56,702 nt of DNA from a virus: positions 1 to 56,702 of the IMG/VR virus record IMGVR_UViG_3300049846_000236; one strand, written 5' to 3'. Under the pieces are notes generated by a model. That model saw only the letters and a list, made by a program, of their open reading frames with translations, searched no databases and was not told the origin of the DNA. Shown piece after piece: positions 1-56,702 of this stretch (its first letter is position 1; each line of letters begins with the position of its first letter). Position numbers and translations under genes: made by a program.

Positions 1-1465
1 AGTCCTCGAACGAGTCCACCGTCTTAAGTGCCTTGTTTACCTCACCCAGCGGAACGTGGAACACTCTAGCGGTATCGCGCAACACACCCTTATCCTTGAA
101 GTATGAATAGGTGGCGATGCTGGCTACATTCTTAAACTTCCGTGCCAGATATTCCTTTACCTCTCCGCGACGGGTGTCCTGAAAATCGGTGTCAATATCT
201 GGGAAGTCGTTACGCTCCTCGTTGATGAACCTCGCAAAGAGCAGGCCGTACTTGATTGGGTCAACCTGTGTAATACCTAGTAGGTAGCACACCAGGCTTC
301 CTGCCGCGCTACCGCGCCCAGGACCAACGAGAATCCCCTTGCTGTTCGCCCACTTGATCATATCGGCTTCGATCAGGAAGTAAGACGAGAACCTCTTGTT
401 CTTGATTACCTCCAACTCGATGCCAAGACGCTTGACATATTCCTCGTTCTTGTCCAGCCCACGCTTTTTCATAGCAGCGTTGCACATAGATACGAGCCTG
501 TCATCAGGGTCGGTCTTTGGCACAGGCAGCAATTCTAGATTCTTATTGTAGTCGTAGTCCCCAACCTCATCAGCAATTGCCACTGTGTTCTCGAAGATAT
601 CCTCACGAGTAATTCCCTGCTCTGCCAGAGTCTTGGCCGCATCCATTCGTGACTGAATAAACACGTCAATCTCAGCGAATGAAATGGGGCGGTCAGGGTA
701 CAGGTAGTTGTATCTCTCGAATACGTCCTTGATTTCCTTAGACTTGGCGTAGGTGGCACCGTCAGCCAACTTCGGCTTCGTGGACAGAATCAGGAGCGCC
801 TCTTCTACGGCCCTCTGGTCCTCTGTGGCAAAGTGGCAGTCGCTCGTGACTACCGGCTTCACACTGTAAAGGTCTGCCAATTCTAGAAGCGTGTGATTCA
901 ATTCGGCAGGGTTATGTGGCTGAATCTCCACATAAAAGTTCTGATCGAAGTTATCCTTGAACCAGCGCATCCACCTGTGAGCGTTGTCCATATCTCCGCG
1001 CTCGATAGCCTTGGATACAATTCCATTCATGCATCCAGACAGCACAATAAGGCCGTCAGCATTCTCTGAGAGAACCTCGGCGTCAATTCGTGGCTTGCGA
1101 TAAAATCCTTCCGTCCAGGCAACCTCTGACAACCTATTCATATTTGCCAGACCCTTCTGATTCTTGGCTAGAAGGATAATGTGATTGAATACCTGGGTAT
1201 TGTCGTCGCGGTTCTTGACAGCGCGACGGTCGAAACGGTCTGTCTCAGAAATGTATGCCTCGACTCCGAGGATTGGCTTTAGGCCTGCTTCCTTAGCGGC
1301 CTCCTGTGCCTCTCTGTGGACCGACAGCGTTCCGTGGTCTGTGAATGCTAGGGCGTGGTGGCCGATACTCTTGGCGGCGTCCAGCAACTCTGCTGGCGTA
1401 CACAGCCCGTCCATAAGTGAATACTGCGAATGGCAGTGAAGATGTACAAAATCTCCTGCGTACAA
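1..1465 (-). CDS. dnaE: DNA polymerase III alpha subunit (DnaE-like), C-terminus cut by window edge
   Basis: Replicative DNA polymerase of the C family. About 488 codons are present and the frame is open to the left edge. The N-terminus carries a PHP domain (HLHCHSQYSLMDG near residue 8, FTDHG near residue 45). The start of the polymerase core follows, with the glycine-rich GPGRGSAAGSLV motif and the acidic cluster NDFPDIDTDF that supplies catalytic aspartates in this family. I place the start at TTG 1465 because GAGGAG lies about 8 bases upstream and the PHP motif begins immediately after. The previous gene stops at 1467. The remaining fingers and C-terminal domains lie outside the window. 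It heads a replication block with SSB, primase and helicase. Confidence 0.93.
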   Translation of the reverse strand, partial: MYAGDFVHLHCHSQYSLMDGLCTPAELLDAAKSIGHHALAFTDHGTLSVHREAQEAAKEAGLKPILGVEAYISETDRFDRRAVKNRDDNTQVFNHIILLAKNQKGLANMNRLSEVAWTEGFYRKPRIDAEVLSENADGLIVLSGCMNGIVSKAIERGDMDNAHRWMRWFKDNFDQNFYVEIQPHNPAELNHTLLELADLYSVKPVVTSDCHFATEDQRAVEEALLILSTKPKLADGATYAKSKEIKDVFERYNYLYPDRPISFAEIDVFIQSRMDAAKTLAEQGITREDIFENTVAIADEVGDYDYNKNLELLPVPKTDPDDRLVSMCNAAMKKRGLDKNEEYVKRLGIELEVIKNKRFSSYFLIEADMIKWANSKGILVGPGRGSAAGSLVCYLLGITQVDPIKYGLLFARFINEERNDFPDIDTDFQDTRRGEVKEYLARKFKNVASIATYSYFKDKGVLRDTARVFHVPLGEVNKALKTVDSFED

Positions 1466-1466
1466 A

Positions 1467-1625
1467 CTAATCTCTCCTCAATATTGCGATTACCGCAATC
1501 GTAGTGAGTCCCGTTACTCCAACAACGACATACGGGATCTCGATAACTAAGTATCCTATTAAAACTACTAGTGCAAATAGTACCAGAAGTGTGAATGCAC
1601 CAGCAAGTATCTTTTCAAAGAACAT
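1467..1625 (-). CDS. small two-helix membrane protein
   Basis: A 52-residue protein of unknown function. It begins MFFEKILAGAF and consists almost entirely of two hydrophobic segments (about residues 7-28 and 31-48) joined by a short EIP turn, ending in LRRD. An ATG at 1625 with AGGAGAT five bases upstream is preferred over a longer frame that would start inside the upstream hairpin. It lies between the SSB gene and the polymerase gene and stops one base before the polymerase start, so the two are probably translationally coupled. No family recognised. Confidence 0.7.
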   Translation of the reverse strand: MFFEKILAGAFTLLVLFALVVLIGYLVIEIPYVVVGVTGLTTIAVIAILRRD

Positions 1626-1642
1626 AATATCTCCTAATGAGT

Positions 1643-1666
1643 GAGGGGCCGGTTTCCCGGCCCCTC
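1643..1666 (-). terminator. GC-rich hairpin after the SSB gene
   Basis: A perfect 10-bp stem (GAGGGGCCGG paired with its complement) closes a 4-base loop just downstream of the SSB stop. No T-tract follows on the minus strand, so it may be a weak or factor-dependent terminator, or a hairpin stabilising the 3' end of the SSB message, rather than a classical intrinsic terminator. Confidence 0.5.
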
Positions 1667-1672
1667 CCCCAA

Positions 1673-2362
1673 TTACCAAGCGATATCTGTGGTATCCTCT
1701 GAGGAACCTGAGTCCTCTTCCTTCTCCATGCCGTAGAACTTGGCCTGCTCCTCGTAAGGAACGCTGCGGGTGCAGATAGCCTCTAGGTCATAGAGTTCGT
1801 AGTGGCTCACATCTTCGTCATCCTTATTTGGTAGAACCACAAGGCTGTACGAGGTGTTGTTGAAGCCTCCACCGTTCCTCTTGATACGGAACTGGTTTTC
1901 AGTGATACCGCCGTACTCATTGGAAATCTCAATAAGAGTCGGGGTGATCGACTTCGGGCCAATGCCCTGGCGCAGAATGGCAACATACGGGTCACCGTCA
2001 ACCGGCGTTACAAGAACGTTGGCGTACAGGCTCGTCTTGCCGTACCACGAATTCGAGCGCTCTTCCTTAGGAAGAGCGTTGTCCTTCCTGTTCATTTCAC
2101 ATGCGAAGCACTTACCCTCATCTGCTGTGCAGAGAGCCTTTGTGCGGAAATCTCCTGGTGCGGAGTGCTCGATGGCAACTAGAACGCTGCCCTTCTCCGG
2201 ATTGAATGATGCTGAATTCTCATCAAACTCTTGGAGGAACCTTACCTTGGCCGATTGGCCATCTTCCAACTTAAACCACTTTGCCCTCGGAGTGTCATCC
2301 GAGTCCTTGTTGCTCTTGTCAACCAACTTCGAAATTGCGTCAATACCTTTTACTAATCCCAT
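1673..2362 (-). CDS. single-stranded DNA-binding protein (gp32-like)
   Basis: A 229-residue protein that probably coats single-stranded DNA at the phage replication fork. It has a basic N-terminal part (AKWFKLEDGQSAKVRFL), a cysteine cluster CTADEGKCFAC around residue 80 like the zinc site of T4 gp32-type proteins, a beta-rich core, and a strongly acidic C-terminal tail (KEEDSGSSEDTTDIAW) of the kind that recruits partner proteins in SSBs. ATG 2362 follows AGGAGAT. It lies between primase and polymerase genes, which supports the role. It has its own promoter, so it can be expressed above its neighbours. Confidence 0.82.
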   Translation of the reverse strand: MGLVKGIDAISKLVDKSNKDSDDTPRAKWFKLEDGQSAKVRFLQEFDENSASFNPEKGSVLVAIEHSAPGDFRTKALCTADEGKCFACEMNRKDNALPKEERSNSWYGKTSLYANVLVTPVDGDPYVAILRQGIGPKSITPTLIEISNEYGGITENQFRIKRNGGGFNNTSYSLVVLPNKDDEDVSHYELYDLEAICTRSVPYEEQAKFYGMEKEEDSGSSEDTTDIAW

Positions 2363-2417
2363 TTTATTATTATCTCCTAGTTATGTAGTTGGGCGCATTA
2401 GTGGCCCTGTAGATACT

Positions 2418-2426
2418 ATTATACCA
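2418..2426 (-). promoter_or_regulatory. extended -10 promoter for the SSB gene
   Basis: Reading the minus strand, TGGTATAAT is a perfect -10 hexamer with the TGn extension. The -35 region is weak. The predicted start near 2411 would give a leader of about 49 bases before the SSB ATG. It overlaps the last codons of the primase gene. Confidence 0.65.
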
Positions 2427-3438
2427 TTGATCCAGCATACTCAAAATGGGAAATAGCATTGTTGATGCACTGTGCTACTGCCTCTTCACCGTGTGATTCG
2501 AGTATGTCTGTAGCGTCCTTTAAGTCACCGGGGTATGTCTGCTTCCAACTGTATTGGGCCAGCAGAATCTCTTTGTGCCTACCTAGACGCTTAATCATTT
2601 TCTCGATGTATGCCTTACCAGCAACATCGTAATCTCTGTTGTCAACGAACAGGATAATCCTGTCAAAGTACCTGGCGAGCAGGTTATACTTCTCGTCTGA
2701 CATTGCCGTTCCAAGGCAGGCCACCACGTTTGGGAAGCCTGACTGGTACACCGACATTGCATCAAACGATGACTCGACAACGATCACTGTCGAACCGATG
2801 CGCTTAGCCCGGTGTAGGTTAAAGAAAACTTTTGAGGTTGGCAGGCCGACACTGTTCTTGAATGCCTTGCCAGTAATCGACCTACCAACCACCCCAACAG
2901 GGATGCCATTTGCTGAATGAACCGGGACTGCAACCATATTACGCTTAGCGGAATATCCGATCTTAAACTTCTCTACGGTGTCATCCGTGAATCCTCTACC
3001 ATTCATGTAAACCATACCGGGGTTGCCGGGGACTAAAATGTCCTTGTGCATCCTGTCGAGGGTTTCCTGACTAAATTCTGTGAACTCGGGTGTGTCAGAC
3101 AGAACGATAGTCAGGTCTTCCTCGAAATTATCCTGCTCGGAAGGGCTGTGGTTCAGGATAAACCTTGTGGCCTCGAAAGCGTTTCTACCCGTTACCTTAC
3201 CTACAAGGTCGAGCAGCGTACCGGATGCGCCACATGCAGCGTTGAAACAAATATATCCGTCCTTGGTCTTGGACACGCTCATGCTTGGCGTGTTCCTATT
3301 GCCGTGAATAGGACAGAAGCAGAGAAAATCGTGGCCAGTCTCGGTGACAATCGTGACACCAATATCCCGAAGGATCGCCTTTACTTGGCGTTCGGAGTAT
3401 TTTTTGGTATCAGTTTGCTCCCGCTGAAACCTTCCCAT
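2419..3438 (-). CDS. DNA primase (zinc-binding and TOPRIM domains)
   Basis: Makes RNA primers for phage replication. The N-terminus has a CHC2-type zinc motif, with CPIH at residues 42-45 and two more cysteines at 64 and 69 (CFNAAC, spacing wider than the usual CxxC). A TOPRIM domain follows, with the catalytic glutamate in IVVESSFDAM and the metal-binding aspartates in FVDNRDYD. At 339 residues it is shorter than bacterial DnaG and lacks an obvious helicase-interaction domain. I choose ATG 3438 (AGGG upstream) over an in-frame start at 3495, which lacks a ribosome-binding site; even so it overlaps the upstream gene by 58 bases. Downstream lies the SSB gene. Confidence 0.88.
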   Translation of the reverse strand: MGRFQREQTDTKKYSERQVKAILRDIGVTIVTETGHDFLCFCPIHGNRNTPSMSVSKTKDGYICFNAACGASGTLLDLVGKVTGRNAFEATRFILNHSPSEQDNFEEDLTIVLSDTPEFTEFSQETLDRMHKDILVPGNPGMVYMNGRGFTDDTVEKFKIGYSAKRNMVAVPVHSANGIPVGVVGRSITGKAFKNSVGLPTSKVFFNLHRAKRIGSTVIVVESSFDAMSVYQSGFPNVVACLGTAMSDEKYNLLARYFDRIILFVDNRDYDVAGKAYIEKMIKRLGRHKEILLAQYSWKQTYPGDLKDATDILESHGEEAVAQCINNAISHFEYAGSMV

Positions 3439-3677
3439 TGATATGCCCTTTTCTTCCCTAAATAGATTCCATAGACAGAGAGGGCAAACAGCCATCTGTC
3501 GTTATCAGCATCGTACTCTGTCGCCCATTGTGTGTCAAGATCCAATACCGGGACGTATCCCTTGGACCTCAAATCATGCACAAGCAGGGACTCATACTGA
3601 GCCCTTATGCGGGGAATGTCTGAGTCTTGCCTCAGAACCCCGTCGATACTGAACTTGCTGATGTTCTTATGTTTCAT
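3381..3677 (-). CDS. conserved-looking phage protein of unknown function between helicase and primase
   Basis: A 98-residue hydrophilic protein rich in charged and aromatic residues. It has no cysteine cluster, membrane segment or catalytic motif I recognise. It lies 23 bases after the helicase stop and overlaps the primase start, so it belongs to the replication operon. No clear ribosome-binding site precedes its ATG. Its position suggests a replication accessory role, but the sequence does not show one. Confidence 0.65.
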   Translation of the reverse strand: MKHKNISKFSIDGVLRQDSDIPRIRAQYESLLVHDLRSKGYVPVLDLDTQWATEYDADNDRWLFALSVYGIYLGKKRAYQWEGFSGSKLIPKNTPNAK

Positions 3678-3700
3678 TCAGGCATAATTCTGTAGGGGAG

Positions 3701-4930
3701 TTAATCGATTTCCTCGAAACTCTCCTCAATTATACCCTCATTCAGATTAACATTCAAATATACGTTGAACTCTGTTCCGTGCCTATTCTTGCGGGACACC
3801 ACCTCAATAATGTCGGTGTCCTGGTGTCTGTGGACAGACATAGCCATATCAGCATCATATTCGATTGCCTTTGACCAGGCCACCTGGCTCAGAAGCGGCG
3901 GGGTATCCTGGGTGTTGGTGTCATCCATAGTCACAGCAGAGATAGCCATGACGGGAATATTATTCCTCGTGGCCATCAACTTCAATTCTCTGGACAGGTT
4001 CATCATCCTAGGCGTCAGACTCTCAGACATTCTATTGTCCGAAAGCAACTGCATATAGTCACAGACCACTAGATCGGGCTTGTGCTGGTCAATCTTGGAC
4101 TGAATAACCGCAGGGGTGATCTCGCCCTCACCGGACGCATTGGACACGATTGGGAAACTCTGTCGATCCTCTAGAGTTTTCTTAGCCCAATTCCTGAACT
4201 CGTCAGGGTCCACATCACCCTTCTGAAAATCTGACACCCGGAACAAACCGGACGCCATAAGCGCATAGATCCTGTTACGCATATCGTCTGCGCTCATCTC
4301 AGCGGACACGATCATGGGCTTGAATCCCTGCTGCCAGGCCTTGACCGCCAGGTAAGCGGTGAACCACGTCTTACCCCTCGACGGATACCCGATCACTACA
4401 ATGTAGTGACCAGGAGCCATTCCGGTGGGGTAGGACAAATCAATGGAGTCGAAGCCGGTCTTGATACCAGGAGAACCTCCCATTTCCAGAGAGCGCTTCC
4501 TGACCGCCTCCATGTGGACCTCTGCCTCTTTCCAGTCAGTCAGGTCCATATCCTTGATAGCGTGAGTGTGCTTGGCAATATCTGAAAGGTCAGCCTCAAG
4601 ATTGGTAATGACCTTCTCGACTGGATTGCTCTTAAGCCTCTGCCCAGCCTTCATCAGCGCGTCCCTGAGACGTGCGCTGGCATAGTCGTTCTTTAGGTTA
4701 TCCAGATAATACTGGGTCGGTGATGTTACCGGAACCGCATCAAAATCCCTGAACTTGTCCTGCAACTGGTCAATCGAGGGAACCTCACGATACTTATTCC
4801 AGTGGTCTTTGATCTCTTCCCATACGTCGCCGTGTGACTCAAATAGTCTGTCTACATCTGCATCTACGATAAGTGTGCCAATATCCTTGTTCTCGCACAG
4901 CGCGGAGATAACTGCTGCTTCGTTGTTAAT
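3701..4930 (-). CDS. replicative DNA helicase (DnaB-like), non-standard start
   Basis: RecA-fold ATPase that unwinds DNA at the fork. The Walker A motif GYPSRGKT is at residues 181-188, Walker B in VVCDYMQLL near residue 285, and a C-terminal SRKNRHG segment resembles the arginine-finger region. The first standard start in frame is TTG 4765, which would remove most of the N-terminal domain. The frame is open further upstream and encodes a DnaB-like N-terminal domain (NNEAAVISALCE, then DVDRLFESHGD). No ATG, GTG or TTG lies in that stretch. An ATT at 4930 sits 9 bases after GGAGG and overlaps the TAA of the preceding gene; I use it as start (409 residues). A +1 slip on the AAAAA run could instead fuse the two frames. 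Confidence 0.85.
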   Translation of the reverse strand: MNNEAAVISALCENKDIGTLIVDADVDRLFESHGDVWEEIKDHWNKYREVPSIDQLQDKFRDFDAVPVTSPTQYYLDNLKNDYASARLRDALMKAGQRLKSNPVEKVITNLEADLSDIAKHTHAIKDMDLTDWKEAEVHMEAVRKRSLEMGGSPGIKTGFDSIDLSYPTGMAPGHYIVVIGYPSRGKTWFTAYLAVKAWQQGFKPMIVSAEMSADDMRNRIYALMASGLFRVSDFQKGDVDPDEFRNWAKKTLEDRQSFPIVSNASGEGEITPAVIQSKIDQHKPDLVVCDYMQLLSDNRMSESLTPRMMNLSRELKLMATRNNIPVMAISAVTMDDTNTQDTPPLLSQVAWSKAIEYDADMAMSVHRHQDTDIIEVVSRKNRHGTEFNVYLNVNLNEGIIEESFEEID

Positions 4931-5270
4931 TTTTCTGCTCCTCCACTCTTCTCTTCGTGTTCCTCAACAGTGTAGCACGACGCTCTTTGTCAGCCGTGAT
5001 GATGGTTAAATTGTTATCTAACTTATCAAAGTTCTTGTAGAAGAACTCTAGGGAGTGGTCAGTCTTGGTGCGGAAGTAGTATTCCAACACCTCACCGGCG
5101 CGTTCAGCGCCGAGACTATCAACCACGTCAGCCATACCCCACTTAGCAGAGTACCTATTTACTACCGGCTTCCTGCCATGCACCTCCCTATATAGGGCGA
5201 TGTACCTAGAAATCAAAATGTACGCTAGGCGGTGCTTCTCTTTATCGCTTAGTTCTCTTAGGTCTGACAT
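4926..5270 (-). CDS. unknown replication-block protein upstream of helicase
   Basis: A 114-residue, largely helical and charged protein ending in a basic tail (RRATLLRNTKRRVEEQKN). No known domain recognised. Its last bases read AAA AAT TAA and overlap the presumed helicase start, so the two products are translationally coupled or fused by a frameshift. Position directly before DnaB would suit a helicase loader or accessory factor; that is inference only. Its start overlaps the end of the upstream gene. Confidence 0.7.
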   Translation of the reverse strand: MSDLRELSDKEKHRLAYILISRYIALYREVHGRKPVVNRYSAKWGMADVVDSLGAERAGEVLEYYFRTKTDHSLEFFYKNFDKLDNNLTIITADKERRATLLRNTKRRVEEQKN

Positions 5271-5496
5271 AAATCTCTTCCACCTCTGCCTTAGTATTTT
5301 CCATCTTCTCCATCAACTTCGCCTGGACGTACTCGTAGATTCGCTCTACGGCCTCGTCTGTGGTTTCCTCGGCGCGAACATGGTCCGTCAGACCAATACT
5401 AACATTGACAGAATTATAGTTCCAAGTCGATTTGAAACTAAGGTTTATCTCAACCTTCGGGGGAGTTGGTGGAGGGCTCAGCCTCTTCTTTTCCAT
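5242..5496 (-). CDS. small phage protein of unknown function
   Basis: 84 residues, starting MEKKRLSPPPTPPKVEINLS. A proline-rich N-terminus leads into a beta-like stretch and a charged helix (AVERIYEYVQAKLMEKMEN). ATG 5496 is supported by AGGAGGA seven bases upstream; a longer frame to 5595 has no such site. It overlaps the next gene by 29 bases. No family recognised. Confidence 0.68.
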   Translation of the reverse strand: MEKKRLSPPPTPPKVEINLSFKSTWNYNSVNVSIGLTDHVRAEETTDEAVERIYEYVQAKLMEKMENTKAEVEEIYVRPKRTKR

Positions 5497-5791
5497 GATT
5501 GTGTCCTCCTGTAAATCCGAATACTGCCTCTTGATCGTGCTTCCCAGCGAAGGTAGCAGCCTCTTCCTGATCACTATACACCAACTCGACCCCATGTGTC
5601 AAGAGTTGGTTTCCAATCTCTGCCCAGGCATTCGCAATCTCTATCATCTGAGCAGACTCTTCGCGCTGCATGGCAAACTTTTGAGCATACGCAAGCGCAT
5701 CCATCGCTGACACATAGGCCAACGGAGCGTTGATATTTACTACTATCGACTCTTCCTCGTGAACATGCTTCTTTTTCTTTTTCTTTGCCAT
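5450..5791 (-). CDS. small phage protein with lysine-rich N-terminus
   Basis: 113 residues beginning MAKKKKKKHVHEEES. The middle is an alanine-rich helix, followed by a histidine/glycine stretch and an acidic tail (EEAEPSTNSPEG). The ATG overlaps the stop of the upstream gene (TAATG) with GGAAG upstream. No domain recognised; the lysine run could bind nucleic acid, which is a guess. Confidence 0.62.
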   Translation of the reverse strand: MAKKKKKKHVHEEESIVVNINAPLAYVSAMDALAYAQKFAMQREESAQMIEIANAWAEIGNQLLTHGVELVYSDQEEAATFAGKHDQEAVFGFTGGHNHGKEEAEPSTNSPEG

Positions 5792-6306
5792 TACCAATCT
5801 TCCGCTAGGTATACAGGGACAAACTCTCCGTCCTCTGTCCGGGCGTACAACTGCATATCATGCTTCACAGCAGCGCGAACATCAGACTTGCCAAGAACAT
5901 TCTTGGGCTTGATCAATCCATCCTTACGGGGGCGCCCCAGGTGCTTATTTGCCATGACCTCCTGAATCTGGAAGATATTTTCTTCCGAGAAGATCCTCCG
6001 CACCGGCCTACCGTCTACCTGAGAGTATAGCATACCGTCTGATTCTATCTCACCTGCCATTAGGTAGTTGTGAATCTGGCGGGTGGTACGGTTGACGATT
6101 TTGGACACCTGACCGATGGTGAAGCCGCGTGAAGCGTGCCGCCTTACATCTGACCATGCAAACATTCGCATGGTACTATCCTCTAGACATAAGGCGACCG
6201 CCTCATCACGAGCATAGATAACTCGAACAAGTTTATATAGTTTTCCGTCGATGAAGAAATATTTCCATTTCTTCTTCAACTTAACTACGCTTGGTCGCTT
6301 AGCCAA
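5791..6306 (-). CDS. helix-turn-helix DNA-binding protein (MerR/excisionase-like fold)
   Basis: A 171-residue putative regulator. The clearest element is a winged-helix style motif at about residues 63-82 (FTIGQVSKIVNRTTRQIHNY), followed by a turn and wing (MAGEIESDGMLYSQVDGRPV) as in MerR-like folds. The C-terminal part has basic residues (LGRPRKDGLIKPK). It starts at TTG 6306 immediately after the stop of the zinc-ribbon gene, with GAGGAG ten bases upstream. Its target is unknown; location at the head of the replication block makes a role in early gene control plausible. Confidence 0.72.
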   Translation of the reverse strand: MAKRPSVVKLKKKWKYFFIDGKLYKLVRVIYARDEAVALCLEDSTMRMFAWSDVRRHASRGFTIGQVSKIVNRTTRQIHNYLMAGEIESDGMLYSQVDGRPVRRIFSEENIFQIQEVMANKHLGRPRKDGLIKPKNVLGKSDVRAAVKHDMQLYARTEDGEFVPVYLAEDW

Positions 6307-6465
6307 CTATGCTTTGCTCCTCTCATAGAGCCATCGTCCAAACGGGTTGTCGTATTTACTGACGTACACTCTCTTGCCACACATGATGCAAAATACATCA
6401 ATTTTGTTAGCCTCAGAGAACATGGCGTCAACATACATACGACCACCACATTTCTTGCAGTGCAT
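6307..6465 (-). CDS. tiny zinc-ribbon protein
   Basis: A 52-residue protein with two CxxC pairs: MHCKKCGG at the N-terminus and CIMCGK near residue 26, the classic layout of a four-cysteine zinc ribbon. The C-terminal third contains DNPFGRWLYERSKA. Its ATG overlaps the TAA of the holin gene (TAATG) and its stop abuts the TTG of the regulator, so it is translated as part of that operon. Such ribbons usually bind nucleic acid or protein; the partner is unknown. Confidence 0.75.
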   Translation of the reverse strand: MHCKKCGGRMYVDAMFSEANKIDVFCIMCGKRVYVSKYDNPFGRWLYERSKA

Positions 6466-6761
6466 TACGCCTTCTTAATTGAGGTGGCGTTCTTGATAGC
6501 AGTGTCGAGGCCTGTCGGGTTGTAGAAGCCTGAGTACGCAGCAACAGCAGCAACGAAGATTGCAATGGCTGACGTTCCCCAAGTCTCTAGCGATAGTCCC
6601 TCAGCAGACTGAGCAGCAACCACGACACCAGTAATACCGGCGAGAACGGTGGCTACTACAGCGTTAACCTTAGAAGACCACCCCTGCTGCTTTACAAGAG
6701 CCGCTACAATCGGAAAGAAAACTCCGATAAAGGCGCTCACCTGTACTAGATTCTCATTCAT
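6465..6761 (-). CDS. putative holin
   Basis: A 98-residue membrane protein with three predicted helices (about residues 5-24, 31-50, 61-80) and a short lysine-rich C-terminus (KNATSIKKA), which matches actinophage holins in size and layout. It would form lesions in the cytoplasmic membrane at lysis. ATG 6761 is preceded by AGGAGGA. The identification rests on topology, and the gene is far from the peptidoglycan enzymes at 48159 and 52246, so another small-membrane role cannot be excluded. Confidence 0.6.
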   Translation of the reverse strand: MNENLVQVSAFIGVFFPIVAALVKQQGWSSKVNAVVATVLAGITGVVVAAQSAEGLSLETWGTSAIAIFVAAVAAYSGFYNPTGLDTAIKNATSIKKA

Positions 6762-6789
6762 TAATTTGTTTCCTCCTCTTTATATGTCA

Positions 6790-7548
6790 TTAGGCGGTGT
6801 ATTTCTTTCCACCCACAAAACAAATATACCCCTCATCAGTTTCTTTGATCGGAACTAGTTCAAGAAAATGTTGCCCACCTGAAATATATCCATAAAGAAA
6901 TCCCTGTTGCCAGTTCCTCTGATTGGAGTAATCTGCCTTCTCAACCTTCATCATGTGACCGATTTCATACCCTTCCAGGCGCTGACCGGTAATTTCGTAG
7001 GTCTTGAAGTAGTCCCCGAGCCTGTGCGAGTGGCCCCTGATCAGGGACACCCCCCAGGAGTCAATGTCTGCCTTCACGGATTCGCCGGAGTGCTTAGAAA
7101 CGGCTACGCCGTGGTGGACGTACATATCGTTAAACCTGTTGTAAGGAAGATCGCCATAGTAGTGAAACTCCACTCCATAGTCACTGTGCTTGTACAGTGT
7201 ATCAGGCGTGATCTGTCCTGCGAATTGCGGGGCATTGTCCTTGATAAACTTGTCGTGCCTAGTCCAGCCGTGGTTGCCGTCGAACAAATGGATATCTCCC
7301 TTAGGAGCAATACCTCTAATTGTTTCCAAGAACTCTCTCGTAGCCTTGGCACCGGCCTCATCCACGCTGATCATTTTCTCAGGCCCAACCGCCCAGCGAG
7401 AGGTACTGTCGGAGTCATCAAGGTCGCCCACAAGGTCAATCATGTGGGGCTTGAAGCCCTTTAGTACACTCAGCCAAAGGTTGACAGCCCTATCGTCCTG
7501 TAGTGGAAACTGAATGTCACTACAGGCCAGATATCTTAAATCCGACAT
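6790..7548 (-). CDS. calcineurin-like metallophosphoesterase
   Basis: A 252-residue enzyme with the ordered motifs of the metallophosphoesterase superfamily: a first motif CSDIQ (glutamine where histidine is usual), GDLDD near residue 41, GNHGW near residue 110, a histidine pair in VHHG, and a final GHSH near residue 190. It should hydrolyse phosphomonoesters or phosphodiesters using two metal ions. The natural substrate is unknown; related phage enzymes sit in DNA-metabolism or lysis neighbourhoods. It overlaps the end of the HNH gene by 13 bases. Confidence 0.85.
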   Translation of the reverse strand: MSDLRYLACSDIQFPLQDDRAVNLWLSVLKGFKPHMIDLVGDLDDSDSTSRWAVGPEKMISVDEAGAKATREFLETIRGIAPKGDIHLFDGNHGWTRHDKFIKDNAPQFAGQITPDTLYKHSDYGVEFHYYGDLPYNRFNDMYVHHGVAVSKHSGESVKADIDSWGVSLIRGHSHRLGDYFKTYEITGQRLEGYEIGHMMKVEKADYSNQRNWQQGFLYGYISGGQHFLELVPIKETDEGYICFVGGKKYTA

Positions 7549-7796
7549 TTATCTCCTTTTTGGAAGTTACATTCCGCGTGGGCCGACTGTACGTTATCGT
7601 AAGTGTGTGCGCCACCGATGGCCACTGGAACGATGTGATCCAGAGTTGCAGCCTTTGGGTGCGGTAGTCTAAGTGTACTATCAATCGGCTCATCGCACAA
7701 CTTGCAAATCCACCCATCCCGCTCAAACACCAGAAGCCGGTCAACCTTGTCCCCGCGCATATAAATGCGTCGTCTGCGTGGGGAATACTTTCTCAA
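7536..7796 (-). CDS. HNH endonuclease
   Basis: 86 residues with a complete HNH fold: a zinc-binding pair CKLC near residue 31, the catalytic DHIVPVAIGGAH segment, an asparagine in DNVQSAHAECN, and a closing KGDK. The N-terminus is very basic (RKYSPRRRR). The start is TTG 7796, overlapping the TGA of the upstream tail-region gene. Small phage HNH proteins often nick DNA during packaging or act as homing endonucleases; nothing here shows which applies. Confidence 0.85.
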   Translation of the reverse strand: MRKYSPRRRRIYMRGDKVDRLLVFERDGWICKLCDEPIDSTLRLPHPKAATLDHIVPVAIGGAHTYDNVQSAHAECNFQKGDKCRI

Positions 7797-8227
7797 GCGG
7801 TGGCTTTTGGTCCTACCAAGACGATAGACAGCCCCCTGAGGTCAATGTCTCCGGTTGTAGCACCGACCGACCTCACGCTCACTACCGCCCCATCGCCATC
7901 AAGTGACGAGATCGATGCCATAAGAGGCTTGTTTGCGATTGGTAGCACAGACATTGCTGGCTGCTTAGAAAATGACACAGGGAAGTTGACGCTAACGTTC
8001 TTGTCAGTTTCACCCTCACGAATTGTCATCGTGTCAAAAATTTTAATGAATCCTATAACCTGAACGTTGTCCCCATCTCTGGAGTCCTTACGCTGGTTGC
8101 CATCGGTTGACCGCCGAACCCAAAGTACCCTGGCAGTCTGATCCTTTAGTTCTTTCAGATACTCGATCATATCATTGAACGGATCAACACTTACAGGGGT
8201 ACCCTCATAGAAATCGCTCAGAGCCAT
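7793..8227 (-). CDS. putative tail-associated protein
   Basis: 144 residues. The C-terminal half is beta-rich with alternating hydrophobic residues (VNFPVSFSKQPAMSVLPI), the type of sandwich seen at the tips of phage fibres. No catalytic motif. It overlaps the preceding gene by one base and follows a series of tail-tip genes, so a role in host contact is likely, but the family was not recognised. Confidence 0.6.
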   Translation of the reverse strand: MALSDFYEGTPVSVDPFNDMIEYLKELKDQTARVLWVRRSTDGNQRKDSRDGDNVQVIGFIKIFDTMTIREGETDKNVSVNFPVSFSKQPAMSVLPIANKPLMASISSLDGDGAVVSVRSVGATTGDIDLRGLSIVLVGPKATA

Positions 8228-8622
8228 TAAATTTCCTCGCCGTCAAGATGGAATTCAGCCTCGGCGTCCGAAACTTCGATCACTTGCGAGTAATCAAACC
8301 CGTAATCGCCCAGAGGGGCGGTGACCAGACATTTCTTAGCATTGCTGATTATGTATATTTTACCATCTTTGGCGTTCTGAATCAAGGTTCCGTCTCTGAA
8401 CCCGAGTGTTCCGACAATTTTGCGTGGGAACGAATCGGCCAACCTATCCAGAGGATAGACGGGAAGCCCCCATGATGCCAAGGCCCGGTCACTATAGAAT
8501 CTATATCCATTACCACCCTTAGCCATAAATACTATAGAACCCCAAGAATAGACTAATCCATCAATTACCTTATCTATAGGATAATATAAAATTTCTTGAT
8601 CTCTTTGTTTCTTAAAGAACAT
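8227..8622 (-). CDS. beta-rich virion-region protein, probably leaderless mRNA
   Basis: 131 residues. The core contains FRDGTLIQNAKDGKIYIISNAKK, a beta-hairpin style motif resembling repeats in bacterial and phage surface proteins. No enzymatic motif seen. There is no ribosome-binding site upstream of ATG 8622; instead a promoter with TTGACA and TACCAT lies immediately upstream, its -10 ending seven bases from the ATG, so the transcript should begin at the start codon. Located directly after the giant fibronectin tail protein. Confidence 0.6.
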   Translation of the reverse strand: MFFKKQRDQEILYYPIDKVIDGLVYSWGSIVFMAKGGNGYRFYSDRALASWGLPVYPLDRLADSFPRKIVGTLGFRDGTLIQNAKDGKIYIISNAKKCLVTAPLGDYGFDYSQVIEVSDAEAEFHLDGEEI

Positions 8623-8628
8623 ATCTAT

Positions 8629-8657
8629 ATGGTAGCCCCTCGCTAATAGCCTGTCAA
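8629..8657 (-). promoter_or_regulatory. sigma70-like promoter of the 8227-8622 gene
   Basis: On the minus strand TTGACA (8657-8652) is followed after exactly 17 bases by TACCAT (8634-8629). The A of the ATG at 8622 lies seven bases past the -10, so transcription is predicted to start at the initiation codon. Confidence 0.7.
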
Positions 8658-8663
8658 GTCGTT

Positions 8664-11600
8664 TTAGGCCTGCTTCTTATACTTGATTCTCAGCACCGGG
8701 CGCTTAGAGTTTGCAACGCCTCGGAAATAGGTCACAAAGTCCGTGTTTCCGGACGGTGCGGGCCCAAGCAGGATGCCCTTGGTGTTACCGTTTGCCCAGG
8801 CAGAGTATGGGAATGAAGCGTCTCCTAGATCAACCCACTTACCAGTTCCAGGCTTCCAGTTAGACTCCCTCTTAAGATCAGAACTCTTTCCTGTAATGCC
8901 AGCCCACGTTGATTGTTCGTTGGCGGCGTCGTGCTTTCCAATAACTGCCGTAGCCCCGTTGTTGTTGTATGTAGCGTACATGTACATATAAAGATCAACG
9001 TCGAGGACGGTTGCACCAGAAAGATCGGTTTGAATTCGTGATGAATCAAAGGCGAAGGCCGACTTATAGTCTAGACCGGAGTTACCGGCTACAAACACGT
9101 AATCGTTTTCACCATTAAGTTTGTTTCCGGCACCGTCATAAATTGCAGACCACTCACAGTTATAGGTCTTGGTGTAAACCTTCCAGTTGTCCTGAGTAGT
9201 GTTGCTTCCACGGTCAATTCCGGTATCTTCAATATATGGCCCAATGTCTTCAATCCATAGTTGAACTGGATCAATGGAGCCTAGGATCTGAGCCGCTGAC
9301 GCAGCCGAGCCGTTCTGAAATAGTGTTACTCTAAAATCTTCTACACCATCACCAGCGGCTAGCCTATAAATTCTGTGAAGAGATAGTGTCGGCCTTCCGT
9401 CAACACCAGCAATTGTATGCTGCCCCCTGGCCCTGGTCAGAATGGCCGAAGTGTTTGTTGGCCTTGTTCCGTCGGTTGTATATCTCAACTTAACGTTCAT
9501 GGAGTTACCGCTACCCGGAGGGGCAACGGTAAATGTAGAAGTATGAATCCTATAAGTCCTACCCCTCTGCAACTGCGCCTGAACTTCAAGATAAGGGTCT
9601 TCACCGGTTCCAGTGACACCAGCATCAGTACCTCTTCCTCCGAAGGCGACCACGCCTCGCCCAGTGTCAGTAATAAACGTATCAATGGGGACGCCGTTAA
9701 TTTCAAGTTCTTCAGTCTCCACCTTCTGAAAACTTGCAGCGCCGTCAGCACCGATGAGTGCCATTGTCTCCCCGGCATCCCTAATTTGAAGGAATGATCC
9801 TCCTCCGACTGGCTCCCCTAGAAGGCTGATGGTTTCCTCGCCGTCCTCGTCCCACATTCGGAGGCCAGCACCAGTAAGTTCTACAGAACCGTAACCGTTC
9901 TGCATCACCCAGGCGTCATCAATATACGCTGATGAAGTATTTGTTGATCCAACGTTCTTAAATTTTAAGCGAATCCAGGTCTGGCCAGATGTTGTCGTAT
10001 AGTCTCCCTGCAACTTATCAGCCCTTGAAAGGTCTGGCTTAGCGTATATTACTCCGGTTCCATTAGTTGTTAAGGCTAGGGCGGCACCGCCCACGGTAGA
10101 AGCCACCTGAAACGTCGTTGCTGTCGCTCCTACTACATAGTACCTTGTATTAGGAGAAATTCCAGTGGTGCCGGTAATTGTCTTAAACATGACAGAATCG
10201 CCGTTGACAAAATTGTGGCCTTTCGGATACACGACAGCCCCACCACCGTTTACCCCAGTGGTGAAAGTTGTGGCTGCCCCACCCACACTTGTAGAAACTT
10301 GAAGGGTCGTTGATGTTGGATTTATTACATAGTATCGAGTGTTTGTTGAAATACCTGTCGTATCTATCATTGTAGAAAATGCAATGGCATCACCAGATTG
10401 ATAAGAATGTCCATTTTTAAAAGTAAAAACATCCCCTGTATCAGTTGTAGAACATGAAACTAGTAGCATAGTACCAGTTCCATTTCCTGTGGCTAAGTTT
10501 ATTGCCGAGCCTGACTTAGAAACAGACAGAGAAAATGTATTTCCTGAAACATTCACGAGATAGTACCTAAGGTTTGCAGAGATTCCAGTTGTTGTTGAGA
10601 CAGAACTGAAATAAACCAAATCATTTTCTTCGAACGTGTGTCCTTCGGTGTCCGCAATTGTTACTAGGTCATTAGAAATATTAAATGTTGCAGCCCAGGT
10701 GTTGGTGTCGGGCGGTACCGCTGCAAGGACCTGATCTCCGGAGTCCGTGAAAATGGCCGAATGCTCAGTCCCAGTGTTTGCCGCAACGCTAGACCACGCC
10801 GGGGTCACCGCCTGCTCCGTCCACGGACCAGTAGACGCTCCTGCAGTCTCAACAACCATAGTCATCCTTGCGTGGGCGTCTCCAGTGTAATATCCTCCAA
10901 CACGGTATGTATTTCCTACAACGGCTGGGATCGGGTCTGAGTAAGCATAGGTTCCTGCCTGCCCGCCTATACAGTCAAGGCGCAACTTCGACAGACCCGC
11001 TCTAGGGGTAACTCCACCAGTCAAATACTCTACTCCGTAAAGAGAAGTAGAATCTGGAGAAGTTCTTCCGAACGTCCACCCTGGATATGCCTCATTGTCT
11101 CCATATGTTCCTGCAGAAACAGCACCCTCCCCGACCTGCTCAAATGCTGGGTTAGCCAAGAGGTTCGAAGCCAGGGTTCCTGAGTAAAACTTGTTCGATG
11201 AAATCGCTCCCGCCGAGATTTTATCCGCAGTAATAGCGCTTGATGCAATCTGTGCAGCAGTAATTGTATTCGTAGAGATCCTGTCCGCATTTAGCGAACC
11301 TGTAATAATCTGGGCACCATCAATAACTGTTGATGGCTTTACATATCCAGACGGAAGATTGCTCGCACCAACCTGCTCCTCCATCATTACTCCATCTATG
11401 TACTGCCTCTGTGTTCCTGTAGCAGCCCCAAATGTGACTAGTAGTTGTACAGTAGTATCAGAGGCGGCAGTAAAAGTACCGGCAACCCTTCTCCATCCAC
11501 CGGCTGTTGCAGTCGTTGTGACAACTCCGTCAACTGTAATGTTTGATAGTGTAGTGTTTGATCCACCGTTCGGCTTGTATCCAGGGCTAACAGTCATGTT

Positions 11601-14600
11601 TTGAGCAACGTATAGGTACATTGAAACAATATATGTCTTACCGCTAAGAACAGGGATATTGTATGTTGTAGCGCTCTGTGCAAATCTAATTCCCTGGCCA
11701 GCAGCGTTAATGTCAATAAAGGCGCTTCTTGTACCGAACTTGAACTGTGTTGCGGAAGTTCCAGTAAGTACCGGAGCACTGATCTGTCCGAAGTTTAATG
11801 AATTTCCGGAGTCATAGAGAGTTGCGGTTGCTTCGAAGTCAGAGAATTCTACTGGAACCATGTTCGCCCCAGTCCCCCCGATTTGTAGAGCAGCAGCCTT
11901 AATTGTTCCAGTATTAATTGTAAGGCCTGAATTATCTAGTTGCCAACCCGTTGCTCCCCCTGAAGTCACATAGGAGTCTGACCTCACTTTTCCACCAGTT
12001 CCCTGAACTGTCAACGTTCCGGGGGTATTGTCACTCTTTCCAATTGTTAGGTCAGTTACAACAGCGCTGTTTGCCTCTAGTCTGTCAGCGTTTACCGTTC
12101 CGGTTAGAATTCCGTTTCCATCGATTACAGTTGCCGTAGAGGATACGAACTGTGATGGTGCCGTTGCTCCTGTTCCAAGACCCTTTTCCACCATTACATC
12201 ATCGACATAAAGTGTTCCTGTGGCCGACAAGTTTGCCACACCAACTTGTAATCCGGTAGCGTTAGTTCCGGCGGGCACCACAAACGCCGCAGAAATTCTG
12301 GTCCATCCAGTAGTTGTTACGTTAAGCGCCGCCGAGTTTTGAACGGTCGGAGTCGGGGTCTCGTTTGTCTTAAACCTAATAAGAACAGTCTTATTCGCCG
12401 TTGTAGTTCTAGCGTACATAGAAACAATATATGTTTCTCCGGGGGCAGCAAGAATATTGTAAGATGTTGTAGTTGGCGCGAAGTACGTTTCTGTTGTTGT
12501 GCTAGACGTTACAATAGAAAGGTATTGTGTTCCAGAGCGCGGACCAGGGGAACCGCTATTGGTAACGCTTGTAGTCGCAGAAGTGTTTGCAAACAGCGAG
12601 GTGTATGTGCTTGGACGATTCTCAAAGCCGCAGTATTCAATTGGAACAATATTAGCGCCGAGGGACGTGATTCCAAGTCTTCCGGCGTTGATTGTGCCAG
12701 CATTAATCTTAACGGCATCTAGATCGTTAATTTTAGCATTGGTAATAGCAGCATCAGTAATATTTGCAGTATTGATAAGTCCAGGTGTTGCTGTCTGCTG
12801 AGTAGATGCTGTTGCAGACTCGTTGCCGTTCCAGTCAACGGCTTTAGTCCTAACATACCAGGTCTGTGTAGACCCTCCTCCGGAGGTTGGAATCTGAAAA
12901 GTTCCTACAGAAGAAACTCCAACCGAGTAATCCAACTGCCCGATTAGGTTGGTTGCTCCGGGGGTGAATCCATTAGAGGTGCTAGCATAGACATTATAGT
13001 ATCTAACATCTCCATCGGCGTCATTTGCAGTGCTAGGCTGTGTCACCTGAATATTCTGAGTGTTGCTAACTACCGACGTCGCAGTAGGCGTAGAAGGTAG
13101 TCCAGTATCTTTAGCAACAGTAATTGGAGAACCTGTAGCAGCAACCCATGATCCAGAGTTTCCAAGTGTTCCGTTAAGATCATAGCAGATAACTTCTACA
13201 GTATATGCGCTACCTGGAACTAGGTTTCTTAGCGTATACGATGTAGAAGTGTTCGGATTTGCCATCTTTCCAACATCAATTTCAGTATTGGTTCCGGCTC
13301 CAATCCTGTAACGAATCTTAGTTCCAGCATAAATGATAGAGTTCGGTGTGGTCCAGTTAACATTTACCATCGCCGTCCTCTTGGTTGGGTCTGCCGGATC
13401 TAAAGCCCCTCCGTTAACCGTTACTGAGGTTGGTGCTCCGACATTTGTTACAGACTGAGAAACTTCACCAGAATAAGCCCCATACCTACCGAACACGTCA
13501 AGAACCCTGGTCCTGTAGTAGTATGTTCCAGCGAACGCCGAAGAAATTTGATGTGTGAACGTCGATCCCAGTCCACTGTACACAATCTTTGTGGGGTTAA
13601 CGGTCGTCGCTGTAGATGCGTATACCTCAATCTGTGCAGTTATTTCATTAGGGTCTGTGATAGCACCCCAGGTAAGGACAATTCCGTCTGCGCTGAGTGT
13701 TGGAGAGTTAAGTGTAGGGGCTGCCGGTGTAGAAGGGGCAGCAGTAAAGGCAGAGTTTTTTGTTAGGGCAGTAGAGGTAAGTCCGCTAGGCCCAACAGAG
13801 TACACACTGATAAGTGTAGGTGTGTATGGCCAGTTTACACCAAACTCTTTTCCATGCTCAGGGTCAATGTCGAAGAAGGTTCCAGTTGTCCAGTATGTTT
13901 TCATAACACTGTTTGCAGTAAGTTCTATCTTGTACTGAGCAATATCTGTTGCTGACGGTGTTGTAGATGCTGTCCATGAAATTCGGTAACTTGCGCCCAC
14001 CCAGGATTCTACCAGTGAAGTTGGAGGGTTTGGAGTGCTATATGAAGGACTAATACCACCGGGAGTGGCACTTTGCTCCGACGACCATGTAGTCTGTCCG
14101 AAGATATCCTTGGCTCCTACCCTATAGTATCTAGTTGGAGATCCTACAGCATGGTTAAATGCTAGACTATTTCCTCGATAAATTTCTGTTCCGGTGACCG
14201 GCGGGTTGGCCATGCTAGAGGTGTGCGATTGTAGGACATATTCTACTGTGTCATTACTTGAAGATGCTGTCCACTGTAGATTGACTCCACCGGAGTATGC
14301 TGTTGCTGTCAGGGTCGCCGGAGCGCTCGGAGCAGCATTTGTAGAGTTACCAGTCAGAGCCGTTGTAGATCTATTATTTGTAGTATCACGAGAATAAATT
14401 TTTACATAAATTGTTGACACTGGGGTGCCAGAGAACGCATCAACATTCATCTTGTATGTAAATTCAAATTGATGGGCCCTATCCTTAGCGATTAGATCGA
14501 TAGGTTTATTGTATTCTGGAATATTGTATGTAACATCTGGAGTTGTTCCATCATTACTAATTTCAAGAACGTAATCTTTCATATCGTTAAGGACTGTTCC

Positions 14601-14834
14601 GTTGGCATTATATAGTGGTGCCGTCCAGTTGATGACAAACGAGTCTATTGTCGGAGTTATTGTTAATCCGGTTGGGGGGTTAGGGTTTTTATCCTGTGTA
14701 CCGTTAACCGTATCAGAGAATACGTCGATTTCATAGGTTGGTGACCATTCACCGGCCTGACCGTCGAAAATACCACGAACACGAACGTCATACTTAAATC
14801 CTGGCGCTAGGCCATTGATACCTAGTTCTGTCAC
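8664..14834 (-). CDS. giant minor tail protein with fibronectin III, carbohydrate-binding-like and DNRLRE-like domains
   Basis: 2,056 residues, a tail-tip or fibre protein that probably contacts the cell surface. Domains by eye: a half fibronectin III domain at the N-terminus, about six further FN3 domains to residue 700, two or three jelly-roll modules resembling carbohydrate-binding families (beginning VPIEYCGFEN, VPVEFSDFEA and ANPAFEQVGEG), three copies of a 60-80 residue TTGIS...YYVV module at about 1390-1600, and a C-terminal domain resembling DNRLRE (KSAFAFDSS to RPVLRIKYKK). It starts at GTG 14834, overlapping the upstream TGA, without its own ribosome-binding site. Because the N-terminus begins mid-FN3, the missing half appears to lie in the 16018-16362 gene. 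Confidence 0.85.
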   Translation of the reverse strand: MTELGINGLAPGFKYDVRVRGIFDGQAGEWSPTYEIDVFSDTVNGTQDKNPNPPTGLTITPTIDSFVINWTAPLYNANGTVLNDMKDYVLEISNDGTTPDVTYNIPEYNKPIDLIAKDRAHQFEFTYKMNVDAFSGTPVSTIYVKIYSRDTTNNRSTTALTGNSTNAAPSAPATLTATAYSGGVNLQWTASSSNDTVEYVLQSHTSSMANPPVTGTEIYRGNSLAFNHAVGSPTRYYRVGAKDIFGQTTWSSEQSATPGGISPSYSTPNPPTSLVESWVGASYRISWTASTTPSATDIAQYKIELTANSVMKTYWTTGTFFDIDPEHGKEFGVNWPYTPTLISVYSVGPSGLTSTALTKNSAFTAAPSTPAAPTLNSPTLSADGIVLTWGAITDPNEITAQIEVYASTATTVNPTKIVYSGLGSTFTHQISSAFAGTYYYRTRVLDVFGRYGAYSGEVSQSVTNVGAPTSVTVNGGALDPADPTKRTAMVNVNWTTPNSIIYAGTKIRYRIGAGTNTEIDVGKMANPNTSTSYTLRNLVPGSAYTVEVICYDLNGTLGNSGSWVAATGSPITVAKDTGLPSTPTATSVVSNTQNIQVTQPSTANDADGDVRYYNVYASTSNGFTPGATNLIGQLDYSVGVSSVGTFQIPTSGGGSTQTWYVRTKAVDWNGNESATASTQQTATPGLINTANITDAAITNAKINDLDAVKINAGTINAGRLGITSLGANIVPIEYCGFENRPSTYTSLFANTSATTSVTNSGSPGPRSGTQYLSIVTSSTTTETYFAPTTTSYNILAAPGETYIVSMYARTTTANKTVLIRFKTNETPTPTVQNSAALNVTTTGWTRISAAFVVPAGTNATGLQVGVANLSATGTLYVDDVMVEKGLGTGATAPSQFVSSTATVIDGNGILTGTVNADRLEANSAVVTDLTIGKSDNTPGTLTVQGTGGKVRSDSYVTSGGATGWQLDNSGLTINTGTIKAAALQIGGTGANMVPVEFSDFEATATLYDSGNSLNFGQISAPVLTGTSATQFKFGTRSAFIDINAAGQGIRFAQSATTYNIPVLSGKTYIVSMYLYVAQNMTVSPGYKPNGGSNTTLSNITVDGVVTTTATAGGWRRVAGTFTAASDTTVQLLVTFGAATGTQRQYIDGVMMEEQVGASNLPSGYVKPSTVIDGAQIITGSLNADRISTNTITAAQIASSAITADKISAGAISSNKFYSGTLASNLLANPAFEQVGEGAVSAGTYGDNEAYPGWTFGRTSPDSTSLYGVEYLTGGVTPRAGLSKLRLDCIGGQAGTYAYSDPIPAVVGNTYRVGGYYTGDAHARMTMVVETAGASTGPWTEQAVTPAWSSVAANTGTEHSAIFTDSGDQVLAAVPPDTNTWAATFNISNDLVTIADTEGHTFEENDLVYFSSVSTTTGISANLRYYLVNVSGNTFSLSVSKSGSAINLATGNGTGTMLLVSCSTTDTGDVFTFKNGHSYQSGDAIAFSTMIDTTGISTNTRYYVINPTSTTLQVSTSVGGAATTFTTGVNGGGAVVYPKGHNFVNGDSVMFKTITGTTGISPNTRYYVVGATATTFQVASTVGGAALALTTNGTGVIYAKPDLSRADKLQGDYTTTSGQTWIRLKFKNVGSTNTSSAYIDDAWVMQNGYGSVELTGAGLRMWDEDGEETISLLGEPVGGGSFLQIRDAGETMALIGADGAASFQKVETEELEINGVPIDTFITDTGRGVVAFGGRGTDAGVTGTGEDPYLEVQAQLQRGRTYRIHTSTFTVAPPGSGNSMNVKLRYTTDGTRPTNTSAILTRARGQHTIAGVDGRPTLSLHRIYRLAAGDGVEDFRVTLFQNGSAASAAQILGSIDPVQLWIEDIGPYIEDTGIDRGSNTTQDNWKVYTKTYNCEWSAIYDGAGNKLNGENDYVFVAGNSGLDYKSAFAFDSSRIQTDLSGATVLDVDLYMYMYATYNNNGATAVIGKHDAANEQSTWAGITGKSSDLKRESNWKPGTGKWVDLGDASFPYSAWANGNTKGILLGPAPSGNTDFVTYFRGVANSKRPVLRIKYKKQA
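10050..10680 (-). repeat. three tandem copies of the TTGIS/YYVV module in coding sequence
   Basis: Three tandem segments encode variants of TTGISxNTRYYVV followed by TFQVAxTVGGAA and a glycine-rich GTG end. Approximate positions are 10450-10680, 10240-10440 and 10050-10210. A fourth copy is in the neighbouring gene at about 14880-15110. Confidence 0.75.
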
Positions 14835-16021
14835 AGGTTAAACACCAACTTATATTCGATATCCATTACCTTTCCGGCGCTCTTGATGGCTAGCGGAGGA
14901 GCATAGTAAACACCTGTTCCATCAGCAGTTAATAGATCAATGGCTGCGCCGCCAACTGTCAGTGCGACCTGAAATGTATTGGTTGTTGGATTAACAACAT
15001 AGTATTTTGTATTCGCTGAAATTCCAGTGGTGGTAGTAACCGTCTTGAAGATAATTTCATCTCCGGCACGGAGGCCATGATTATTGTATGTAACAGTATT
15101 TGGAGTGGCTTGGAACGTACATGAAATTTCAGTACCAGCAGCAACCCTGGAAACAAGCACTGAGTTTAGGTTAAGGTCGTCCTTGTCGAGCATTCCAATG
15201 AAGTCCCATGCACCCTGACCGTATGCAGAGGTTCCAGCAGAAGCCGAACCGTTTGTACGAACAGTGATCTTGACTATATTAGACCAGTCGAATGCAGCAT
15301 TTGATAGAGTAAAGTTACCCTTATTTACCCTATAGATATTGTACTGTGCCACACCTTCCGCCGGAACGTGTGTGGTAACGTTGGTCGTTGGAATTGTTGC
15401 AGTATAGCCAGCGCCATCAGTAAATGTAAGTACGAGAGTAGACAACTTAGCGGTCCATGAAATGTGACCGAACACTACCTGGTCTGTGGAAGAATATCCA
15501 CTAAGATCTAGGTTCTTGTAGTAGTCATAACTGATCCAGCCGCTGTTGGTCTGGATGCTCGCGTACTCATATTCTGTTCCAACCCTGGCAGGTGCGTATG
15601 AATATGCGTCTGTCTGCACAACAGTACCGCTGGTAGAGGCTGTCCAAGTTTCGTAGGGCGCGAAGGTGGTGATGATCTGTGTGGCATATGCACCTGTTAG
15701 ACTATCTAGTTTCAGGGTCGAAAGTCCACTCTCATAAATTCTACCGGCCCAGTTTGAGTCTAGTGTGGCCTTAAATAGCACGGTCTGGTTGGTGTAATCA
15801 ACAGACTTCATAATCACCGGAGCCGCAGCCGTCTGGTACCCCAGTCTCATATCTCCCACAACTGGGGCGGTCCCATCGAGCCCCACGAGAATTGACCCAG
15901 CATAGTCCGGAACCATCTTGGCCAGGTACCTGAGAACAGCCGACTTACCAGCCGTTGTAATCAGATTATCTCTCTGACCGACTAGTTCGCCATCCTCATA
16001 GAAAGAAAATGTACCCTTCAT
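14831..16021 (-). CDS. minor tail protein with one TTGIS module
   Basis: 396 residues, beta-rich, no membrane segment. The N-terminal 100 residues (MKGTFSFYEDGELVGQRDNL) resemble short phage tail-tip proteins. A middle jelly-roll-like region and a C-terminal TTGIS...YYVV module follow; the module is nearly identical in plan to the three copies in the next gene. It shares ATGA and GTGA overlaps with both neighbours. It lies between two gene pieces that look like the two halves of one FN3 domain, so it may be an inserted cassette. Exact role unknown; a structural tail role is likely from context. Confidence 0.72.
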   Translation of the reverse strand: MKGTFSFYEDGELVGQRDNLITTAGKSAVLRYLAKMVPDYAGSILVGLDGTAPVVGDMRLGYQTAAAPVIMKSVDYTNQTVLFKATLDSNWAGRIYESGLSTLKLDSLTGAYATQIITTFAPYETWTASTSGTVVQTDAYSYAPARVGTEYEYASIQTNSGWISYDYYKNLDLSGYSSTDQVVFGHISWTAKLSTLVLTFTDGAGYTATIPTTNVTTHVPAEGVAQYNIYRVNKGNFTLSNAAFDWSNIVKITVRTNGSASAGTSAYGQGAWDFIGMLDKDDLNLNSVLVSRVAAGTEISCTFQATPNTVTYNNHGLRAGDEIIFKTVTTTTGISANTKYYVVNPTTNTFQVALTVGGAAIDLLTADGTGVYYAPPLAIKSAGKVMDIEYKLVFNL

Positions 16022-16362
16022 TGCTTTGCCCAGATCACCTCGTATTTAGTAGCACCAACGTCTGAAACGTCGAATTTGATATCGTACACAACCTCGCCAG
16101 TCGCCAAAACCCTGCGGGTCTTGGTAACGCTGGTCAAGTCTATTGTCGGTACCGGATAAAAACCAGTTCCGGTGGTATCAATCGGCAGTTCTAGCCCCGC
16201 TAGGCTGCCATCCAGATCTGGGTCGATGTATCCAACATCGCCCTCTACAAGAACATCGTCAAAGTCGTCAACATCTACGGTGTCAACGTAGGCCTCGTTA
16301 ATCTCTAGAGACTGGGCCTTGGTGTCTTCTACGGTAATCTTGGGAGGTAGTTTTTCCGCCAT
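16018..16362 (-). CDS. short tail protein ending in half a fibronectin III domain
   Basis: 114 residues. The first 70 are acidic with a DxD-rich stretch (VDVDDFDDVLVEGDVGYID). The last 45 (from PTIDLTSVTKTRR to ATKYEVIWAKQ) look like the A-C strands of an FN3 domain that stops abruptly. The partner strands (LAPGFKYDVRVRGI) open the 8664-14834 protein. This may be a truncated remnant or a short protein that pairs with the long one. Its stop overlaps the next ATG. Confidence 0.7.
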   Translation of the reverse strand: MAEKLPPKITVEDTKAQSLEINEAYVDTVDVDDFDDVLVEGDVGYIDPDLDGSLAGLELPIDTTGTGFYPVPTIDLTSVTKTRRVLATGEVVYDIKFDVSDVGATKYEVIWAKQ

Positions 16363-16394
16363 ATCTCAAATTCTAGCATATCAGACAGCATAAA

Positions 16395-19300
16395 TCAAAC
16401 GGAGTCTACGGCCTGCGTGGTGTAGCCAGGAGGCTTAGCGGCGTTGGCCTCTACGCTATCATCGTTAGTTGTGTAGTTCTTGGCTGGTGGGCTGGTAATT
16501 CTCATCGACATAGAAATATTAGTGTCCAGACCATTGTTCCAACTGTTAGAAACCTTGGTTACCACATAGGTAAAGTTAGCAATCCTCTTACCGGGCCAGT
16601 ACACGCTCACAATGTCACCCACCTGGATTAGAGGGTTTCCATAAATTTCAAGATCATAATTGCTGGTCTGGGTTCCGAACCTGTCCCTAATAAACTTTCC
16701 AAGGTCTTCCGCCGACTCTCGGCGTTGAATCCAGGTACCAGTCAACTCCACAGTCTTTTCACCGAACTGATCAATAAGATCCTTGTCTTTATAGTCTAGA
16801 GTCTGCTCAGCACCCAGGAACAGCGTGCTTCCCGCAATTAGGAAGGTTTCATTTCTTCTGGCGTCAGCAACATTAGTCTCCCTCTCTCCGTTAACCATCT
16901 GCAACTTCTCGCTTCTATTGTGGAGCGTGAACGATGCCCCGAGAGGACGCTTCTTATAACGACTCACCATAACATTCTTATTACTTGAAATGATTTCCTG
17001 TGAGGTGGCTGGCATCTCAAAGTCCGCCTTGTAGTGGGCGATCTCTCTGGCCGTAGCCCACCCGCCGTGGTTAAAGTTGTAAACCCAACACCTAGCGTCG
17101 CTCTTCCTGCTCATCCAATGCTGCAAATACTTGTTGAACAACTTATCCCCAGGAGCAGCCTTATCGCTATGTGCCTTGTCCTTACGGGAAAGGTTATACA
17201 GGTACCCTCGCTTGTAGTCATTAATTCCAACCGTATTCACAACATAGAATTTGTCCACAAGAACCTTGCCGTCGCCCTTGACGAAGAATTGTGCCTTCTT
17301 AGTTCTTGAGAGTGTGGCGTCAGACTTATCCGCCCACTCGCCTACGAAGTTTCCGTTAATGAATACGGCGAAGCGCCAATCCTTGTCATTTCCTGTAACC
17401 AGAACCTCTAGATACGTCCAGTCTGTCTTAGTTATCCTCGGAGACTCGTATGTCTTTTCCTGGCGGTAGTCTGCGAACTGAACGAAGTCAATTGTTCTTG
17501 GCAGTTGCTTCTCCCCGCCGGTTCCATTTACCCTGACAACATTCACGTCGGAGGCTAGCGTGCTCAGATTAACCCTGTCACCGTCAACGCCCGGAAGAGG
17601 TCCGAAGATTTGCGGTGCCACAGAAATATGGTATCCCCCTGCGAAGTGATTTCCTGTGGGGAAGATTACGACTCCAATTTCAGGGTCATCACCGTCAGCG
17701 AACTTAAACTTCACACCAACCCTGTCATACTTATCGTATGAGGCACTGTCCTTCCAGATCTTATACCTAGAACCTCCGGTGAAGTTTGTGGTGATCTTTA
17801 GGTACCCGCCCTTGTCGCCGCCACTGTCTCTCCTGACAAACTTGATCGGAGCCATATCGTTCTGGCCTGTTCCGGAGTCCTTAGCAAACTTCATGCACTT
17901 CCAGTTCTGCCTGAACTCGTAGTAGATTGCGTTAATTCCAGCAGCAGCAGGGTCGGGAAGTCTTAGCCAGCCGGTGAAGGTTGGCCTAATTCCGTTGTTC
18001 TGTTCAATGGCGTAGATCATATCTGTGTCGCTAGATACCCATACGGTTCCCCCGCCAAACAACTGATACTTCTTGGCGTCGTATTCGTACATCTTTCCGG
18101 TGTCTTCAACAACGAATCTTCCACGGTATTTGAACAGGGTGTCATCAACTGTTTGCACCTTGATTTGTGTAGCACCCTGCGCGAAACTCTGAATAATCTC
18201 TGCAGCACCAACAAACATGGGATCTTCTGCCTTCCACATCGGAGCCCTGGTTGTTCTCCTGTGTCCACGGGCTGTAAAGAACTTGTTGGCAGCCTTGTAC
18301 TTGACCTTAGCCCAGTTAAAGATTTCAGATTCCTTACGCTGATCTGAAATAATGTTAGATAGGTGAGCGCCAGACGGAACTCCGTATAGCGTCAGGTCTG
18401 ATGTGGTGCCAGACGGCAACTCTGAGTCCCTATCAAATAGGTACTTGCGTGTAGTGATCTGTAGCCTTCCGAATTCATCAAAGTAGACCGCCAACTGGAA
18501 GGAACTTGCGATCTCCTGAATAATCTCCCAGACCTTTTTATCTGGGTCAGCCCAGAACCACTCAATCATATAGTCGTCTTCGGTGGCGGTTGACCTGTTA
18601 ACGTCAGCCCTTCCGAACCCGGCTCCGTCGCACAGAAGCCAGATTGCAGCGAACGCTGGGATATTAGTAACAAGCGTCTCCTGAGCATTGGTTTCCTGTA
18701 GAGCCTTCGAGTAGTCAACGAGGTTGACTGTGGTGGTGTCCTGGCTCTCCGAGGTCCAGTTATCGCTTACCATTGTCAATTGGCGAACGGTCCTGTCTGT
18801 GGCTGTTCCACCGATACTAGAGTTATAGATTAGGTTGACCTGGAACTCTACGAACTCGTCAAGTTTTCCGTTTAGTAGCGACTGTGAACTTACGGTGTCG
18901 AGGAAGCCATCGTCGTTAGAGAATACAATGTTTCCGGTATTTGTGGAAGCAGAGCCAATCATCAGGTCGCCGTTCTCCATGCCCAACTCGTTGTCAACAG
19001 AATATGACTCTGTTCTTTCTGAAAGGTCAATGACTAGGCGAGGAGTAAACTCGATAAGTTCTAGGCTGGCATTGACAGCATTTTCTGTTGCAGCAGACGG
19101 TAGAATTCTAAGCATAGAGTCAACCGACATTCTGATGCCCTGAATTGATACGCTGTTCGGCGCTGCTGTTGTGTAGTAGACTGGTGTGGTGGTCCATGTT
19201 CCACCGGCTGCCGGTCGATAAATCTCCACGATTCCGTTATCCGAACAGTTAATTCCTGTTGCTACAGTGGTCCACGAACCTGAAATCTTAACCTCGAACT

Positions 19301-19877
19301 TAATACCCTGTGGATTTCCGATATGTGTATTCATCTTGGCGACAAGTTTATTAGCATCTACCGCTGTGTCGAACTCGATAGTTACTCTAAGCGCTCTAGA
19401 ACCATCTGCGAGTTTGCAGGAAAACTGTCCCGGTGTCCTACCATTAGCGTCAGTCTTGGCTAGCGTTCTAGCACTAGAAATCCAGTATTGGAAAACATTG
19501 TCCCTACCGGCAAAGTAGCAGCGAGGATACTTCTTGTTATCTGTACGCTTAGTTTCGTTTAGCGAATACTTAGCGAACTTAACGGTATTAACGCCCTCCT
19601 GGTTTTGCGTAGAGTAATTGGTGCCCCAGGAGTCGTACAGTGTCGAGTAAACAATTCCTGGGTCGCGCTGTGGCCTCGTAATGGAGGTAATTGGGAACAG
19701 ATCGTCGTATCCACGGTCCACACCCCACGCCTTCTGCTCATCGGTTTGAGTAGTCCTTGGGAAGTCGGCTGTTACTGTGGTATACCTAATCATGTTCCAC
19801 TCACCAAGAACCTGCGGAACAGCGTTGTTGGTGCTGGTATCCTCAATAGCCGTTTTAATAAACGGCTTGGAAATCAT
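16395..19877 (-). CDS. large minor tail protein (tail tip/baseplate)
   Basis: 1,160 residues encoded directly after the distal-tail-like gene, the usual place of the tail-tip hub in actinobacterial siphoviruses. It is rich in tryptophan and aromatic beta-strands. The N-terminal third has a discoidin-like stretch (RALRVTIEFDTAVDANKLVAK), the centre resembles tail-hub regions (VWEIIQEIASSFQLAVYFDE), then a possible concanavalin-like segment, and the C-terminal part has a hub-like DIVSVYWPGKR segment. No peptidase motif seen. The assignment rests on gene order and size more than on a single motif. Confidence 0.75.
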   Translation of the reverse strand: MISKPFIKTAIEDTSTNNAVPQVLGEWNMIRYTTVTADFPRTTQTDEQKAWGVDRGYDDLFPITSITRPQRDPGIVYSTLYDSWGTNYSTQNQEGVNTVKFAKYSLNETKRTDNKKYPRCYFAGRDNVFQYWISSARTLAKTDANGRTPGQFSCKLADGSRALRVTIEFDTAVDANKLVAKMNTHIGNPQGIKFEVKISGSWTTVATGINCSDNGIVEIYRPAAGGTWTTTPVYYTTAAPNSVSIQGIRMSVDSMLRILPSAATENAVNASLELIEFTPRLVIDLSERTESYSVDNELGMENGDLMIGSASTNTGNIVFSNDDGFLDTVSSQSLLNGKLDEFVEFQVNLIYNSSIGGTATDRTVRQLTMVSDNWTSESQDTTTVNLVDYSKALQETNAQETLVTNIPAFAAIWLLCDGAGFGRADVNRSTATEDDYMIEWFWADPDKKVWEIIQEIASSFQLAVYFDEFGRLQITTRKYLFDRDSELPSGTTSDLTLYGVPSGAHLSNIISDQRKESEIFNWAKVKYKAANKFFTARGHRRTTRAPMWKAEDPMFVGAAEIIQSFAQGATQIKVQTVDDTLFKYRGRFVVEDTGKMYEYDAKKYQLFGGGTVWVSSDTDMIYAIEQNNGIRPTFTGWLRLPDPAAAGINAIYYEFRQNWKCMKFAKDSGTGQNDMAPIKFVRRDSGGDKGGYLKITTNFTGGSRYKIWKDSASYDKYDRVGVKFKFADGDDPEIGVVIFPTGNHFAGGYHISVAPQIFGPLPGVDGDRVNLSTLASDVNVVRVNGTGGEKQLPRTIDFVQFADYRQEKTYESPRITKTDWTYLEVLVTGNDKDWRFAVFINGNFVGEWADKSDATLSRTKKAQFFVKGDGKVLVDKFYVVNTVGINDYKRGYLYNLSRKDKAHSDKAAPGDKLFNKYLQHWMSRKSDARCWVYNFNHGGWATAREIAHYKADFEMPATSQEIISSNKNVMVSRYKKRPLGASFTLHNRSEKLQMVNGERETNVADARRNETFLIAGSTLFLGAEQTLDYKDKDLIDQFGEKTVELTGTWIQRRESAEDLGKFIRDRFGTQTSNYDLEIYGNPLIQVGDIVSVYWPGKRIANFTYVVTKVSNSWNNGLDTNISMSMRITSPPAKNYTTNDDSVEANAAKPPGYTTQAVDSV

Positions 19878-20362
19878 ACTTCCTCCAAGGAAAGGCTAAC
19901 GTTCCAGAGGTCCGTTATTACAGAAACTCCTCTTTCCATCCTGACATTACGCTTTGCAATGTCGTAGGAGAAGTCAGAAAACCTCATGGTATATCTGTCA
20001 CCGGCTGAAATGACCGCTGACTCTAATGTGCCTCTTGCTGCTAGGTCGCGGCTGTAAAGGAATACATAAAATTCCTTGTCATAGTATGATCGGTAAAAGT
20101 CTAGAAGATCCCAGCCGCCCTTGTATCCGTCGAGTGTGTGCTGATATGTCGCTGGGAGGCCGTCCCACGAAACCTGAAAGGAAGTTTTCTGTGCTACAAC
20201 GTATGAACGCATTGTTCCATTTACAGTGCGCTTACGGTTTTCAATGATTTCCTCGGTAGCATTTAGTTCGCTGCGGTTATGCTCAGAAAGGAAGCCGTCC
20301 TTGGCACCGGCTCCGGTGTCCTTAAAGTAGATAAGACTGTTTACGGGTAGAGTCAATGGCAT
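19874..20362 (-). CDS. distal-tail-like minor tail protein
   Basis: 162 residues, located between the tape measure and the large tail-tip protein and overlapping both by 1-4 bases. It begins MPLTLPVNSLIYFKDTG and is beta-rich, in keeping with Dit-like hub proteins, though it is shorter than typical Dit proteins. Two aromatic clusters (DLLDFYRSYYDKEFYVFLY) may form the core. Function assigned by position. Confidence 0.65.
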   Translation of the reverse strand: MPLTLPVNSLIYFKDTGAGAKDGFLSEHNRSELNATEEIIENRKRTVNGTMRSYVVAQKTSFQVSWDGLPATYQHTLDGYKGGWDLLDFYRSYYDKEFYVFLYSRDLAARGTLESAVISAGDRYTMRFSDFSYDIAKRNVRMERGVSVITDLWNVSLSLEEV

Positions 20363-23300
20363 TAGATTCTCCTACTCCTTCCGCTTCTAACCTGCTGCTT
20401 CCTTTCGTGCTTCACAACGAAACGCTCGAAGGCACGCTCAAGGTCAACCTCGGAACTTAGATTTTCAATGGTCACATCAAAATTATACTCGTTTCCGCCC
20501 ATGTTTGCAATATTCTTCTCGAACTTGTCAGTCAGGGCGCTCGTAAGTACGGTTTCCCCCTTGTGAAGATTAGCAACCGTGTTATCATAGTTGATTCTGC
20601 CGCCCTTGCGTAGACCGGGAATTCCCAGGGTGTGCGGATCTGCCTGGTTCGAATATGAGCCTCCCCTTCTGGCCTCGAAGTGAAGGTGGGGACCGAATGA
20701 ATTTCCTGTATTTCCAGAGTATCCAATAATCTGACCAGCCTTAATCATTCCAGAATCTGCCTTGTCACGGCTGAGGTGAGCATAAACAAACCCGAATCCA
20801 TTAGCATCTAGCATGTACCAGTTACCATATGATCCAAATGCGAACGGCTGGTTTGTCAGTTTACCGCTGGTAACCGCTCTCAGCGGTGTTCCCTCTGGCA
20901 TTGGAATGTCTGTTCCGGTTCCGCCGTGCTGTGCGAGTGTCCTTCCAACCTGGTAATTTCCGACCCAAGGCTTAGTGTAACCCTCATTGGCAGACATTCC
21001 AGAGAGCACTGCGCGAGCCTCGTCCTCCCACTTTGCGTATGCGTCAGGATATGCACTAACCTGAACTCTCTGAGCGGCTTCTGCTAGACCTAACTGGTCC
21101 CTGTCCTTAATCGCTAGCAGCCTGCTAAAGAACTTCCTAGAAGCATACTTCGGATTGGTAATTTGCTTAGGAGTTCCCCAGCCCATTGACGGACGCTGCT
21201 GGAACAGTCCTAGCGAGTCGTGGTCTACAGCAGTCTTGTAATTGTGTAGAGTTGACTCCTGCATGGCCGTCATAAGACCAATGATAAGGTCTCTGTGTGT
21301 TGCACCCATATTTTTTCCGACACTTACAATGATTGCTGCGTTCCTCAACTGCTCTGCACTAAATGCTGTTCCGCCATAATTTCCAGGGGCCCCGGCAGAC
21401 ATATCGTAGTCACCACCCCGCCCCGTAGCAGACTTAAGCAGCGCTACGAGCATGGCCATTGGAGCAGCAACAGAAGCAGACTCTAGCATTGCCGATGCTG
21501 TAAGAGTATTAGTCATATCACCAACGATACCACCCTTGGCGAACGCAGGTATGCTTCCGCTGTTAATTCCGTCAAGCGTGGTCTTACCGTACTTCTTTAC
21601 GGAGGCTGCTCGGATAACATACTCCCCATTAGAGAGTCTTGCGGGAATAGAGTCAGAGGTCCCTGATCCCGGCCCGGTAATAAACCCTCCAGTCGCGTGG
21701 CCGTCCTGCGGACGGTGACTCATCATCTGCTTGAATGTCGTAGGCTTTGGAACACCATTCTTCACCCACTCCATAAGGGTGCTTGCCAGGTCGGGATCAA
21801 TATTCATGTTATCGATAAGTGCTGTCGTTATTCCATTCCAATTACCACTCTGAATTGAATTACGAATCTCACTGGCAGCGGTCTTTCCAACCTTTCCAAA
21901 CGCCGACTCCCACACCTTAATAAAGGCATCAGCCTGCCCCCTGCTATCAGCACCGATAAGTTCTAGGGACCTCTTCATCTTCTCTCTCATATTGGTGTTA
22001 GCGTTTTCCCAAATTCTTTGAATCTTATCAGCAAGATTCTGGTACTCCTCCTGCTCATCGTCAACGGTATTCTTTAGTGCTTTAAGTTCCGCCTGCTGAG
22101 CGTCACGGAAATCATCTAGATTTTCATCAATGGCCTCTGCTCGCCTGTCAAGAACTTCCATCTGGTGTTCTAGTTGTCGGTTCTCCTGACGGATAGCCTT
22201 CAACTTCTCCTTGATTGGAGCAATTTCTTCCTTACGCTTCTGATTAAGTTTTTTAATCTTCTCCTCTGCGCGAGCAGCAGACTTTTCCCGCTCCGACTCC
22301 TGCTCCCTCTGCTTCTTAATAGCATCCATATCGAGACGAATACGAGCAGCCTCGAAGAGTTGACCAGTAGCAATGGCCTCCTCGTATGAGATTTCCATAT
22401 TTCGCATTTCCTGACGGCGCTGGAATCTCTCCTCTTCCTTGTCAAAGGCAGCCTGCTTCTTCTCTTCCGCACGCTCTATCTGGGCAATTTCTCTGTCGTA
22501 ATATTTCTCAATCTTATCTATGTCGCGTTGGTAGGCCGCAGCGCGCTTATCCAATAGATCAATCTGATCCTGAATTGCGTCCTGTTGGTCCTGAATTGCT
22601 TCCTTAGCCCTTTCAGCCTGCCTTTCCTCTGCGGCTAGAGCACGCTCCTGCTCCTTAATTAAATCATCCACATCCTCCTGCGTAACACTCGGCTCAGGAA
22701 TCATTGCTGCGAACGCGGTTGGCATAGCATCGCCCATAGCACTAAATATTCCAGGTAGGTTGGCTGCCGCGTCATTCGCATCAAGCAGGGTTTGAACAAG
22801 GGCCGCCGATCCGGTTAGGACGTCCCTCTGTGCTGCATATACAAGATCGTAACCGTTGGGTAGGCTATTTCCAACAATATCTGCAACGCCAGCGGCCCCA
22901 GACCTATATGCTTCAAAGAATTCTCTCAAGTCTTGGGTGGGCAGGGCTTCCAGGAACGCGGCCCTTTGATCCGCACTCCACTCCCCAAAAATGGTCTTCA
23001 TATCATCTGTCATATTGCCAGAGAGCCCGAATTGGCTGATAAGATCTATTGTTTTTCCATCTTCATTTTGGTAGACTAGGCTACCCCAATCGATACCCTT
23101 CTGCTCAGCGAGAGTCGTAGCCATCTTGTTAATTCTATTCCAGTATTCTTCAATTACCTCTTCTGGCTCCGCCCCCTTTTTAAGACCAGCGGTCATGGCT
23201 TCGCCCTCAGACTGCCCCCATTCGTATGCTCGCTGATTAGACTCTGCCTCGTGCTTGTCCTGGTTCCACCACCACCCCCCGCCCCAGGTTCCCAACTGAT

Positions 23301-26300
23301 CTGAGCCGAGCGAATCCGCAGTCTGCTGTAGAGCACTCTGCAGGCTATCCTTCGCAGCCTTTCTAGTGTCTACGCCTTCCAGCCTGGTCTGTACAGTAAG
23401 AATATTGCCCTTCTTATCTGCCTGCATTTGAATAGAATCAATAATGTTCTTAGCCTTCTCAGCAGACATTCCAGACATAAGCAACTTATCGTAAATAATT
23501 ATGGCAGCGGTTGCAGCCTCTTCCGCAGTAGCATCAGCCATTGCTGCGATTTGTTCTGAGAAGTTATCTGTTACCTTCTGGTTAAACTCATCCAGTTTTC
23601 TTGGAGCATCCTGTGGTATAAAGTCTGAGTTGATCCATCCTGAAACACCAAAATCTAGAGTCTTCCACTTCTTAACATTGAATGCTTCTCCAATTTCTTG
23701 TTCCAGTTGTGTTCCTACGAACTGGGATGCCAGAGCCCATTCCTTCTTAAAGTCTTCTGCAGCCTTTCTTCCAGCCTCCGTCACCTTATCATAAATTACT
23801 GATGCAGCCCCGGCAGCAACAGCACCGGCAGCCATTCCCCAGGGCCCTCCGATCATTCCGACCATGCTTCCCATCATTGCGGCGTTGGAAGCATTTGAAA
23901 TCATAGAATCCTGAGGTGCTACCATAGAACCAATCATCGGAAGCATCATGGCAGCACTTCCTACGCCCATAGCGGTCTTACCACTAAACTTACTCATCCA
24001 TCCACCGCTGCCCTTAGCGTCAGTCTGAGCCTTTTCAAGAGCCAGTTGTTCAAGTTCCTCTAGGGTGGACGCCTGCTCCGCTGTCAGGCCAGCCTTGGTA
24101 AACGTTAGTTTCTGCTCTTCGTTGAGTAGTCCTGAATTTCTAAGTTGAGCAATCTTTTGTTCCGCAGAAAGATCAGACTGTGCAATCTTTAGGCCCTCTC
24201 TCTGCAGTGCGAGTTCTTCCTTCTCCATAGCCTTCTGCTGCTCAAGCACGAGCCTCTGATTTCTATAATGCAGTTGGGCTTCCTGATGCATTTTCTTTTC
24301 TATTGCTGCACGCTCCATAGCCTCATCAGTAGTTTGCTTAGCCAGGGCATTAATAGTTTTGGCACTAGATTCAGACATATCTCCAGTTCTAGCACTTATT
24401 GGCACACCGGTTACTCCAGCGCCTGGTACAGCCCTGAATCCACCATTGGCCATCTGCTTGGACACACCCATGAGTTCCCCGGTAGCCCTGTCAATTGCTA
24501 CTAGATACTGCTGTCCCTCACTTTCCATAAGTTGGAACTTTATAGTGGTCTCATCGATCTGCTGGGTCATTCTGGTCATTGCCGCAGCAACGCTCTCCAT
24601 AGGAATTTGCTGTGCAAGATTCGCGCTGGTATCTCCAACATGCCTTGCAAGGCTGTCGATCATAGTGTTGTATCTGCGCTGAGCAACACCTGTCTTTTTG
24701 GTTTCTACCGCCTGCTCTTCAAGAATTTGGGTCGCGGCGTTAGTTGCAGCAATTAGTTTTTGATCTGCTACCATCCAACTGTCTGAGAGTCCCCTCGGCT
24801 GACTTGGAAGAACCTCTCGGTCTGCTGCATAATCTCCGGGGCCATATCTAACACCCTTAAAGTTGCTTGAAGTTCCAATAGTTGGTTGATCAGAGAAGTA
24901 GCCGCTTCCATACCTTAATTCTGTAGAACTTTTAACCGCCCTAACATATGCCCTTTCAGCGGCCAGTGCGTCTTTGCTATTGGTCGCAGCCGCCTTTGCC
25001 TCCATCTGTGTAACTTCTTTCCACGCATTAATTTTCTGCTGAGTTTCTAAGGTATCCCCAAGAGCCGCCTTAATTTTAGCGCTCTGAATAGCAATAAACT
25101 TATCAAGGTCTGCTGCAGCCCTCAAGTCTCCGGTCGGCCTTGAGACTGAGAAGAACGGCATTGTGTCCTTGGCAATATCATTTTGCTCCTTAGAGGCGAA
25201 GCCCCACCCCATCGTATCAAAGTTGTACGCTCTTCCGGTCGGTGGAACGTAGCCCATTTCCTTCATAAGCATTTCACGCATACCAGGAGTTTGTAGAGAT
25301 GTGTCTAGGGATCGAGGAATAAAGTGCGCTCTTGACATTGGCACTGTTCCGGACTGCCAACCGGAGTGTGTGGTTGACCAGGGCCCGCCGGTTAGATCAG
25401 ACTTGGCCACGACCGCCGCAGCAGCGGTTGCGGAAGCAGTAGTAGAGGCGGTGTTACTAAGCCCCTGATAGGCCATCTTTAATTCTTCAATACCTCTAGT
25501 CAGAACCTTCTGAGCAGTGGTCTGATCGTACATGCTCTTTGTAAGTTGATCAATTGCATTGTCAGCCTGGAAAGATTCTGCTGTAAGCATTTCGAAGGTT
25601 CGGGATATACCCTTGCCAGAGGTCATTGACTTAAATCCGTTGCTAAGCCTTAGTACACCCTTAAGAATCATACCAAGCATGTTTCCGAATAGACCCATAA
25701 GCATGATGACAGGACCAATAGCAGCAGCGGCCATTCCAAGATACTTAACTATTTGCAAAAGCCATTCATTGTCTTGAAGGAATCCGAAAACCTTGTTAAG
25801 CCCTTTTAGTGCCCATGTTCCAAGTTTCAAAAGATCTTCTCCGACCTCAGCAATATTAATTTTAAAGGTCTCCCAGGCTCTCGTCCACTGTCCAGAAACA
25901 GAGTCTGCCTGCGCTGCAACTTCCTGATCGGCCAACTTTCCAAGGTTCTCCATACTTGTGCCCATAAGGTCTAGAACCTTTTGAGTTTGAGAACCCTGCG
26001 CCCCAAGGTTATTGAAAAATGCGTTCATCCTTGCGAACTGATATTTACCGAATAGTTTGGTGATTACCTGCTGGCGCGCTAGGTCGTCTAGCCCCTGCAA
26101 CTCTTTCTGAAAGGCCATAAGTGTTGGAGTAAGTTCACCAGCATTGTCCTTGACAATTTTTGGAAGATTAATTCCAAATTCTTTCATGAATTCGGTAGCA
26201 GCCTTCGGAGGAGCAATAATGCTAGAAAGACCTGACTTTAGAGCGTTAGCACCTTCCGCCGCGCTAATTCCACCTTCTCTCATGGCTACCATATATAGTG

Positions 26301-27369
26301 CGAGGTCTTCTACGCTTCCCCCCAGACCCTCTACAACGGTTCCGGCGCGTGGAATAGCCTCTACCAGATCCTGCAGAGATGCCGACGTTTGGTTTTCTAC
26401 CGCGTTCAGGAATAGAACAGAGTCAGCAACCTCATCTGTGGACATTTTGAATGCTGACTGTAGAGCAACGGTAGCCTTCATTGCCTCCTGGCGGTCAACC
26501 TCGCCAAGCGTTGCAAGTTTCGTAGTCTGCTCGGTCATTCTCATAAGGTCGTTGCCTTCAAATCCGGTAGCAGCAAGGTCGGCCATTAGAGCGGCGGTTT
26601 CGGTTCCCGCCTGTCCATACGCCTTAGCCATATCTTTAGTCATGGCAATTGCTGACTCTCTGACCATTTCAGACTGCTTCTTGAAGTCATCCCCGAATGT
26701 AAACCCAGAGCCATAAACCTTCTGCAATCTTACAAGTTCCTGATCAAGGTCCTTGAATGTCTTAGCGGCTAGTCCACCAGCAATCATAAGCGGAACGGTA
26801 AAACCAACCATCAACTGACGACCGGCCCACTGAGTATTCTTACCCCAGTTAACCATTTGCGTAGCACCTTGCTGTGCCGTGGCATTAAAGACTTCCCAAG
26901 ACTTGTTTGCTACACGCATCTGCGTTGTGAAGTCTTTATTCAGTCCGGTCGGGGTAAGAACCCTTGCGGTGGCCCTGCCTGTCGAGTCAACGCCCTGCGG
27001 CATAAGAACCGAGTTCTGCATTTGGACCTGCTGCCTGGCCAGACTGCGAATAAGGCTCTCACGCCCAGTAACATACCTCTTGGTTTCTGTAAACGCCTGA
27101 CGCATTGTCAACTGTTGACGTGCTAAGGCGTCGGAGAAGATGTCTGTGTGAGACTTCATCGTAACCATCTGCTGAGTGAACTGTCCAGAAGTTGTCAGCA
27201 TCCTGCCGAACTGAGCATTTGCAGCCTGTAGATCGATGTTAGACATGCTTCGATCAACAGCAGTCATGCTGCCTGCGACAGCCATCAACTCTGCGTTAAG
27301 AGTCTGAACCTGCTTGTGCAGGCTAGACAGGTTACCAGTTACAAGAAAATCAATCTTTACCTGACTCAT
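20362..27369 (-). CDS. tape measure protein with lysozyme-like and M23 peptidase domains
   Basis: 2,335 residues, which at about 1.5 angstrom per residue implies a tail near 350 nm. N-terminal helical region, hydrophobic segment near residues 540-575, and a long charged coiled coil at about 1563-1783. A TMP-type GEYVIRAASVKKYG repeat lies near 1900. A lysozyme-like domain follows at about 2010-2120 (candidate glutamate in AMQESTLHNY near 2039), then an M23 peptidase at about 2140-2240 with QHGGTGTD, a YAHLS segment and the HLHF zinc motif near 2228. The first histidine and aspartate are separated by five residues rather than the usual three. It sets tail length and may open the cell wall at entry. 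Confidence 0.95.
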   Translation of the reverse strand: MSQVKIDFLVTGNLSSLHKQVQTLNAELMAVAGSMTAVDRSMSNIDLQAANAQFGRMLTTSGQFTQQMVTMKSHTDIFSDALARQQLTMRQAFTETKRYVTGRESLIRSLARQQVQMQNSVLMPQGVDSTGRATARVLTPTGLNKDFTTQMRVANKSWEVFNATAQQGATQMVNWGKNTQWAGRQLMVGFTVPLMIAGGLAAKTFKDLDQELVRLQKVYGSGFTFGDDFKKQSEMVRESAIAMTKDMAKAYGQAGTETAALMADLAATGFEGNDLMRMTEQTTKLATLGEVDRQEAMKATVALQSAFKMSTDEVADSVLFLNAVENQTSASLQDLVEAIPRAGTVVEGLGGSVEDLALYMVAMREGGISAAEGANALKSGLSSIIAPPKAATEFMKEFGINLPKIVKDNAGELTPTLMAFQKELQGLDDLARQQVITKLFGKYQFARMNAFFNNLGAQGSQTQKVLDLMGTSMENLGKLADQEVAAQADSVSGQWTRAWETFKINIAEVGEDLLKLGTWALKGLNKVFGFLQDNEWLLQIVKYLGMAAAAIGPVIMLMGLFGNMLGMILKGVLRLSNGFKSMTSGKGISRTFEMLTAESFQADNAIDQLTKSMYDQTTAQKVLTRGIEELKMAYQGLSNTASTTASATAAAAVVAKSDLTGGPWSTTHSGWQSGTVPMSRAHFIPRSLDTSLQTPGMREMLMKEMGYVPPTGRAYNFDTMGWGFASKEQNDIAKDTMPFFSVSRPTGDLRAAADLDKFIAIQSAKIKAALGDTLETQQKINAWKEVTQMEAKAAATNSKDALAAERAYVRAVKSSTELRYGSGYFSDQPTIGTSSNFKGVRYGPGDYAADREVLPSQPRGLSDSWMVADQKLIAATNAATQILEEQAVETKKTGVAQRRYNTMIDSLARHVGDTSANLAQQIPMESVAAAMTRMTQQIDETTIKFQLMESEGQQYLVAIDRATGELMGVSKQMANGGFRAVPGAGVTGVPISARTGDMSESSAKTINALAKQTTDEAMERAAIEKKMHQEAQLHYRNQRLVLEQQKAMEKEELALQREGLKIAQSDLSAEQKIAQLRNSGLLNEEQKLTFTKAGLTAEQASTLEELEQLALEKAQTDAKGSGGWMSKFSGKTAMGVGSAAMMLPMIGSMVAPQDSMISNASNAAMMGSMVGMIGGPWGMAAGAVAAGAASVIYDKVTEAGRKAAEDFKKEWALASQFVGTQLEQEIGEAFNVKKWKTLDFGVSGWINSDFIPQDAPRKLDEFNQKVTDNFSEQIAAMADATAEEAATAAIIIYDKLLMSGMSAEKAKNIIDSIQMQADKKGNILTVQTRLEGVDTRKAAKDSLQSALQQTADSLGSDQLGTWGGGWWWNQDKHEAESNQRAYEWGQSEGEAMTAGLKKGAEPEEVIEEYWNRINKMATTLAEQKGIDWGSLVYQNEDGKTIDLISQFGLSGNMTDDMKTIFGEWSADQRAAFLEALPTQDLREFFEAYRSGAAGVADIVGNSLPNGYDLVYAAQRDVLTGSAALVQTLLDANDAAANLPGIFSAMGDAMPTAFAAMIPEPSVTQEDVDDLIKEQERALAAEERQAERAKEAIQDQQDAIQDQIDLLDKRAAAYQRDIDKIEKYYDREIAQIERAEEKKQAAFDKEEERFQRRQEMRNMEISYEEAIATGQLFEAARIRLDMDAIKKQREQESEREKSAARAEEKIKKLNQKRKEEIAPIKEKLKAIRQENRQLEHQMEVLDRRAEAIDENLDDFRDAQQAELKALKNTVDDEQEEYQNLADKIQRIWENANTNMREKMKRSLELIGADSRGQADAFIKVWESAFGKVGKTAASEIRNSIQSGNWNGITTALIDNMNIDPDLASTLMEWVKNGVPKPTTFKQMMSHRPQDGHATGGFITGPGSGTSDSIPARLSNGEYVIRAASVKKYGKTTLDGINSGSIPAFAKGGIVGDMTNTLTASAMLESASVAAPMAMLVALLKSATGRGGDYDMSAGAPGNYGGTAFSAEQLRNAAIIVSVGKNMGATHRDLIIGLMTAMQESTLHNYKTAVDHDSLGLFQQRPSMGWGTPKQITNPKYASRKFFSRLLAIKDRDQLGLAEAAQRVQVSAYPDAYAKWEDEARAVLSGMSANEGYTKPWVGNYQVGRTLAQHGGTGTDIPMPEGTPLRAVTSGKLTNQPFAFGSYGNWYMLDANGFGFVYAHLSRDKADSGMIKAGQIIGYSGNTGNSFGPHLHFEARRGGSYSNQADPHTLGIPGLRKGGRINYDNTVANLHKGETVLTSALTDKFEKNIANMGGNEYNFDVTIENLSSEVDLERAFERFVVKHERKQQVRSGRSRRI

Positions 27370-28084
27370 ACGATGTTGTAGTTAAGACCTCCTTCGATTC
27401 CGATTCCAAACCCTTCCTCATGTGCAATATTTCCGCTAAGACCTAGGATATCGTCAGGGTCACCGCCCTGTGCGCGAATAGCCGCATCACGCCTGATCTG
27501 CTCGAAGGTGCGGGGGCCTTCCTCTCCCGGCTCGTCCGGAATTGAAACCCCCTGCATTGCTGCATGGAACTTGTAGTCCTTCCACTTAGCCCTGCGGGAA
27601 GCCTCCAGGGTGGCTAGCAATTCTGGCATAGACAACTTCTCTTCGAGTTCCTCGTAATTTTCCCAGTGCCCGAGTAAAAATGCCTCTGCCTCCATTTCTG
27701 CTAGGTTTAGATCAGCCCAGGTAGGGCCGCTTCCCCCCGTAGATTTGGGCCACCGAGGGAAATACCTGCTGCCACCTCCAGAATCTTCCAGATGGTCGGA
27801 ATGTCTAGAGCCTCTTCAAACTTGTCATTATCCTTCACCAGATCTGGGAGTTGCTTCTCCAAGCAAATCTTAGTTGCTTCAATTAGAAATGAGAGATTGT
27901 CCTCGTCATCATTAGAAATCGGATTGTCAGAAGACTCTTCTGCCCCATCCTCCTTAACGACCTTGTTCATATCCTCAATAACCTTCATTACTTTACGAAG
28001 ACGCTTTAGATCGAGCGGGCGCACCTGTACTTCTGTGCCGTCCTGCAATTCTAGATCCAAAATGTCATATACAGTAGTTGCCAA
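27366..28084 (-). CDS. tail assembly chaperone G-T fusion made by -1 frameshift
   Basis: Extended chaperone, about 240 residues, joining the 27707-28084 frame to the -1 frame that ends at 27366. Past the G-run the -1 frame reads GGSGPTWADLNLAEMEAEAF and continues LLGHWENYEELEEKLSMPEL, a sequence typical of the T part of actinophage G-T chaperones. Read alone, the T part has an in-frame ATG at 27695 but no convincing ribosome-binding site. G binds the tape measure and T recruits major tail protein subunits in the lambda model. The position just upstream of the tape measure is canonical. Confidence 0.88.
27707..28084 (-). CDS. tail assembly chaperone G (unshifted product)
   Basis: 125 residues ending ...GEAALPGLI, made when ribosomes do not shift. 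The N-terminus (MATTVYDILDLELQDGTEVQ) and the conserved IWKILEVAAGISLGGPNL segment before the shift point are typical of the G protein. It is expected to be the more abundant product. It starts at ATG 28084, about 50 bases downstream of the hairpin terminator that follows the major tail gene. Confidence 0.88.
   Translation of the reverse strand: MATTVYDILDLELQDGTEVQVRPLDLKRLRKVMKVIEDMNKVVKEDGAEESSDNPISNDDEDNLSFLIEATKICLEKQLPDLVKDNDKFEEALDIPTIWKILEVAAGISLGGPNLRGEAALPGLI
27733..27738 (-). promoter_or_regulatory. ribosomal -1 slippery G-run
   Basis: Six G residues on the minus strand, in the context CTA CGG GGG GAA GCG in the zero frame. A slip by one base yields ACG GGG GGA AGC and enters the T frame. 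The heptamer is not a perfect XXXYYYZ in register, but the G-run permits re-pairing, and the switch is demanded by the T coding sequence that continues only in the -1 frame. Confidence 0.75.
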
Positions 28085-28137
28085 AATGACCTCCTTATTG
28101 TCTATCTAATTATATGGTAAAGGGCATATAAACGCAA

Positions 28138-28163
28138 GGCGGGCACCCATTTGGGTGCCCGCC
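28138..28163 (-). terminator. terminator after the major tail protein gene
   Basis: A perfect 11-bp stem (GGCGGGCACCC and its complement) with a 4-base loop lies 23 bases after the major tail stop, followed on the minus strand by TTGCGTTTATATG. It would end or attenuate transcripts before the chaperone genes and so raise the ratio of major tail message. Confidence 0.85.
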
Positions 28164-28185
28164 AAGCAACTACTGTATTTAGTTA

Positions 28186-28890
28186 TTAGGAAACATCTAC
28201 TACTCGACCATAAGAAGAGTAAGATGCAAGTGTGTCTGGAAGGAGACGGAACGACACCGGGAAAACCGTTGCCTCGCTGCGGCGCATTGCGCTGCTGGAA
28301 GCCTCTACGGATAGAGCACGGGTTGCCAAGTATACACGCTGCTTGTATGTAGTAGCCGTGTTCGGAGCGTTTCCAACGAATAGTAGACACTTTTCAATCG
28401 GAGCCTCACCGAGAGCACCACCAGACATACGAACCTCTTCACCAGCAGTACCGGTGAACTTAGTTCCTGTGCCCTGTGCCCAAACTGTTAGAAGGTTGTC
28501 CAGTGTTGCCTCCGCGAATGTGGTAGCAACAGAAACTGTCATCTTCTGCTTGAACAACTTAGCAGCGTCTAGCAACTGGTCAACCTCAACCTCACCGAAG
28601 TCAGGCTGGTACTGTACCTCTACACCCTCCTGAGTAAGACCAACGTCCTTGAACTGAATGTTACCTGCTGGGGCTGGAGAGGTACCTCCTGCACCAGTCA
28701 TAGCAACCGGAGTTGCAGCACCAGAAGATCCGCTAAGGCCGCTAACCCATCCACGGAAGTCCTTTGTGGGACCTACGGCACCCTTAACAACGGTCCATAC
28801 CTGGTCGCCATTTCCTGCGAAGTCGTGAGAGTATGTTCCAACGGCTAGGTTGGCTGCACCAACGAGAATATTGCTTGTACTTTGCGACAT
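28186..28890 (-). CDS. major tail tube protein
   Basis: 234 residues, the expected size for an actinophage major tail protein. Begins MSQSTSNILVGAANLAVGTY, with a beta-rich core containing VGLTQEGVEVQYQPDF and a C-terminal segment PVSFRLLPDTLASYSSYGRV of the type shared by tail-tube folds. It lies between the tail terminator candidate and the chaperone pair, and has its own promoter and a strong terminator, as expected for the most abundant tail subunit. GGGAGG precedes ATG 28890. Confidence 0.9.
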   Translation of the reverse strand: MSQSTSNILVGAANLAVGTYSHDFAGNGDQVWTVVKGAVGPTKDFRGWVSGLSGSSGAATPVAMTGAGGTSPAPAGNIQFKDVGLTQEGVEVQYQPDFGEVEVDQLLDAAKLFKQKMTVSVATTFAEATLDNLLTVWAQGTGTKFTGTAGEEVRMSGGALGEAPIEKCLLFVGNAPNTATTYKQRVYLATRALSVEASSSAMRRSEATVFPVSFRLLPDTLASYSSYGRVVDVS

Positions 28891-28944
28891 ATTTTATATT
28901 TCACCTCCCTGTGTCATGGGTTATTTCTTGCTTCGCCAGTTCTT

Positions 28945-28973
28945 ATAGTACCGTGAATATTCTTATGAAGCAA
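28945..28973 (-). promoter_or_regulatory. promoter for the major tail protein gene
   Basis: Minus strand TTGCTT (28973-28968), 17 bases, then TACTAT (28950-28945). The -35 overlaps the last codons of the upstream gene. Predicted leader of about 50 bases carrying the GGGAGGTG ribosome-binding site. Confidence 0.5.
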
Positions 28974-29475
28974 ACCTGCCGTTAGCGCCGACCGGCCTTG
29001 TGTACTGGTAAGAAATGACCATATTTAATCCATACCTGCCGAGCACCATATCAATATTGCTGCTTGGTAGGCCCATCATAATGTCAAAATAGTGGAACTT
29101 GTATGTTGTGCTGATCTGATTTACGTCCTCCGCTGTCAGGTCAAATCTGCGGAACAGATCGTAAAGGAAGTCTTTAACCTCCATTAACTTTTCAACGTCA
29201 TAGTCGTAAATCCATAGCACCACTTCATCTCTACAATTCCAGTATTCAGTGTCATACCCGCCTGGAACTAGAATGTCGTATACAATAAATGGTGCATCTT
29301 CTGGTAGGCCTACCGGCGCGTCAGACTTATTTCCGAAGGCCTCTGGGATCTGCTGAATTGGGACAATTGGGGACGAACTGGCATAATCTGACTCATTAAA
29401 AATGCCAGAGGAATACAGTTCGTTGATCATCCACTGACGAACCGTATAGAATGCGCTGTTAGAATAATCAACCAC
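28963..29475 (-). CDS. putative tail terminator protein
   Basis: 170 residues, located just upstream of the major tail gene where the tail-completion or terminator protein usually lies. The sequence has a mixed alpha/beta pattern (KFHYFDIMMGLPSSNIDMVL, then LNMVISYQYTRP). It overlaps the previous gene by eight bases. Assigned by position, length and fold pattern; no signature motif. Confidence 0.65.
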   Translation of the reverse strand: MVDYSNSAFYTVRQWMINELYSSGIFNESDYASSSPIVPIQQIPEAFGNKSDAPVGLPEDAPFIVYDILVPGGYDTEYWNCRDEVVLWIYDYDVEKLMEVKDFLYDLFRRFDLTAEDVNQISTTYKFHYFDIMMGLPSSNIDMVLGRYGLNMVISYQYTRPVGANGRFAS

Positions 29476-30298
29476 TTGGCGTCAACGCCTCTGTCATCCG
29501 ACTTGCAATTGCGTTTGCATATCCATCAGACGGAGTGCTTACAGAGAGCATGACCGATGCACGGTTAGCAGCCTTGGCAGCCTTGGTTCCGTAATTAGAC
29601 ATATCGCGGTTAACTTCCTGACCTCCGACTCCAGCGAAAAAGGACTCGGTTGCCGCCTGTAGGCCGTGGTACGTTGGTAGTCGGGAGTAGTCAATCATCA
29701 CCGGCTTGGCCGTGAAGGTCAGTCCCGAGAGTGTCTTTCTTCCGTTAATCGGATTATCAAATGCTAGGTACTGTGAAATCGTTGGCCTAATAACAACCTT
29801 CTGACCGTATTCCATCACCATAGCCTTATTGAAGAATACATGGCGCTTCTCAACAGTTTTTCCTGTTGGACCGGGGGTTGCCTGAGCCTCGGTCAAGGGA
29901 ACTAGCGTCTTGGATGGCCTAAACTCTAGCCTCATAGAAAAATTCGCCTTGCCACGACTCATTGGGGGGATCTTAAGGTCGAACAATCTTCCGCTGGTCT
30001 GTCCAACCTTTCCCCACTCATATGCGTGATGCATCGACTTCTTATTGGCCGATGCCATAGCGTTCACATAGGGGAGATACTTTCTTTTTACAGAGTTCTC
30101 GATAGTGCGCTGAATATTTTTCTGTCCCTTGGGAGATGAGATAGCCCATGCTACCGTAGCAATAGAGTTGGCAATTGCCTGTGACATTAGTGGCAGTTCA
30201 TTCACTCCGCGCAACTTTCTACCAGAAATTTTTGTCGATACCGGAGCCGTCAGTCTATAGTTATTAAACTCTCTGAACAGTGCGTCTAGATCGTTCAT
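29468..30298 (-). CDS. putative head-tail joining/neck protein
   Basis: 276 residues with a basic, helical N-terminal part and a beta-rich C-terminal half. It resembles HK97 gp10-type neck or minor structural proteins by location between the head-closure and tail-terminator candidates. It overlaps both neighbours. No motif allows a firm name. Confidence 0.6.
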   Translation of the reverse strand: MNDLDALFREFNNYRLTAPVSTKISGRKLRGVNELPLMSQAIANSIATVAWAISSPKGQKNIQRTIENSVKRKYLPYVNAMASANKKSMHHAYEWGKVGQTSGRLFDLKIPPMSRGKANFSMRLEFRPSKTLVPLTEAQATPGPTGKTVEKRHVFFNKAMVMEYGQKVVIRPTISQYLAFDNPINGRKTLSGLTFTAKPVMIDYSRLPTYHGLQAATESFFAGVGGQEVNRDMSNYGTKAAKAANRASVMLSVSTPSDGYANAIASRMTEALTPSG

Positions 30299-30768
30299 AT
30301 TACGACCACCTGACTAGTTTCAGAAGAGTTGATCTGGACTGTATCAACGCTAGAATCACCTGGCAGCCTGACATTAACCTCAGACAAGTTGCAGAGAATG
30401 TCGTACTCCATGAATGATCCGAATGGCTCATAGGTCGGTGTTACTCCGATAACAATAAACTGGATCCTGTCGTCAAGGTAGTATTGTCCGTCGGCGTCCC
30501 TAATTTTTGTTAGAATATCTCCCTCTCGCATCTTATATGCACTTTTTACTCGGAGGTAGTGGTATTCATCCAATTTGTTTCCCCAGTCCTGCTCTGTTCC
30601 GGAGTCCTTACCCCTTAGGTTGGCCAGGCCACGAGCGATAAGAGGGACCTCTTGGTATTCTGAGTAGACAGCCTTAACCTGCCCGCTTCTAGTGTTTTGC
30701 TCGGTGGTCTTAGCATAAACTCTACCGGTCATGTTATACTTTCCAGAAGTTAAGCAGCCACCGATCAT
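30295..30768 (-). CDS. putative head closure (stopper) protein
   Basis: 157 residues, small and beta-rich, with a central segment REGDILTKIRDADGQYYLDD and RIQFIVIGVTPTYEPFGS. The size and position between the head adaptor and neck proteins match stopper proteins of HK97-type phages. Overlaps both neighbours by four bases. Function inferred from context. Confidence 0.62.
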   Translation of the reverse strand: MIGGCLTSGKYNMTGRVYAKTTEQNTRSGQVKAVYSEYQEVPLIARGLANLRGKDSGTEQDWGNKLDEYHYLRVKSAYKMREGDILTKIRDADGQYYLDDRIQFIVIGVTPTYEPFGSFMEYDILCNLSEVNVRLPGDSSVDTVQINSSETSQVVVI

Positions 30769-31646
30769 ATAGCCACCATGTTAATAGATCTAAAGTCTGA
30801 AAGGATTTGATCAGCGAAAAAGTTACCAGTGCCCTGGAACTGCTTTTGATTAAATACAATTCTCCAGTCGGAAGCATTGATTTGTTCCACGAAGCGCTTC
30901 TTCCAGGCCGTTTCCTTACAGAAATAGTCCTCGACTAGAAGTTGGGCGACAAAGTTAACCTCGTCAGGAACCTGCTCCCACCCATAGACACCCGAGAGCG
31001 AGTACCACTTGTACTTGTTCCAAACTGTGCTAGATGGTCCATCGGACCAGACAGGAACCTCATCAAACTTATAAGCCCTGAGCCCGTAGTTTGTGTCAGT
31101 AATCTCTACGTTCCTTCCGAAATCATTGACGCTCGGGGTCCACACAACCTCATCTTCAAGTTTAATCTCTGTTAAACTAATAATCCTCTGCGGAAGAACG
31201 AGCACCTCCTTGTCGTTACCGTGCATTTTTATTATGTCCGAACGCTTACCGAATGACTGCCCAGTATAATTATTTATCATATACCTGGCAAACAACTCTG
31301 CGTTCTCTACCTCGGCATTTGTCTCGTCTGGGAATTTGGCCTTCATTTCATAAAAATTGACGTATGGAGTTACTACGTTAATATAGTCGGTTTTACCAGA
31401 TGTTTCTCCGGAAACCGTATATTGCCAGGTGACACTAATCTGACACTCAAGGAGGGATTCGTCCAGTTCGGTCAGCACATAATAAACTCCAGTAGATTCG
31501 TGTACTGCTGTTCCGGTTCTTGGCGTGTTTCCAGAGCCCACGACTGTCACAGAGTACGTTGGATTATAGTCAGAATCAGTTGGAACACCGTCCTGATAAA
31601 TCTTTAGATAGACCTTTTCAGTCGTGTTTACATAGATTTGCTTCAT
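30765..31646 (-). CDS. putative head-tail adaptor (connector) protein
   Basis: 293 residues. The N-terminal 110 residues are an Ig-like beta domain (VYLKIYQDGVPTDSDYNPTY). The C-terminal part is helical (EMKAKFPDETNAEVENAELF, then VAQLLVEDYFCKETAWKKRF), which resembles adaptor proteins that bind the portal. ATG 31646 follows GGGAG. It is the first gene of the head-tail joining cluster and has a predicted promoter 20-30 bases upstream. Confidence 0.62.
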   Translation of the reverse strand: MKQIYVNTTEKVYLKIYQDGVPTDSDYNPTYSVTVVGSGNTPRTGTAVHESTGVYYVLTELDESLLECQISVTWQYTVSGETSGKTDYINVVTPYVNFYEMKAKFPDETNAEVENAELFARYMINNYTGQSFGKRSDIIKMHGNDKEVLVLPQRIISLTEIKLEDEVVWTPSVNDFGRNVEITDTNYGLRAYKFDEVPVWSDGPSSTVWNKYKWYSLSGVYGWEQVPDEVNFVAQLLVEDYFCKETAWKKRFVEQINASDWRIVFNQKQFQGTGNFFADQILSDFRSINMVAI

Positions 31647-31672
31647 GGAAACTCCCTAAATAAGATAAAATC

Positions 31673-31681
31673 ATTGTATCA
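31673..31681 (-). promoter_or_regulatory. extended -10 promoter for the connector operon
   Basis: Minus strand TGATACAAT, an extended -10, lies between the repeat-protein stop and the adaptor ATG. The predicted start near 31666 gives a leader of about 20 bases that includes GGGAG. Confidence 0.5.
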
Positions 31682-31697
31682 TATCGAGCGTCTAAAT

Positions 31698-34600
31698 TCA
31701 CCATACAGAGACTCCGCCGCCGGTGGTCCCCTCAGAAACAGAAACAGATTGTCCTGTCGTACCCTCTACATTAACCTCTCCAAATACGACTGTAGTAACA
31801 CTAGATGAATCAATAGCGCTAATCGTAGAGAAGTCAGAGCCAGTTACAGAAATTTGAGTAATTTCTTCAACCACTACCGACTCTGAACCCTGGATTACCC
31901 CAGAATCGCTGGCCGACTTCGATACAACACCAACTATTTCAACAGTAGAAACGTCTGACCCATTTATTCCACCAGAGTCAAATACCTGAACAAGCGCTGA
32001 GACCGCAACTGATTCAGAAGAGGTCAGGGAACTAGAGTCTGATGCCGCAACAGGGATCTGTGCGAAGGTGCCCGAGTCGGTACCGATTACCTGGCCTATA
32101 TCGGTGGTGCTAAGTGTTACATATGTTCCAACGCTTTCTGTACTAGAAATTGTTCCAGTGTCAGAGATGTTCGCCCTTGCCGCAATTGCTACAGACTCAG
32201 AAGATGAAATGCTACCGCTGTCACTGGTTGACTTTGTGTCAAAGACCGTCAGCACGGTTGCAGAATCTGAACCTTGAATTACACCACTATCTGATCCCGG
32301 TAGGCTGTTAAATACCGTAACCGTGGTGTCTGTTCCAACCAGCGTGCCGGTGTCTGTCGCAGACAGGGCAATCGGTGTCTGGAATGCCCCAGAGTCGGCG
32401 GCTGCAATATTTGAGGTGTCAGAGGCTGCAACAGATACCGTTCCGAAGGCTGCCGTTTCAGAAGAATTCAGGGTTCCAGTATCAGAGGAAGTTACAGACA
32501 CTACCACAATAGCGGTCTCGCTGGATGATAGTGTTCCTGTATCAGAAGCAGTAATATCAGAAACTCCAGAGGCTACAACGGATGCAGAGTCGGATCCGGA
32601 AATTGTTCCAGAGTCACTTGTGGATATTGGAACCATAATTGCAGACGAATCTGTTCCAACAACCGCTCCCGTGTCTGTGGTAGAATTCTTAAATACGTTT
32701 GCAGAGTCAGAACCGCTAACTGTGCTGGAATCTGTAGATGAGAACGATGCCGTTACCGACGCGATATCACTTCCAGAAATTGTCCCGGTATCACTGGCAG
32801 AAACCGTAATATTTCCAGAAATATCAATTGTCGCCGTGTCTGTTCCTACAATTACTCCAGAGTCAGACCCTGGATAATTAACAAAGATGAAGGCGCTATC
32901 TGTTCCAGAAATAGTGCTGGAGTCTGCTGCTGTTACCGACACTGTGGCAAACGAGCCGGTATCTGTTCCTACCACCGCACCAGTGTCTGTGGTTGACAGC
33001 GTGACATAAAATGCAGTGGTCTCTGTGGCGGAAATCGTGCCAGTATCAGTTGTTGATGTAGAAACTGCCGTTGCTACAGATTCAGTCGAAACTATTGCTC
33101 CGGAATCAGTTGCAGAAATTGGAACCTGAGTCGTCACAGATTCAGAAGAACTTATCGTTCCGGTATCTGTTGTGCTAAATGATGCTCTCGTTGCTACTGA
33201 CTCTGTTCCGGTTACCGCGCTCGTATCGGTCGTAGACATTGTTATGCTTGTTGAAATAGCAGCATCTGTTCCAGTTATTGCTCCGGTGTCGGTTGTCGAA
33301 ATTGATACTGCTATTACTGACGAATCGGTGCCAGTTATTGTACTAGAGTCAGAGGCAGATACCGCTACCGTAGCGAACGTTCCGACGTCAGTTCCGGTAA
33401 TTGCATTAGAGTCTGATACTGTAATTGTTACCAGGGAGATGGACCCTGAGTCTGTTCCAACAACCACGCCAGAATCTGTAGTGCTTAACGAAACCGCCGT
33501 CGATACAGACTCTGCAAGGACCAGGGTCCCTGTATCAGAAGCATTTACAGATATCGTTCCAGTAATTTGGACATTTGATGTTTCAGATACAGAAATTGTG
33601 CCTGTGTCCGACCCTGGATAATCTGCTCTGGTTGATACAGACTCAGAAGAAGATATCGCTCCAGTGTCACTGGCTGCCACGGCCACCGTCGAGAATGTGC
33701 CTACGTCAGAGCCAGAGATTACTCCGGAGTCGGTGGTTGACAGGGTTGCAGACGTTGCTACGGATTCACTAGAAGAGATGGCCCCTGTATCAGTGGTTGA
33801 TAATGTCACGCTTGTTGATGTAACCGTATCTGTACCAGTTATGGCTCCAGTGTCTGTTGTAGAGAATGATGCGACAGGGCTAGAAGATTCAGAACTTGCA
33901 AGGGTTCCTGTATCTGCTGCCGTGATCGGGATTGTTCCGAATACATAAGATTCAGTAGAGGAAATTGTTCCGGTATCCGAGGCCGTTGTCGTTGCAGTTA
34001 TCGCTACCGACTCAGTGAGCGCTACAGTTCCAGTATCAGAAGCGCTGGCTGGAGTTATATCTAGGCCTGGCTTAATTGCAAGCACCAACACTACCCTGTT
34101 TGTGGTTGACTGATCGTATCCTCCGTCGGTGGTTGCTCCAACCTGAACACTGGCCCCTCCGGTAACCTCCTTCTGGTTTATAGCGGTGGCGAATGTTGGT
34201 GTTGCAGCAGCGTTTAGAGATGTTTCTACTACCTCAGAATATCCCGTTGGCGCAGTTTGTGTAGTTGTGCCTGTATTATTTACTCTCCAAGAGTGGAATG
34301 CTAAGATCAGGTCGTCTGCTGTAACCGGTGTGGTCGCAGAGGTACCCCAAGTTGACGAGGCTGTTCCAGATGCGACAGCCGTTTCTTGTACATCCACCCC
34401 TCCGTCGTTTTCTACAATTACAACACCAATCGACCATTTCTGGGAGTTTGTCAGTGTCCATGAAACATTCGTTCCTGAGTCAGATGAGGCTAGGGACTTT
34501 CTATATACCTTCTGCTGTAGAACTGTTGAAGATGACGTAAAGTCCAGAAGGGTCCACCCGGACGGGTCTCCACGGTCAGTGGCGGTGTTTGCCTCCACGA

Positions 34601-37235
34601 CCATGTAAGCAACATCTCCGGTGTTGATTCCGCTCGGAAGTGTCACATTTGTTGCCGAGGATGCTCCAGTTCCAGAGTTATTACTTGCAGAACTTTTAAC
34701 TACCGGTCCCTTTCTTACCGTCACAGATTCAGATAGTGAAATTGTTCCGGAGTCGCTGGCAGAGATTGGCACGAATGTTGCTGAACTGTCCGTTCCAACG
34801 ACTGCACCCGTATCTGTTGTAGAAAATGAAACATTGGTTGTTACAGACTCTGTTAATGCTAGTGTACCTGTATCAGAAGCGGAGGTTACAATTGTCCCTA
34901 GAGTTCCTACGTCAGAACCCACAATTGTTCCGGAATCAGTTGTAGACATTGTAATGCTAGTTGACGCCACAGAATCAGTACCGACAACTGTTCCAGTATC
35001 AGTTGTTGGGACGGTGGCTAGCAACGTCATATTATCTGTTACACTTATAGTTCCAGTATCTGTGGCTGATGTAACAACCTGTACCGATGCCGTGTCTGTT
35101 CCTACAATTGTTCCGGTGTCAGTAATTGTAGATGTTACCAGAATGGATGCAGATTCGGTTGCCGAAAGGGTTCCGGTATCGCTGGCAGACTTATTGGTTG
35201 ATCCACCTACCGACGTGCTCATTGTAATTCTGTTGATATTGTTTACATAATCATATCCAGTAAAATCAATAGTTACTGTGGTTCCGTCGTCGGTGAAGTC
35301 TAGAATACCGTATTGCTTATAGGTTGCTGCGTCTGCTGCGGTAGGGTATGCACCCTGAGACCAGGTTGATCCTCCTCGCACAGTAGCAGAGTTGTTTACT
35401 GGTGCCACCTGAATGGCGGGGAAGCCACCCGGAGCATTTGTGCCATTGTCTGCTGCTAGGAAGTGAGAGTCTCCTGAGACAAAGTACAGTCCGGTGATGT
35501 TGTTGGAGGAGATGTAGTTCAGAAGTTCTGTTCTTTCTGTACTGTACTTGGCCCAGGTATCATCAGTTGTCGTGGTTCCGTGCCACACCATTCCAGACAT
35601 TACTACCTTAACCGGTTCAGTAGCATTTAGAAGTTCTGATTTTAGCCACGCCTTTTGAGTGGTTCCGAGCATGGTTTTGGACGAGTTATCTGTGGCTGCC
35701 GGGTCTGATCTGTGAGCGCGGACGTCTAGAATAATAAATCTGATTCTTCCAATTGTGAAGGCATGTTCTAGTGAGTCCGATACCGGAAGTGTATATGTTG
35801 GAAACATTTCTCTGACTGTAGCCTGCACCGCAGGAATACCTGGCGCTGTACCATCAATATTGTTACCGCTATAATCGTGATCGTCTGGCATATAGACCAG
35901 GGCGGTGTCTCTCAATGATGCCCTTATTGCCTGCTTCTCCATTGCCACCCTCATGGCGGTTCTTGCTAGGTTTTGGTCATTAGTTCCGATATCTTCGTAG
36001 TGGATATCTCCCATATTCAGCCAGAAGGCCGGTCTAGTCGATCTGCTGGCTGAGTGGTACAGGGCTTCACCGGCTGAACCAGAAGTGATACACGATCCTA
36101 GGTGTACCGTGAAGTTTGTTGCCGTACCAGCGGCATTTGGAGTTTTTACAGCACCCTTAGAGTTTTTGTCATAATATCTCTGTCCGAGATTATCCTCTAG
36201 AAAGTAGTAATACTGAGTATTTGCTGACAGCGTTCCTGTCGTAAATTTGGTAAATCCATTCGTACCAGTGTTCTGATAAGAAGTATAGGTTACTCCAGTT
36301 GCGAATGTTGAGTCGGTGGTGTATCCCATTCGAGCATTAGTTACTCCGAGGGTGTGGAATGTGACAGAGAATTGTGTTGCTGTTAGTCCTCCTGCTACGC
36401 GACTTAGAACAGTTCCGGCGTATGCTGTCTGACCAATCCAGTCATCGAACGACATTGCAATATCATCCATCCACATTTCCTGGGTAACTGCGGCGGTGTT
36501 ACCCCATCTGACCTCATCAAAGTGAGGTCCGGTATTCCTTGCGGTATAAGCCCAGGTTTCTGTCGCGGTCGCAGACTGTGGACTGTTGTATAGGCGCATA
36601 TCGACGGTTCCCGTCGTAGCGTTTGTGAAAACCTTACCTTCTATTCTTACCCATTGCCCCAAGGAGATGCTTGTTGTTGACAGTCCCATCGACGTATTTG
36701 CAGCATCGTAACTTTGCACCTTTCCGCCGGTGCTGATGTTCAGGCCGAAGACCAGGGTGTTTGTATTATCATAAAATGCTGCTATTCTTCTGGTAGTTGA
36801 TGGGTTGGCATCCATCCACAAATACAATCTAAAGTAGAAGGTCGTTGGAGGAGTCTCTCCTATTTGGAAGGCATCCCATCTAGTATAAGCGTTGGTTGTT
36901 GCATTAATATGCATAGACCTAGTTCCGTTAACGGACCTGCTTGTGTCATAAGTTAGGGCCGATCCGGTGTCAGAAATTAGAGAGAATGAGTCTCCACCTC
37001 CCCTAGAGGTGGTGGTAGTAACAAGTGCTCCGTTGGCACCATTTTCAAATGTCTGCCTCAGTAGGTGCTTTGTTGGCTCTACAATTACAATCTGGGCGGT
37101 ATCTGTGCCGACTAGGGTTCCTGTATCTGTAGTGCTTGGGGTTAGGGTAGAGGGCTGATTGAATAGAACAGTTTCAATAGCGGGGTTTGGCTGCGCTATT
37201 GGCTGAATTCTAAAGGCTCTACCCAGTCTAGCCAT
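31698..37235 (-). CDS. repeat-rich virion protein with PhoD-like phosphatase domain
   Basis: 1,845 residues, unlike any standard head or tail protein. One repeat unit near the N-terminus is followed by a LamG/concanavalin-like domain (about 70-280). A PhoD-like metallophosphatase domain then runs to about 680 (VHLGSC, NMGDIHYED, MPDDHDYSGN, MSGMVWHG, VSGDSHF). Eight more repeat units, an interposed 215-residue beta domain (GDVAYMVVEANTATDRGD), and about 36 further repeats follow. Each unit is near 21 residues with core DTGTISGTDS. The repeats are almost entirely Ser, Thr, Asp, Gly, Val and Ile. It lies between the head-joining and head-fibre genes, so a capsid or tail decoration with enzymatic activity is likely. 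The phosphatase assignment is the firmest part. Confidence 0.82.
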   Translation of the reverse strand: MARLGRAFRIQPIAQPNPAIETVLFNQPSTLTPSTTDTGTLVGTDTAQIVIVEPTKHLLRQTFENGANGALVTTTTSRGGGDSFSLISDTGSALTYDTSRSVNGTRSMHINATTNAYTRWDAFQIGETPPTTFYFRLYLWMDANPSTTRRIAAFYDNTNTLVFGLNISTGGKVQSYDAANTSMGLSTTSISLGQWVRIEGKVFTNATTGTVDMRLYNSPQSATATETWAYTARNTGPHFDEVRWGNTAAVTQEMWMDDIAMSFDDWIGQTAYAGTVLSRVAGGLTATQFSVTFHTLGVTNARMGYTTDSTFATGVTYTSYQNTGTNGFTKFTTGTLSANTQYYYFLEDNLGQRYYDKNSKGAVKTPNAAGTATNFTVHLGSCITSGSAGEALYHSASRSTRPAFWLNMGDIHYEDIGTNDQNLARTAMRVAMEKQAIRASLRDTALVYMPDDHDYSGNNIDGTAPGIPAVQATVREMFPTYTLPVSDSLEHAFTIGRIRFIILDVRAHRSDPAATDNSSKTMLGTTQKAWLKSELLNATEPVKVVMSGMVWHGTTTTDDTWAKYSTERTELLNYISSNNITGLYFVSGDSHFLAADNGTNAPGGFPAIQVAPVNNSATVRGGSTWSQGAYPTAADAATYKQYGILDFTDDGTTVTIDFTGYDYVNNINRITMSTSVGGSTNKSASDTGTLSATESASILVTSTITDTGTIVGTDTASVQVVTSATDTGTISVTDNMTLLATVPTTDTGTVVGTDSVASTSITMSTTDSGTIVGSDVGTLGTIVTSASDTGTLALTESVTTNVSFSTTDTGAVVGTDSSATFVPISASDSGTISLSESVTVRKGPVVKSSASNNSGTGASSATNVTLPSGINTGDVAYMVVEANTATDRGDPSGWTLLDFTSSSTVLQQKVYRKSLASSDSGTNVSWTLTNSQKWSIGVVIVENDGGVDVQETAVASGTASSTWGTSATTPVTADDLILAFHSWRVNNTGTTTQTAPTGYSEVVETSLNAAATPTFATAINQKEVTGGASVQVGATTDGGYDQSTTNRVVLVLAIKPGLDITPASASDTGTVALTESVAITATTTASDTGTISSTESYVFGTIPITAADTGTLASSESSSPVASFSTTDTGAITGTDTVTSTSVTLSTTDTGAISSSESVATSATLSTTDSGVISGSDVGTFSTVAVAASDTGAISSSESVSTRADYPGSDTGTISVSETSNVQITGTISVNASDTGTLVLAESVSTAVSLSTTDSGVVVGTDSGSISLVTITVSDSNAITGTDVGTFATVAVSASDSSTITGTDSSVIAVSISTTDTGAITGTDAAISTSITMSTTDTSAVTGTESVATRASFSTTDTGTISSSESVTTQVPISATDSGAIVSTESVATAVSTSTTDTGTISATETTAFYVTLSTTDTGAVVGTDTGSFATVSVTAADSSTISGTDSAFIFVNYPGSDSGVIVGTDTATIDISGNITVSASDTGTISGSDIASVTASFSSTDSSTVSGSDSANVFKNSTTDTGAVVGTDSSAIMVPISTSDSGTISGSDSASVVASGVSDITASDTGTLSSSETAIVVVSVTSSDTGTLNSSETAAFGTVSVAASDTSNIAAADSGAFQTPIALSATDTGTLVGTDTTVTVFNSLPGSDSGVIQGSDSATVLTVFDTKSTSDSGSISSSESVAIAARANISDTGTISSTESVGTYVTLSTTDIGQVIGTDSGTFAQIPVAASDSSSLTSSESVAVSALVQVFDSGGINGSDVSTVEIVGVVSKSASDSGVIQGSESVVVEEITQISVTGSDFSTISAIDSSSVTTVVFGEVNVEGTTGQSVSVSEGTTGGGVSVW
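31765..34065 (-). repeat. C-terminal array of about 36 coding repeats (about 63 bp each)
   Basis: Degenerate tandem repeats on the minus strand, each encoding a variant of S(T/A)(T/S)D(T/S)G(T/A)(I/V)xG(T/S)(D/E)S plus about ten hydrophobic or small residues. Units vary from 18 to 23 residues. The DNA repeats are diverged, so the array is old or under diversifying pressure. Confidence 0.9.
34711..35190 (-). repeat. N-terminal array of eight coding repeats
   Basis: Eight units of the same 21-residue repeat, separated from the larger array by an inserted beta domain encoded at about 34066-34710. One further isolated unit is encoded at about 37085-37160, before the LamG-like domain. Confidence 0.85.
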
Positions 37236-37238
37236 TTG

Positions 37239-37991
37239 TTACCACCTACTTGACCTGTGGCTGGCAGGAGTCCACAGTTGGGCTGATTTTGCCTCGTTCC
37301 AGCCGAAAATGGTATCTACAGTTGGTTGAAATGCTACTGCTGTTGCAAGTACCCTAGACGATACTGTCGCTGATGGGGTAATTGCTGCTGCTGCTACCGC
37401 ACCCGCCGTACCTTGGACAAGGCTGGACACTTCGGTTCCGTGGCCTGTACCGGAGGTGGTATGGTCATCAGAGCGCTCAGTATATGTAGCAACAGTAAAT
37501 GTGTGTGCGGTATCGTTAACACGCATACCAATACCAATAACAAGTGCGTTGTTGGTTGCTGTGGTAATAGTTGGAATGTTAAAAGATGTTGTGGCTGCCG
37601 CGTCTGTTGGGGTTGCAGCGATTGCATCACGAGTTTGGGTCGCCCCGCTGAATGCCAAAATTCTTGCAGTTGCAGAGTCACCAGTGGTACCGGTAGTTAG
37701 GGATGACCACTGGAAGGATGCGTCGTCGCTTGTGCTTCCGTCAGCAATTCTGGTAAACACATAAATGCGCCCCCCGGATGCCGTTGCCGATGTTACTGGA
37801 AATCCGGTGACAAGATTCCAGTTGGTCGGGGTGGCACAGGCATTAGTAATACCTCTGGCATTGGTAACAAGCACCAAGAGGTCGCCCTGCCTGCGAGCGG
37901 TGGGCGCTGTTGGTGCCAGGGTGGTCGGAGTTGCCACGTTGTTGGCGGTAGCAACCATCGTTCCCGCTGCGATGAAGGCCGGAACAGCCAT
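37239..37991 (-). CDS. head-fibre or decoration protein
   Basis: 250 residues, alanine- and threonine-rich beta domain (MAVPAFIAAGTMVATANNVA, GDLLVLVTNARGI, RVLATAVAFQP) with a short C-terminal tail NEAKSAQLWTPASHRSSRW. The beta domain matches in plan the one interposed between repeat arrays of the adjacent 1,845-residue protein, so the two genes share a module. Position between the capsid group and the repeat protein suggests surface decoration of the head. No catalytic motif. Confidence 0.68.
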   Translation of the reverse strand: MAVPAFIAAGTMVATANNVATPTTLAPTAPTARRQGDLLVLVTNARGITNACATPTNWNLVTGFPVTSATASGGRIYVFTRIADGSTSDDASFQWSSLTTGTTGDSATARILAFSGATQTRDAIAATPTDAAATTSFNIPTITTATNNALVIGIGMRVNDTAHTFTVATYTERSDDHTTSGTGHGTEVSSLVQGTAGAVAAAAITPSATVSSRVLATAVAFQPTVDTIFGWNEAKSAQLWTPASHRSSRW

Positions 37992-37994
37992 ATC

Positions 37995-38483
37995 TTATTC
38001 TTCCCAACGCACACTATATGCGACACCAGATGTAAGTGTCTGCGTAGGTGTAAGTTTCAGCCTAAAAATCGCGCTCGGCGGAACGTACATTTCATCTCCT
38101 AGAGGGAAGAAAACTTCATATCCTCCCAGGCAGGAAACATACATAGAAACGTATGGGTCTGCAGAAGTTGATGACGGAGCCCAGGTTCCCTCTACTGTAA
38201 TGGTATGCTTAACAGTCGCAGCCGAGTTCTGGCTCGCATGAGCAGCACCCCACTTGGCAATGTTGGCGGCAGTAATCTGTGTTCCAGTTGCTGTAGCACC
38301 ACCGGCAATGTCCACTCCATATTCTACAAGGACGGGGACGTCAGAGGTAGTAACACCCTTAAACCATACCCCAATTTCCTTAATTTTAGCGTCACCTGTA
38401 GCGGGAGGAACAATTTCTATCAAACTCTTAGCGGTTGTTCCGGTAAGAGTGATAGCGTTCTGACTTACTTGATAGGTTGACAT
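37995..38483 (-). CDS. small beta-rich structural protein
   Basis: 162 residues beginning MSTYQVSQNAITLTGTTA. ATG 38483 is supported by AAAGGAGA five bases upstream; a longer frame begins inside the preceding hairpin. Pattern of alternating hydrophobic residues (SDVPVLVEYGVDIAGGATA, GYEVFFPLGDEMYVPPSAIF) suggests a jelly-roll, as in capsid decoration proteins. Three bases separate it from the head-fibre candidate downstream. Role inferred from context. Confidence 0.62.
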   Translation of the reverse strand: MSTYQVSQNAITLTGTTAKSLIEIVPPATGDAKIKEIGVWFKGVTTSDVPVLVEYGVDIAGGATATGTQITAANIAKWGAAHASQNSAATVKHTITVEGTWAPSSTSADPYVSMYVSCLGGYEVFFPLGDEMYVPPSAIFRLKLTPTQTLTSGVAYSVRWEE

Positions 38484-38504
38484 TTTTCTCCTTTCATAAT
38501 AAAA

Positions 38505-38540
38505 GCCGCACCCAGGCATGAATATGTGCCTAGGTACGGC
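38505..38540 (-). terminator. hairpin with T-tract just inside a transcript leader
   Basis: 14-bp stem with two mismatches closing an 8-base loop, followed on the minus strand by TTTTATT. It lies between a predicted promoter (38560-38588) and the ribosome-binding site of the 38483 gene, so it could act as an attenuator rather than a simple end-of-operon terminator. Confidence 0.7.
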
Positions 38541-38559
38541 GGTTCATCTTTCGATGCCT

Positions 38560-38588
38560 ACTATAACATCTAGTTGCTACTATTTTAA
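38560..38588 (-). promoter_or_regulatory. predicted promoter between two terminators
   Basis: Minus strand TTAAAA (38588-38583), 17 bases, TATAGT (38565-38560). Start expected near 38553, about 13 bases before the hairpin at 38540. Confidence 0.5.
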
Positions 38589-38611
38589 CACACTGTTTAT
38601 TAAAAAGGAAA

Positions 38612-38629
38612 GGCCACCCGAAGGTGGCC
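38612..38629 (-). terminator. UUCG-loop terminator after the 38648-39028 gene
   Basis: Perfect 7-bp stem (GGCCACC/GGTGGCC) closed on the minus strand by TTCG, followed by TTTCCTTTTTAATAAA. It is a classic intrinsic terminator placed 18 bases after the stop codon. Confidence 0.88.
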
Positions 38630-38647
38630 AATCCACAACCAGAGCCG

Positions 38648-39028
38648 TCAGACGGTGATGGTTAGAGTAGCGGTGAACTGCCAAGTCTGTGTGCCTGGCT
38701 TGGTTCCCAACGATTCAACCTTACGGCTAAGCATTGTTCCAGCAGATGAAGCATTGAAGATGCCCCACTCCTGCCAAGCAAAGTTCGCCTCTGAGGTTCC
38801 AAACGTTGAGCGGAATGTCAAGACGTTTGTTGCCTGCTGAGGATAGGTTGCGTCCATTCCCTTACGCAACTTGTTAGATGCTGCCTGCAGGTCTGTGTAT
38901 GTCAGAGGGGTTGCGTTGGTGGTCGAGTCCCCCACGCCAATGTAGGCGTTGGTGTTATCGAATAGAGTTCCCGTACCAGCGAAAATCTTCGTAACAATAT
39001 AATCTCTACCAGCGTTAACTAGTGGCAT
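38648..39028 (-). CDS. small structural protein in the head block
   Basis: 126 residues, beginning MPLVNAGRDYIVTKIFAGTG, compact and beta-rich with conserved-looking aromatic residues (ANFAWQEWGIFNA). Similar small proteins follow the capsid gene in many phages of Actinobacteria. It shares its start with the stop of the upstream 61-residue gene. No function recognised. Confidence 0.6.
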   Translation of the reverse strand: MPLVNAGRDYIVTKIFAGTGTLFDNTNAYIGVGDSTTNATPLTYTDLQAASNKLRKGMDATYPQQATNVLTFRSTFGTSEANFAWQEWGIFNASSAGTMLSRKVESLGTKPGTQTWQFTATLTITV

Positions 39029-39213
39029 TAAGAATTACCTCCCTCCAAGAACAGATGTTCTACGATTTCTCCATTATGAATTACCACGGTTTCAATCGGC
39101 TCTCCGGCCTCACCGTTGGCAATTTGTTCTTCTGTAAAGTCGCCATCGTACTTGTGAAGAACAATGTGCTCATCAATAACTGCCTCTGAAAGATCTGGAA
39201 TAGCCTCTGTCAT
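39028..39213 (-). CDS. small acidic protein of unknown function
   Basis: 61 residues, many Glu and Asp, beginning MTEAIPDLSEAVIDEH. No membrane helix or motif. It overlaps both neighbours by one to four bases, so it is co-translated with the head genes. Confidence 0.58.
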   Translation of the reverse strand: MTEAIPDLSEAVIDEHIVLHKYDGDFTEEQIANGEAGEPIETVVIHNGEIVEHLFLEGGNS

Positions 39214-39596
39214 GAGTAATACTCCTGAGCCTCTCTAGGTGTTGCCTGACGGAATCCGCGTTCCCTGTCAAAGATCTCCTGGGCGTCCTCGGCACTCATA
39301 ACAACGTATGGGTGCTCCCTGGTGAACCTATATCCTAGAACCTCGAAGGTTCCGTTTCCGCGCTCCATCTTGACTACAACCTCTGGGCCCTCAATCTTCT
39401 TGGCAGCCGGGACAGCCGGTGCCGTGGGCAGTTCTTCATGCTCTGCACCGATAAAGTTAGCATATACTTCCTCGCTGACTCCCTCTTCGGCCAGGGCTGC
39501 AATGATATCAGCCTTTTTGGTGACTCCATCTAGGTCCACACCAAATTCCTCTGCGACCTCTCGCAGTTCGGCTACCTTCATTTTCTGTAAAGACAT
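39210..39596 (-). CDS. head protein with SAP/LEM-like N-terminal helix pair
   Basis: 128 residues. The N-terminal 35 residues (KVAELREVAEEFGVDLDG, then KKADIIAALAEEG) form a helix-turn-helix of the SAP, Rho-N or HeH type, often found in phage head-completion proteins and able to bind nucleic acid. The C-terminal half has EVLGYRFTREHPYVVMS. ATG 39596 is preceded by AGGAGG; a longer frame to 39650 lacks one. It lies directly after the capsid terminator. Confidence 0.68.
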   Translation of the reverse strand: MSLQKMKVAELREVAEEFGVDLDGVTKKADIIAALAEEGVSEEVYANFIGAEHEELPTAPAVPAAKKIEGPEVVVKMERGNGTFEVLGYRFTREHPYVVMSAEDAQEIFDRERGFRQATPREAQEYYS

Positions 39597-39656
39597 TAAA
39601 ACCTCCTTGTTTCTAGTATAGATTATAGCAGTTGGAGGGTTATGTGGCAAAGTAAT

Positions 39657-39682
39657 AGCGGGGGCGGTTGCCCGCCCCCGCT
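39657..39682 (-). terminator. terminator after the major capsid gene
   Basis: Perfect 11-bp stem (AGCGGGGGCGG and its complement) with a TTGC loop, followed on the minus strand by ATTACTTTG. It begins 17 bases past the capsid stop codon. It would favour a short, abundant capsid message. Confidence 0.85.
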
Positions 39683-39698
39683 GATCACTTTAGACAGA

Positions 39699-40700
39699 TC
39701 AGGTCGAAACCTTAACATCGCGTACAACAACCCAAGCGTCCAGATTCTCGATCTGAACACCTACGCGGGTGTACATCGTGTACTCAGTTGTGTCCTTCTT
39801 CTGTGCAAACTGGCTGTATACCTGGATCTCACGCTTGATACCGACAATCCTGTTGTTCGGGAATGTTAGTTCAATGTATCCGTGGTCACCTGATGCACCG
39901 GAGTACGATCCTGCTACGTCTTCCTTCTGTAGAGCAACCTCTACAACAGGAATTCCGAAAGCGTAAGGATACGATCCACCAGAGTTGCCCTGCGGTCCAG
40001 CAACTGTTCCAGTGATGATACCAGAGGCGATAGCCTCAGGAGTACCACCGTCTACGTTCAAGCCATTAGATAGGCTGTAGAGGTAGTCCTGGATTAGATT
40101 GCTGCCCGTGTAGAAGCGCAACTGGTTACGACGCTGCTTGTACTTACGAGGAAGGTTCTTGAGAGCCTTGTTGAATGCCGCACGGTTAATTGCACCTCCA
40201 CCGTGGGAAACAACGTGAGCGCCTGCAAGAGCGCGAACGTGCCAACCATCGAAAGCCTTGTACAGCGGATCGCTGGTTAGAGAGTCGTCACCGTTGATGC
40301 ATAGATCCTCAATGTCGTTACCGGCCTGAGTAGCCATCAACTGTGCGATGTGATCCTCTAGACCGTTGCCCTCGATGTTGTCCTCAAGGGACTCTGTTGA
40401 GAGTTCCCAGTCAAGACGCAACTTCTTGGTTGTAAGCGAAATCTTTGTGAACGTAGCACCAGCGTTAACTCCGTCGTCTACGGCTTCTGTAGCAACGCGT
40501 ACCAACTTCGTTCCAACTCCTACCTTGTCAATGTCAACGGTGTCGGAGCGCATACGAATTGTACGAGCGGTCGGAAGAAGAGAAGTAGCATCCCACATGT
40601 AGTCGATAAAACGGCTAGACTGTTCTGCGTTAAGTAGACCACCACTTCCGGCACTAACGTCCGAAGTGGCAATTACCTTTTCAAGCAATTCGTTACCCAT
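39699..40700 (-). CDS. major capsid protein (HK97 fold)
   Basis: 333 residues, encoded directly after the protease/scaffold gene. Begins MGNELLEKVIATSDVSAGSG, with an N-arm region, KLRLDWELSTESLEDNIEGN as the long helix region, then AQLMATQAGNDIEDL, and C-terminal strands FPNNRIVGIKREIQVYSQF and TRVGVQIENLDAWVVV typical of HK97-type shells. AGGAGG precedes the ATG. The terminator that follows supports high expression. Cleavage of the N-terminal arm by the upstream protease is plausible but not visible in the sequence. Confidence 0.92.
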   Translation of the reverse strand: MGNELLEKVIATSDVSAGSGGLLNAEQSSRFIDYMWDATSLLPTARTIRMRSDTVDIDKVGVGTKLVRVATEAVDDGVNAGATFTKISLTTKKLRLDWELSTESLEDNIEGNGLEDHIAQLMATQAGNDIEDLCINGDDSLTSDPLYKAFDGWHVRALAGAHVVSHGGGAINRAAFNKALKNLPRKYKQRRNQLRFYTGSNLIQDYLYSLSNGLNVDGGTPEAIASGIITGTVAGPQGNSGGSYPYAFGIPVVEVALQKEDVAGSYSGASGDHGYIELTFPNNRIVGIKREIQVYSQFAQKKDTTEYTMYTRVGVQIENLDAWVVVRDVKVST

Positions 40701-40724
40701 ATTATATTTTCACCTCCTGTATTT

Positions 40725-41201
40725 TTAGTTTGTAATGGAACTTGCGCTGGCGAAGCGTCCACCCCATGAAAATCCCTTTGTTACCGGCTCTGAATCTAGA
40801 TCATCACCGGACTTCTTCGTGGCAGTTGCGTTTTCGAGAGCATCTACATGCTTAGCAACTTCGTCAACCTTTCCAGCAACCTCTGCCACAGTTGCGGTGA
40901 TCGACTCCAAAGTCTTAATAACGGCATCCAATACTGGTGCCGACTTTTCTACAGAGGCTGCTGTCTCCGCGAGAGTACCTTCGATTGCGCTAATAGACTT
41001 CTCTAGAGCACTAAGGTCTACCGCCGGAACTTCTGCGACCTCCTCAGGCGTCTCGTCAGCAGACTTTTCTACAGTCTCCTCTGCGACAACCTCTTCCACC
41101 GACTCTTCAACGTCAGCGGCCTTTTCTACAGCCTCCTCGGTCACAGGCTCTACGACCTCATCAACCTCGGCAGCCTTTTCTACAGTTTCTACGTCAGACA
41201 T
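40725..41201 (-). CDS. nested scaffold protein from internal in-frame start
   Basis: 158 residues of the same frame as the protease gene, starting at ATG 41201 with AAGGAGGTG five to six bases upstream. That is a near-perfect ribosome-binding site inside a coding region and encodes EGGVS in the longer product. The protein begins MSDVETVEKAAEVDEVVEPV. This parallels the lambda C/Nu3 arrangement, in which an internal start makes scaffold in excess over protease. Confidence 0.75.
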   Translation of the reverse strand: MSDVETVEKAAEVDEVVEPVTEEAVEKAADVEESVEEVVAEETVEKSADETPEEVAEVPAVDLSALEKSISAIEGTLAETAASVEKSAPVLDAVIKTLESITATVAEVAGKVDEVAKHVDALENATATKKSGDDLDSEPVTKGFSWGGRFASASSITN

Positions 41202-42062
41202 ACTTACACCTCCTTCACTTTTAACTGCTGTGTCATTATTATCTCCGACATTTTCTTCGTTTGCAAACTCAGAGTTCTGCTTGACCTTTTCCTTGCCAAG
41301 TTCTTCCTTGATTTGCTGTGATGTAATGACGGACTTAGAAGTCCAATTATCCACAAACTTCTTAAGTTCAGCAGTTACCTTGGCAACGTCAGTTACCTCG
41401 ATCCACCCGATATTTTCCATCGGGGAGTCACACGCGCTACAAGAGACGATTTCGTCTGCGCTGGCCTTGGCCACCTCGTCAGTACCACACCAGAAAACGT
41501 TCTGTGTCTCTACCTCAGTAGCCATACCCTTGGCTACCAGGGAGTCACCGACCTTCGTAATGGATAGTACGTTGGCGTACTGGTTCGCCGGGTTGTCCAC
41601 GAGCGAAAGTTCAATAAGATCAAGTTCGGTGATGAATCGAATGCTCTTTTCGAGATCTGGAATATACTCGGTGTGAGCGTTCTTTACATATCCACCAATG
41701 GAAAAACCTGAGAGAGTTCCATCTAGAACCTTCTCCCAGGTGTCCTGAGCGCCTCTAGAAACGTAGGCAGTGACGAAGATTCCTTCGTATGCCGCTCCTG
41801 TCTTGGCGTCATAAAATGTCTCTTGGTTGAATGTCACCATTCTACCGGCTGCAATTGGCTGGTGCATTTCACGGATATTTCCACGGAAACGACTAAAAGC
41901 GTCTACCGAAGCCTCAAGCGTCACAACCTCGTCATGTTGATCAACGTTGTTCAGCGAGGCGAAGCCGGAAACTAGACGCTGCTCCTCATTCACCTTGGCG
42001 ATTGGCATTACGACCTTTACGTCGTCGCCATTAGTTACCCAATAAGCCTTTTCAATTGCCAT
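40725..42062 (-). CDS. capsid maturation protease with C-terminal scaffold
   Basis: 445 residues. The N-terminal 170 residues form a prohead-protease-like domain with the catalytic candidates H67 in REMHQP and a serine in SGFSIGGY (S118-S121). A cysteine pair (CGTDEV, CSACDSPM) follows. The C-terminal half is acidic and coiled-coil, rich in Glu, Val and Ala, with repeated EKAAEV and VEESVEEVV segments, as in scaffold proteins. An internal start at 41201 would yield the scaffold alone. Upstream of the capsid gene, as expected. Confidence 0.88.
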   Translation of the reverse strand: MAIEKAYWVTNGDDVKVVMPIAKVNEEQRLVSGFASLNNVDQHDEVVTLEASVDAFSRFRGNIREMHQPIAAGRMVTFNQETFYDAKTGAAYEGIFVTAYVSRGAQDTWEKVLDGTLSGFSIGGYVKNAHTEYIPDLEKSIRFITELDLIELSLVDNPANQYANVLSITKVGDSLVAKGMATEVETQNVFWCGTDEVAKASADEIVSCSACDSPMENIGWIEVTDVAKVTAELKKFVDNWTSKSVITSQQIKEELGKEKVKQNSEFANEENVGDNNDTAVKSEGGVSMSDVETVEKAAEVDEVVEPVTEEAVEKAADVEESVEEVVAEETVEKSADETPEEVAEVPAVDLSALEKSISAIEGTLAETAASVEKSAPVLDAVIKTLESITATVAEVAGKVDEVAKHVDALENATATKKSGDDLDSEPVTKGFSWGGRFASASSITN

Positions 42063-42067
42063 AGTAT

Positions 42068-42526
42068 TTAAATATTACTACGATTTCTTTTATCACGCAA
42101 CCCGGCATCTTTACAGAAAACGGACCAGACGTAGAATTCGTAGATGCTAAATAGGGTGAAGAATCCATAAACTATAACTGCTGTGGATTGTGGTGCTGTC
42201 ATTATCCAACTTGCAGTGATAAACGCCCAGTATGCCGCCCCAACGATATCCATGTTTTTAAGAACTATATACTTTCTGTACCAGATGCATACAATGTCTA
42301 TCAGCCCTAAAAAGACTAGTATAGTGCCCAGCCAGGTTTCCATAGGGTGTCCGTAAATTGGTGCTAGGGCATCATTGGCTCCGGCCAGTGAAATGAACGA
42401 GAAACTCTCAAATGGGAGTAGCAGCCAGAGTCCAAAGACGATCTGAAATACGCCTATTACGAATCCGTCAGAATCGAGAGGCTTGGCAATTCCCTGCCGA
42501 CCAAATATTTCTTTGAAACGTGTCAC
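42068..42526 (-). CDS. four-helix membrane protein in the head block
   Basis: 152 residues with four likely membrane spans (about 23-40, 66-82, 93-110 and 115-133), an N-terminal basic cytoplasmic stretch and a C-terminal basic tail (CKDAGLRDKRNRSNI). It starts at GTG 42526; a ribosome-binding site is weak. It lies between the portal and protease genes, where head-assembly genes normally lie. A membrane protein here is unusual; roles in superinfection exclusion or lysis timing are possible but not shown. Confidence 0.65.
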   Translation of the reverse strand: MTRFKEIFGRQGIAKPLDSDGFVIGVFQIVFGLWLLLPFESFSFISLAGANDALAPIYGHPMETWLGTILVFLGLIDIVCIWYRKYIVLKNMDIVGAAYWAFITASWIMTAPQSTAVIVYGFFTLFSIYEFYVWSVFCKDAGLRDKRNRSNI

Positions 42527-42557
42527 ATTTCAACGTAGTCTTTTGACTGTCCTCCAA

Positions 42558-44081
42558 TTAGGCTTGCGCCCTTCCTTCTCCCTTTGGTTGACGGGCTTCT
42601 CCCGAAGTATCTGCCGCGTTTCCACTTCGCTGCTGATCCCTCTGCCTGTTACCATTGGCTGTTGTGTTTTGTTCTGCTCTCGCCTGAGCGGTGAGAGCAA
42701 CAGGCTCATCGCCTCCGTCAAGGCTCGGCAGGTTAAGTTCCGAACGAACCTCGTTCGGTACAAGTACCTGAATCCTGACTAGGCGCTCCCAGATCTTGCT
42801 CTGAGTGTCTGCGTCCGTTAGAGAAATCTCGTTGAACTTAATAGCGAGCGCATCCGTCTGCTCTTTAATTATACGATCAATTCTTTTCGATAGCAAATCC
42901 TGCATTGGCTTTACTACCTGCTCAGAGAATGTTTTGTCTGCATCTCTAGCAATAGCAAGGGACACTCCCTCAGAAACAGACACCTTGGTAATCGGAACGC
43001 GGTTAACCGCCAACACCTCATCACGGTTAGCCTTGCGGTAGTTGTTGAATGAAGAGTCCTGAATGCCGTTCTCTACCTCGTGCATCTTGAATTCAGACTT
43101 GGTAGATTCGGTATCCTCGGGAATCGGAATATATAGGCTTCGGTGATTACCGGCCATTCCCTTAATGCCCTCTAGGAACTCTAGAAGTTTGCGCTCTGAC
43201 TTCTCGCTTAGCCTGCCGCCCTTGATCGTAACGATATAGCGCGGAACAGCCTTGTTTTCGAAATAGTCAAGGTTGTAGCGGCTTGAAAACTCTGCTCCGG
43301 CGATGGCGTTCTTGGCTGCGATAACATTCGGAACACCATAAAATGTATTGGTCGGAGAGTAATTTTTAATATGAATGATTTCATTCGGGTTGGCGTCAGA
43401 GCCGATAGGATTCTTAGTCTCCGTGTCACCGTAGTTTCTGAAAAATACTGCGTCCTTGCCAACAATCTGCAGGAACCCGTCCCGCTTGGCACGAACTCGT
43501 ACGGTTGTGGCTGGAATATGTCCGATAAATCCAATTGTTCCATTAATGTTACGTCCAATTTCAATGTATCCATTTCCGGTTGTCTCGAAATCTACATAAA
43601 CCTTTAGGAGCACCTCTGAGAAGGATTCCGGCTCGGTGACTGTATCTAGCCACTCATGCATTTCACGCTTTAGCCTTAGGAATCTCTTACGAGCCTTCTC
43701 TAGAGCAGACTTGGAGTTGATATCCTCCATCTTCTCTTTCAGTGTGGCTGACTCTGTGAAGTCATAGCCCTGCCCCACAACAGAAACAGCCTTGGCGTTG
43801 ATTGCTGCATAGTTGTATGGGTTGATCTCGTACAACTTAGCCAAATAGTCAAGGTTGTATGGGGGCTGCTTCACCTGGAATAGAGAATATCCGGTTACCT
43901 CGCCGTCCTCTAGTTTCTTGGACTCTGCGCGAGTAACCTTCTTCTTAAATGTTGGGGACAGTCCGCCAAGGGACTTGACCAGAGAGATTCCGCCCTCGAA
44001 CTGGTCGGTAGTCTTCTGAACACCCTCGCCAGCCTGCTTTACTCCGAAGTCTCTCGGATTAAATACTTCAACCTCTTCCAT
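42558..44081 (-). CDS. portal protein
   Basis: 507 residues, the dodecameric ring at the head vertex through which DNA is packaged. It shows the HK97-type portal pattern: DYLAKLYEINPYNYAAINAK near residue 80, then EIGRNINGTIGFIGHIPATT, IIHIKNYSPTNTFYGVPNVI, and helical regions RKANRDEVLAVNRVPITKVS and VPNEVRSELNLPSLDGGDEP. The C-terminus is hydrophilic (Gln, Arg, Asn, Gly). It overlaps the short upstream gene by 14 bases. Confidence 0.93.
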   Translation of the reverse strand: MEEVEVFNPRDFGVKQAGEGVQKTTDQFEGGISLVKSLGGLSPTFKKKVTRAESKKLEDGEVTGYSLFQVKQPPYNLDYLAKLYEINPYNYAAINAKAVSVVGQGYDFTESATLKEKMEDINSKSALEKARKRFLRLKREMHEWLDTVTEPESFSEVLLKVYVDFETTGNGYIEIGRNINGTIGFIGHIPATTVRVRAKRDGFLQIVGKDAVFFRNYGDTETKNPIGSDANPNEIIHIKNYSPTNTFYGVPNVIAAKNAIAGAEFSSRYNLDYFENKAVPRYIVTIKGGRLSEKSERKLLEFLEGIKGMAGNHRSLYIPIPEDTESTKSEFKMHEVENGIQDSSFNNYRKANRDEVLAVNRVPITKVSVSEGVSLAIARDADKTFSEQVVKPMQDLLSKRIDRIIKEQTDALAIKFNEISLTDADTQSKIWERLVRIQVLVPNEVRSELNLPSLDGGDEPVALTAQARAEQNTTANGNRQRDQQRSGNAADTSGEARQPKGEGRAQA

Positions 44082-44418
44082 TAGCCTTATCCCTCAAATC
44101 GTCAGCGTAGAAGCCAACATCGTATTCGTCTGGCACAAGGCCCTCAGAGGCCCTAGCCAACTGCTCTTCATATTCCTCGTCGCTCACCTTTCTGTGACCG
44201 GGGAAGAACTGTGGCTCTCCCTCGTCAATTCCGAACGACTTAACTGCCGCCCTCAACTCAGCAATTCTCCTAACATCTCCGAATTCGGAGGCGATGCTGA
44301 GGAAGTTTCGGTCCTCGTCTGCGATATAGGCCCCATTTGGCATCTTCCAGAGGTAAACGCCGAACCTATCGCCGGGACTATCGTGTACAATCTTCTTGCC
44401 CTTTGGTGTAAGTTTCAT
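44068..44418 (-). CDS. small protein preceding the portal, probably leaderless mRNA
   Basis: 116 residues, hydrophilic, beginning MKLTPKGKKIVHDSPGDRFG. It contains VYLWKMPNGAYIADEDRNFL and an acidic C-terminal half (SDEEYEEQLARASEGLVPDE). No domain recognised. No ribosome-binding site is present, and an extended -10 (TGGTACAAT) ends seven bases before the ATG, so the message should start at the initiation codon. It is the first gene of the portal/capsid operon and overlaps portal. Confidence 0.62.
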   Translation of the reverse strand: MKLTPKGKKIVHDSPGDRFGVYLWKMPNGAYIADEDRNFLSIASEFGDVRRIAELRAAVKSFGIDEGEPQFFPGHRKVSDEEYEEQLARASEGLVPDEYDVGFYADDLRDKANGRG

Positions 44419-44424
44419 ATCATC

Positions 44425-44433
44425 ATTGTACCA
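44425..44433 (-). promoter_or_regulatory. extended -10 promoter of the portal operon
   Basis: Minus strand TGGTACAAT. Its last base is at 44425, seven bases from the A of the ATG at 44418, which predicts a leaderless transcript. The -35 region is poor, so the TGn extension would be needed. Confidence 0.55.
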
Positions 44434-44475
44434 AATTACTGGTTATTGGGCAGGTTTTGTCCAACTGGCGTTCCG

Positions 44476-47400
44476 TCACACCGAAATTGTCTGGCTATTC
44501 CAAATGTTTGAGTAGTATCTTGGGAGAGAATCTGCTACTGTACGGCTTCCTGGGGCATCCGAGAATGACCCTGTAGTTACATCACCGAGATAGGCCTTGT
44601 AGTTGGCCAGTACCTGCTGGGCTGTAAATGTCTGTGAATAATATGAAACATTTTGGTATCTAGCAGACGACTGTGTTCCAGCGGGGGCTGGAATTCCAAA
44701 ATTCATATTAGCGGTAATAAGGTTAATCTGCGTAGAGGCATTGGTCAGAACGATGTGGTGCCATCTGTTATACCAGGTTGTAGACGTTGCAGCGTTCGCA
44801 GTGGAAACTCCATCAACATATAGTGTTGTAAATCCTGTGGTAGTAAATCCGCCAACGTCATAATACCTCATAGAGTGCTCAGTTCCGTCATAGTAGACAT
44901 AATAACCCTGTGTTTCTGGATAAAGCCAGAACTCTACGGTTCTTATGAGCGGGGTTGGTCCAGCAGTGGTCGCACCGGATCCGCCAGTAGGAATAGACGT
45001 GTTTGTAGTATCATTTACTGGATCTAGTATGATAACTGAGGTGCTTGCCGTAACCCTAGCCCCATTTTCTACATCCTGTCTTATCATTGGTAAATTCTTA
45101 TTAAAGAAGTTTCTCCTGGTTCCTGATTCTAGCAAATCTAAAGAGTTTTCAGAATACTGAACTGAGTCATAGAATCCAATTAATTGTAGTTCGTTTAGTT
45201 TAACCGGATTATAATATGAGTCATCTGTTGTTAGAACCACCTTAGCATAGTTTGCTGTTGGAAGGTTAGTAGGGAACGAGGTGGAGACAAACTCTCTTCC
45301 ATTTGTGGGTGCTGTGTATGACGTGTCATCTACAGATGTTGTTACGGAGATGTTTGAGTTTCTCGGACTCCAATATATTTGTGTTTGCTGAACACTTTCT
45401 GTTCCATCTGATCCCGTTAGAGCAGAAACCTTTACTAATCCAGATTGAGATACATTAAGGCTAGAGCCAAGTTTCGCAGTGAACCCATTTACAGAAGTCT
45501 TATTTGATGTAAACAGGGAAGAATCCTGAACCTCTGGATACAGTTTAAGCAACTTGAAATAGTTATTCCAGGTTCTTAATTCGTCAGCACCGGCCCCCAG
45601 GTGCAGGTATGAATTTTCATCAAACTGCGGGGCTTTTACGCCATTATCAAAGGCGATTTGAGCGGGGCTGGATGTTGTATTAACATATAGACTAAGAATT
45701 CCAAGCCCCCACTCAACGTAGAAGTACGGCATAGTTGCAAGCAGCGAGGAAATGGCTCCCCATGAAGCCTCTGTTGTTGTCAAGTCACCGGCAGTGTTTA
45801 GGTACTTGTATCGAAGGTATAGGTTCTTGTCGGACTTCTTGACAATTTCAATCACGCTATCACCAGCAGTGTTAGAAATTGATGCCAGGCACTGCTCTTG
45901 AATATTATCATTTTCTATGGCAGTAAAGTCTGCGTGGAATCCAAACGCCCCTTGACTTTTTCCTAAGTACCTACCCGCGTTCCTAACCTTAATAAACATC
46001 GAATCCCGAAGATTGATCTCGTCAATATTATACGCGCCCTCGTAATAATTAGTCTCTGCTCCAAGGTAGACAGCCGCCGAATCAATGTAGTGTAACTCAT
46101 TCGCTGCAGCGGTAGAGAAAACCTGAACGCCAAGCCTGCATGACACCGCGCCGACTGGTGCCGTAGCGGTAACGGTGTGCTTAGTCCATGCGGAGGTTGA
46201 GTTTGTTGTTCCAGATCCGCTGACCGCGCTTAAGAACCCCCCGCTCTGATTGTAAAAGTAAATATCTGCCCCTACAGACCTGGTAAGAGATCCCGCGAGG
46301 CTATGAAGTACGCCAGAAATTTTCTGACCAGGGACAATTCCTGATATCCCTGTCTGCCAGTACAACTGCATCGTTCCGGCTGCGTTGGAAGACATTCTTG
46401 CACTTCCGCCAGCATTATGCATAATTGTCGGAGCATGAGCGGCGGTGCAGTTAGTTCCAGCGACCCAACTGTTTAGACCACCATCAACTCTTGATGCCAG
46501 CGTCCCAACGAGGTTCTTTGGATAGTCGGAAGCATCAATTCCGGGTGGAATCCTATAGTCATTTGGCTCATTCCATGTTGTTGAAGAGCCCTCTCTGACC
46601 ATTAGTTCATCAAACCAATATGAGTCCCCGGACACCGGGTTTGTAGAAACTATTCCAATAGTACACGAGGCCGCATTTGCTGGGGCCGTAGCAGTAACTG
46701 CTCTACTCTCCCAAGTATTAGCAACAGCGGTTACGCTGTGTACGTTAGAAACAATATAGGCTCCCCCCGCAGTCCACCAGTCAATAGCGACCTGAGTGTT
46801 TCTGGCGGCAGAGCATCTAATTCTTGCTGTTGCGGTATAAGTCTTTCCCGGCTCCACCGCTGGGCCTGCTCCTCCTGCAATTCCAAAGTTTGTTTGTGCT
46901 ACTCCGGTGCCACTTGTGTATGTAACCTTAAAAGCGTATGATCCTGAATACACCTGGTCTGTTGCTGCTGTAAAGGTATAGGTAAGCGCACCTGGATTAT
47001 ATGTATTTGTAATTCCAGTTGTAACTCCGTTTTCTGCTGTAGCCTGATTCCAGGTCAACAAGTTCCCATAATAACTTGGAGATGTTCTAAGTTCCACCGG
47101 AGGGATTTTCTTAAGACCAACGGAGCCATCATCATTTACAATTACATCGGTAAGTGTGATTGCATTAGACTTCCACCCCAGAGAAGCACCCGACCAGTCG
47201 AAGATTTTAGTTCTATCCTCATCATTGATCTTAATGATCTTTCCACCGAGTGAATTGACAATATCGACCTCTGCAACATTTGGAGTTGACATAAAATAGT
47301 GGTTATTGATTGACGTAGGATCTAGAGCCTGACGATAGAAAGAGACCCCATCAATAATAAACTCTGCAGTTTCAGTTGCTGTCGGAGGCCTATTTGCCAT

Positions 47401-47991
47401 AGTAACGAAGTTGGCTGTTGTATGAGACCAGCCTGGCCCCTGTGAAAGATCTGCTGAATCGACCAACTTCCCATCTACATAGAGGGAAATTTTTGTTGTA
47501 TCATATACCGCTATCACATGATATGTTCTACCGGGCTCCAAATATTTTTGTGTCACTGCCCTAAATGTAGCCGGTGAGGTATCGCTGCCGTTGCTAACTA
47601 CAAACCTGAGACTATTATTTACACAATAAATTCCATTTTCCATTACATAGGCAGACGAGGCTGCTTGTGGGGCAAAAAGGATGCTCTCTCTGGTCCCGCC
47701 GACCGGCTGGAAGGTAAATTCAACGCTAAATGGAATGTGGTTCCTATTTACCTCCCACGCCTCCATAGCGGGGTAAGTTAGTTTGTGGTTTGAGTTATAA
47801 AACCTGTACGCAATATCGCTGCTAGAACCGGTGACCAGCGGACGATAACCCCTATCAATCAGATCTGTTGCTTCTGTGATAGTGGCTGTCTTACCATTTC
47901 CTGAAAGGTCTGTTTCCGAAGTTCCTGATGGGGCGGTGATCATCCAGAAGCCAGCAGGCCTATCGGCTAGTACGGTTTGGACATAACTCAT
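44476..47991 (-). CDS. large LamG/carbohydrate-binding virion protein
   Basis: 1,171 residues with a concanavalin-like (LamG) domain at each end. The N-terminal one starts MSYVQTVLADRPAGFWMITA and contains FSVEFTFQP and ISLYVDGKLVDSA. The C-terminal one contains EFWLYPETQGYYVYYDGTE, TTLYVDGVSTANA and WYNRWHHIVLTN. Two jelly-roll, CBM-like modules lie between (YAFKVTYTSGTGVAQTNF; YWFDELMVREGS; ELHYIDSAAVYLGAE). A saccharide-binding role at the cell surface is likely. I choose ATG 47991, which fits the family N-terminus, over TTG 48027, which sits against the terminator stem; neither has a strong ribosome-binding site. Confidence 0.78.
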   Translation of the reverse strand: MSYVQTVLADRPAGFWMITAPSGTSETDLSGNGKTATITEATDLIDRGYRPLVTGSSSDIAYRFYNSNHKLTYPAMEAWEVNRNHIPFSVEFTFQPVGGTRESILFAPQAASSAYVMENGIYCVNNSLRFVVSNGSDTSPATFRAVTQKYLEPGRTYHVIAVYDTTKISLYVDGKLVDSADLSQGPGWSHTTANFVTMANRPPTATETAEFIIDGVSFYRQALDPTSINNHYFMSTPNVAEVDIVNSLGGKIIKINDEDRTKIFDWSGASLGWKSNAITLTDVIVNDDGSVGLKKIPPVELRTSPSYYGNLLTWNQATAENGVTTGITNTYNPGALTYTFTAATDQVYSGSYAFKVTYTSGTGVAQTNFGIAGGAGPAVEPGKTYTATARIRCSAARNTQVAIDWWTAGGAYIVSNVHSVTAVANTWESRAVTATAPANAASCTIGIVSTNPVSGDSYWFDELMVREGSSTTWNEPNDYRIPPGIDASDYPKNLVGTLASRVDGGLNSWVAGTNCTAAHAPTIMHNAGGSARMSSNAAGTMQLYWQTGISGIVPGQKISGVLHSLAGSLTRSVGADIYFYNQSGGFLSAVSGSGTTNSTSAWTKHTVTATAPVGAVSCRLGVQVFSTAAANELHYIDSAAVYLGAETNYYEGAYNIDEINLRDSMFIKVRNAGRYLGKSQGAFGFHADFTAIENDNIQEQCLASISNTAGDSVIEIVKKSDKNLYLRYKYLNTAGDLTTTEASWGAISSLLATMPYFYVEWGLGILSLYVNTTSSPAQIAFDNGVKAPQFDENSYLHLGAGADELRTWNNYFKLLKLYPEVQDSSLFTSNKTSVNGFTAKLGSSLNVSQSGLVKVSALTGSDGTESVQQTQIYWSPRNSNISVTTSVDDTSYTAPTNGREFVSTSFPTNLPTANYAKVVLTTDDSYYNPVKLNELQLIGFYDSVQYSENSLDLLESGTRRNFFNKNLPMIRQDVENGARVTASTSVIILDPVNDTTNTSIPTGGSGATTAGPTPLIRTVEFWLYPETQGYYVYYDGTEHSMRYYDVGGFTTTGFTTLYVDGVSTANAATSTTWYNRWHHIVLTNASTQINLITANMNFGIPAPAGTQSSARYQNVSYYSQTFTAQQVLANYKAYLGDVTTGSFSDAPGSRTVADSLPRYYSNIWNSQTISV

Positions 47992-48027
47992 ATCCTTGAT
48001 TATATCGCTGATTGGGGTAAAAAGCAA

Positions 48028-48054
48028 TTACCCCCGGAGATCATCCGGGGGTAA
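48028..48054 (-). terminator. terminator before the LamG gene
   Basis: Perfect 11-bp stem (TTACCCCCGGA and its complement) with a five-base loop, followed on the minus strand by TTGCTTTTTACC. It ends the transcript that includes the peptidase and reductase genes and separates it from the structural genes. Confidence 0.85.
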
Positions 48055-48069
48055 CGCTGTAACTACCAT

Positions 48070-48155
48070 CCTAAGGCGCACTGCACTTAGGCCCAACGAG
48101 TTCTCCGCGCCTCAGCACGGGCGGACCCGTTCTACCCGTACCACCACAGTACGGG
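48070..48155 (-). ncRNA. three-hairpin intergenic segment of unknown role
   Basis: Between the peptidase stop and the terminator the minus strand can form three further hairpins: CCCGTAC/GTACGGG (48135-48155, 7-base loop), ACGGG/CCCGT (48117-48130, 4-base loop) and CCTAAG/CTTAGG (48070-48091, 10-base loop). No reading frame or tRNA shape was found. It could be a 3' UTR element, a small RNA processed from the message, or a recognition site. Confidence 0.35.
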
Positions 48156-48158
48156 GGA

Positions 48159-48752
48159 TTATCTCCTAAAGAGATTGCGGAGTTTCTTACGAGCGTCCGA
48201 CAATTTCTTGGAAAGACTAGTGATCTGCCTTCTCGTAGCCTCTACTGCAACCCAAAGATTGTAGTTGAAAATGGTTCTCTTAATATTCGGTGGGAACCAT
48301 GTTGGGTCGTCCCCTCCACCGGCCAGACCATCCTGGTGAATATAGTAGTCATCTACCTGTCCAGGGACATACTGACCAACAGGGGCAACCCACTTCTGCT
48401 TGTATTTTGGAAGCGAAATCATATGAATGTGATATGAGAATCCCTGCGCGGGGGTGCGAACCCAGGCAGCCCAACCGTTCTTACGGAGGAACTTCTGAGC
48501 CTCGTACCAGTCCATTCCAACAATCTGTACGTCGAGTACAGCATCCTTATCGTGGGTGCCAGCACTTGCCTCTACAGTTGTGTTGTATGAACCCTGAATA
48601 ATACGCAGGACATACTGCTTCCTGTTCTTCTCACCGAGTTTTCTTAGGCGATACTTAGTACGGTCTAGGTGCTCGGCGGTGCGCTTGGAGCACTTAAACT
48701 GTGTGCCATAAATGTTCGGCTGCGAGTAATAGACAATATCTGATTGTGCCAT
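48159..48752 (-). CDS. putative peptidoglycan peptidase (M15-like endolysin)
   Basis: 197 residues. The zinc-ligand pattern of M15 peptidases is present: SAGTHDKDAVLD supplies H67 and D74 (spacing H-x6-D) and SYHIHM supplies the third histidine near residue 108-110. Such enzymes cut stem peptides or cross-links of peptidoglycan. The C-terminal region is basic and helical (SLSKKLSDARKKLRNLFRR), which may bind the wall. No signal peptide, so release would need a holin. It is a strong candidate for the endolysin, although it lies far from the putative holin at 6465. Confidence 0.72.
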   Translation of the reverse strand: MAQSDIVYYSQPNIYGTQFKCSKRTAEHLDRTKYRLRKLGEKNRKQYVLRIIQGSYNTTVEASAGTHDKDAVLDVQIVGMDWYEAQKFLRKNGWAAWVRTPAQGFSYHIHMISLPKYKQKWVAPVGQYVPGQVDDYYIHQDGLAGGGDDPTWFPPNIKRTIFNYNLWVAVEATRRQITSLSKKLSDARKKLRNLFRR

Positions 48753-48764
48753 ACTGCAATTATA

Positions 48765-50726
48765 TCATGCAGAAATTTCGATTGCACTGGTCAGATCGAC
48801 TACATCACAGTTTCCGGCGGTGCAAGCCAGTTCCTGACTTCCGGTGGTTGAATCGATCAACTCGTAAAGTGCTAGGTCGGACCAACGGATCTCAGCGGGC
48901 ATCTTAGCCTTTAGAGCGTTGTATTCTTCCTCAGAAACTGGCTGGTACGGGGCCTGCTGGTAGGTGTGATCGTCGTATGGCAAGAATGACAGGCCACCAA
49001 CGTCCTCCCAGTTTTCGTAGATCCATGCGGCTACATCGACCCACTCCTCGTCGCGTACCGAAACGGTGATCGACGGATTGTGCTCAGTCCAGTGCTTTTT
49101 GTAGACCTTCCAAATGTTGAGGTGGTCAATTGCACTGATATCACGACCGACCTTGGCATTTTCTGGTGCCTTGATCGGGAAGGAGAACACTGTCGAGGTT
49201 TCCGGGGCCATGAGGTCAGCCTCATATGGGATTCCGATTTCCTTAAGGAATACCGTCAGCGGATCCTTATTATCTGCACGAACTGTGCGAATGTAGAAGT
49301 TGCTGTACCAGAAGTGCATTCCAGAGGATACCTCGGTCAACTGAGATACTGTGCCGGAAGGCTTGACAGTGGTAATTGCCGTCGATGGGTTAATACCCAT
49401 CTGCTTGGCAACGAGCGCGTTAGTCTCGATTGCCAACTCGCGCAATTCGTCTAGCCACGCTGCGGCCTTGTCGAGTCCCTCAGAGCCATTAAGAACCGGG
49501 TGTGCCATCTGACCTGTGAGAGAAACACCGAGCAGGCGCTCCTCTTCACAGTTATCTCTCCATACCTTACGAAGATACTTAAAATTAGTCAGTGACGACT
49601 GAATCGTACCCAATACGGCTGCTGTTGCGACCTTAGACTTAAGGTCTTGAAGGCGGTCTGTGTCTCTGACAACGACTTCTGTAAGGTTACAAAACTGGTT
49701 CGGACGGAGGAGAATTTCTCCACAAGGATTGGTAAATGCAACCTTAGAACCGTCGCGGCGTCCGTTACTGGAAGCGTGCCTACGGTTTCCTTCCTTATTG
49801 AAGATTCCTCGCTCACCGGACTGACTCTCCCATAGGTGACTCCATTCTGTTAGGAACTGCCCAACTGAGGGCTTAGTGTTGTAAACCGCCGAGTTGTTGG
49901 CTAGACGGCGCTGGGGCTCTGTCTCCCACCACTTACCGGACTTGGCCTTGGCCATATCGAAATCACCCAGGTCAGACCCAGAAATCATGGCAGAACGACG
50001 AACACCGCCAACTACTACGACCTCCCCGATCTTACACATAATGTCGTGGGCTTCGATTGGCTGCAACTTGCGTCCTGCTGCATTGGTGAAAATGCCAACT
50101 ACGAACTCGAATAGGTCTGCTAGCGGTTCCGGCCCGCTGGCGCGGCCACCGAAAGTCTTTAGCCGAGCACCGGCAGGACGCACCTTGTCCATGTTCCAGG
50201 TGGGAATCTGACCTGCGTAGAGCATGGCAATAAGTTCACGAAGCGCACGAGCCCAACCTGCCTTAGAATCCTCTACGACAATAACTGTGTCAGAGTTCTC
50301 GAAGTGCTCATTAACTGCGGGGAGTTGTGATACATACTCCTGCTCAACAGAAAAGCCTACTCCGGTTCCGCACATAAGAACATACATTGCTTCATCGAAC
50401 GCACGAATAGAATCAACTGCGATGAAGGAGCAGTTGTATCCAGCGGTGTGGTCACGCTCTAGTGCTGGCCCTGCTGTCATGAGGGCACGCATCGAAGGCA
50501 TTACCTCATGGTTAAGGATCGACTGCCTAGCGCCTTCCTTAAACTTGTCATTCTTCCAGCCATAAGTCTTACTGGCGTAGTCAAACATAAACTCTGTGTA
50601 ACGGTCAACCGTCTCACTCCACGTTTCACGACGGTTCTCTTCCTCGATCCAACGCGCATACCGCGACACCGCGATAAAATTTCGATAGGGGTCGATGATC
50701 GAGCCCTTCTCGTCTACCAATTTCAT
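48765..50726 (-). CDS. nrdJ: adenosylcobalamin-dependent ribonucleotide reductase (class II)
   Basis: 653 residues. Converts ribonucleotides to deoxyribonucleotides for phage DNA synthesis, using vitamin B12 to make the thiyl radical. Active-site loop FTNPCGEILLRPNQFCNLTEV carries the NPCGE motif, with the radical cysteine and the glutamate. TVKPSGTVSQLTEVSSG follows, and the C-terminal redox pair is ACTAGNC (two cysteines five apart), as in the monomeric Lactobacillus-type enzyme. Length suits the monomeric subtype. The host must therefore supply or make cobalamin. It has its own promoter and may share a transcript with the peptidase downstream, ending at 48028. Confidence 0.93.
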   Translation of the reverse strand: MKLVDEKGSIIDPYRNFIAVSRYARWIEEENRRETWSETVDRYTEFMFDYASKTYGWKNDKFKEGARQSILNHEVMPSMRALMTAGPALERDHTAGYNCSFIAVDSIRAFDEAMYVLMCGTGVGFSVEQEYVSQLPAVNEHFENSDTVIVVEDSKAGWARALRELIAMLYAGQIPTWNMDKVRPAGARLKTFGGRASGPEPLADLFEFVVGIFTNAAGRKLQPIEAHDIMCKIGEVVVVGGVRRSAMISGSDLGDFDMAKAKSGKWWETEPQRRLANNSAVYNTKPSVGQFLTEWSHLWESQSGERGIFNKEGNRRHASSNGRRDGSKVAFTNPCGEILLRPNQFCNLTEVVVRDTDRLQDLKSKVATAAVLGTIQSSLTNFKYLRKVWRDNCEEERLLGVSLTGQMAHPVLNGSEGLDKAAAWLDELRELAIETNALVAKQMGINPSTAITTVKPSGTVSQLTEVSSGMHFWYSNFYIRTVRADNKDPLTVFLKEIGIPYEADLMAPETSTVFSFPIKAPENAKVGRDISAIDHLNIWKVYKKHWTEHNPSITVSVRDEEWVDVAAWIYENWEDVGGLSFLPYDDHTYQQAPYQPVSEEEYNALKAKMPAEIRWSDLALYELIDSTTGSQELACTAGNCDVVDLTSAIEISA

Positions 50727-50781
50727 ATAAAGTTCTCCCTAAAGTGCGCGTTCCAGCGCCAAAGATTTTGATGTTCTAACT

Positions 50782-50790
50782 AGTATACCA
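50782..50790 (-). promoter_or_regulatory. extended -10 promoter of the reductase gene
   Basis: Minus strand TGGTATACT, about 49 bases upstream of the predicted initiation codon. It is nearly identical to the SSB promoter TGGTATAAT. No good -35. Confidence 0.6.
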
Positions 50791-50814
50791 CCGCTACTTT
50801 AGGTGATCAGATCG

Positions 50815-51801
50815 TTACGAAAATTTTTCAACGATGTGATCGAACGCGGTGCGAGTCACTTCTAACCAATCATAGTGCTCATGAATTTCCGGCGCAACTT
50901 GGAAAGCCTTTTCGGAAAACGTCTCGTAGTCGTCTGCAACTCTCTGCATCTGTTCCTTTAGAGACTCGAAGTTAGGCTCTAGCACCTTGCCAGGGTGAAC
51001 GTCTGGCCACAGTGAGTCCACCTCGCGGTCTGCAACGTCTAGACCGACCGAGAATTGACTGTATGGGGCCCAAGTAGGGTTAAGAATTGTAGGCATTCCT
51101 GAGGCCATCGCTTGAAGCGGGATGAACCCAAAGCCCTCACCGTAGGAAGGGTACAAAAGAACATGATGTTGGTTGTAAAGTGCTACCATTTCATCTCCGG
51201 AGATAACCTCCTTGATTACCTTAACATTTTTCTTTAGATCCGCTGGTCCTGCGAGGCTGCCGTCTGGCAACTTGGCCCGGACAGTTGAATAACCGTTCGC
51301 CTTGATGGTAAGTTGATACCTAGGATCTTCCCCGAAGACCTCCATGAATGCATCGAACACCATTTGTCCACACTTGCGGTGTGCCGGTTCTCCTACATGT
51401 AAAAATTTGAGTCTACTAGCAGGCTTCGGCCTTCTAAAAGGTTGCCAAACATGCTCAATTCCATGTTCGTAAACAAAGAGGGGTTTAGTAACTCCGGCAT
51501 CTCTAAAAACCTTTTTACACCAGGGGGAAGTTGTCCACACTTCATCACAATTATTCATAGCATCTACCCATCCATCGTGTAATGCTGTAGATTCCCAGGG
51601 GGTATATCCAATGGTATACTGTCCTGGGTGCCACTGGAAATAATAAGGCTGGGTAAAGTTAAGTAGTACAGGGCTGCCCGGATGATTAAACGGAGTAGTA
51701 TGTCCTAGTTCCTGAAGCGATTTTACTATGTTGTATCCGGCATATCCATACCCCTGGGTAATTTCCAATCCCCCAGCGTGAGTGTGAAAGGCTATCTCCA
51801 T
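50815..51801 (-). CDS. glycosyltransferase, GT-B fold (GT4 family)
   Basis: 328 residues. N-terminal Rossmann-type half begins MEIAFHTHAGGLEITQGYGY; the C-terminal half has the nucleotide-sugar binding region with LYPSYGEGFGFIPLQAMASG, the E-x7-E-like motif of GT4 enzymes. It should transfer a sugar from an activated donor. Target unknown: phage DNA bases, a virion protein or the host envelope are all possible. ATG 51801 is preceded by AAGGAGA; a frame starting eight codons earlier is not supported. It is the last gene of the minus-strand arm. Confidence 0.85.
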   Translation of the reverse strand: MEIAFHTHAGGLEITQGYGYAGYNIVKSLQELGHTTPFNHPGSPVLLNFTQPYYFQWHPGQYTIGYTPWESTALHDGWVDAMNNCDEVWTTSPWCKKVFRDAGVTKPLFVYEHGIEHVWQPFRRPKPASRLKFLHVGEPAHRKCGQMVFDAFMEVFGEDPRYQLTIKANGYSTVRAKLPDGSLAGPADLKKNVKVIKEVISGDEMVALYNQHHVLLYPSYGEGFGFIPLQAMASGMPTILNPTWAPYSQFSVGLDVADREVDSLWPDVHPGKVLEPNFESLKEQMQRVADDYETFSEKAFQVAPEIHEHYDWLEVTRTAFDHIVEKFS

Positions 51802-51823
51802 CGTTCTCCTTGTGTAGGACAAC

Positions 51824-51832
51824 ATTCTACCA
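51824..51832 (-). promoter_or_regulatory. extended -10 promoter of the glycosyltransferase gene
   Basis: Minus strand TGGTAGAAT, predicted start near 51817, leader of about 16 bases with AAGGAGA. It is divergent from the plus-strand promoter at 51893. Confidence 0.55.
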
Positions 51833-51892
51833 ATCTTTTGGCCCTAAAGCCACTTTGTATATGTATTCATGATCATGCATACCAATTCACAG

Positions 51893-51921
51893 TTGACACA
51901 GGAAGCCGGAACCCCTAAAAT
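51893..51921 (+). promoter_or_regulatory. consensus promoter of the plus-strand arm
   Basis: TTGACA (51893-51898), 17 bases, TAAAAT (51916-51921). The A of the next ATG is at 51928, seven bases after the -10, so the transcript should start at the initiation codon. This is one of the best sigma70-like matches in the window. Confidence 0.85.
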
Positions 51922-51927
51922 AGTATT

Positions 51928-52206
51928 ATGTTAGTAGGAAATACTATAGTATCAGGAATTCATAGATATAGAAGAGAATATGTAGATACTAATATTCTAC
52001 CTGATCTATATTGTTCCAAAAATGACGGCACGCACCTTCCATTGGTAGTCCGAGTAGACAACCATGACAACGTATACTTATACTGTTTGTCCTGTGACTT
52101 TGAGAAGCGTGCCGGTCTTGTGACCTTGGACACACTCATGCGCCTAATGCGCTGGCGAGACTTGAATCCGTCACTGCCCTTCCTTGACACTGAAATAACC
52201 GTCTGA
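51928..52206 (+). CDS. small protein with leaderless mRNA
   Basis: 92 residues with four features: a basic N-terminal part (SGIHRYRREYVDT), a possible metal site with single cysteines (LYCSKN; LYCLSCDFEK), no membrane helix and a short acidic end. The YCLSC pair with a preceding DLYC could be a zinc knuckle. No ribosome-binding site lies upstream and the promoter fits a leaderless start. First gene of the plus-strand arm, so possibly expressed early. Function unknown. Confidence 0.7.
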   Translation: MLVGNTIVSGIHRYRREYVDTNILPDLYCSKNDGTHLPLVVRVDNHDNVYLYCLSCDFEKRAGLVTLDTLMRLMRWRDLNPSLPFLDTEITV

Positions 52207-52217
52207 TAGACTAGTTA

Positions 52218-52240
52218 CTCCTTCTGTGTTGCGGAAGGAG
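52218..52240 (+). promoter_or_regulatory. hairpin that sequesters a ribosome-binding site
   Basis: CTCCTTC (52218-52224) can pair with GAAGGAG (52234-52240). The second arm is the Shine-Dalgarno sequence of the gene at 52246, so folding of the message would hide it. Loop of nine bases. Confidence 0.5.
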
Positions 52241-52245
52241 AAAAC

Positions 52246-52845
52246 ATGACGAAAATAATGGCAATATCCCTCGTCCCCGTTCTGATGGTTGTAGGATTTC
52301 TTGCACATCAGGAGACACCGAGGCCAAGCCAAGATGCTAAGTCTGTCGCTATCGACGCAACACCGCCTGTTAAAAACAATGAGTCCGCCAAGGACTTGCA
52401 GCGCAGAAGGACAGCAGTATTACTACAGGCCTCCCGCGATAAAGAGCGGGAGAATAGAATTTGGCGTCGTGAGAGAGCGGAGGCCAGAGCAGAAGCGCGA
52501 GCAGAACGTAGAGCAGCAATTGCCGAACGTGAAGCGGAGGCCGAAGCAGCAACCCGAGCAGGAACACGCTCAGGGTCGAGCACTTTGCCCGACCTGTTGT
52601 TGTTAATTAGAGAGCATGAGTCTGGTGGAAATTATCAGGCTTATAACCCTTCGGGGTGTATTGGTGGGTGCTATGGAGCATACCAGATGACAGCAGAATA
52701 CATGGATGATTGGGCCCGCGAAGCGGGATACCCTGATTATGCGTATGTTGGATTCTGGCCCGCCGAGATACAGGATGCGGTGGCTCTCTATAAATTCAAT
52801 CAGACTGGTGGTGCCCTATGGTGCGACTGGACCGATTATTGTTGA
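52246..52845 (+). CDS. membrane-anchored lysozyme-like (transglycosylase) protein
   Basis: 199 residues. An N-terminal hydrophobic stretch (AISLVPVLMVVGFLAH) works as signal anchor. A long Arg/Glu/Ala-rich coiled coil (about 60-115) follows, and the C-terminal 80 residues hold a lysozyme-like fold: LIREHESGGNYQAYNPSG with the catalytic-glutamate candidate in HESGG, then GGCYGAYQMTAEYMDDWA. This resembles Rpf/SLT-type domains of actinobacterial secreted proteins. The active domain would lie outside the cell membrane, facing the wall. Possible roles: local wall remodelling or lysis. AAGGAG is within the hairpin at 52218-52240. Confidence 0.78.
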   Translation: MTKIMAISLVPVLMVVGFLAHQETPRPSQDAKSVAIDATPPVKNNESAKDLQRRRTAVLLQASRDKERENRIWRRERAEARAEARAERRAAIAEREAEAEAATRAGTRSGSSTLPDLLLLIREHESGGNYQAYNPSGCIGGCYGAYQMTAEYMDDWAREAGYPDYAYVGFWPAEIQDAVALYKFNQTGGALWCDWTDYC

Positions 52846-52869
52846 TTACTCCATGTGAGTGAACGGCTA

Positions 52870-52908
52870 TTGACAGTTACCCCCATTCTTGATAGAGTGG
52901 GGGTAACT
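52870..52908 (+). promoter_or_regulatory. promoter with flanking inverted repeat (operator-like)
   Basis: TTGACA (52870-52875), 17 bases, TAGAGT (52893-52898) with TGA before it. A perfect 10-bp inverted repeat, AGTTACCCCC (52875-52884) and its complement (52899-52908), brackets the -10. It may be a repressor site on DNA, or a hairpin ending transcripts from the upstream gene. Confidence 0.65.
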
Positions 52909-52929
52909 GCTATCCAAGGGAGGATAACT

Positions 52930-53787
52930 ATGAAGAGGATCACACTGATTCTTAGCACCATGCTAGTAGCATTTCTTATGGGTGGTTCCTGGGCTTGGGC
53001 CGGGGAAACTCCTTCGTCCGATGACGACTGTACCACTGAAACTACCGGTTGGGTTCTTGAATCGCCCGGCCAGGATTGGACCCAGGTAGATCAGCGCACC
53101 GTTGTCGATGAGGAAGCCTGGGACGAGACTGTTGTTGATGTAGAAGCACAGCATTATTCTCTAAAAGGCAATTCTGGAATCGGAAAGGACGAAATTCCAG
53201 TGTTTCCTGCTGATTACTGGCAGGCCAACGCGCCATTAGAGCCACACTATCAGGGACACGGACTACCAGCATCGAATGTTGATGGCAGCGATTATATAGA
53301 AGGTCAGTCTGGCCTTCACTATACATCACAGGGCTCCGAGGGTCTTCGTGACTGGTTCTACTTCCAGGCGGAAGAGAGCCACGTTGTGCATCACGATGCT
53401 GTGACACACGAAGAGTTTGTATTTTCCAAGACAACGTGTGATAACCCGCACCCGCAGACTATTGCTTTGCGTGCTCACAAGTCAACGTGTGAGGGGAACT
53501 TCATGGCTACCATCACTATTACTACGCTTGACGGAAAGGTAATTTCTAAAGAGCGTAGCAAGTGGGTTAAGGTATCTAATCTCACCCATGCTCAGAAGGT
53601 TCAGTTGGAGTGTCTGACTCCGATCAAGCCTGAACCTACGCCAGACAAGCCTGAGGGGGCTGTGCCGGTCGCTGAGGAATTGCCCCACACCGGAGGCAAC
53701 CTCGCCCTCGCTGGAATTGCTGGGGCTCTCCTGGCAGCGGGAAGCGGCCTTGTGTGGTTTAGCCGCCGCCGCTTGACAGACGTGTGA
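52930..53787 (+). CDS. secreted LPHTG cell-wall-anchor protein
   Basis: 285 residues. Signal peptide (KRITLILSTMLVAFLMGGSW, with an AWA-type cleavage site near residue 24), extracellular region with repeated histidine and acid-rich segments (VDEEAWDETVVDVEAQHYSL, VVHHDAVTHEEFVF) and a four-cysteine distribution, proline-rich linker (PIKPEPTPDKPEG), then LPHTG near residue 250, a hydrophobic helix and a basic RRR tail. That is the complete sortase signal. The product should be attached to the host cell wall by host sortase during infection. ATG 52930 has GGGAGG upstream; longer frames lack the signal-peptide position. A surface role such as blocking superinfection is plausible. Confidence 0.82.
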   Translation: MKRITLILSTMLVAFLMGGSWAWAGETPSSDDDCTTETTGWVLESPGQDWTQVDQRTVVDEEAWDETVVDVEAQHYSLKGNSGIGKDEIPVFPADYWQANAPLEPHYQGHGLPASNVDGSDYIEGQSGLHYTSQGSEGLRDWFYFQAEESHVVHHDAVTHEEFVFSKTTCDNPHPQTIALRAHKSTCEGNFMATITITTLDGKVISKERSKWVKVSNLTHAQKVQLECLTPIKPEPTPDKPEGAVPVAEELPHTGGNLALAGIAGALLAAGSGLVWFSRRRLTDV

Positions 53788-53801
53788 GTAGATGGTAAGA
53801 T
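53773..53801 (+). promoter_or_regulatory. promoter of the tRNA/RNase P RNA cluster
   Basis: TTGACA (53773-53778), 17 bases, TAAGAT (53796-53801) preceded by TGG. The -35 lies inside the last codons of the LPHTG gene. A small hairpin (GTGAGT 53837-53842 with ACTCAC 53855-53860) lies between the promoter and the first tRNA. Confidence 0.75.
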
Positions 53802-53867
53802 AGATCCATCATCTTGTTGCGAAACATGATAAGGCCGTGAGTGGGGGCTAAAATACTCACTCATCAC

Positions 53868-53938
53868 GCCAGATTAGCATAGTGGCAGTGCGGTGCTCTT
53901 GTAAAGCATTGGCGACAGTTCGATTCTGTCATCTGGCT
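53868..53938 (+). tRNA. tRNA-Thr (anticodon TGT)
   Basis: Full cloverleaf: acceptor GCCAGAT/ATCTGGC, D stem GCAT/GTGC, anticodon loop CTTGTAA on a GTGCT/AGCAT stem, T arm GACAG-TTCGATT-CTGTC. 71 bases, no encoded CCA. Reads ACA and possibly other Thr codons by wobble. Confidence 0.93.
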
Positions 53939-53939
53939 C

Positions 53940-54030
53940 GGTCGTGTAACGTTATTGTTGGCTCCGTGCGGTGCCCGGTCTTGATCACTCTGGGTAAAAA
54001 GCCAAGGCGGGTTGAGTTCCCCCCACGATC
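53940..54030 (+). ncRNA. structured RNA of unknown type with tRNA-like outline
   Basis: Located between two threonine tRNAs. The ends pair as GGTCGTG/CACGATC (53940-53946 with 54024-54030, one G-T). Inside are TTGGCT/AGCCAA (53958-53963 with 54000-54005), CCCGG/CTGGG (53974-53978 with 53990-53994, 11-base loop) and a T-arm-like helix GGCGGG/CCCCCC with a TTGAGTT loop and one mismatch. There is no normal D arm or 7-base anticodon loop. It may be a degraded tRNA or an unusual small RNA. Confidence 0.45.
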
Positions 54031-54033
54031 TAT

Positions 54034-54104
54034 GCCTCTTTAGTTTAATGGTAGAACATCTGTTTCGTAATCAGATAGTCGGAGTTCGATTCTCCGTCGA
54101 GGCT
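54034..54104 (+). tRNA. tRNA-Thr (anticodon CGT)
   Basis: T arm CGGAG-TTCGATT-CTCCG, anticodon loop TTCGTAA, D-arm region AGTTTAATGGTAGAAC. The outer five acceptor pairs (GCCTC/GAGGC) are sound, but the inner two (T6, T7 against C, T) are mismatched, and the last anticodon pair is T-T. It might function poorly or after modification. No encoded CCA. Confidence 0.82.
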
Positions 54105-54175
54105 CGTGAATAAATATGACGGACTCACTCTGGCAGAAAAAATGTTAGCCGTGGCATTGGAGCCCGTAGAAGAAC

Positions 54176-54394
54176 TTGTGACCGAGGCACCGCAGGAAAC
54201 TGAGGAAAGTCCGGACTCCTAAATGGAACCGTGTGGCCAGCCCTTAATCAGGCCCCACTAAGCCGAAACTTAAAAAGCAATGGTGCAGGGTAGGAGCAAC
54301 CTCAAGCAGATATGGCGTGCCATTTCGTTTACATATCGGGTAGAGGGCAAAGATGGATGGTGCCTCTCGACAGAATCCGGCTTATAGGTCACAA
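54176..54394 (+). ncRNA. rnpB: RNase P RNA (compact)
   Basis: Catalytic RNA that removes 5' leaders of precursor tRNAs. The hallmark GAGGAAAGTCCGGACTCC (54202-54219) and ACAGAATCCGGCTTA (54370-54384) pair to form P4: AAG and CCGGA (54207-54209, 54211-54215) with TCCGG and CTT (54376-54383), leaving the universal bulged U at 54210. Supporting helices: P1 TTGTGACC/GGTCACAA (54176-54183, 54387-54394), P2 GAGGCACC/GGTGCCTC (54184-54191, 54359-54366), a tiny P3 CAG-GAAA-CTG, and P5 CTCCTA/TAGGAG (54216-54221, 54291-54296). AGATGGATGG (54351-54360) fits a conserved core block. About 219 nt, far shorter than the usual 340-400. No protein subunit gene was seen. Confidence 0.93.
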
Positions 54395-54422
54395 TTCATG
54401 TAACTACTAACAAGGGAAATAA

Positions 54423-55367
54423 ATGTTTACAACCATTTTGCTGGCTGTACTTATTCTTACAATTATCGTCGGTGTTATCGTTTGGGGTCGCATTGATGCT
54501 TCCCAATCGGCAGACCACGAACTTACAAAGAAAGTTGTTGGATGGTCTACTGTTGGTGTTGGTGTGCTGACAGCGGCTCTTCTTATTTTCTCGACACTTG
54601 TTATCGTTCCGACCCGCGAGGTGGGTATTAAGTTGACCTTCGCCAAGCCTGTCGGTACATTGTCGAATGGTCTGCACGTCAAGGCCCCCTGGCAGAGTGT
54701 TGAGCACATGGATGCTGCCATTCAGACGGATAACCACGTCAAGGACGGTGGAGAGACTTCTGACGGTTCGCATAGCCTTTCTTGTGTGACCACCCGCATC
54801 GCTCACCAGGCTGTCGCCTGCGTAGACGTTACTATCAGGTGGCGTATTATTGACGACCAGGCGGCGCAGTTGTTCCAGAACTACCGTACCTTCGGAAATG
54901 TTCGGGACTCTCTAGTAACTCGTGACCTTAATTCAGCAGTGAATGCCACTATGGAAACATATGACGTGCTTTCTGTTGATGAGAACGGTCAGGCTACCGC
55001 GCCTGAACTGTCAGAGGTCGCTAAGTCTGTCATGGAGGAAATGAACGCTCAGATTGGCGATCAGATCGAGGTTCTACAGGTTATTATCCCCGTTGTCCAC
55101 TTTGACGACGCCACTCAGAGTCGCGTCAATGCTCTACAGAGCCAGATTGCTCAGACCCGTATTGCAGAGCAGGCAGAGCGTACCGCTATTGCCCAGGCCA
55201 AGGCCAACAAGGAACTCGCCGCTTCGGTTTCTAACGATCCAAACGTGCTAGTGTCTAAGTGCCTTGATCTTCTGAACGAGTCTATTACTAAGGGGTATCC
55301 CCTTCCAGCCGGGTTCTCCTGCTGGGGTGCATCTAGTGCTATTGTGGTACCATCTGCTAAGTCATAA
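54423..55367 (+). CDS. band-7/SPFH (stomatin-like) membrane protein
   Basis: 314 residues. Two N-terminal hydrophobic segments (about 5-22 and 39-62), then an SPFH domain (VPTREVGIKLTFAKPVGTLS, DVTIRWRIIDDQAAQLFQNY) and a charged helical region (AQTRIAEQAERTAIAQAKAN) ending in a short hydrophobic tail. Family members form ring-like assemblies on membranes. Its role in phage biology is unclear; membrane protection or organisation at late infection has been suggested for relatives. ATG 54423 follows AAGGGAAAT. It lies directly behind the RNase P RNA with no terminator between, so both may be on one transcript. Confidence 0.85.
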   Translation: MFTTILLAVLILTIIVGVIVWGRIDASQSADHELTKKVVGWSTVGVGVLTAALLIFSTLVIVPTREVGIKLTFAKPVGTLSNGLHVKAPWQSVEHMDAAIQTDNHVKDGGETSDGSHSLSCVTTRIAHQAVACVDVTIRWRIIDDQAAQLFQNYRTFGNVRDSLVTRDLNSAVNATMETYDVLSVDENGQATAPELSEVAKSVMEEMNAQIGDQIEVLQVIIPVVHFDDATQSRVNALQSQIAQTRIAEQAERTAIAQAKANKELAASVSNDPNVLVSKCLDLLNESITKGYPLPAGFSCWGASSAIVVPSAKS

Positions 55368-55382
55368 CCAGAAATGTGATAA

Positions 55383-55400
55383 ACTAGTCTGTAGACTAGT
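55383..55400 (+). promoter_or_regulatory. palindromic operator-like site
   Basis: ACTAGTCT and its complement AGACTAGT separated by two bases. It lies between the band-7 stop and the ribosome-binding site of the 50-residue gene. A dimeric regulator could bind it; as RNA it would form a hairpin with almost no loop, so a DNA site is more likely. Confidence 0.45.
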
Positions 55401-55422
55401 CTAACACAGGAGGTGTTTATTT

Positions 55423-55575
55423 ATGGCAGCAGAAACAGCAGCACAGCGTTACGCCCGTGATTGGGCTTCGCAGAGCACGGAACGCAAGGACCGTGGACTT
55501 GATGCACAGCCAAACGAGCGCACCGACCGTCTTTACGTTCACAACGGATCGACTTCGGTTAACAAGAACAACTAA
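55423..55575 (+). CDS. very small protein of unknown function
   Basis: 50 residues, beginning MAAETAAQRYARDWASQSTE, hydrophilic with many Arg, Asp and Asn. AGGAGGTG eight bases before the ATG is a strong ribosome-binding site, which makes translation likely despite the small size. It lies 33 bases before the third threonine tRNA. No motif recognised. Confidence 0.72.
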   Translation: MAAETAAQRYARDWASQSTERKDRGLDAQPNERTDRLYVHNGSTSVNKNN

Positions 55576-55582
55576 ACCGCCC

Positions 55583-55604
55583 GGTGGGTGCGGTAAAACC
55601 CACC
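55583..55604 (+). other. hairpin between the small gene and the tRNA
   Basis: GGTGGGT (55583-55589) pairs with ACCCACC (55598-55604), loop of eight bases. No T-tract follows, so it may be a processing signal rather than a terminator. Confidence 0.4.
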
Positions 55605-55608
55605 ACTT

Positions 55609-55682
55609 GCCAGCGTAGTATAACGGTATTACACAAACTTGGTACGTTTGTGAAGGGAGTTCGACTCTCCCCGTTGGCTCCA
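55609..55682 (+). tRNA. tRNA-Thr (anticodon GGT)
   Basis: Acceptor GCCAGCG/CGTTGGC (one G-T pair), anticodon stem CAAAC/GTTTG with loop TTGGTAC, T arm GGGAG-TTCGACT-CTCCC. Unlike the other two it is followed directly by an encoded CCA. Reads ACC and ACU. Confidence 0.9.
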
Positions 55683-55702
55683 TAAAATTTTGGAGGGATA
55701 TT

Positions 55703-56062
55703 GTGGAAGTAGTTGCTTTAGTTGTATCAGTAGCGTCCCTTATCCTCGTATTGCGTATTTTAAAGACTGAAAGAGATCACAACGTAGAGGTTGTGAGGGA
55801 ATTAAAGTCTCTCGACAAGAAACTGGATAACCAGGAGAGCACGGTCGGAAATCTGTCTAGTAGGCTTAGTCTGTTGCTTAGGATGCTCCGTCAGCACATG
55901 AAGGATGGGGAAATTTTGGTGCAGGTCGGTACAGCGAATGACAGGAAATTGATCAACGCTCTACAGGCTGCCGGAATTTATGTACAGTTCGACGAGTTCC
56001 CTCAGACAGAATTGGGTAGGTCTAAAGTTATTGCAGAAATGTTGCATGGAGAGGAGATCTAA
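55703..56062 (+). CDS. small membrane-anchored coiled-coil protein
   Basis: 119 residues. An N-terminal helix (VVALVVSVASLILVLRIL) anchors it, followed by a coiled-coil region (VVRELKSLDKKLDNQESTVG) and a C-terminal alpha/beta part (GIYVQFDEFPQTELGRSKVI). The start is GTG 55703 with GGAGGGA upstream. It has the layout of an i-spanin-like or other envelope protein, but no such identity is clear. Confidence 0.65.
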   Translation: MEVVALVVSVASLILVLRILKTERDHNVEVVRELKSLDKKLDNQESTVGNLSSRLSLLLRMLRQHMKDGEILVQVGTANDRKLINALQAAGIYVQFDEFPQTELGRSKVIAEMLHGEEI

Positions 56063-56253
56063 TGGATAAGGTTTTCATCTTCAAAGACGTTGCCGGGGAA
56101 TACCGCTGGACACGCAAATCTGCCAATGGTAGAATCGTAGCAGACTCCTCAGAGGGCTACAACAACAAGGAAGATTGTGTTGATATGGCTTTAAGGATCA
56201 ACAAGGGCGCAGAGTTCTTTGTTGACGGCGTTTCGATTGCTAAGAGCCTGTGA
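56062..56253 (+). CDS. DUF1508 (YegP-like) small protein
   Basis: 63 residues with the characteristic pattern FIFKDVAGEYRWTRKSANGRIVADSSEGYNNKE (positions about 5-37 of the protein), in which W, N, G, SxGY are the family residues. Such proteins have an alpha/beta fold of unknown function and occur in bacteria and phages. Its start overlaps the preceding stop. Confidence 0.82.
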   Translation: MDKVFIFKDVAGEYRWTRKSANGRIVADSSEGYNNKEDCVDMALRINKGAEFFVDGVSIAKSL

Positions 56254-56320
56254 ATTGGCTCCCGTCGATAGTTCTGGCTTCTGAGTTTTACATTGTATAC
56301 CTACAAGTGACAGGAAGGTT

Positions 56321-56686
56321 ATGAGAATTCTCATTACCGGCGGTCGTAACTGGACCGACAGGGAAACAATTATGCACGCATTACTAGAGGCCGCTCGTGG
56401 ACTTCATTGGGAAGATGTGACCGTAGTACATGGGGGCGCTCCTGGTGCAGACACAATTGCTGCTGAACTAGCGCATGGATTCGGTATGAATGTAGAAATA
56501 CACATGGCTAATTGGCAGGAATTTCATCGGGCAGCCGGTCCCATTCGCAATCAGGCGATGGTAGATGCTGGTGCCGATATCTGTCTGGCGTTTCTGATGC
56601 CCAATTCTAAGGGTACCGCCGACTGTGTTCATAGGGCTAAAAAGGCCGGAATCAAGGTTAGGGAGTATTACAGTGAACAAGTTTAG
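56321..56686 (+). CDS. SLOG-family protein (YspA/DUF2493-like)
   Basis: 121 residues. ILITGGRNWTDRETIMHALL, VVHGGAPGADTIAAELA, GPIRNQAMVDAGADICLAFL and SKGTADCVHRAKKAG are the canonical SLOG (LOG/DprA-like Rossmann) signatures: the GG-x-N-W-x-D turn, the HGGAPGAD loop, and IRNQ. The fold binds nucleotides or their derivatives and is common in phages. Catalytic activity is not established. ATG 56321 follows GGAAGG. Confidence 0.88.
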   Translation: MRILITGGRNWTDRETIMHALLEAARGLHWEDVTVVHGGAPGADTIAAELAHGFGMNVEIHMANWQEFHRAAGPIRNQAMVDAGADICLAFLMPNSKGTADCVHRAKKAGIKVREYYSEQV

Positions 56687-56702
56687 GAAAAAGCCAGTAG
56701 TA
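56673..56702 (+). CDS. start of a small phage protein, cut by window edge
   Basis: Ten codons from GTG 56673 (MNKFRKKPVV) overlapping the end of the SLOG gene, with GGGAG upstream. The start is typical of a widespread phage protein family beginning xKFRKKPVxIEA, so the frame is likely real. The rest is outside the window. Confidence 0.55.
   Translation, partial: MNKFRKKPVV

Follow-up and report, generated by a model that had tools for sequence, protein, structure and literature searches.

A compact RNase P RNA encoded beside tRNA genes in tailed phages

Among three tRNA-Thr genes of a virus lies a stretch that resembles the RNA subunit of RNase P, which raises the question of whether phages encode such an RNA and, if so, what it might do where no gene for the protein subunit, RnpA, is found. 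The DNA analyzed here (the window) comprises positions 1 to 56,702 of IMG/VR record IMGVR_UViG_3300049846_000236, a 56.7 kb virus record that is probably a fragment. The window is from a tailed phage, as it contains portal, capsid, protease, primase and ribonucleotide reductase genes, its capsid protein is 68% identical to those of Streptomyces phages (Stanwilliamsviridae), and relatives of the RNA occur in complete phage isolates. The original prediction, made from the letters alone, proposed a phage-encoded, compact RNase P RNA next to phage tRNAs, a reading that is supported by a match to the Rfam model of bacterial type A RNase P RNA (RF00010), by relatives in cultured phages and by covariation. 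The features of this locus are:

53773-53801, + strand: sigma70-like promoter site, TTGACA-17-TAAGAT, its second hexamer preceded by TG (consensus scan; no evidence of use)
53868-53939, + strand: tRNA-Thr(TGT), CCA not encoded (ARAGORN; RF00005, 65.2 bits; sequence)
54034-54105, + strand: tRNA-Thr(CGT), CCA not encoded, ending 70 nt upstream of the RNase P RNA (ARAGORN; RF00005, 54.4 bits)
54176-54394, + strand: compact RNase P RNA, P1 to P1', 219 nt (RF00010, 80.3 bits, E 1.7e-24; 152 bits with R1, a model of the window-type group; relatives; covariation)
54203-54219, + strand: CR-I GAGGAAAGUCC, with the P4 5' strand (AAG, bulged U54210, CCGGA) and the start of P5 (sequence; cmscan alignment)
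54221-54226, + strand: 5' strand of the P6 pseudoknot, AAAUGG, pairing over 6 bp with CCAUUU at 54320-54325 (sequence; P6 of other sequence in relatives; two-sided changes)
54228-54284, + strand: reduced specificity domain with a short P7, the hairpin GUGG/CCAC (54233-54236/54255-54258) and the motif CCACUAAGC, without recognizable P9-P14 (columns invariant in the phage group; unaligned by RF00010)
54300-54346, + strand: P15 (CCUC/GAGG), P17 (GAUAUG/CAUAUC), L17 with the P6 partner, and GGGUA with the GGU motif (cmscan alignment; covarying P15 and P17)
54349-54385, + strand: CR-IV (AAAGAUGGAUG), P2 3' strand, CR-V ACAGAAUCCGGCUUAU and P4 3' strand, P18 being absent (cmscan alignment)
54423-55367, + strand: band-7-like membrane protein gene, the next gene downstream (phrog_200, 1.2e-48; ~40% identity to actinophage band-7 proteins)
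55609-55682, + strand: tRNA-Thr(GGT), CCA encoded (ARAGORN; sequence)

The three tRNA-Thr genes near the RNA were confirmed by ARAGORN, and the absence of a protein subunit gene also held, in that the window, itself a fragment, has no match to the RnpA family PF00825. The further proposal that the cluster stands under one strong promoter survives only in part, since a sigma70-like site is present but its strength and use have no support beyond a consensus match. By the same kind of match, no terminator-like site was found on the + strand between the 53773-53801 site and 55800. Just upstream of the tRNA/RNase P cluster lies an LPXTG-type cell wall anchor gene (52855-53787, + strand; PF00746, E 1.5e-4). 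A 38-codon open reading frame (54107-54223, + strand), which starts with GTG and ends with TAA, extends into the 5' part of the RNA; it is probably due to chance, and no equivalent is expected in the Microbacterium phage relatives, where a tRNA lies directly upstream.

Read by position, P1 (54176-54183/54387-54394) and P2 (54184-54191/54359-54366) have 8 bp each, P3 (54193-54195/54200-54202) has only 3 bp and a GAAA loop, P4 is formed by 54207-54215 and 54376-54383 with a bulged U at 54210, and P5 pairs 54216-54220 with 54292-54296. The span from P1 to P1' therefore coincides exactly with the interval proposed at the outset, and the predicted length of ~219 nt was borne out; most of the specificity domain and P18 are missing. 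The sequence also contains the two conserved blocks in the order claimed, and the coordinates and cmscan alignment agree with the earlier assignment of P4 with its bulged U and of paired P1, P2, P3 and P5. Thus, the RNA has P1, P2, P3, P5, P15 and P17, a P4 formed by CR-I and CR-V that retains the bulged U, and the P6 pseudoknot characteristic of type A, in which J5/7 pairs with L17 over 6 bp in the window and over 6-13 bp of differing sequence in relatives. The GGU motif in L15 of RNase P RNA binds the 3' CCA of tRNA, and it is found here as CGGGUA at 54337-54342, aligned by cmscan. A full specificity domain (P7-P12, CR-II/CR-III) is not present, as ~57 nt are unaligned by RF00010 and contain only the short P7 and a P8-like hairpin.

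The RF00010 alignment, obtained by cmscan over 1 kb, is full length (model positions 1-367), but the gathering cut-off of this family (100 bits) is not reached anywhere in the window. The original prediction had listed the lack of an Rfam match above threshold among its refutations, and at 80.3 against 100 bits this outcome formally occurred; the test was judged too strict, because the low score follows from deletion of most of the specificity domain (the P7-P14 part) and of P18 from an RNA whose core is present. Indeed, a viral relative of only 207 nt (L003) scores 118.5 bits against RF00010, above the cut-off. In addition, the two conserved motifs occur at such close spacing in only 3 stretches among 2.9 million viral contigs, and all 3 match RF00010, so the motif pair is not a product of chance. 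Folding the single sequence by free energy did not set it apart from shuffles (z 0.27) and is uninformative alone, and BLAST of the window RNA against phages gave no match; short divergent RNAs escape BLAST, and relatives were recovered by motif patterns and with L003 as query. The RNA at 54176-54394 is thus confirmed as a genuine compact RNase P RNA of bacterial type A, its identity being established and its activity inferred.

Constraint on the structure is seen in five Microbacterium-type RNAs that align without gaps, in which the named structure comprises 51 pairs, P6 included. All 255 of the 255 cells in this alignment are standard pairs, and 11 pairs have changed on both sides (one in P3, three each in P4, P5 and P6, and one in P17). 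None of 500 shuffles equaled this pairing, which fell to 29-37% when the partner was slid by 1-3 columns. In a more divergent set (the window, L016, L054, A3Wally, a further Microbacterium phage and Zooman), 245 of 246 pairs in P1, P2, P4, P5, P6, P15 and P17 are standard, compared to 218 in the best of 20,000 permutations; the helix stretches of this test were chosen by eye, which favors the observed value, and the gap-free test is much less free. P6 is independent evidence because the Rfam model does not contain it. Even P4 has changed while remaining paired, as two nearly universal pairs are altered in Zooman and Big4 (A-U to G-C and G-C to U-G) and another in L054 (CCGCG/CGCGG). Loss of P2 or P4 pairing in relatives would have refuted the prediction, and when this covariation check was run both were found to be kept. 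The RNase P RNA core is under selection as an RNA in phages.

RNAs of the window type are encoded, unannotated, by four isolated Microbacterium foliorum phages, including A3Wally, Zooman and Big4, all at one fixed place between tRNA-Arg(CCG) and tRNA-Arg(CCT), with RNA ends at or within a few nucleotides of the tRNA ends. Beyond these cultured phages, similar RNAs occur in roughly a dozen further viral sequences, mostly within large tRNA arrays, and pattern scans of viral contigs place compact RNase P RNAs in several viral lineages. Because the motif scans require near-consensus CR-I and CR-V, the counts of viral loci are lower bounds; the viral status of single metagenome contigs is the IMG/VR label, except where phage genes were checked. 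Terminase or portal genes adjoin the RNA locus in L017, L023 and L054, as does a tail sheath gene in L027. Of seven Stanwilliamsviridae phages, the isolates nearest to the window phage, none has a significant RF00010 match, so the RNA is a patchy trait. No RNase P RNA was detectable with Rfam or R1 in Myrna, XacN1, G, RaK2, T4 and other large or tRNA-bearing phages (the R1 targets held no positive record), and R1 matched only one, already known, of 396 Actinomycetota genomes, in a search whose first pass scores few candidates per genome.

The association of these RNAs with tRNA genes is close. Of 15 distinct viral loci, with the Microbacterium group taken as one, 12 have a tRNA gene within 500 nt, often abutting, compared to none of 14 compact bacterial RNAs. 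There are 29 tRNAs in the 7.5 kb around the RNA in L016, a contig of 202.7 kb, and the numbers near the RNA are 27 in L024, 17-22 in L017, L022 and L023, 16 in L026 and 13 in L003. In L017, L022 and L023 every tRNA gene encodes CCA, spacers are mostly 1 nt, and the RNase P RNA sits inside the array and ends 3-7 nt before the next tRNA; in L024, CCA is encoded in 26 of 27 tRNA genes, which mostly lie 0-7 nt apart. RnpA (PF00825) was not found in 17 virus records, three of which are complete genomes (A3Wally, Zooman and Big4), in a search that gave a match in 10 of 14 control genomes. No partner protein encoded with the RNA is thus seen in these records, and supply by the host is inferred.

Several other RNAs and genes were seen alongside these loci. 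Compact RNAs from 14 bacterial MAGs were set aside, as each is the sole RF00010 match of its genome and none lies in a tRNA array; they are therefore the cell's ordinary copies, or else fragments or misassemblies, rather than phage RNAs; those of the Elusimicrobia MAGs L031, L036 and L039 have ~242-249 nt. Full-length type A RNAs (~250 bits) in MaAM05 (MW495066.1) and MT835480.1 were excluded because they may be bacterial sequence, and MW495066, which also has fabI, engB and mtgA, looks like bacterial sequence filed as phage. A 209-nt pseudo 'tRNA-OTHER' of Rhodococcus phage Trina (84277-84485; L062 915-1123) was rejected as not being an RNase P RNA; it adjoins a Ro gene and may represent a Y-like RNA or the remains of tRNAs. 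Genes for a phrog_850 RNA-binding protein occur near the phage RNase P RNA in L024 (392-1867, - strand) and L027 (6732-8387, + strand), and a Ro RNA-binding protein is also found beside tRNAs in Trina, a possible connection of Ro-type proteins with the tRNA arrays of phages. The tRNA annotations of A3Wally (MZ150783.1) seem to take the anticodon for the codon, as those labeled Pro(cct) and Ser(tcc) correspond to Arg(cct) and Gly(tcc) in sister phages.

In the RNAs of the window, L016, L054 and the Microbacterium group alike, the specificity domain is reduced and contains the motif CCGUGUGG..CCACUAAGC, and neither P9-P14 nor P18 is recognizable in any of them. R1 gives its members, which are its training set and include the window RNA, 152-171 bits, compared to 14-54 for other compact RNase P RNAs. 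Different parts (P18, P8/P9) are retained in L003, L020, L021, L025 and L027, so reduction of the specificity domain seems to have occurred more than once.

The reading favored here, with a probability of roughly 0.6, is that the phage RNA, a catalytic domain with a remnant specificity domain, combines with host RnpA and matures the tRNA transcripts of the phage. Its anatomy (P1-P6, P15, P17, CR-I, CR-IV, CR-V and the GGU motif), the selection acting on it as an RNA and its position within tRNA clusters of phages are observed; activity is inferred, as is use of host RnpA because no RnpA was found in these phages. In an infected cell, the RNA would bind host RnpA, and the resulting enzyme is predicted to cut the 5' ends of phage tRNA precursors, the outcome being either a higher RNase P capacity or a specificity shifted towards phage tRNAs. 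In tight arrays that encode CCA, each RNase P cut would make the 5' end of one tRNA and very nearly the 3' end of the previous one. Where tRNAs abut the RNA, as in the Microbacterium phages, RNase P cutting at the downstream tRNA may create the 3' end of the RNA, and 3' maturation of the upstream tRNA may create its 5' end, so that one transcript could supply the tRNAs along with their maturation enzyme. The E. coli catalytic domain alone is able to cleave, less efficiently, and P6-like pairing then matters while P18 is not needed (PMC5839562); the window-type RNAs, which retain P6 and lack P18, have that combination.

Processing of phage tRNAs by this RNA fits the tRNA context but remains an inference without expression or cleavage data, and several points count against it. 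A phage RNase P RNA is not indispensable for the maturation of phage tRNAs, as none is detectable in the nearest isolates or in other large or tRNA-bearing phages; only three tRNAs lie near the window RNA, two of them without CCA, and none is directly 3' of it. In addition, the reduced specificity domain should weaken pre-tRNA recognition, and the changed P4 positions of Zooman and Big4 could lower catalysis. More broadly, it is modestly favored that several lineages of large tRNA-carrying phages encode a compact, phage-specific RNase P RNA that has lost most of its specificity domain, uses host RnpA and places tRNAs and the ribozyme that matures them on one transcript.

Some of these points suit other explanations of the locus. 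The RNA with host RnpA might mainly cut targets other than phage tRNAs, such as host tRNAs, defense RNAs or phage mRNAs, if loss of the specificity domain relaxed T-loop recognition; replacement of most of that domain by the conserved motif and the occurrence of the RNA with only three or no tRNAs nearby (the window, L054 and L025) are consistent with this, but the proximity of 12 of the 15 viral loci to tRNA genes, many abutting, and retention of the GGU motif that binds tRNA CCA make such a change of substrate unlikely. It is also conceivable, and quite improbable, that the RNA is a decoy that titrates host RnpA and inhibits host RNase P with no need for cleavage. A compact RNA with a protein-binding catalytic domain, in a phage without an RnpA gene, could act in this way, and the altered P4 positions of Zooman and Big4 are in keeping with it, but the bulged U, CR-IV, CR-V, GGU motif and P6 are all kept, although a decoy could do without them, and a phage with tRNAs of its own would suffer from a block of RNase P.

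The remaining alternatives are contradicted by the data. A decaying, functionless leftover captured from a host chromosome would explain patchy occurrence among related phages and deletion of peripheral helices, yet every named helix, including P4 and the P6 pseudoknot, is kept by two-sided changes, and the RNA has a fixed position in four Microbacterium phages and recurs across several phage lineages, leaving little room for this view. That the phage label is wrong here, through host contamination or a chimeric contig, is scarcely credible: IMG/VR and phage collections do contain bacterial pieces, as the type A RNAs of MW495066 and MT835480 illustrate, but the window carries phage capsid, portal, protease and reductase genes, a second contig (L002) is 99.7% identical over 7.9 kb with the same arrangement, and relatives are found in complete phage isolates. 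Processing of phage tRNA transcripts with host RnpA remains the preferred reading.

A 2024 review of RNase P names phage only for phage tRNAs and precursors (PMC11143913), and no earlier description of a phage-encoded RNase P RNA was found in the open-access literature searched, a scope that leaves out most subscription papers and all bioRxiv preprints. What comes nearest in that literature are extra rnpB copies of M. austroafricanum (PMC9569102) and RNase P RNAs of CPR bacteria (PMC8172020). If the RNA is active, the tRNAs of a phage arrive together with an enzyme that processes them, a point relevant to the question of why phages have tRNA genes. These loci also offer naturally minimized RNase P RNAs of ~210-220 nt, and the variants with changed P4 would show, as experiments of nature, which of the residues held to be universal are required. 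Direct testing is feasible, since the RNA is carried by four sequenced phages that infect a laboratory strain of Microbacterium.

Like bacterial type A RNase P RNA (rnpB, RF00010), the phage RNA has P1-P5, the P6 pseudoknot, P15, P17, CR-I, CR-IV, CR-V, the bulged U of P4 and the GGU motif. It differs from this class in its size (~217 nt, compared to a model of 367 positions), in its reduced P7-P8 and lack of P9-P14 and P18, and in its origin in a phage, beside tRNA genes and with no RnpA. Type T RNase P RNA of the archaeal Thermoproteaceae likewise keeps the catalytic domain and has largely lost the specificity domain. Type T, mentioned in PMC8172020, is archaeal and has different proteins, whereas the phage RNA fits the bacterial type A model and its remnant has a conserved motif of its own. 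Diverged RNase P RNAs of CPR bacteria, some without P12, P13, P14 and P18, require lowered Rfam thresholds, but these are cellular rather than viral and do not lie in tRNA arrays (PMC8172020). Mycobacterium austroafricanum has divergent extra RNase P RNA copies with an altered specificity domain, beside an endonuclease gene and proposed to be horizontally acquired (PMC9569102); these were reported on a bacterial genome, no phage origin was proposed there for rnpB, and no sequence comparison was made. The laboratory E. coli catalytic-domain RNA (PMC5839562) has in common with the phage RNA the absence of the specificity domain, the importance of P6-type pairing and the dispensability of P18, whereas the phage RNA occurs naturally, in viruses, and has a true P6 and a short remnant of P7-P8.
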